DNA of 24,829 bases from a virus. Both the position numbers and the translations under genes were made by a program. The stretch lies in IMG/VR virus record IMGVR_UViG_3300032304_000636, positions 1 to 24,829 of that record. One strand, given 5' to 3'. This document shows positions 1 through 24,829 of this stretch, piece after piece (the first letter of the stretch is position 1; each line of letters opens with the position of its first letter). Under the pieces are notes generated by a model, which saw only the letters and a list, made by a program, of their open reading frames with translations, searched no databases and was not told the DNA's origin.

Positions 1-208
1 GCCCTGCCCCCCTCGGTATCAGTACTAACAACAAGCGTTCAACAACCATCAACAGTCACAACACATGTGCGCCCCCGTAGAAAAGATCAACCCCATTCCT
101 TGGTCAGCCTATGCCAGGTGATCGCCTCTATTAAAAAATCCCCTTTATTGCTACGCAAGGGGATTTTCTACCCATGCTAAATCATCACTACCAACCGAAA
201 GGGACATC
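1..208. other. Left-edge leader; no callable gene
   Basis: This stretch holds no gene I can support. Frame 2 closes at 26-28 and frame 3 at 76-78, so either could be the tail of an upstream + strand gene, but too few codons are visible to choose. Frame 1 stays open to 180, but it runs straight through a strong hairpin at 135-167, which argues against coding there. The last 30 bases carry the ribosome binding site (GAAAGGGA) of the gene at 209. No convincing -35/-10 promoter was seen. Confidence 0.5.
135..167. terminator. Bidirectional terminator-like hairpin
   Basis: A perfect 11-bp inverted repeat, AAAATCCCCTT (135-145) and AAGGGGATTTT (157-167), encloses an 11-base loop. The stem ends in A4/T4 flanks, so a short U-tract would follow the GC core on either strand. 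It lies between the end of whatever precedes the window and the first gene at 209, a usual place for an intrinsic terminator. Confidence 0.7.
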
Positions 209-445
209 ATGTCCGCATTAGAGCAATACAGTGAATTCCTGACCGAGGTTGCCGAGTACCAAGATGAGGTATTTGATACCAACCGTGACGAAATGTTCCG
301 CTTGATCGAGATGCTTGAGCCTATGTTTGGCGATCAGGTTTACGATCTTGTCCTCAAGAACGAATCAATCTTCTCAGGTCTTGACCTTGACGATGCTGTG
401 GCCGCATACAACTTTGTGTGTGACCCAACCAGCATTCTCTTCTAA
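209..445 (+). CDS. Small acidic protein of unknown function
   Basis: This is a 78-residue acidic protein that I do not recognise. It starts at ATG 209 behind a good ribosome binding site (GAAAGGGA, 198-204). The product is rich in Glu and Asp and looks mostly helical, with a leucine/methionine-rich middle (residues about 25-50). No cysteines occur before a single one near the C-terminus, and no membrane segment is visible. It is the first of a run of small single genes, each separated from the next by intergenic hairpins. Acidic small early proteins of phages often bind host enzymes, but nothing in the sequence proves that here. Confidence 0.75.
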   Translation: MSALEQYSEFLTEVAEYQDEVFDTNRDEMFRLIEMLEPMFGDQVYDLVLKNESIFSGLDLDDAVAAYNFVCDPTSILF

Positions 446-453
446 CTAATACA

Positions 454-469
454 ACACGATTGGTCGTGT
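454..469 (+). other. Inverted repeat with TTGG loop after gene 209-445
   Basis: ACACGA (454-459), loop TTGG, TCGTGT (464-469): a perfect 6-bp stem beginning nine bases after the stop codon at 445. No T-tract follows, so it is not a classical terminator. It could be an RNA stability or processing hairpin, or a protein-binding palindrome. A second palindrome with the same TTGG centre is at 695-710. Confidence 0.5.
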
Positions 470-544
470 CTAACTTCATGAACCTTGCGATAACCCTGGC
501 AAGCAAAACATTGGGTCACTAACCACTACATGAAATGGATCATC

Positions 545-688
545 ATGAACACCTCAATCTCAAGCGACAGCAAGTGCTGTTCAGAGTGTGGCGACACATT
601 CCAAGGCCCATCATTCCCAATCCCTGGCACTACAGACTTCTGTGGTCAATGCTATGGCTTTGTGGACGGAGTTTACCAAGGCGAGTAA
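545..688 (+). CDS. 47-residue zinc-ribbon protein
   Basis: This 47-codon gene has its best start at ATG 545 and stops with TAA at 686-688. The product has cysteines at residues 11, 12, 15, 33 and 36, arranged as a CxxC knuckle (CSEC), an 18-residue spacer and a second CxxC (CGQC). That is a minimal zinc ribbon. The charged N-terminus and Gly/Pro-rich linker fit a small folded metal-binding protein, perhaps one that contacts nucleic acid or a partner protein. The ribosome binding site is weak (GGATC). The paired CxxC motifs and its place among similar small genes support it; the exact role is unknown. Confidence 0.6.
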   Translation: MNTSISSDSKCCSECGDTFQGPSFPIPGTTDFCGQCYGFVDGVYQGE

Positions 689-694
689 TCGCAC

Positions 695-710
695 TGTCCA
701 TTGGTGGACA
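695..710 (+). other. Inverted repeat with TTGG loop after gene 545-688
   Basis: TGTCCA (695-700), loop TTGG, TGGACA (705-710): a perfect 6-bp stem six bases after the stop of the zinc-ribbon gene. It shares the TTGG centre and the position relative to a stop codon with the palindrome at 454-469, although the arm sequences differ. An operator, RNA processing site or weak hairpin is possible. Confidence 0.5.
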
Positions 711-799
711 TTAAACAACATAAACCAACCGTTGACCCAGAGGTTGCAAATCACAGGGTCTATATAAATTCTAGAACCACGACTAACTAGGAGAATATC

Positions 800-1066
800 A
801 TGAAGGGTTTACCTATCGCAGTTGTCCCACAAGGGAATATCGTACAAATCTGGTTTTCGTCACCTACAGGCGACTCATCAGACAGTTTCCAAATGAACTT
901 GCCTTGTCACAACAATGAACAGGCACGTGCCATTGCAGCCGAATACAAGTCCATGATGACTGCACAAGAATCATTGGCTAACGCCAATCTCAAAATTCAG
1001 TCTCTAACAGCAACTCTCATCACACACTACGACAAGTCGTGGTTTGACCAGACTGTGAGTTTCTAA
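800..1066 (+). CDS. Small protein of unknown function
   Basis: This is an 88-residue protein that I do not recognise. ATG 800 is preceded by a clear ribosome binding site (CTAGGAGAATATC). The first 35 residues look like beta strands (a VVPQGNIVQIWF segment). A helical stretch (about 40-75) follows, rich in Ala, Asn and Gln. The next gene starts inside the stop codon (TAATG at 1064-1068), so the two are translationally coupled. A short T/A-rich stretch (TCTATATAAATTC, about 760-772) precedes the gene, but a well-spaced -35 box is missing. Confidence 0.75.
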   Translation: MKGLPIAVVPQGNIVQIWFSSPTGDSSDSFQMNLPCHNNEQARAIAAEYKSMMTAQESLANANLKIQSLTATLITHYDKSWFDQTVSF

Positions 1067-1200
1067 TGAACTGGTTTGGCTTGTTCACCTGTGCATCTAT
1101 TGTGGTCGCAATCCTTGGCAGAATTGTCTACGAGATGGGCTACGAGCGTGCAATCAAAGACATCAGCGTTTCTAAAAACTGGTGTCTAAACCGTAAATAA
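1066..1200 (+). CDS. 44-residue single-span membrane peptide
   Basis: ATG 1066 shares its A with the stop codon of the preceding gene. The product is 44 residues. Residues 3-21 form one hydrophobic segment (Trp-Phe-Gly-Leu-Phe through Val-Val-Ala-Ile-Leu), followed by a charged tail with Arg, Lys and Glu and a cysteine near the end. This is the shape of a small inner-membrane phage protein with a cytoplasmic tail. It could be a holin-like, superinfection-exclusion or host-membrane-modulating peptide; none of these can be shown from sequence. Coupling to the upstream gene is the main support for its being real. Confidence 0.6.
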   Translation: MNWFGLFTCASIVVAILGRIVYEMGYERAIKDISVSKNWCLNRK

Positions 1201-1218
1201 ACTCAATGTATGTGCCTG

Positions 1219-1247
1219 GTTTGGGGGAGCAGGTTTGTCCCCCAAAC
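1219..1247 (+). terminator. GC-rich hairpin after gene 1066-1200
   Basis: GTTTGGGGG (1219-1227) and CCCCCAAAC (1239-1247) form a perfect 9-bp stem with an 11-base loop. It lies 18 bases after the stop at 1200 and about 10 bases before the ribosome binding site of the next gene. No T-tract follows, so it is either a weak or factor-assisted terminator, or a structure that protects or delimits transcripts. Confidence 0.5.
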
Positions 1248-1270
1248 ACAGTCACAACTGAAAGGAAATC

Positions 1271-1621
1271 ATGGCAACTGTTCAACTACCTAAATTGACC
1301 AAACGTGTATACCCTAAATCTTCACGACCTAACTTCAGTGACGACTACCCATATGCACAACGTTACTTCCACAAAGCCTTTTCAGATCAGGGCATTTCTG
1401 CTGAAAATTTGACTATAGATCAGATTGAGCAAGCTTGTTTTGAGTATTCAACTGGCGATCGTCGCAACCGACAGGAGTCTGACTGGTATGAGACTTACCA
1501 GTTCTTTGATGACTTCGTTCATGACGATGACAAGCATGGCATGCTGCGTAAAGGCGAGCGTGAGCATGAGCCTGACTTCAACGATGGTGACTGTCGTTGG
1601 TCGTTTGGTTACGTTAAGTAA
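1271..1621 (+). CDS. Hypothetical acidic, aromatic-rich protein
   Basis: This is a 116-residue protein that I do not recognise. ATG 1271 follows a strong ribosome binding site (ACTGAAAGGAAATC). The product is rich in Asp, Glu, Tyr and Phe, with a basic N-terminus (residues 1-20) and a strongly acidic middle (about 75-110, FDDFVHDDDK region). One cysteine lies mid-protein and one near the end. There are no membrane segments. The frame +1 reading of the same DNA is longer at its 3' side but has no ribosome binding site and unlikely composition. Confidence 0.75.
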   Translation: MATVQLPKLTKRVYPKSSRPNFSDDYPYAQRYFHKAFSDQGISAENLTIDQIEQACFEYSTGDRRNRQESDWYETYQFFDDFVHDDDKHGMLRKGEREHEPDFNDGDCRWSFGYVK

Positions 1622-1638
1622 GCGGTCACTATGGCTCA

Positions 1639-1665
1639 CTTGCCCCCGCAGGGATGCGGGGCAAG
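1639..1665 (+). other. Hairpin after gene 1271-1621
   Basis: CTTGCCCC-C-GCA (1639-1650) pairs with TGCGGGGCAAG (1655-1665), leaving one bulged C and a four-base loop GGGA. It starts 17 bases after the stop at 1621. The sequence after it is A-rich rather than T-rich on the + strand, so intrinsic termination is doubtful. It fits the series of hairpins that separate genes in this region. Confidence 0.5.
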
Positions 1666-1726
1666 ATGATCCAAAACATAAAAAAAGTTATTCCAAAAAA
1701 TCAACCTAACTGAAAGTGAGAATGAA

Positions 1727-2050
1727 ATGAATGTAGAACTTATTGTTGCTGGGGTTTCTAACCCTGGTCCTAAAAATACCAATGTGGCGTTCACTGTTGA
1801 TGGTAACGGTGTGCGACGTGAAGCATGGATTCCTAACGAGACTGTGAAGACTTACAACATCACAGCCGGAACCAAACTGATCGTAGAGCAGGTCGCAAAG
1901 ATTGGCGACGTTGAGACACATTGGGAAAACGCTGAGGGTGACATGATCGAACACAAGTACCCAAAGCAACGCATCCGTCTCGGTGGTTCACTAGAAATCA
2001 TTGCAGCCGAGTACGAGGAAATTAAGCCACTCGCAATTGTTGGTGCTTAA
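1727..2050 (+). CDS. Hypothetical beta-rich protein
   Basis: This is a 107-residue protein of unknown function. ATG 1727 sits behind ACTGAAAGTGAGAATGAA, a usable ribosome binding site; ATG 1722 is out of frame. The sequence alternates short beta-type strands and turns (residues 1-50) with a charged C-terminal half ending in a hydrophobic stretch. No cysteine and no membrane span are present. It is the last gene before a true intrinsic terminator at 2063-2107, so it probably ends the first transcription unit. Confidence 0.75.
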   Translation: MNVELIVAGVSNPGPKNTNVAFTVDGNGVRREAWIPNETVKTYNITAGTKLIVEQVAKIGDVETHWENAEGDMIEHKYPKQRIRLGGSLEIIAAEYEEIKPLAIVGA

Positions 2051-2062
2051 CTAACACACATC

Positions 2063-2107
2063 GCCTGGCTGGTTGGGGGTTAACACTCCTAACCGGTCAG
2101 GCTTTTT
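2063..2107 (+). terminator. Intrinsic terminator
   Basis: GCCTGGCTGGTTGGGG (from 2063) pairs with CTCCTAACCGGTCAGGC (to 2102) through a long stem that includes G-T pairs, and TTTTTC follows at 2103-2107. It begins 13 bases after the stop of the gene at 1727-2050. This is the clearest + strand rho-independent terminator in the window. Confidence 0.8.
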
Positions 2108-2129
2108 CATTGACACAAACTTGTATCGG

Positions 2130-2297
2130 ATGGGTTTCACTTTGTTTAATTTTCTATTTTTTATTTTTTTATCTATCGTTCTTAGTTTTCTAGTCGTTGT
2201 AATTATTGGTTTCATGGACAAAAAGCAAACAGCAAAAATCAATTCAAAAAAATATCATCCAGCAGGGAAGGGACAAAATGCCAACAGAACAGTTTGA
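2130..2297 (+). CDS. Possible small membrane protein (doubtful)
   Basis: An open frame of 55 residues runs from ATG 2130 to TGA 2297. It has one very hydrophobic segment (residues about 3-28, Phe/Leu/Ile/Val) and then a basic tail rich in Lys and Asn. No good ribosome binding site precedes it, it begins right after a terminator, and its last 20 bases overlap the start of the amidoligase gene in another frame. The T-rich DNA (2140-2200) would give a hydrophobic reading by chance in this frame. It may equally be the untranslated leader of the amidoligase transcript. Confidence 0.3.
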   Translation: MGFTLFNFLFFIFLSIVLSFLVVVIIGFMDKKQTAKINSKKYHPAGKGQNANRTV

Positions 2298-3285
2298 ATA
2301 CCATTGCGAAGACTGCGGTACTGGTCTAGAAGAAGACGAAATCAATATCAACGACTATTCGGATATGATTCGTTGCTACAGCTGTAACCGTGACTATCTC
2401 ATCGAGATGGAAGAAAACGAAGAAGAAGATGAAGATGAATCGTTAATCCATAACTACGGTCATCATCCTCAAGCAAACTTTCTTTCGGATGACGGTACTA
2501 GTTCTTACTATCAACCAATGCAATCAGAAGGCCGCCCAGTACTCATGATGGGTATCGAAGAAGAAGTAGAATCTCGTAAGGGTAATCTAACTTCGGGTGC
2601 GGAGTATGTGTTAAACACCATCAACCGTCGTGGGGAAGATGTTGTTTATCTTAAGGAAGACGGCTCCATTTACAATGGTTTCGAAATCGTGTCGCATCCA
2701 GCGACGTTGGGTTTCTTCATGAACCATTTCAAATGGGACGGCATCAAGGGCCTTTCAAAGCTCGGCTTCGAGTCTTGGAATGCTAAGTCATGTGGTCTAC
2801 ACATTCACATGACACGTAAAGCGTTTGCTAACGATAAACATCTGTTCAAGTTCCTCAAATTCATTTACGGTAACCCAACAGAACTTATTCAATTTGCTGG
2901 ACGCAATTCGACTTATGCCAAGTTCGATGTGGACACCTTCCTTAATTCATGGAACGATTACGGCGAGCGTGATTCTGTCCGTGGCTCATCATTCATGAAG
3001 ATGGCCAAGCATGAGACAATCAACGACGACCGTTATTGCGCCGTGAACGTACGCAATGTACAGACTATCGAGTTACGGTTCTTCCGTCCTTCGCTCAAGC
3101 CAGAGACAGTTCAAGCCGCTCTACAGTTCTGCGACGCTGCGTTTAATTACACAGAAGAAATAACTACACCCCAGGTTATGTCCGGCAACGCTCTTGCGTT
3201 CAAGTCGTTCAGAAGCTGGGTCAAAACTCAAACCGACCGCTATCAAATCCTCGACGACCGCATCACGCTTCGTCTCGGAAGTTAA
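2278..3285 (+). CDS. Amidoligase with N-terminal zinc ribbon
   Basis: This 335-residue protein is probably an ATP-dependent amidoligase of the glutamate-cysteine-ligase-like (COOH-NH2 ligase, 'putative amidoligase') superfamily. I chose ATG 2278, which has the ribosome binding site AAGGGACAAA, over the longer frame from 2206. Residues 8-37 form a zinc ribbon (Cys10, Cys13, Cys33, Cys36), and an acidic linker follows (44-56). The ligase core shows GIEEEVE (92-98), EIVSHPAT (136-143), CGLHIHMT (172-179) and ELRFFR (265-270), which match the family's metal and ATP-binding acidic, histidine and arginine positions. Family members form amide or peptide bonds, and some lie beside glutamine amidotransferases in phages; here the amidotransferase is the next gene, 9 bases on. 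The substrate is unknown: a cell-wall peptide, protein or nucleotide are all possible. Confidence 0.75.
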   Translation: MPTEQFEYHCEDCGTGLEEDEININDYSDMIRCYSCNRDYLIEMEENEEEDEDESLIHNYGHHPQANFLSDDGTSSYYQPMQSEGRPVLMMGIEEEVESRKGNLTSGAEYVLNTINRRGEDVVYLKEDGSIYNGFEIVSHPATLGFFMNHFKWDGIKGLSKLGFESWNAKSCGLHIHMTRKAFANDKHLFKFLKFIYGNPTELIQFAGRNSTYAKFDVDTFLNSWNDYGERDSVRGSSFMKMAKHETINDDRYCAVNVRNVQTIELRFFRPSLKPETVQAALQFCDAAFNYTEEITTPQVMSGNALAFKSFRSWVKTQTDRYQILDDRITLRLGS

Positions 3286-3294
3286 GGGAAAACT

Positions 3295-4245
3295 ATGTGC
3301 TTACTAACATTCATACCAAGCTATGTCATGCCTGACATGGAGAAGTTCCGGATCGCTGCTATCAGTAACCCTGATGGTTTCGGATTCGCAATCAACACAG
3401 GCAAAAAGATTGTTACAGGACATGGTATGGACTTCAATGAAGTTGCTAACAAGTTCGTAGAACTTCGCACAACTCATCAAGGTCCAGCAACATTCCACTT
3501 CCGTTGGGCTACTCACGGTTCTGAAACAGTTGACAACTGTCATCCATTCTTCTTGGGTGAAGACAAATCTTCTGTGGTCGCACATAACGGCATCTTGCCT
3601 GTTGCAATTCCAAAAGGTGACACACGTTCTGACACCAAAGTATTCGCAGAAGACATCATGCCAGCCGTTGGTGGCATTACATCACTAGATGACAATGACT
3701 ACTTCAACAAGTTATCAGAGTGGGCAAAAGGTTCAAAGCTTGTGTTCCTAACTACACATGACGATGCCAAGTACGACTTCTACATTCTCAATGAACAAGA
3801 TGGTCACTGGGCTGACGACATGTGGTGGTCTAACTCGTCTTACAAAACTGTTCCGTACCGTTCGTATGGCTACGGTTCAATGTGGAACGACTGGGACTAC
3901 GGATACGAGTCAACCTACAACAACATGACACGTTGGGATCAAAAAGTCTCAGAAGATTATGACGATGAGTACGATCTCAAAATTGATGCAGTGTTCGAGC
4001 AGTTCAATGTGTTCATGACCGACCTCGGTCCTAACACAGCGTTGCTTGAGTGCTACACATGTGCCCACACAGATGTCATTCCCAGCGAGAAAATCGTTAC
4101 GCAATGCCCTGCATGTAACGCTTGTCTGTACTGCGGAGCCCATCATGACTGCGGATGTTGGGACGATTTATACCAATCATTCGACGTAGAAGCTCACAAC
4201 AGTGAACTTCCATCTTTACAAACCACACACCCTAGTTACCACTGA
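3295..4245 (+). CDS. Class II glutamine amidotransferase with Cys-rich tail
   Basis: This 316-residue protein is a class II (Ntn-hydrolase) glutamine amidotransferase, which hydrolyses glutamine and supplies ammonia to a partner. Cys2 directly follows Met1 and would be the N-terminal nucleophile after methionine removal. The family signatures follow in order: NPDGFGFAI (25-33), HFRWATHG (68-75, Arg70), AHNGI (96-100, Asn98 and Gly99) and SDTKVFAEDI (112-121). A Tyr/Trp/Asp-rich region (172-230) leads to an unusual tail with cysteines at 253, 256, 271, 274, 277, 280, 286 and 288 and nearby histidines, enough for two zinc sites. The ribosome binding site is AAGGGAAAACT. The natural partner is the zinc-ribbon amidoligase upstream. 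No synthase domain is fused to it. Confidence 0.85.
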   Translation: MCLLTFIPSYVMPDMEKFRIAAISNPDGFGFAINTGKKIVTGHGMDFNEVANKFVELRTTHQGPATFHFRWATHGSETVDNCHPFFLGEDKSSVVAHNGILPVAIPKGDTRSDTKVFAEDIMPAVGGITSLDDNDYFNKLSEWAKGSKLVFLTTHDDAKYDFYILNEQDGHWADDMWWSNSSYKTVPYRSYGYGSMWNDWDYGYESTYNNMTRWDQKVSEDYDDEYDLKIDAVFEQFNVFMTDLGPNTALLECYTCAHTDVIPSEKIVTQCPACNACLYCGAHHDCGCWDDLYQSFDVEAHNSELPSLQTTHPSYH

Positions 4246-4256
4246 AAGGAACAGCA

Positions 4257-4757
4257 ATGCCAACCAGAACAACAGATATTCTACTAAGCGAAATGACAAT
4301 AAGTGATGAGATGAAAGAACTCATTACTTACTACATCGACAAACGTGTAGAAGAACGTACTGCAGAATTGTCCACACCAGACACCAATGCAGTAGCAGAA
4401 GTAATCAAGAATTCAACATCATTTGCAAGAAAAGTTCGTGTGCAAATAATGGACTCACTTGATTACAGTTTGATTGCAGAACAAGCAGGAAACCAAATCA
4501 ACTTAGATGAAATTGTAGAAAAACTTATGTCTGAAGATCCGTCGATACTCAGCTCACGTTTACATTCTGCAATCTTATCCAACAGTCGCTTCCGCTCTGT
4601 TGTCACTCATTGTGTACAAGAAGTTCTACGGAACTATTCAATCGCTGATTCAATCGAACAATTAGTCAGTGACAAAATGGTTAACACATCTAATGACTCT
4701 GCAGAAAAAGCAGTAACAATCATCATGCAACGTCTAACCCAGGGGGCTGATGTCTAA
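4257..4757 (+). CDS. Helical protein of unknown function
   Basis: This is a 166-residue, apparently all-helical protein that I do not recognise. ATG 4257 follows ACTGAAAGGAACAGCA, a strong ribosome binding site. The sequence is rich in Glu, Ser, Ile and Leu with heptad-like spacing, for example in residues 13-40 and 75-105. It has one cysteine (residue about 122) and no membrane span. Its last eight bases overlap the start of the WhiB gene (4750), so the two are translationally coupled. It could be a structural or regulatory partner of that gene, but this is only inferred from position. Confidence 0.75.
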   Translation: MPTRTTDILLSEMTISDEMKELITYYIDKRVEERTAELSTPDTNAVAEVIKNSTSFARKVRVQIMDSLDYSLIAEQAGNQINLDEIVEKLMSEDPSILSSRLHSAILSNSRFRSVVTHCVQEVLRNYSIADSIEQLVSDKMVNTSNDSAEKAVTIIMQRLTQGADV

Positions 4758-5025
4758 TACAACATTCAATGTTTACAAGCCTAACTTCATGTCTCAGGGT
4801 TCCTGCATCGGGTATCCAACCAGATGGTGGTTCCCTGAACATGGAGATGAAAAAGAACAGCAAGACCAATTAAAAGCAGCAAAAGAAATATGCAACAAAT
4901 GCCCTGTGCGTTTGCAATGCTACGAGTTCGGTTCACGAACTGGTTCAGCAGGCGTATGGGGTGGTGTAACACTAGACCGTGGTAAACCTACCCGGAGAGG
5001 AAAAAATCGTGCAAAAACTAGATGA
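4750..5025 (+). CDS. WhiB-like iron-sulphur regulator
   Basis: This 91-residue protein belongs to the WhiB-like (Wbl) family of [4Fe-4S] transcription regulators, which bind the primary sigma factor of actinobacteria. The four cluster cysteines are Cys19, Cys48, Cys51 and Cys57, spaced as C-x28-C-x2-C-x5-C, close to the family pattern. The GVWGG turn (68-72) and a basic C-terminus (GKPTRRGKNRAKTR, 78-91) follow, as in other Wbl proteins, where the basic tail contacts DNA. The start is ATG 4750 with AGGGGGCTG upstream. Mycobacteriophage TM4 carries such a protein and uses it to alter host gene expression and superinfection. It is strong evidence for an actinobacterial host. Confidence 0.93.
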   Translation: MSNTTFNVYKPNFMSQGSCIGYPTRWWFPEHGDEKEQQDQLKAAKEICNKCPVRLQCYEFGSRTGSAGVWGGVTLDRGKPTRRGKNRAKTR

Positions 5026-5506
5026 TCTAAAATATATTGATCGACACATCGCCAACTCTCTTGAGTTGTCAAACATCGATCCTTATCACATTCCAAAAGC
5101 AATTCTATTCGGCATCGAAACATTCAATGGTGAGCCACCACTAACTGTTGCAATCTGTGGTGAAGATGACGTTTACGACATGCTAGAAAGCGCAGAGAAT
5201 GCAAAGCAACTAGCACCGTACACAAAGTTCGGTGTTGTTTGTTGCGGGTGGGCAGCACCATTACCAACAGACGGTACTGAATATGACGAGTCAGTAAAAC
5301 CAAGCGAACATAAAAATCGTCGTCGTGTTCGGTTATTCACCATGTACTACGACGGTGATGTGCTGTCATCAATTCGCTTCAGCGATGACAATGACAACCC
5401 AATCTACGATTCAGCTGGCGATGCATCAGGTTCATTGCAAGATGCACTAATAGATATGTACGTACATTCACGCTTCTTCAAGGAGATAGAAGGCATTAAT
5501 GATTAG
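5009..5506 (+). CDS. Hypothetical protein, GTG start
   Basis: This is a 165-residue protein of unknown function. I place the start at GTG 5009 because GGAGAGGA (4994-5001) sits at the right distance; an in-frame GTG at 4979 has no such site. The gene overlaps the end of the WhiB gene by 17 bases. The sequence shows an alpha/beta pattern: beta-like strands around residues 30-50 (AILFGIETF, LTVAICG), a VVCCGWAAPL segment (about 76-85) with paired cysteines, a basic patch (HKNRRRVRLF, about 101-110) and an acidic C-terminal half. It may work with WhiB, but only co-location suggests that. Confidence 0.75.
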   Translation: MQKLDDLKYIDRHIANSLELSNIDPYHIPKAILFGIETFNGEPPLTVAICGEDDVYDMLESAENAKQLAPYTKFGVVCCGWAAPLPTDGTEYDESVKPSEHKNRRRVRLFTMYYDGDVLSSIRFSDDNDNPIYDSAGDASGSLQDALIDMYVHSRFFKEIEGIND

Positions 5507-5738
5507 CGAACACTGGGTTCCAACAGTTGATATTCCAATGACACTTAGTGCATTAGTGAATCTTATTCCAGCAATCAACAATCAAATGCTAGAACTAACC
5601 ACTAGAATCATGGAAGAGACAGAAAACATACTGCTAATCAACGCAACTGTAGCGAGCCTGAGATCGCTCTCGGATGTCCGTAATGAAATCGAAACAACAT
5701 TATTTATGTGTTTCGAAATAACCGAACAAGGAGAATAG
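5499..5738 (+). CDS. Small helical protein of unknown function
   Basis: This is a 79-residue protein, not recognised. ATG 5499 overlaps the end of the previous gene by eight bases. It appears helical, with heptad-like Leu/Ile spacing from residue 15 to 70 that would allow a short coiled coil or helical hairpin. One cysteine lies near the C-terminus. Its last codons contain the ribosome binding site (AAGGAGAA) of the transglycosylase gene that begins one base after its stop. This is a typical phage accessory reading frame within a coupled operon. Confidence 0.7.
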   Translation: MISEHWVPTVDIPMTLSALVNLIPAINNQMLELTTRIMEETENILLINATVASLRSLSDVRNEIETTLFMCFEITEQGE

Positions 5739-5739
5739 T

Positions 5740-6165
5740 TTGATAGCCCAAATTTTGTTAGCCGCAGGTCTTGCAATAACACCAATCAATGACAAAGACA
5801 AATACGTCTACTCATCGCCCAATAACTATGCTGCGATAACTGTGGACGCAAATGCTAAGTGCCCACAATGGTGGCATCTAGCAAATTCAGTCGGTTGGTC
5901 AGCAAAGAATCTCAAAAAGCTGGACAAAATTATGTGGCGTGAATCCCGTTGCGACTTGTATCAGGTCAACCGTAAAGACCCTAATAGGGGCTCTTGGGGT
6001 CTGATGCAAGTGAACGGCTTCTGGATCGATTATCTCTCGTCTCGGGGCATCCTAGAGCGTCTGAAAGACCTTCAAGACCCATCAATCAACCTCAGGTCTG
6101 CCCTAGCCATCTACAACTATGCAGAAGCAAAACACGGCAACGGTTGGGGGCCTTGGGGCGAATAG
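5740..6165 (+). CDS. Lysozyme-like lytic transglycosylase, TTG start
   Basis: This 141-residue protein is a lysozyme-fold lytic transglycosylase of the SLT type, which cuts the glycan strands of peptidoglycan. Residues 1-16 are hydrophobic and resemble a short signal or anchor. The catalytic glutamate is most likely Glu68 in IMWRESRC (64-71). The GSWGLMQVN segment (about 82-90) matches the family GLMQ motif. The C-terminal AIYNYAEAKHGNGWGPW contains the usual tyrosine and tryptophan motif. TTG 5740 has AAGGAGAA upstream. Such enzymes act in lysis or in wall penetration by virions. Unusually, it is encoded on the early/replication strand and not beside the late M15 peptidase. Confidence 0.88.
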   Translation: MIAQILLAAGLAITPINDKDKYVYSSPNNYAAITVDANAKCPQWWHLANSVGWSAKNLKKLDKIMWRESRCDLYQVNRKDPNRGSWGLMQVNGFWIDYLSSRGILERLKDLQDPSINLRSALAIYNYAEAKHGNGWGPWGE

Positions 6166-6175
6166 TGTCGGGAGT

Positions 6176-6284
6176 GGTTCCCCGATAGGTCAGGGGGTTT
6201 GGTTATCTTTCCCTTTCAAAGCCAAACCTACCTGACCACCCATCCCCACCCATCCAGTTCCCATGTGATAGTTTGGGGGGAACC
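6176..6284 (+). ncRNA. Structured non-coding region with competing stems
   Basis: GGTCAGG-G-GGTTTGG (6188-6202) pairs with CCAAACC-TA-CCTGACC (6222-6237), giving a 14-bp stem with a small internal loop and a 19-base loop. Around it, GGTTCCCC (6176-6183) is complementary to GGGGAACC (6277-6284). The same GGGAAC (6278-6283) can pair instead with GTTCCC (6257-6262), so two folds compete. No reading frame here has a supported start, and the next gene begins at 6369. It may be a small RNA, a leader switch or an origin-associated structure. Confidence 0.5.
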
Positions 6285-6311
6285 AACGGAGGGGGGCACG
6301 GCAAACAGAAC

Positions 6312-6337
6312 GCTCGTCCCACCCATGGTGGGCGAGC
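6312..6337 (+). promoter_or_regulatory. Strong hairpin in leader of the replication operon
   Basis: GCTCG-T-CCCACC (6312-6323), loop CAT, GGTGGGCGAGC (6327-6337) form an 11-bp stem with one bulged T. It ends 31 bases before the start codon at 6369 and is followed by TTATTACTT, which is only loosely T-rich. It may be a terminator or attenuator that separates the transglycosylase unit from the replication operon, or a stabilising 5' leader element. Confidence 0.5.
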
Positions 6338-6368
6338 TTATTACTTCCACAAACAAACAAAGGAAAAC

Positions 6369-7220
6369 ATGAGAATAGACGGTAACCGTATCTACGTCCG
6401 TCAGTCTTGGCTCGGGGACGCTTTGATGTGTCCAGAACGTGCTCGGCTGTCTGCCTTACATCCAGAGACTCGTAAAGAAAACGATTCAGCAATGATGGGT
6501 ACTGCCTGTCATGCTGGCATTGAAGCAGTTCTTCGGGGAGAAATCGTCCCGTCAGATATTGCAGAGTATTCAGTTAATGCGTTTCGCAAAGCGGAAACGC
6601 AATTGCTTATTCAAGCCAAGAGAATCAACATCACTAATACTGATCCTGCTAAATGGAACAGCCATATCGCATCCATGGCGGATGCGTGGGTTCGTGACAT
6701 CATGCCTAACGTTCCAGAAGGTGGCGAAACAGAATTCAAATTCGAAGCCAAGGTTGGTGCGATCACTAACGAACTTTTCGAATACGAACTATGGTACGAA
6801 GGTACTATGGACTACTTCCATACCGCAGGTATCTGGGACTGGAAGACCGCTGCTCGCAAGTATTACGAAGCAGAAAAGCAAACACAAAATATTCAATCAT
6901 CTATTTATGCAGAGGCTGCATTTCAGATGGATCTAATTGATTATCCAGTTGACTTCAACTTCGGCGTTATGATTCGTAACGCTTCAAGTACCGGTCAGAT
7001 CGTACGTATCAAACGTCGATTCGAACACGGCCAGTGGATTATCAATCAGACAAAAGCCATTGTCACAGGTATACTGACAATGCAAAAGTACTTGCCATCA
7101 GAAAAATGGCTAGTCAATGACCAGCACTTCTTGTGTTCAGACAAGTGGTGTCCAGTATGGTCAATGTGCAAGGGCTCTTACCTTAAGGGCGAAACTACAA
7201 ATGCCGAGGAGGCACAATAA
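6369..7220 (+). CDS. Cas4/RecB-like Fe-S nuclease
   Basis: This 283-residue protein is a PD-(D/E)XK exonuclease of the RecB/Cas4 group. The start is ATG 6369 with CAAAGGAAAAC upstream; a longer frame from 6273 runs into the hairpin region and lacks a ribosome binding site. Catalytic motifs appear in order: GTACHAGIE with His48, EGTMDYF with Asp148, WDWK with Asp157 and Lys159, and QSSIY (176-180, the Q-x3-Y motif). Cys21 together with Cys256, Cys261 and Cys267 matches the one-plus-three cysteine arrangement that holds a [4Fe-4S] cluster in Cas4 and AddB. It heads the replication operon and probably trims DNA ends for recombination or packaging. No cas1 or CRISPR array is near. Confidence 0.88.
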   Translation: MRIDGNRIYVRQSWLGDALMCPERARLSALHPETRKENDSAMMGTACHAGIEAVLRGEIVPSDIAEYSVNAFRKAETQLLIQAKRINITNTDPAKWNSHIASMADAWVRDIMPNVPEGGETEFKFEAKVGAITNELFEYELWYEGTMDYFHTAGIWDWKTAARKYYEAEKQTQNIQSSIYAEAAFQMDLIDYPVDFNFGVMIRNASSTGQIVRIKRRFEHGQWIINQTKAIVTGILTMQKYLPSEKWLVNDQHFLCSDKWCPVWSMCKGSYLKGETTNAEEAQ

Positions 7221-7654
7221 TGGATAAGGACAGGGCAATTATCACCCAAGTCTGTGCAAAAATTGCAGCAGACCTAACTACACAAACAACGGATGTGGAC
7301 GCAAAACTCGGAGAGTTCGCAACCTTGTTCGCATCAATCACCGACATCATGATGGAAAGCATTTATGGTTCAGCAACGGCTGTCAAAGCAGCCGAACAAA
7401 ACACCAATGTTGTTCAGATGGTTAAAGAATCATTCAACGCTGAAGAAATCAGCACACCAAAAACAACTTCAGGTTCAGTAACTGTTGCTGGTAAACAGCA
7501 TGGCGATTTGCCAGACTGGCTTATCAAAGCTTGCAAGCGTGATGGTGTAAGCAAGGTGTATGACAACCGTGATGGTTTGGCTTCAAACCCAAAGCGCCCG
7601 CACTTCAAAGCAGTTGATGCTGAGAAGGCTTACTGGCCACCACGAGGTAAGTAA
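7220..7654 (+). CDS. Unknown protein in the replication operon
   Basis: This 144-residue protein starts in the stop codon of the nuclease (TAATG) and ends in the start codon of the helicase, so it is coupled to both. The first 100 residues look helical and acidic. The C-terminal 45 residues contain DNRDGLASNPKRPHFKA and end in AYWPPRGK. From memory, that tail resembles the end of a zinc-ribbon segment found in various phage proteins (…NPKAPxFKC…), but the cysteines are absent here. It may be a single-strand DNA-binding or annealing accessory protein, judging only by its neighbours. Confidence 0.6.
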   Translation: MDKDRAIITQVCAKIAADLTTQTTDVDAKLGEFATLFASITDIMMESIYGSATAVKAAEQNTNVVQMVKESFNAEEISTPKTTSGSVTVAGKQHGDLPDWLIKACKRDGVSKVYDNRDGLASNPKRPHFKAVDAEKAYWPPRGK

Positions 7655-8688
7655 TGAGACTTTCTGCTGATGAAATTTCAGCAGGTTGGGAGAACGTGGG
7701 GCGACTATCCGCAGTCGCTCCACTTCCCGAATATCGTATGTACACCCCGCTCGCTGAAGCGGCTGATTCTTTTGTCAGATGGGCACAGTCTCCTCAAGAT
7801 CGTGTTCATCTTGGTATCCCTAAAATAGATACAGAGTTACGTGGCATTGCGCCAGGTGAAATTGCAATGATGCTCGGGTTCGCACACGGCGGTAAGACGC
7901 TGTTGCTACTTCATGCTTTGCGTAATAACAGAGACAAGCATATTGCCATGTTCATTCCTGATGAACCTAGACAACTTGTGCTAACAAAGTTGACCTGCAT
8001 CCACCATAATATTGATGCAAGAGAACTTGAAGCACGTGTTGCCTCTGATGACATTCATGCAATCAATCTGTTACGACAAACAGCGGAAGAAGACTTTCCT
8101 AATCTCGCTGTGTTCGACCAACCTCTGACTAGTTCCGACATGGAACGTGCGTACGGAGAAGTATCGGATGTGTGGGGTCAAGCCCCAGACTTAGTTGTTG
8201 TTGACTACCTTGACCTTGTGGAAGCAGGTGAAACTGTTCCTGACAAAGCCACCTTTCTTAAAGGTTTCGGTCGTCGTCATGACATCCCAATGCTGGTCTT
8301 ACACCAGACATCTCGCACCGCAGGTGCGGATGGCAAGAAGTTAACCATGTCATCAGGTGCGTTCGGTGGTGAACAGCAAGCAACTTCTGTTATCGGTGTT
8401 CGTCGCCGTAAATATGAGATTGCTGCCGAAATCAATGAACTAATTATGAAACTAGATCGCTCACATTCCGAGCGTGCTCAAGACCGTTTGGACTTCCTAC
8501 GCCACGAAGCTCGTATTCACGAGCACACAGTTACTGTGTCGTTGCTCAAAAACAAGCGTCCTGCCGGTCAACTAGTCGATGACGTTGACTTCGAACTTGA
8601 CCCTGCTACTGGCAGACTTTCTGCTTTGGAACATGGAGCATTGCCTGACCAGTATCACACTCAGATGGGGTTGATCTTCAATGACTGA
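7654..8688 (+). CDS. DnaB-like replicative helicase
   Basis: This 344-residue RecA-fold ATPase resembles the motor domain of DnaB and T7 gp4 helicases. Walker A is GFAHGGKT (75-82), a possible catalytic Glu lies in IPDEP (101-105), Walker B is VVVDYLD (181-187), and LVLHQTSR (214-221) matches the conserved His/Gln sensor motif of the family. The usual DnaB N-terminal domain is missing; only about 50 residues precede the ATPase core. ATG 7654 overlaps the preceding stop codon, and the 3' end overlaps the primase gene by eight bases. Together the two genes would give a split version of the helicase-primase. Confidence 0.88.
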   Translation: MRLSADEISAGWENVGRLSAVAPLPEYRMYTPLAEAADSFVRWAQSPQDRVHLGIPKIDTELRGIAPGEIAMMLGFAHGGKTLLLLHALRNNRDKHIAMFIPDEPRQLVLTKLTCIHHNIDARELEARVASDDIHAINLLRQTAEEDFPNLAVFDQPLTSSDMERAYGEVSDVWGQAPDLVVVDYLDLVEAGETVPDKATFLKGFGRRHDIPMLVLHQTSRTAGADGKKLTMSSGAFGGEQQATSVIGVRRRKYEIAAEINELIMKLDRSHSERAQDRLDFLRHEARIHEHTVTVSLLKNKRPAGQLVDDVDFELDPATGRLSALEHGALPDQYHTQMGLIFND

Positions 8689-9571
8689 TGCAGTAGAAAT
8701 CTTTATGGACCTTTTCAAGGGTCGTTCAGATGCATACGGCACTTGGTCAGGTGGGTCTGTTCGTAGCGAAGTTAACTACAGTTCCTTTGCACGTCACCTA
8801 AACGGAGAAGAACTCATTGGTATTTACCCACTTACCAGTGAGTCCACCGTCAGGTGGGGTTGTTCTGACATCGATGTCGATGATCTAGATGCTGCCCGTA
8901 ATCTTCAGACAGCGTTCAAGATGAAAGATGTTGCTTCATACGTAGAGAAAACTGTCAAGGGTTATCACGTTTGGGTGTTCGCTGATGAATGGATTCCTGC
9001 TCCGGTTATGCGTAGGGCTTTTCTTTCAGCCCATCAGGTGATCGGGTTAGCCCCTAAAGAAGTTAATCCAAAGCAAGAAGAAGCCACTGGGCTTGGTAAC
9101 TATGTTCGCCTGCCATATCCAGATGGGTACGACCAGATGCCAGAAGTTCGCTACATGTTGTTTGATGCCCAAGATGTCCCAATGACATTGGCTCAGTTCC
9201 TAGCTAGTGCGCCATACAATCGCACGTCAATCAACCTGCTCAAGCCTTTGGCTGACTTGTATCGTCCGCCTCGCAGAGCTGTTGTTGAGCCAAACATCAA
9301 TGCCCCAATCAGAGAATCACTCAAGTTCATCAACGGTTATATTGCCAACATCTGGCGTAATGGCCCAATGAATAACGGTGACAGATCAAACACTTTGGTT
9401 CGGATGTGTCACTACATGCGTGAGTACGGCACCCCAATCAATCATGCCTACTGCATTCTTGTGGACGCAGACAAAAGATGGGGCAAGTTCCACGAGCGTC
9501 CTGACGCCGTGGTACATTTGACTAAAATAATCGAAGACGCTTACGGAAAAGAAATGACAGGTGACCAATGA
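8681..9571 (+). CDS. Archaeo-eukaryotic-type primase (AEP)
   Basis: This 296-residue protein is an archaeo-eukaryotic-type primase (PrimPol-like). The catalytic DxD is Asp63-Ile-Asp65 in CSDIDVDD. KGYHVWVF (93-100) supplies the family histidine, KEVNPKQ (126-132) and GNYVRLPY (139-146) match the last core motifs. A helical C-terminal part (about 210-296, with NGDRSNTLVRMCHYM) resembles the PriCT-type extension that links primase to helicase. It overlaps the helicase gene by eight bases and the RusA gene by four (ATGA). A DnaG-type primase is not present in this window, so this enzyme is the likely primer synthase. Confidence 0.87.
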   Translation: MTDAVEIFMDLFKGRSDAYGTWSGGSVRSEVNYSSFARHLNGEELIGIYPLTSESTVRWGCSDIDVDDLDAARNLQTAFKMKDVASYVEKTVKGYHVWVFADEWIPAPVMRRAFLSAHQVIGLAPKEVNPKQEEATGLGNYVRLPYPDGYDQMPEVRYMLFDAQDVPMTLAQFLASAPYNRTSINLLKPLADLYRPPRRAVVEPNINAPIRESLKFINGYIANIWRNGPMNNGDRSNTLVRMCHYMREYGTPINHAYCILVDADKRWGKFHERPDAVVHLTKIIEDAYGKEMTGDQ

Positions 9572-9930
9572 AAAAACTTCAGTTCCACCAATTCTTTGAT
9601 ATACGTCCACGTTCCAAGGGGCGTCCTCGTATGACCCGTTCGGGTAGGGCTTATACTCCAAAACTTACAGCAGAGTATGAGGCCGCAATCGGTTCTATGT
9701 ATAAAGGTCCAATGTTTGAAGAAGGACTGCTTAGCGTAAAACTTCGCTTCACTGCTCAAGGTACAGAGTTGCTTATTGAGCGTGTTGAAGAAAATCCTAA
9801 TGTCGAACAACCTAAAAGAAAACTTACTGGTGACATTGACAATTATGCAAAGTCTTTGCTTGATGGTCTGAATGGTATTGCGTACACAGACGACAAACAG
9901 ATTGTCATTCTCCATTTGGAGAAAGCATGA
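9568..9930 (+). CDS. rusA: RusA-family Holliday junction resolvase
   Basis: This 120-residue protein is a RusA-type endonuclease that resolves Holliday junctions. The N-terminal PRSKGRPRM (14-22) matches the DNA-binding basic motif, and GDIDNYAKSLLDGLNG (88-103) carries the catalytic acidic residues Asp89 and Asp91, a lysine (Lys95) and Asp99, followed by TDDKQI (107-112). The length equals the family norm of about 120 residues. ATG 9568 forms an ATGA overlap with the primase stop, and its own stop overlaps the next start. It probably clears branched DNA before packaging or during recombination. Confidence 0.93.
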   Translation: MKKLQFHQFFDIRPRSKGRPRMTRSGRAYTPKLTAEYEAAIGSMYKGPMFEEGLLSVKLRFTAQGTELLIERVEENPNVEQPKRKLTGDIDNYAKSLLDGLNGIAYTDDKQIVILHLEKA

Positions 9931-10349
9931 AACCAGCAACCAAAAAGTTCAGCCAAAAACAATATGTTCTAGATGATGATGCAAAGATTCAGTTAGTTAA
10001 CTGGCTGAACAACAATGGGTACATGGCATGGATTAATCCAGATAAGTTCGGCATTGATGTTCTGGCTAAAAAAAACAACGAAGACTATGCGTTTGAAGTT
10101 GAAGTAAAACACAACTGGAAGCAACCAGAGTTCCAGTATAAAGAAGTTCATTTCGCTGCAAGAAAGTTTAAGTTTCTTAAAGCTGCTGACAATGTTGTTT
10201 TCGTTATGTTCAACCATCAAAGAAACAAAATGTTGTTTGTTAATGCTAAACATTTCACCAAGGTTGTCAGCAAGAATACAAAGTACACTTCTAACGAAAC
10301 GTTCTTTGAAATCCCTATTGAGAATTGTGAAATAGTGGATTTTGCGTAA
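9927..10349 (+). CDS. Putative PD-(D/E)XK endonuclease
   Basis: This 140-residue protein has a probable PD-(D/E)XK nuclease core: Asp44 in KFGIDVLAKK, then Glu57, Glu59 and Lys61 in FEVEVKH (the ExK pattern). An alpha/beta order of an N-terminal helix (about 17-30), the core hairpin, then helices and strands (DNVVFVMFN, about 87-96) fits a small restriction-endonuclease-fold enzyme. The exact subfamily is not clear. ATG 9927 overlaps the RusA stop by four bases. The operon therefore has three nucleases. Host-DNA breakdown, junction processing and defence evasion are possible roles. Confidence 0.65.
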   Translation: MKPATKKFSQKQYVLDDDAKIQLVNWLNNNGYMAWINPDKFGIDVLAKKNNEDYAFEVEVKHNWKQPEFQYKEVHFAARKFKFLKAADNVVFVMFNHQRNKMLFVNAKHFTKVVSKNTKYTSNETFFEIPIENCEIVDFA

Positions 10350-10728
10350 CAGAGAAACGCACCTTAGTCCGTCTATCTCCGCTACTTTGCGTGGAGGACG
10401 AAGACCAGAGACGCCCATTGAGGCGTTGATGATGGCTAGCGCTAATGAGTATCCGCTCGAATCTGTTATTGAACTTCAGCCTTTGCGTGAGGCTATTGCT
10501 GAATGCATAGAAAAACTTTCGGATGAAGATCGTTTTATTATTGATGCAGTCAACTCTGAGGTTGTATCATTGCAAGAACTTGGTGACCGCCTAGGCGTAT
10601 CCAAACCGCATGCATGGAGATTGCGTAACGCCGCTTACGAACGTCTCAAAATTGTAATGCTTGAAAATACTATTATTCGTGAAAGATTAGGACTAGATGA
10701 AAACGAGACAGATCACAGTGGGTTTTGA
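10342..10728 (+). CDS. Sigma region 4-like HTH protein
   Basis: This protein of up to 128 residues has a C-terminal helix-turn-helix of sigma-70 region 4 type: LREAIAECIEKLSDEDRF (48-65) resembles the entry helices and VSLQELGDRLGVSKPHAWRLRNAAYERLK (75-103) the HTH. Regions 1-3 are absent. The start is uncertain. TTG 10342 overlaps the previous stop by eight bases but has no ribosome binding site; ATG 10426 or 10429 has TTGAGGCG upstream and would give about 100 residues. It could steer host RNA polymerase to phage promoters, act as an anti-sigma or DNA-binding switch, or bind replication DNA. Confidence 0.65.
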   Translation: MRNRETHLSPSISATLRGGRRPETPIEALMMASANEYPLESVIELQPLREAIAECIEKLSDEDRFIIDAVNSEVVSLQELGDRLGVSKPHAWRLRNAAYERLKIVMLENTIIRERLGLDENETDHSGF

Positions 10729-10873
10729 TGCTCAGGTCGACATTTATGAAGTTGCTGCTTTATTGGCAAAAACGTTTGGCAATACTACTGTGGGTCAGGG
10801 AGTACCGACAAACGGTATTCCGTCAGGGTACTTATTTGTTGAAAATAAGAGAAGGAAGAAAACAAATGTCTGA
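10697..10873 (+). CDS. Nested 58-residue protein
   Basis: This 58-codon frame begins at ATG 10697, 32 bases before the stop of the previous gene, and its stop (10871-10873) overlaps the next start at 10866. GGACTAG precedes the ATG at good spacing. It fills what would otherwise be a 137-base gap in a tightly packed operon. The product has a mixed N-terminal half (TVGFDAQVDIYEVAALLAKTF, 7-27) and a basic tail (KRRKK). I do not recognise it. Coupling on both sides is the reason to believe it. Confidence 0.6.
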   Translation: MKTRQITVGFDAQVDIYEVAALLAKTFGNTTVGQGVPTNGIPSGYLFVENKRRKKTNV

Positions 10874-11144
10874 GCAGGGAGACTGGATCTACGACATTGT
10901 TCCCGAAGATCAGGTCAACTCAATGAATTACAATGCGTCAAAGATTGAGCTCAATATGCAGGGTGGTGTGAGTATTGTCCTCAGTGCCAACAATGAATCA
11001 GCCATTGACTTGTGTCAACATTGGAAACGTTGCTTGCAAGGTGAGCCTAAGTCTTGGATAAAGATCAGTTCGTTCGTGTCAGGTATTGTCGCTACAATAG
11101 AAATGCATTTAGACGAAGAGGGGATTAATCCGTATGAGAGTTAA
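10866..11144 (+). CDS. Small protein of unknown function
   Basis: This 92-residue protein starts at ATG 10866 behind AGAAGGAAGAAAAC, a better start than the in-frame codon at 10725, which would run through the nested gene. The product has beta-type strands in its middle (IELNMQGGVSIVLSAN, about 27-42) and a helix with two cysteines (IDLCQHWKRC). The C-terminus is acidic. It is not recognised and has no membrane span. Its 3' end overlaps the next gene by 11 bases. Confidence 0.7.
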   Translation: MSEQGDWIYDIVPEDQVNSMNYNASKIELNMQGGVSIVLSANNESAIDLCQHWKRCLQGEPKSWIKISSFVSGIVATIEMHLDEEGINPYES

Positions 11145-11556
11145 ATCTGCTTGGCCACTAGTTGCCATTCATTGGCGTGATGCTTTCGATGGCGAAAACG
11201 GTTGGACTGACATCGAAAAGTATGAACCAGAAGACACTACAGTTGTGACTGTCGGGTGGCTTTGGGAAGATTGTCTAAATGGTTATCTAACTGTCGTCAA
11301 TAGTTATTTCCCTGACGAAGTTGCAGATCCAAAGACTGTTGGTATGCCTACTCACATCCCTGTCGGGATGGTCATTGACATCTTTATGGTTGAGCAACCT
11401 CTGGTATACCTGCCAGATTCTGACGAATCTGAGCAAAAGCCTTCCGCACCTTCTCCGGACTATCAGCCATATCCGGAGAAATTTCAAGATGCAACCAGTC
11501 GCCCGAAGGCGCCCCTGAAATCACGTGCTGCTTATAGGCGCTCCAAGCGTCCCTAG
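11134..11556 (+). CDS. Phage hypothetical; tail overlaps antisense lysin
   Basis: This 140-residue protein starts at ATG 11134, overlapping the preceding stop. Residues 1-87 look like a compact alpha/beta domain with WPLVAIHWRDAF at the start and IPVGMVIDIFMVE at the end, a style of small phage protein whose function is unknown. The remaining 53 residues are Pro/Ser/Lys-rich and low complexity. That tail lies opposite the M15 peptidase gene on the other strand (11384-11556) and may be shaped by it. It is the last gene of the rightward units and has no terminator before the convergent late genes. Confidence 0.65.
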   Translation: MRVKSAWPLVAIHWRDAFDGENGWTDIEKYEPEDTTVVTVGWLWEDCLNGYLTVVNSYFPDEVADPKTVGMPTHIPVGMVIDIFMVEQPLVYLPDSDESEQKPSAPSPDYQPYPEKFQDATSRPKAPLKSRAAYRRSKRP

Positions 11557-11896
11557 AACATTGCCAGCCACGTCCGTGTGGCTTGGGGAAGTAATCCAAT
11601 ATTGCTTCTAGTCCGATTAAGTCTGCGTTCTCTGTGAGAATCTTGCAGATTCGTACGGCTTCTCGTCTACCGTTCTTAACGCCTTTTGCGCCCACATGTC
11701 GGTAACTTAAATCGACCGCCCTACCTGTTGCATGCACGCTTAGCGATTCTTTGGAGCGCATGTTTCGTACACCAAAGTCGCCATTGTTCCACAACGCTCC
11801 GTTGCTAAGTTTTATTACTTCGTCAATAAATACTTTCATACCTGGGCACAAGCCTTTGGCTGCGCCATCTTTGTTTCCTGTGTATGGTCGTTTCAT
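11384..11896 (-). CDS. M15-family peptidase (endolysin-like)
   Basis: This 170-residue protein is a zinc peptidase of the M15 (D-Ala-D-Ala carboxypeptidase / L-Ala-D-Glu endopeptidase) type, which cuts peptidoglycan peptides. Zinc ligands are likely His55 and Asp62 in SVHATGRAVD (53-62) and His136 in DWLHLE (133-138). No cell-wall-binding domain follows, and no signal peptide is visible. The start at 11896 has TAGGAGAAAAA upstream, which overlaps the stop of the giant gene. It is the last gene of the leftward late operon, the position of a lysin or a virion-associated hydrolase. Its 3' third overlaps a + strand gene. Confidence 0.85.
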   Translation of the reverse strand: MKRPYTGNKDGAAKGLCPGMKVFIDEVIKLSNGALWNNGDFGVRNMRSKESLSVHATGRAVDLSYRHVGAKGVKNGRREAVRICKILTENADLIGLEAILDYFPKPHGRGWQCSRDAWSAYKQHVISGAPSGDWLHLEISPDMADSPEKVRKAFAQIRQNLAGIPEVAQP

Positions 11897-11904
11897 TTTT
11901 TCTC

Positions 11905-14900
11905 CTAGTTATATTTTCGGATGGGGCTTCCCAAGTATCCAAGCCATGCGTTCAGCTGGCTTAGTCCGTCTCTACCTACAAGTCTTTCGGCTTGTCCGGC
12001 TGGCGGAGCCAAGCCAACTAATGCTGCCATTAGTCTTTCTTGGCCAGTGTCGAATTCTTTTCCAGTGAATGCTGACTTGCCAGCAATTTGTTCTGCTGGG
12101 ACTTTCAACAATGGGTTCATCTTGTTGAGCATCTTCATCGGGTTGGTCAAGTCGCTGAGTTCTTGTGGGATTCTTGTGAATCCAATGTCTGGCATTGCAT
12201 ACAGTCCTTCACCAAATGGCAGTCTGAATCCACCCATCTCACGTACGAATGGTGGTGCTGGGTCTTCGCCTTCAAAGTTGCGCTTGAACGAGTTGTAGAT
12301 CAAGTATGGCTTAGGGTTCAACCACATGTTTGTTATCTGTGTTGACATGTTGCGTGAGTAGAACAACCAGAACGGAATGATCTGTCGCATTACTTTGTCT
12401 ACTGATGACAGGTCTTCGTAGTCGAAAAAGAATCGTTTCACTCTTGCTTGTGCAAGGCCGGCATCGCCGCCTTTCATCGCTGAGTCAAATGCTAATACGA
12501 ATCGGCTGTAGTTGTCTGATGCTTGACCAATTGCTTGGTTCTTACGAATCAACCAGTTGTCGTAGATACGTGAGCCACCTGTGGCTTCCTTGAAGGTTTC
12601 GCTAAAGATACCTCCACCACCACCAAGTGCACCTCTGCGTGCAACGTTCAATGGTTTAACCATTTCAGGTTCAACGGTCTTCAAAAAGTCGTCCCAACTA
12701 AGTCCAGACTTCTGTGCTTTCAACCACTTGAAGTAATAGGGTGTTGCTTTAATCATGTTGTCAACATCTGCATCAGCAAGTATGAGTTGCATTGCGTTCG
12801 AGATTGCGTTGCGCACATGGAATCCTGGGCTGAGTGTTGCGTAAGCCTTAAAGAACTTTGTGTATGGTCCAATGTAGTAAGCAAGCTTGCGCACAAACTC
12901 CGGATCTTCGATCCGAGTTGCGGCATCCCATAGTTGTTTGAACTCTGGACTTGCCTGCAAGCCGGGGAAATACTTCTGGTCCAACTGTTGCCAGCCAGCC
13001 TTGAGGCTTCTGCCCACTTCGGCAAATGCTTCTACTGGTAATCCGTCCACAAGTTCGCCCGTTGATAACAGAATGCGGCCATCGTCCATAACTCGCCCGC
13101 CACCATCAATCATCTGCTGTATTCCAGCGACTGTGCGCTCTTCAACTTGTGCGTCGCTAAGACGCATGGCTGTCTGCCAGAACTGCACTTCTGCTTCGGC
13201 TTGGTTCAAGATGACTACATCAATTGCATCAATCTGATCTTTGGATCCAATGTGCTTAACAACACGCATTGCATCTTGCATGACTTTCTTGCCAACTTGA
13301 TGGCGCTCGTACAGATCGCCTTGCTTCATCGCATAATCAGCAGTTATCTGTGCACGGTCACTTGCGCCACGTACTGTGGCTCGCTGTGATGTGGTCGCAT
13401 CTTGCAACACGGACATAACATCCTTAATGTTCTGCTCCAAGACACCAAGTCTTGCCGGGTCAACTTCTGCCTGCACCGCAGCAAGTGAGTCGTATCGTGA
13501 ACGTAAATCATTTACAATCTGCAACGTGCGATCGGTCTGCTGACCGGATCGACTGCCAAGTCCAGCCACAACACGCAGTTCGTCCACAATCGTCTTGTCG
13601 GGTATGCCCTGAGTCTTAGTCGGCTTTGCACCTTTGCCAACAACCTTGTCCCTAGATCCGTAGAACAATGGGTCATCCCAGTCCGATGCAAGATCGCCTT
13701 CCTTGCCAAACACTGACCTTGTTGTGGACGCATCTGCAAGTTCATCAGGGCTTTTGGCCATGACGTTAAGTTCATCTTGCACAGCACGTTGTGTGGTTTC
13801 ACGCACATCTGCGCCACTGTCGACTTGCCGCCATGCGGCAGAGTCTTCAGGATTCATCATCAAATCCATTGCATCGGATTGTGCAGCTTTACGCTCATCA
13901 ATAATCTGAGCCAGTCTCTGCTGTGGTGTCAGCGTGTAATCGGTTTCCCTAAGTGGAGTTTCTTGTACAGATTGAATCAACTTGCGACGTTCACGTATGA
14001 GTTTATTCATCTGACCCTTGGTGTAGTCAGTCTCAATACCTTCAGACTTTAGTATCTCAAGCAACTTAAGTTCTTCTTCAAGTTGTGGTTGCGACTTTGT
14101 TTCAAGCGGTGTCTTTAGTACACGATCAAGTTTGTTTCTACCTGCTCGTGCATTCTCCAACAATGTCAATGAATTGCTTGACAAATCCTCTACGTTTGCA
14201 AGTCGTGGGTTAACAACCAAACTTGGTCCAAGATCGTTCAACAACTCTTCAGGGCCAGGGCGATAAACCTGTTGCAATGGTGCTTGTGGCACATTCTTGA
14301 CATCTAATGCCTGTTGCAAAGCAACGGCTAGTTCATCTGTGTCTTGTGGTGTCCAGTCAGAAAGTTGCTGTGCAATCTTCTCATTATTGCCTGCAACATT
14401 GTCTGCTGCCATACCGGCACGGTCCAGTAGGCGACGACGGTCGCCAGCCTTTGCTGTACGGGTTGTCTCAATTAGTCTTGCACGGACTGTGTTCACTTCA
14501 GTGAGTTTCTTGTAGCTCTCTGTGCTACGCCAGTTCTTCTCAATACGCTTGCGCCTTGCGCTTGCGACCACAGAGTCAACGGCATTATCGGAGTTCTGTC
14601 CAATAATAAACTCAACATACTTCTTGACTGCATACTCGTCAGAAATATTGTCAGCACCACGCTCAAGCAATTCACCGGGTGCAGTCATTTCCAATGTCTG
14701 CTTCATCTTGGCTTGCACTACTATTTGTCGCAACTTGCCAGTGACGGCATCATCCAAGTTGTCGCCATTTACAATGGCGTCCCATTCATCTGCAGTAAAT
14801 CTAATGCCACGGAAATCAATTCCGTCTTTCAGATCTGCCAATGCATGCACAATATTTGCACGGTTCTGTACAGATTTATGGATCGGATAAGCGTCAGAGT

Positions 14901-17900
14901 TGATCAACTCGTTATATATGCGCTTCAATGTGGCACGGTCACCAAGTGCCATTTCGGATACGCCAGGCTGTACTGCTCGTTCACCTGGTTCACGTGCAAC
15001 CAACAACTCTCGACGTGCAACAGTTCCCTGACCCGTCTCAATAAAGTCTTTTGGACGCATGCCAATGACTTCATCAATCTCATACAATCGAGATTCAGTA
15101 TTAGTAATAGTTCTCTGTATATCGTCACGCAAACTACGTGATGCATGCAAGGCCGAGTCAATAGAGTTGTCTGCATGACTGTCAAGCGAATCAAGCAAAA
15201 TGTTAATTACTGATTTATCAATGCCTTCAAAGTCAATGCCTGCATCCAAGAACTTGCGTCGGATTACTGCGTAACCCTCATCACCAGGTTTAATGTTTGC
15301 AACATCTGGCCCCAGACGCTTCATGATGTTAATCAATTTGCGGTTAGCCTTCAGCCAGTTATCAAATGTGGACGCATTCGTTAACTCAGATTCACGCAAC
15401 ACGCCACTAACTGTGGCAAGAAACTTGTCAAAGTCATTCACCCATGCTGATATGGTTTGCTGCGACTGAGCAGCAGACTTACGGAATCGTTGTGCAATCT
15501 TCTCACGTATCGCTGTAGCTGCCGCTTCATTCTGAAGCAACGCCCCATCTGCTGTTACAAGTTCTTTTCTGTTTGCGACCACAGTCTTACGATATTCGTC
15601 ACGCAACTGCAGATTAGAGCGTCGCCACTTAGTGTAAGCCTTGCGCTCAATCGGTGTCATTTGTTCAAGATCATCTTCAAACGTCTTGACAACAGTCTTA
15701 GGACCAATCTTATTTAGTTTCGACCATTTGTCCATCTCCCGAACAATGTCATCAACAACTTCACGATCGTACTGTGTACGTCGTTGCAGACTCAATGGAT
15801 GCGACTTGTCCTCAATGTTTCTAAAACCATACTTGGGATCACGCAACTGCTCTAGTCGTGCTGTGTCGCCAGACTTCAAAGCTTCATTAATTAATGGTTC
15901 GGCATTACGTTTAATAATTTCATCAATTACGTCATCACCAATATTTACACCATACGGTGCAAGTATGTCACGCATCTCAAGATACTGTTGCAAAGACAAC
16001 TCTTCGTTCAACAAATCTTGCAGAATATATCCATCTTTATTCAAACCAGATTTGATGGAATCAAACGCTTGTTGCCACATGCCAAATCGTGTCTGCTTGC
16101 CATTAATCTTCGTTAATCCACGTGCACGATCATTAATCAATTGATTTATGCCAAGTGCTTGTTCGTTAGAATCCATCAATACAAATATGTATCTTGCAAT
16201 ATCCACAAGTTCTTTTGACTCTGCATTTGTCAAAGGTTCTTTCTTGGCTGCCAGATAAGCCAAGTCTCGATAAACCATTTCGGGTTTCATGCCAGACAAA
16301 GATTTCTTCTGTGCCTCGTCCCATCCGTAACGACTACTGTTCTTGCCTAAAGCAGTTTCAATAAAGTTCTGAACCTTGGTCTTAATGCCAACCTGTTGCT
16401 TCTCCGTCTTTACGATGTCGTTCAGAACATCGAATACTTTTCGTCCGCCGATTTCATCGTGCGCACCAAGTGTTGGCAACACGTCGTGGACGTCATTCAT
16501 CTCGGAAAGGTCACGCTCAAATCGCTTAACACGTTCCATGTGTTCAGCCAGCTTCACACGAATCTGCTCAAGATTCTGTGACGTTATGTTCTTTGTCCCA
16601 TCTGCTGCCTCACGGGACACGTCGTCCATCATGTTCTTAATGTCTGCAAACTCTGCAGCCAAACGTTCACGCTGACCAGCAATCAACAAGTAATTCGATA
16701 CACCATCGACATCTGCTATCTGATCGTCAAACGCACGGAACAATCTAAGATACTGTTCATTCTTTGCACCAACATCGTCAATCACCTGTCGCAAAGCAAG
16801 ATGGAATTCATCCAAGTCAGCCTGGTTCATTGTTCCATTTGCCAACGCCGCTTTGGCGGCTTCAAGGCTTCCGTACATTTCACGAAGTACTACATCAACA
16901 GCACCAACACCATTCTCCTGTGTAGTCGACAAGTTGCGTAAAGCAACCGTCATGTCATTCAACGCCCTTGATGGTGCGTCAACAAGCTTCTCTTTTGCGT
17001 ACGCAGGGTCAATGCCAAGAGTCTTGTTCAAGAAGCTCAGAATCTCTGGATGCTCTGTAGCCAAGTTATCTAGCATGTCGTATGTTGACATCTGGTCGCT
17101 GTAACTACGAACATACTTTGCCATTACGTTTGCAATGTCTGTTTCAAACAAATCAAACGTGACACTTTCAGCACCGTTGATTCCATTACGTGCCAAAAAA
17201 TTCAAGCGCTCCGCAGACATGTCCTCTGGTCTAAGAGTGTGACCAAACCATGTGTCGCCAGCCTTAAGATCTCGTTCCTTAAACACACTTGCAGTACGTG
17301 TCTTGTCTACCGGCTTGGCACCCTTGATGACATCACCAGCTTCATCAATAATGTCATCAGCCATTCCACCGTACATGATGTTGTCGGCACCTTCGTTGCC
17401 AACCTTCAATCGCCAACGCAATGCGTCGTCGGTTTCCATACGTGGAAAGTAACCCTGTTCAATCTTGCCCGGCATACGTCCACCAACAGCCGCAGCCCTA
17501 TCCTGAATCAATTGGATAAATCGATTCAAGTGGCCACGCATTGTTGTGGCCGCAATAATGTCTTCAGGTGTCGCACCTGGAACGCTCGCTGGATCAGCGA
17601 CGTTATCAAGCAGTCTGTGCATTGGTATTGTTGTGCTTCGTGCAACATCAACATCGTTCTCAATCTGTGCTGCAGCTTCATCTGCGTAGTCAGCCAGACG
17701 CATGCGCTTCAAGTCATCTGCTTCCACAACGCTAAGAGCAAGGTTGACTTCATCAGGTGACATGCCACCACGTGCAAGTCTTACACGGAAGTCTCGAATT
17801 GCATTAGGACCAAACTGGTCAATGCGACCCACGCCCTTAGGCGTAAGAGCTTCTTGCATCTTGCCAAGTAGGTTACTGTTAACAGCACCAAGCCTTGCGC

Positions 17901-18798
17901 TAACCAATCCACTTTCAAGTGCTTTGCCAATCGCCCCAGATCCTGGAACTTTTACACGACTACCAAAGTAGTAAACACCAGGACCTTTGATGCCAATATC
18001 ATCTGCAAGCCATGGTGCTTGCCTGAGTGCTTTCTTCCCTTCGGATGCAATCTCTCCAGCAATACGGTTAATCTCTTGTGGGCTAATTTGACGTGAACCA
18101 CTTTCAACCATTTGGTTCATACGCTTGCGAGAGAACTCTGCAAGTTTCTGTCTACCTTCACGACCAACTACAGTTTTGCCAATCACACTACGTGTAGCAA
18201 CTTCAACCGATCCATCTGATAGTTGTTTTTTAACTGCAAGTTTTGCAAGATCGGCTGGAGCCATCTTTGCTAATTCTTTCGCACTAATCTTTACAACAGA
18301 TTTAGCTGCAACAGTTCCACCCAACGTTGCGTATGTCAATGGGTCAAACAGCACGTCACCTAGAAATCCAGTGACTCGACCCATCCAACCCTTCATCGGG
18401 AACGCAGTTCCAAATCCGTATGAAGAATCTTTCGTTTGGTTCCAGAAGTCACCAAACGAACCCTTACTGTTTGGGTCGCTATCTAGTACGTCCACAAGTT
18501 CACGTAAACCAGAAATAACAGCACGACGTGGTGTGTCCAATGCTGTTAGTGGAACCAACAAATGTTTGGCTAGTCCACCAATCTCACCCTTAAAATCTAT
18601 GTCAGTAGATTTCTCATAACCTAGTCCAGTCGGAGTGGTTCCAGACTTCTGTCGTTTTGCTGCAGCATCCAAGGATGCCAACAACCCATCAGTCGGTTTT
18701 ACCGAACTGATTGGCGGCAATTTACTTGTTGTCTTTTTTGGTTTAGATAAACCAGTAAGTGCATCAATGATTGCTTTGTCTTCCTGGTAGTCAGACAT
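11905..18798 (-). CDS. Giant internal virion (ejection) protein, T7 gp16 position
   Basis: This 2297-residue protein covers about 28% of the window. Gene order after the adaptor and nozzle places it at the site of T7 gp16, the large ejection protein that helps carry DNA across the cell envelope. Residues 138-170 are a Gly-rich hydrophobic stretch (GRVTGFLGDVLFDPLTYATLGG). A long helical, charged middle with coiled-coil character follows. The C-terminal domain (about 1980-2297) contains LSPGFHVRN, a GALGGGGG run and IIPFWLFYSRN, similar from memory to phage internal and large polyvalent proteins. It has no cysteine. No transglycosylase or peptidase motif was seen, although the phage encodes those separately. 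The start is ATG 18798, with weak TAAGGA overlapping it. Confidence 0.72.
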   Translation of the reverse strand: MSDYQEDKAIIDALTGLSKPKKTTSKLPPISSVKPTDGLLASLDAAAKRQKSGTTPTGLGYEKSTDIDFKGEIGGLAKHLLVPLTALDTPRRAVISGLRELVDVLDSDPNSKGSFGDFWNQTKDSSYGFGTAFPMKGWMGRVTGFLGDVLFDPLTYATLGGTVAAKSVVKISAKELAKMAPADLAKLAVKKQLSDGSVEVATRSVIGKTVVGREGRQKLAEFSRKRMNQMVESGSRQISPQEINRIAGEIASEGKKALRQAPWLADDIGIKGPGVYYFGSRVKVPGSGAIGKALESGLVSARLGAVNSNLLGKMQEALTPKGVGRIDQFGPNAIRDFRVRLARGGMSPDEVNLALSVVEADDLKRMRLADYADEAAAQIENDVDVARSTTIPMHRLLDNVADPASVPGATPEDIIAATTMRGHLNRFIQLIQDRAAAVGGRMPGKIEQGYFPRMETDDALRWRLKVGNEGADNIMYGGMADDIIDEAGDVIKGAKPVDKTRTASVFKERDLKAGDTWFGHTLRPEDMSAERLNFLARNGINGAESVTFDLFETDIANVMAKYVRSYSDQMSTYDMLDNLATEHPEILSFLNKTLGIDPAYAKEKLVDAPSRALNDMTVALRNLSTTQENGVGAVDVVLREMYGSLEAAKAALANGTMNQADLDEFHLALRQVIDDVGAKNEQYLRLFRAFDDQIADVDGVSNYLLIAGQRERLAAEFADIKNMMDDVSREAADGTKNITSQNLEQIRVKLAEHMERVKRFERDLSEMNDVHDVLPTLGAHDEIGGRKVFDVLNDIVKTEKQQVGIKTKVQNFIETALGKNSSRYGWDEAQKKSLSGMKPEMVYRDLAYLAAKKEPLTNAESKELVDIARYIFVLMDSNEQALGINQLINDRARGLTKINGKQTRFGMWQQAFDSIKSGLNKDGYILQDLLNEELSLQQYLEMRDILAPYGVNIGDDVIDEIIKRNAEPLINEALKSGDTARLEQLRDPKYGFRNIEDKSHPLSLQRRTQYDREVVDDIVREMDKWSKLNKIGPKTVVKTFEDDLEQMTPIERKAYTKWRRSNLQLRDEYRKTVVANRKELVTADGALLQNEAAATAIREKIAQRFRKSAAQSQQTISAWVNDFDKFLATVSGVLRESELTNASTFDNWLKANRKLINIMKRLGPDVANIKPGDEGYAVIRRKFLDAGIDFEGIDKSVINILLDSLDSHADNSIDSALHASRSLRDDIQRTITNTESRLYEIDEVIGMRPKDFIETGQGTVARRELLVAREPGERAVQPGVSEMALGDRATLKRIYNELINSDAYPIHKSVQNRANIVHALADLKDGIDFRGIRFTADEWDAIVNGDNLDDAVTGKLRQIVVQAKMKQTLEMTAPGELLERGADNISDEYAVKKYVEFIIGQNSDNAVDSVVASARRKRIEKNWRSTESYKKLTEVNTVRARLIETTRTAKAGDRRRLLDRAGMAADNVAGNNEKIAQQLSDWTPQDTDELAVALQQALDVKNVPQAPLQQVYRPGPEELLNDLGPSLVVNPRLANVEDLSSNSLTLLENARAGRNKLDRVLKTPLETKSQPQLEEELKLLEILKSEGIETDYTKGQMNKLIRERRKLIQSVQETPLRETDYTLTPQQRLAQIIDERKAAQSDAMDLMMNPEDSAAWRQVDSGADVRETTQRAVQDELNVMAKSPDELADASTTRSVFGKEGDLASDWDDPLFYGSRDKVVGKGAKPTKTQGIPDKTIVDELRVVAGLGSRSGQQTDRTLQIVNDLRSRYDSLAAVQAEVDPARLGVLEQNIKDVMSVLQDATTSQRATVRGASDRAQITADYAMKQGDLYERHQVGKKVMQDAMRVVKHIGSKDQIDAIDVVILNQAEAEVQFWQTAMRLSDAQVEERTVAGIQQMIDGGGRVMDDGRILLSTGELVDGLPVEAFAEVGRSLKAGWQQLDQKYFPGLQASPEFKQLWDAATRIEDPEFVRKLAYYIGPYTKFFKAYATLSPGFHVRNAISNAMQLILADADVDNMIKATPYYFKWLKAQKSGLSWDDFLKTVEPEMVKPLNVARRGALGGGGGIFSETFKEATGGSRIYDNWLIRKNQAIGQASDNYSRFVLAFDSAMKGGDAGLAQARVKRFFFDYEDLSSVDKVMRQIIPFWLFYSRNMSTQITNMWLNPKPYLIYNSFKRNFEGEDPAPPFVREMGGFRLPFGEGLYAMPDIGFTRIPQELSDLTNPMKMLNKMNPLLKVPAEQIAGKSAFTGKEFDTGQERLMAALVGLAPPAGQAERLVGRDGLSQLNAWLGYLGSPIRKYN

Positions 18799-18801
18799 TC
18801 C

Positions 18802-19716
18802 TTACTTCAGCATTCCACCCATTGCCGCTTGGCGTAAAATTGCATCGTACAATGGACTGCGACCTTGTGCTTCCAGTTCTGTTTGGATCTGTCCAGAAAG
18901 CTTCTCTGCATTCTTCAACTTGTTGCTTGCTGAACCAGTCTTACGACTAACCAAACTCTTAACGTAATCACCATAAAGATTGCTCTTCAATGTTTTTCCT
19001 TCATCAAGAATTGGCTTATTGCCAAGATCTTTCAACTCAGATTTTGCTGCGTTTCTTGCAAATGTAGGAATTGCTTCTTTCCATTGTGCACCACGTGCGG
19101 CACGAGCTTTACGCTCAACCTCTGGGTCACTCAATGCTTTCTGATATAAAGCATCAAGACGACTCTTGTCGTCGGTTACCATAATGTCACGATTGTATTC
19201 ATCAGAGATTGGCTTCAATGCCTTGTCTTCTGCTGCTTGTGCTTCAGGCAATCCTTCTAGGATTTTCTGAAAAGCCTTTGGAGCAAACTTGTACATATCC
19301 TGTGGCTGATACTTAGCGTCATATCCAGGCAAGCCTTGCTTTTCAAATGGGTCTTGTTCGAGTTCAAGGTCAAGCATTTTGGCTTTAACACTTTCGTTCT
19401 CCTTAAACATTGCGTCCACAAGTTTGTCCCACTCTTTTGGATCAACGTTGCCACGAAGAGTCTTGTCCTTCTTGATGTCCCATGGTGCTCGTCCACCACG
19501 GATAGCAGCTGCTGCTTCAAATCTCGGACCAGCCTGTTCAGAGCCAGCCATAGAAATCATTGGTGCCAATCGTGCAAACAACTGGTCCTCGGTAAACTGT
19601 TGCTTAGGCTGGTACAGACCAGTCAGAAAAGCCAATGCTGGGTCAAAAGCTGCACTTGATGCATCTTTCTGACCACCCATGGCGTTCAGATACAATTGAA
19701 AAAGTTCTGGATCCAT
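18802..19716 (-). CDS. Probable internal virion protein
   Basis: This 304-residue protein begins at ATG 19716 with GAAAGGTTTATAGAGT upstream, and ends three bases before the giant gene. It is largely helical, rich in Ala, Lys, Leu, Glu and Gln, and has no cysteine. The basic C-terminal half contains KARAARGAQWKEA and later heptad-like segments. By position it corresponds to one of the T7 core or ejection proteins (gp14/gp15), though no sequence similarity is evident to me. It probably sits inside the head and is ejected with the giant protein. Confidence 0.6.
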   Translation of the reverse strand: MDPELFQLYLNAMGGQKDASSAAFDPALAFLTGLYQPKQQFTEDQLFARLAPMISMAGSEQAGPRFEAAAAIRGGRAPWDIKKDKTLRGNVDPKEWDKLVDAMFKENESVKAKMLDLELEQDPFEKQGLPGYDAKYQPQDMYKFAPKAFQKILEGLPEAQAAEDKALKPISDEYNRDIMVTDDKSRLDALYQKALSDPEVERKARAARGAQWKEAIPTFARNAAKSELKDLGNKPILDEGKTLKSNLYGDYVKSLVSRKTGSASNKLKNAEKLSGQIQTELEAQGRSPLYDAILRQAAMGGMLK

Positions 19717-19738
19717 ACTCTATAAACCTTTCGTTACA

Positions 19739-20902
19739 CTAAAAACCAGTACGACGAGAAGCCAATTGCTCCATCACGCTTGGGTCTAAACCAAAACTCG
19801 ACACCTGTGAAACAGCAGGAGCCTTAGCGCCATAAGGGTTCACACCCGCTGCAATAAGCTGGTCAATAATGTTCTGCTTGGCAGAGCCAGCAGCCTGTTC
19901 CTGCTCAAAACGTTGCATCGCAATACGTTGCCTCAACTCAGCCAAAGCCTGAGCCTGGGCATTCGCAGCCTGCGACTCAAACGCTGCTCGCTGTGAACCA
20001 AGTTGGGTTGTACCCAAGTTACGTGCCATCTGAGACTCAACCAAACGTGACAGATTCGATTGTTCCTGTGCTCCACCAAGAACACTAATCAAACGATTAA
20101 ATGCGTCATTGCCTTGTTGGCCAGCAAGTTGCTCTGCTGCAATTTGTGCCTGCACATCTGCTGTGGGCGCACCATAAGCCTGCAGGTAGTTCATCGAGTC
20201 AGGAATCTGACCTTGCGCTTGGGCTGCAAGCCCAGCGTATGGGTTGGAGTTGTACTTATTCAAATACGCATCCAATGCGTTATAACCAGAACCCATCAAA
20301 TCGGATGCAGTTTTATATCCACCACCAATATTGCTAAGTGCTGTTTTATAAGCACTATTAATATCTGCTCCAGCAGTTTTACCCATTGCATCAATCTGAC
20401 CAAGCAACGTGTCAATGTTGCCACGATAACCACCAGCAAGTTGACCTTGAAGCAAAGCCAATGCTTTTTTCTTAGTTTCCTTTTCTTCTGCTGTCTCAGC
20501 TTGTTCTGCTCTCCACTTTGCCCAAGCAAGTTTGTCAGATGACGATGGACCAGATCCACCACCACCACGACCACCAAGATAGCTACCAAGACCACCGGTC
20601 ATGTCAATATCAAGCTTGCCATCACCAAGAACGGTATCAATTCCATCATTCATGTATTGGTCTTTGTAAGCCTGTCTTTCAGCAAGAGTCATTGAACCCA
20701 TCGAAGCACTAGGCAATCCAGCTTTTTGGGTTCCATATATTTCAGCAGAACGCTCAACACGGTCCAACGGACCACGTGCTGTAGTTGGGTCAAATGTTGG
20801 TACAGGTGCATACCTCGAAGTAGGTGATGTCGGATAAACATTTACTCGCTTATAAGCAGATGTAGATTTCTTCTGCGATCCCTTGTTTGCTTCGTTAGCC
20901 AT
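19739..20902 (-). CDS. Ala/Gln-rich probable internal virion protein
   Basis: This 387-residue protein starts at ATG 20902; CAGGAGCG in the end of the previous gene is its ribosome binding site. An N-terminal Ser/Thr/Pro-rich region (1-60) is followed by a Gly-rich linker (GGLGSYLGGRGGGGSG, about 104-119). The rest is helical with Ala/Gln repeats, for example around residues 235-350. No cysteine is present. Ala/Gln-rich helical sequence with Gly linkers resembles T7 gp14-type inner core proteins, which can form membrane channels after ejection. The assignment rests on composition and gene order. Confidence 0.6.
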   Translation of the reverse strand: MANEANKGSQKKSTSAYKRVNVYPTSPTSRYAPVPTFDPTTARGPLDRVERSAEIYGTQKAGLPSASMGSMTLAERQAYKDQYMNDGIDTVLGDGKLDIDMTGGLGSYLGGRGGGGSGPSSSDKLAWAKWRAEQAETAEEKETKKKALALLQGQLAGGYRGNIDTLLGQIDAMGKTAGADINSAYKTALSNIGGGYKTASDLMGSGYNALDAYLNKYNSNPYAGLAAQAQGQIPDSMNYLQAYGAPTADVQAQIAAEQLAGQQGNDAFNRLISVLGGAQEQSNLSRLVESQMARNLGTTQLGSQRAAFESQAANAQAQALAELRQRIAMQRFEQEQAAGSAKQNIIDQLIAAGVNPYGAKAPAVSQVSSFGLDPSVMEQLASRRTGF

Positions 20903-20904
20903 GA

Positions 20905-21336
20905 TTACGCTCCTGCTCTGTAACGCAATAGTTCCATTGCATCTTGTTCAATCTGTCTTGCTTTTTCCATCTCTAAATCACGTAGGTCATTCTGGAACAT
21001 CTCGTCACGTTGACGCTGTTGCAAATCAAAACCAAGATTCGATTGCTGCATCTCACGCTGTGCTTCGCCAGTCTGTCTTGCACGACTCTTAGCAAAATCA
21101 CTCATCGCCTTACGAAAAGCACCTGACTTAACGTTTGGTCCAACAAGTCCACGACGACCATACTGCGACACCACCTTCGGTGCTGCCTGCTCGAACTGTG
21201 TGTTCAGATCAGCAAACTGTCGTTGCTGACGCTGTGCGTCAAGAAACTGCTGGTACACATTCTGTCCGCCTGTGGTCGCATAGTTGCTCATCAATGAGCG
21301 ACGACGATTCTCGTACATGCTTGGATCGTAAGCCAT
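20905..21336 (-). CDS. Arg/Gln-rich probable virion protein
   Basis: This 143-residue protein starts at ATG 21336, sharing TAATG with the preceding small gene. It is rich in Arg, Gln, Asp and Glu, largely helical, and lacks cysteine. A QQRQ-type repeat and a C-terminal segment with LQQRQRDEMFQNDLRDLEM give strong coiled-coil character. It lies between the tail nozzle unit and the core proteins, at the place of T7 gp13/gp14. A structural or core-assembly role is likely; sequence similarity was not recognised. Confidence 0.55.
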   Translation of the reverse strand: MAYDPSMYENRRRSLMSNYATTGGQNVYQQFLDAQRQQRQFADLNTQFEQAAPKVVSQYGRRGLVGPNVKSGAFRKAMSDFAKSRARQTGEAQREMQQSNLGFDLQQRQRDEMFQNDLRDLEMEKARQIEQDAMELLRYRAGA

Positions 21337-21509
21337 TATCTATTCTCCCTGTAATAATTCTTGCGTTGAGTCTGTTGCTGCTTAAGACTCGCAACATCCT
21401 TTTGCAACTTGACAATCTCATTCAACAACGCATTGACAATGCTACGAATAGCAATTGCGTCCACAGACGTGAGTGCTGATACAGCCGGAATCTGAATGTC
21501 GTTATTCAT
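21336..21509 (-). CDS. 57-residue coiled-coil protein
   Basis: This 57-residue gene begins at ATG 21509, which overlaps the nozzle stop (ATGA), and stops at 21336 with TAATG overlap into the next gene. The first 35 residues have a Ser/Ala/Ile/Leu helical pattern (ALTSVDAIAIRSIVNALLNE) and residues 24-45 form a coiled coil with Leu/Val heptads (IVKLQKDVASLKQQQ). The end is basic (RKNYYRENR). Overlap on both sides makes it a credible gene. It may be a tail or fibre-attachment accessory, but that is only an inference. Confidence 0.65.
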   Translation of the reverse strand: MNNDIQIPAVSALTSVDAIAIRSIVNALLNEIVKLQKDVASLKQQQTQRKNYYRENR

Positions 21510-23125
21510 CCGCTAATCTTTCGTGTGTTGTACTTATACGAAATGCTGTCAACGCCCCAGTACAAACCAGTTGGTCCAGTAAACAACAACTGGATAGATT
21601 TGGCCAGTCCAAGATTTGATCCACGCATAATCTGCGCACCTTGTGCGACAACGCCCCAGTTGTCGACACCCCATTGTCCAGACCCCCACAACATACCTGT
21701 TGAGGATGGTCCAAGTGCAACGTTAAATATCTTTCGTTCGTTTCCATTTGCTTCTTCAAAGTTATGGAATACCTTAATGTTCACGGAACGTGCCGTGTCA
21801 ACCTGCTTCATAATGAAGTCAGGTCGTCTAAACATTTTCTTTGCAGAATACGAACGACCATCAACCCAGCCGGTTCGATAGTAACTAGTAAAACCAAGTT
21901 CGGTCTGGTTGATAAAATCCTTTTCATCATCAAACAAATCAACAGAAAGCACTCGTGCTTTTGTCGGGTGAATCATGTAGTACCTTGTGACACCATCAGA
22001 TGGAGTAAAGTCAGTTCCACCAATTGGTGCATAACCATCTGCTGCTTGATGTGCAACCCACGATCCACCAGAAATTGATGGGTCATAAATAAACGACACC
22101 GTAGGTGTAGTTGCATTAGTCGTCTTAGAGTATGGCAAAGAAACCCAGACTCGACGGTTTACGTAAGATACAGAAATCTGTTCATCTGCAGAAAAGTTAA
22201 TGTGACCCAACGGGAACATTGACTTCAAATTCTCAAACAAGTCAACAATCTGGGAACCGTTGTAGTAGAACAATCCCTGTGGGTGTGAGTAAAAATACAC
22301 ACCAGTTTCAGATGCAACAACATAGTCATGACTTTGGCAACCAAGCTTTGCAGACAATTGCACAACCTGATGGTCATCAGAGTCATAACCATAAACAATA
22401 AATATTGCATTTGGCTTAAACACAATCAACTGTCCCTGAACGCTTGCTATTGCGGTAATGCCATTTCCACCACCATCAAAGTCTATATAGTCATCTTGGT
22501 CCCAGTTATCTGGGATTGATTCCAAAGACCAACGAACACGGTTGGGATAATCAACCCCAGCCTCTGTCGTATTGGCAACAAACATTCTGTTTGCATGCAC
22601 AAGAATATGTTGTGCTGTTGGAATCTTATGCTGAGATGGCGCAGGTGAATTTTGCCAAGGATGAGGATTACTGCCAGATGCCGTAATGGCTGTTGCATAC
22701 GTATCTCCAGATGACCAACGATACCCTCCGCTACCAGCAGTCCCCATAACCATGTACAACTGATTAGACCACTGTGCCATACAAGCACCATGAGTCTGAA
22801 CCGGCACAACCGGGTTACCAGCAGAATATTCAAGAACCGTAAAATTCGCACCAGTAGAACGGTACACACGACTTGTGGTCGTAAGCATCAAGTTCGGTGT
22901 ATCACCCTGAAAAGCAAACAGACGATGAGGCAACCAATCGCCACTCGGTATAACTGGTGTCGTGTTTATCTCACGCATAGCACCACGGCTAAAGATTCCA
23001 CCACGTGGATCAATCTCCACGTTCAACATGTCAGGTGACTCGTTGCGAGCTAACTGAAACTGATCTGCTCTAAGATTCAGTCCACCAGTAAAGTCATCGA
23101 AACGTTCAACGGATACGTTGCTCAT
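21506..23125 (-). CDS. Tail nozzle/tubular-type protein (gp12 position)
   Basis: This 539-residue protein starts at ATG 23125 in an ATGA overlap with the adaptor. The N-terminus FDDFTGGLNLRADQFQLARNESPDMLNV (9-36) is typical of phage tail nozzle or head-tail stabilisation proteins. The remainder is beta-rich, with repeated propeller-like blades (WSNQLYMV, HANRMFVAN, VQGQLIVFK, NGSQIVDL). It has only two cysteines. T7 gp12 (tail tubular B), the nozzle, lies next to the gp11 adaptor in the same way. The length is less than the 794 residues of T7 gp12, as is common in smaller podoviruses. Confidence 0.75.
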   Translation of the reverse strand: MSNVSVERFDDFTGGLNLRADQFQLARNESPDMLNVEIDPRGGIFSRGAMREINTTPVIPSGDWLPHRLFAFQGDTPNLMLTTTSRVYRSTGANFTVLEYSAGNPVVPVQTHGACMAQWSNQLYMVMGTAGSGGYRWSSGDTYATAITASGSNPHPWQNSPAPSQHKIPTAQHILVHANRMFVANTTEAGVDYPNRVRWSLESIPDNWDQDDYIDFDGGGNGITAIASVQGQLIVFKPNAIFIVYGYDSDDHQVVQLSAKLGCQSHDYVVASETGVYFYSHPQGLFYYNGSQIVDLFENLKSMFPLGHINFSADEQISVSYVNRRVWVSLPYSKTTNATTPTVSFIYDPSISGGSWVAHQAADGYAPIGGTDFTPSDGVTRYYMIHPTKARVLSVDLFDDEKDFINQTELGFTSYYRTGWVDGRSYSAKKMFRRPDFIMKQVDTARSVNIKVFHNFEEANGNERKIFNVALGPSSTGMLWGSGQWGVDNWGVVAQGAQIMRGSNLGLAKSIQLLFTGPTGLYWGVDSISYKYNTRKISG

Positions 23126-23814
23126 TGTCCAAGTGTTGCCCCAAGCGTCTGCAACCAGCGACGCATAGTTGGGTATTCCTTACCAGCAGACATAACTGCC
23201 GGACGGGCACTAGATGCTTTCATCAAGTCACGACGTGCAAGACCAACACCTTCTTCAAAGGAACGCAAATACATTGCAGAAAGTTCTGCGTCTTCCTGAC
23301 GCTGATACACACGTGACAAAACAAAGTATGGCAACAATGCATGGAACCATTCATCCATGTCGATGTCATCATCTGGACTGTCTAGCCAGTCGTAAGATGG
23401 GTTGCGATACACACGTACCGTAATCGGATAAGCATTGTCTGGCTTTGGCCAGAAATGCATCTTGTCTTCCCAAATAGAAAAGAAATATGGTCGACTCGGA
23501 ACATCTGTGTTCCCAAGCCAAATCTCTTCAGCGTCATCATAAGCGATCAATGTCATACGGCTTCCACTTGTGGATGTGTCCACAACTGAGATAATCTCAC
23601 GAATATCGCCAATGTTCTCGATCGTGTACGATCGTGTTGCGGCCACAGTTGTCAGAGTAAATGTCTTTTGCAGATACGGCCAACGACGCTCAAGAGTGTA
23701 GATACGCTGAAAGCCTTCACGAGCAAACTGGTCAATAACAGAATCCGGTAGGTCTGCCTCATCAAGGTCTGCCATTGAACGGACCTGGCTACGCAACTGG
23801 TTCAGAGTAATCAT
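23122..23814 (-). CDS. Head-tail adaptor (gp11-like)
   Basis: This 230-residue protein starts at ATG 23814, overlapping the stop of the upstream gene by four bases. It has a helical N-terminus (SVIDQFAREGFQRIYTLERRWPYL, about 25-49), typical of phage head-tail adaptors, a beta-rich middle (TLTTVAATRSYTIENIGDIREI, KMHFWPKP) and helices at the end. These features, the length of about 200 residues, and its place directly before the nozzle gene indicate a tail adaptor that sits below the portal. No cysteines occur. Confidence 0.78.
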   Translation of the reverse strand: MITLNQLRSQVRSMADLDEADLPDSVIDQFAREGFQRIYTLERRWPYLQKTFTLTTVAATRSYTIENIGDIREIISVVDTSTSGSRMTLIAYDDAEEIWLGNTDVPSRPYFFSIWEDKMHFWPKPDNAYPITVRVYRNPSYDWLDSPDDDIDMDEWFHALLPYFVLSRVYQRQEDAELSAMYLRSFEEGVGLARRDLMKASSARPAVMSAGKEYPTMRRWLQTLGATLGQ

Positions 23815-24029
23815 TTAGTTGCTCCTTGGCTCCTTAGGTGACCGACGCAGTAGTCTGTGCCTTTGGCTTTTGGTCCTTCGCAAGTATCGTCATTTGCGAT
23901 ACAACGGTTACGCCCAATGTATGGTGCGCTTGCAGCGGCAATCTTTGCCCCCGCTACCGAGGCTAGACGAATACCAGATACTGGCTGTCCATAGTATGCA
24001 TGTGCTGGCTGAGAGTTTTTAATCATCAC
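23811..24029 (-). CDS. Small zinc-finger-like protein
   Basis: This protein of about 71-72 residues has CIANDDTC (residues 43-50) and YCVGH (60-64), giving a C-x6-C-x9-C-x2-H set that could bind one zinc ion. A Ser/Ala/Gly-rich N-terminal half leads into a basic section. The start is either GTG 24029 or ATG 24026; a sequence close to an extended ribosome binding site (AGAGGTGAT) overlaps the start itself, and a small hairpin covers it. The gene ends in an ATGA overlap with the adaptor. Small proteins of this type sit next to capsid genes in some phages, and a decoration or assembly role is only a guess. Confidence 0.55.
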   Translation of the reverse strand: MMIKNSQPAHAYYGQPVSGIRLASVAGAKIAAASAPYIGRNRCIANDDTCEGPKAKGTDYCVGHLRSQGATK

Positions 24030-24041
24030 CTCTAGGGTGAT
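24025..24041 (-). promoter_or_regulatory. Hairpin over the start codon of gene 23811-24029
   Basis: ATCACC (24025-24030), loop of five, GGTGAT (24036-24041): a perfect 6-bp stem that contains the GTG/ATG start region and the AGAGGTGAT ribosome binding-like sequence. On the - strand transcript this would mask both. It could limit or couple translation of the small zinc-finger-like protein. Confidence 0.4.
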
Positions 24042-24049
24042 TTGTTACA

Positions 24050-24071
24050 TCCCCCCAAGAATCTGGGGGGA
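24050..24071 (-). terminator. C6/G6 hairpin between capsid-side and adaptor genes
   Basis: TCCCCCC (24050-24056), eight-base loop, GGGGGGA (24065-24071). It lies 14 bases after the end of the 24085-24321 gene in the direction of late transcription. No T-tract follows on the - strand, so it may be a partial terminator or a block that sets the ratio of capsid-side to adaptor transcripts. Confidence 0.4.
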
Positions 24072-24084
24072 CATAACAACTTAA

Positions 24085-24321
24085 TTAGCTTTGACGGCCA
24101 ATTTTCTTTCCAGGTGCCTTGTAGCCCTTTGGCTTGCTTGCAAGAGTTGGATTGAATCCACGACCTGCAGTTGCTGCTGCTCCAGCCTTCTTCTTCGCTG
24201 CAGCCTTCTTGTCTGCTGCGGACTTGGCCATAGCTTTCTTAACTTGCTTTGCAGCCTTCTTCTGGTTTCCTTTTGTGGTTGATGCGCCAGCGGCGTATTC
24301 ACCTTCACGGTACATTGCCAT
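24085..24321 (-). CDS. Lys/Ala-rich basic protein (histone H1-tail-like)
   Basis: This 78-residue protein starts at ATG 24321 with TAGGAGATAATC upstream. Residues 18-48 are almost entirely Lys and Ala, with KKAA repeats like those in histone H1 tails and bacterial H1-like proteins, and the C-terminus is Gly/Pro/Lys-rich. It would bind nucleic acid non-specifically. The TAG stop of the 24331-24459 gene lies inside the sequence that forms its ribosome binding site, so the two are coupled. A DNA-condensing or capsid-associated role near the capsid gene is plausible but not proven. Confidence 0.65.
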   Translation of the reverse strand: MAMYREGEYAAGASTTKGNQKKAAKQVKKAMAKSAADKKAAAKKKAGAAATAGRGFNPTLASKPKGYKAPGKKIGRQS

Positions 24322-24330
24322 GATTATCTC

Positions 24331-24459
24331 CTAATATTTCTTCTTGGCTTTTGATTTTACTTGCTTGCCACTTTTACCTTTTGGGTAAACAGAGGTTTTC
24401 GTGCCAGCCTTTGGACTTGCATCCGCATGGCTAGAAAGAATTGAATATTTAACTGGCAT
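24331..24459 (-). CDS. 42-residue basic protein
   Basis: This 42-residue gene starts at ATG 24459 behind AAAGGAGAACAA, the best ribosome binding site in this area, and stops with TAG at 24331-24333. The product is Lys- and Ser-rich, with a basic C-terminal half (KGKSGKQVKSKAKKKY, 27-42). It lies between the capsid terminator and the second basic gene. With that gene it forms a pair of very basic small proteins. The function is unknown; nucleic acid binding is likely from composition alone. Confidence 0.65.
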   Translation of the reverse strand: MPVKYSILSSHADASPKAGTKTSVYPKGKSGKQVKSKAKKKY

Positions 24460-24472
24460 TTGTTCTCCTTTG

Positions 24473-24512
24473 AAAAAGGGGAGTGGGCTAATAACTATTT
24501 GTCCCACTCCCC
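24473..24512 (-). terminator. Intrinsic terminator after the capsid gene
   Basis: GGGGAGTGGG (24478-24487) pairs with CCCACTCCCC (24503-24512), a perfect 10-bp stem with a 15-base loop. On the - strand it is followed by five T residues (24477-24473). It begins 14 bases after the capsid stop. Such a stop or partial stop after a major capsid gene allows high capsid expression relative to downstream tail genes. Confidence 0.88.
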
Positions 24513-24526
24513 CAAGTCAATTGCAA

Positions 24527-24829
24527 TTAAGCAGTCTTAGCTGTGAGCTTGCCTTGCTTAGCTGCGTTACGTACGGTCAAGTTGCCGTAGCACATGATAA
24601 GTGCATAACGAGCATCCTGGTTTTCTGGCTTCACAAACTCAGTCTGTGAGAACCACTTGCCAGAGTGACCAACGAGTGTCAGGTACTTGCTGTTCAAGAA
24701 GTACACAACACCGGCGGTGCAATGTACGTCGTAGGTTACAGGAGCAGCCTTGAACAACAGGTTCTGGAAACCAGCATCTGCCGTCTTGGTGTCGGTGTAA
24801 CGCAACTGTGGTTGCAACAACGACTCATA
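24527..24829 (-). CDS. Major capsid protein, C-terminal part
   Basis: This is the C-terminal part (101 residues seen, open to the right edge) of a phage major capsid protein with the HK97 fold. The stretch VTYDVHCTAGVVYFLNSKYLTLVGHSG, the later QDARYALIMCYGNLTVRNAAKQG and the closing LTAKTA match the end of such proteins in many podoviruses, where the beta-rich E-loop-distal and P-domain strands lie. The frame continues through the window edge, so the start is outside. An intrinsic terminator follows 14 bases after its stop at 24527. Confidence 0.8.
   Translation of the reverse strand, partial: YESLLQPQLRYTDTKTADAGFQNLLFKAAPVTYDVHCTAGVVYFLNSKYLTLVGHSGKWFSQTEFVKPENQDARYALIMCYGNLTVRNAAKQGKLTAKTA

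Follow-up and report, generated by a model that had tools for sequence, protein, structure and literature searches.

Amidoligase pairs in phages and the window locus

Adjacent genes for an amidoligase and a glutamine amidotransferase (GATase) have reportedly been noticed in phages since 2009. Mycobacterium phage Marvin (Marvinvirus, 19 records) is annotated with a pair, gp105 and gp106, homologous to the one described here. A report on OM43 phages (PMC10580990) gives an amidoligase-GATase pair there, citing Iyer et al. 2009, and attributes phage amidoligase modules to that study. Amidoligase/GATase modules are also described in LUZ24- and RIO-1-like phages (PMC3890496, PMC5498523). PMC3890496, PMC5498523 and PMC11945000 credit the 'peptidoglycan modification' module of LUZ24, PaP3, RIO-1 and phiEco32, which places an amidoligase and a GATase in the early region, to Iyer 2009 and Hardies 2013. 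The LUZ24 and phiEco32 modules are described as larger, with an ATP-grasp enzyme, a gamma-glutamylcyclotransferase and another COOH-NH2 ligase besides the first.

The window analyzed here is a 24,829-base stretch (positions 1 to 24,829 of virus record IMGVR_UViG_3300032304_000636), an incomplete genome that gene calls and profile matches assign to a tailed phage. It carries an amidoligase gene (AL) followed by a class II GATase gene (GAT) at the head of a rightward run:

2063 to 2102, + strand: terminator-like hairpin, 18 pairs then TTTTT, from a pattern scan; just 5' of the pair
2278 to 3285, + strand: AL, 335 aa, amidoligase of the COOH-NH2 ligase / GS-GCS fold by profiles, conservation and fold; ATG at 2278, stop at 3285
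3295 to 4245, + strand: GAT, 316 aa, class II (Ntn) glutamine amidotransferase by profiles, conservation and fold; ATG at 3295, stop at 4245
4257 to 4757, + strand: 166-aa protein, function unassigned, next gene of the run; homologue in 32 of 107 loci
4750 to 5025, + strand: WhiB-like transcription factor (PF02467, E 7.7e-12), overlapping the gene before it; homologue in 58 loci
5740 to 6165, + strand: SLT lytic-transglycosylase-like protein with a hydrophobic N-terminus; PF18896/PF01464 just below cut-off

The two reading frames lie 9 bases apart on the same strand, exactly where the first-pass annotation had placed them, and are homologous to Marvin gp105 and gp106, which makes them a pair of the Marvin/OM43 type. 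Gene order is the same as in Marvin, AL is about 32–36% and GAT about 38–39% identical (tblastn), and both the N-terminal cysteines of AL and the cysteine tail of GAT are present there. Marvin differs in a C-terminal extension of ~150 residues in gp105, in a spacing of 79 bases rather than 9, and in lacking the window's downstream neighbours. The phages MEP401 and MEP402 of OM43 (Methylophilales) also have an adjacent amidoligase and class II GATase upstream of replication genes, but identity is 27–33%, the amidoligase has a long N-terminal extension, the GATase has no eight-cysteine tail, and the host is proteobacterial. The first-pass annotation had singled out the pair as the best candidate for an undescribed system; since homologous pairs are already annotated or reported in Marvin, OM43 and LUZ24-/RIO-1-like phages, it is not one. 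The additional enzymes of the phiEco32 and LUZ24 modules were recognized neither among the scanned genes of this incomplete genome nor among the recurrent neighbours of related loci.

Besides the pair, the genes transcribed rightward encode the WhiB factor, the SLT-like protein, a PD-(D/E)XK exonuclease, a DnaB-like helicase, an AEP primase, RusA and a sigma-70 region 4 protein, and the run headed by the pair leads into the replication genes. One protein of a related phage (L168, 11886–12821, + strand) combines a sigma-70 region 4 domain with a 'nucleotide modification associated' domain, DUF1599. Virion genes are transcribed leftward and include an SU10-type adaptor and a 2297-aa protein; the latter (11905–18798, − strand) has no Pfam or PHROG match. 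The hairpin just upstream, together with the small gaps and overlaps from AL to the SLT gene, suggests that the pair probably heads one new transcription unit. The pattern scan found 4 hairpin-T sites against 3.2 expected in shuffles, a count close to expectation, so that this hairpin is credible only because of its long stem. No sigma-70 promoter was seen 5' of the pair in a scan that is uninformative for this host, tRNA and Rfam searches of the window gave no matches, and PADLOC matched neither AL nor GAT.

Fold and active sites of the two proteins

Conserved features of the two proteins are as follows:

2305 to 2385, + strand: AL N-terminal zinc-ribbon/LIM-like module, C10xxC13 and C33xxC36; weak Zn_ribbon_8 match
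2557 to 2565, + strand: AL E94-x-E96, putative metal ligands on the first strand of the GS-type barrel; 99% conserved
2800 to 2808, + strand: AL H175-x-H177 of the CGLHIH motif; 100% conserved
3070 to 3078, + strand: AL E265-x-R267, putative metal ligand and phosphate-binding arginine; 100% conserved
3298 to 3300, + strand: GAT Cys2, which should become the N-terminal nucleophile once Met1 is removed; 100% conserved in the 107 pairs
3502 to 3519, + strand: GAT R70-WATH-G75, glutamine-binding segment, aligned with RWATHG of GlmS
3583 to 3591, + strand: GAT H97-N98-G99, oxyanion-hole segment, aligned with HNG of GlmS
3631 to 3633, + strand: GAT D113 in RSDTK; 97% conserved, outside the GlmS sequence alignment
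4051 to 4158, + strand: GAT eight-cysteine tail (C253, 256, 271, 274, 277, 280, 286, 288), putative two-metal module

By itself, the window AL matches PF12224 (Amidoligase_2) below threshold (E 0.021; score 15.1 against a curated cut-off of 22). The same family is matched at E <= 0.01 by 37 of 38 aligned relatives, with a best value of 6.7e-13, and the window protein matches three PHROGs (best E 6.9e-31), among them phrog_2443, which is named amidoligase. Comparison with all PDB sequences returned no credible relative of AL, and matches came from the fold search alone. The AlphaFold model (mean pLDDT 89, pTM 0.80) resembles YbdK (Z 11.6), glutamine synthetases (~10.5), plant glutamate-cysteine ligase (10.4) and Dop (9.7) over ~180–216 residues at rmsd 3.3–4.3, and Foldseek retrieved the same families. 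By this test on a predicted structure, AL is an amidoligase of the GS/GCS fold, the class first proposed for it. E94, E96, K126, D128, E136, H175, H177, R209, R252, N257, E265 and R267 are 99–100% conserved across the 107 distinct pairs, and they include the putative metal and phosphate residues; these roles are ones we assume by analogy with GS and GCL. The cysteine module predicted at the N-terminus holds up as well, C10, C13, C33 and C36 being 91–97% conserved in the same set, and several CxxC units take the place of a single Cys4 module in some relatives (L190, L192, L193, L201).

GAT likewise scores below threshold against PF13230 (E 8e-4), a family matched by all 39 of 39 relatives. Its model matches the GlmS glutaminase (Z 14.2), EgtC (13.3) and PurF (12.8) at rmsd 3.4–3.8 over 163–174 residues, with differences below 1 Z treated as ties. 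In sequence, its closest relatives of solved structure are GlmS and PurF; EgtC is absent from the sequence matches at E <= 1 and appears as a fold match only. Cys2, R70, T73, H74, N98, G99 and D113 are 97–100% conserved in the 107 distinct pairs, the glutamine-binding signature (RxxTHG, HNG, Asp) reaching 97–98%, and D113 is a candidate that we take to be the equivalent of the GlmS aspartate binding the amino group of glutamine. On its aligned motifs and modelled fold, GAT is a class II Ntn amidotransferase with a GlmS-like glutaminase signature, and the early reading of a class II enzyme with Cys2 in place stands. The eight tail cysteines, also noted at first pass, are 92–95% conserved in 107 pairs, the remainder being almost only gaps; zinc or an iron-sulphur cluster are the putative metal candidates.

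As EgtC lies within 1 Z of GlmS, the fold cannot separate a glutaminase from a gamma-glutamyl hydrolase, and hydrolysis of this kind is equally compatible with it. AL could then join glutamate or a peptide carboxylate to an amine, in the manner of GCL or EgtA, and GAT could later cut the gamma-glutamyl bond as EgtC does, so that the pair would transiently protect or tag a compound. EgtA and EgtC similarly combine an enzyme of the glutamate-cysteine ligase fold with a class II Ntn enzyme, although there the Ntn enzyme removes gamma-glutamate and has no sequence match here; ergothioneine-type genes were seen neither in those window genes that were scanned nor in the recurrent neighbours. YbdK and glutamate-cysteine ligase, both fold relatives of AL, use amines other than ammonia. 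A gamma-glutamylcyclotransferase lies beside the amidoligase and GATase in related phage modules (PMC3890496, PMC5498523, PMC5513430), and the GATase is counted among degradation genes in PMC5498523. Weighed against the closer sequence relationship to GlmS and PurF, the fact that no cyclotransferase was recognized among the recurrent neighbours scanned, and a tight co-inheritance of AL and GAT that fits a joint enzyme at least equally well, such making and breaking of a gamma-glutamyl bond, the main alternative to a joint enzyme, seems unlikely, if arguable.

Pairing in phages and bacteria

Viral loci were picked by AL alone or by GAT alone. GAT is adjacent in 78 of 79 loci selected by AL, and AL in 73 of 74 selected by GAT. 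The two loci without a partner are both cut by a contig end, so that adjacency is 78/78 and 73/73 where the flanks are readable; conserved co-occurrence in related phages, on which the first-pass annotation had staked its proposal, was thus found. AL precedes GAT on the same strand in every case, at a spacing of −107 to +82 bases, and removal of duplicates leaves 107 distinct pairs. The loci come from the 80 best matches among at least 571 AL and at least 380 GAT viral relatives, a choice that favours close relatives, and linkage further out is therefore less well measured. Two distant cases stand apart. Clostridioides phage AR1086-1 has an AL (L018, 4674–5786) with no recognizable GAT in the 10.6 kb examined, and Bifidobacterium phage BP742P1 has a short class II GAT-like protein (L019, 5001–5501) with no ligase in the 7.2 kb examined; the pair is thus non-obligatory in distant relatives. 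No AL-GAT fusion, which would have spoken for a joint enzyme, occurs among 298 AL-bearing and 295 GAT-bearing ORFs; this counts against that reading.

Across 44 phages, the distance matrices of AL and GAT correlate with r 0.93, compared with 0.73–0.85 for their correlations with the exonuclease and helicase, which indicates that the two share a history beyond the phage backbone. The partial r, beyond divergence of the replication genes, is 0.80. Pairwise distances are interdependent, and significance is not claimed for these correlations. Relative to the nearest relative, dN is 0.25 and dS about 3.5 for AL, and dN is 0.17 and dS 2.3 for GAT, with dS near saturation in both; closer pairs give dN/dS of about 0.04–0.2. 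Both genes are under purifying selection. The idea that they are chance neighbours or decaying genes without joint function could draw on the window proteins' own Pfam scores, which fall under the curated cut-offs, but near-universal adjacency, co-divergence, strong purifying selection and intact catalytic residues make it scarcely credible.

The pair is also found in bacteria. In a sample of 80 bacterial loci, with GAT located by a clean profile, 74 have GAT at most 3 kb downstream of AL, and in two others (L198, L203) GAT overlaps AL through extended gene calls, giving 76/80 with the ligase then the GATase on one strand, as in the window. Of the remaining four, three are from Pseudonocardia and the last is a short contig. 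Some real bacterial GATs have GTG starts or variant spacing and are rejected by a strict motif filter. Nocardia and others differ from the window in carrying tandem copies: L270 (5259–12488, − strand) and L271 (5097–9383, − strand) have ligase copies with GATases in the order AL, AL-GAT, AL-GAT. A DUF4192 protein is encoded nearby in L270, as it is in locus L272 of Actinoplanes. The pair is also present on a contig titled Candidatus Lokiarchaeota (L192, 8001–9728) and binned as a Lokiarchaeota genome, for which a viral origin or faulty binning may be responsible. In Pseudonocardia, amidoligase domains sit inside very long stop-free frames, free of N runs and reaching at least 5,559 codons in L191 (3–16681, + strand), at least 3,679 in L204 (3–11042, + strand) and at least 5,622 in L205 (3–16870, + strand) within the loci examined. 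L191 and L204 have two ligase-like domains each, L191 also has a trypsin-like domain, and the TRM90224 genome has a stop-free frame of 11,721 codons. Giant proteins could account for these frames, and so could the GC content of 72–75%.

The two cysteine modules are distributed differently. The eight-cysteine GAT tail is common to Marvin gp106 and the actinobacterial copies, and is present in few clostridial GATs. Among the mostly clostridial loci, 57 of 59 have the ligase module, but 50 of the 58 whose GAT is full-length lack the GAT tail; these counts come from a GAT profile re-trained on its own hits, with some high-GC false frames, the effect of which on the phage and clostridial groups should be small. 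Without strict co-occurrence, the Cys4 and Cys8 modules are unlikely simply to hold AL and GAT together, which weakens the earlier suggestion that zinc modules join the two proteins. Delivery to nucleic acid, the other role suggested for them at first pass, is neither favoured nor contradicted.

The modules might instead target the pair to a host or phage macromolecule outside the wall, either protein carboxylates or a modified base. The Cys4 module is present in most AL members and expanded in the four relatives with several CxxC units, the Cys8 tail is conserved in phage and actinobacterial GATs, Dop, which has the AL fold, acts on protein-linked Pup, and the pair leads into a replication run. 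On the other hand, such modules often mediate protein contacts only, and no methyltransferase, hydroxymethylase or glycosyltransferase was found among the recurrent neighbours. A role confined to phage DNA is also at odds with pairs on bacterial chromosomes and on clostridial mobile elements without phage replication genes. Overall, a non-wall target appears fairly improbable. The more specific form, in which protein or nucleic acid is modified, the ligase Cys4 module picks the target and the GAT Cys8 tail acts as an additional adaptor specific to phages of actinobacteria and to their hosts, is more doubtful still.

Proposed function

Beyond the folds, conserved catalytic residues, near-obligate adjacency and co-inheritance demonstrated here, a two-subunit glutamine-dependent amidating enzyme, its target left open, is the simplest reading of the pair, one on which the balance is about even. 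With its intact active site, GAT would hydrolyze glutamine at Cys2 and release ammonia. AL, to judge from its GS-type fold and intact metal and phosphate residues, would activate a carboxylate as an acyl phosphate with ATP and Mg2+, and attack by the ammonia would yield an amide. The two proteins would presumably form a complex in which ammonia passes from GAT to AL, and early expression may be expected from the position of the pair at the head of a run into replication genes.

AsnB-type GATases are class II, GatD is a GATase of class I type, and the synthetase domains of AsnB/LtsA and MurT-GatD are unrelated to AL. Glutamine-dependent amidation of peptidoglycan carboxylates by these enzymes is the functional model, and LtsA/AsnB, which amidate mDAP, set an established precedent (PMC6736417). 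In phages, outside support comes from directed evolution of P. aeruginosa phage FJK.R9, which gave missense changes in both the amidoligase gene gp22 and the next gene, gp23, annotated as a GlmS-like aminotransferase (PMC11450229). The literature searched contained no biochemical test of a phage amidoligase-GATase pair.

A cell-envelope carboxylate, for example a residue of the peptidoglycan stem or of lipid II, is tentatively the most likely acceptor, and this is the weakest step of the proposal, one that may well prove wrong. It is suggested by earlier proposals for relatives, in which wall modification and superinfection exclusion are put forward by authors cited in PMC10580990 and PMC5498523, and by the transglycosylase-like gene in the same run. 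The SLT-like gene provides a contextual link to the cell wall, and an SLT-type gene occurs in 62 of the 78 loci whose sequence continues for 3.5 kb or more beyond the pair; it could, however, simply be a lysin. Amidation of the envelope might change the wall during infection, for example by excluding other phages or tuning wall hydrolases.

Host cells already possess GS, GOGAT and GlmS, and a dedicated substrate is suggested by the fixed pairing and by the cysteine modules that the enzymes have gained. Both points speak against an auxiliary metabolic role in which the pair merely shuttles nitrogen among glutamine, glutamate and some small acceptor in support of phage synthesis. Such a role has been proposed for a planctomycete phage with amidoligase, GATase, cyclotransferase and glutathione synthase genes, in a study that reports growth correlations and no enzyme assay (PMC10945688), and for the present pair it is very doubtful.

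The window clade has the pair in a compact form of two genes that lacks the additional enzymes found in the LUZ24/phiEco32 modules. No description of the conserved Cys8 tail of the actinobacterial-type GAT or of the quantified near-obligate pairing was found in the literature searched, and these features are perhaps new. Deletion and mass-spectrometry experiments are practicable in cultured relatives, the Marvin-type phages of Mycobacterium smegmatis. Viral contigs with relatives of the pair number at least several hundred here, as do bacterial ones, and the substrate, once known, would explain a widespread trait of phages and mobile elements.
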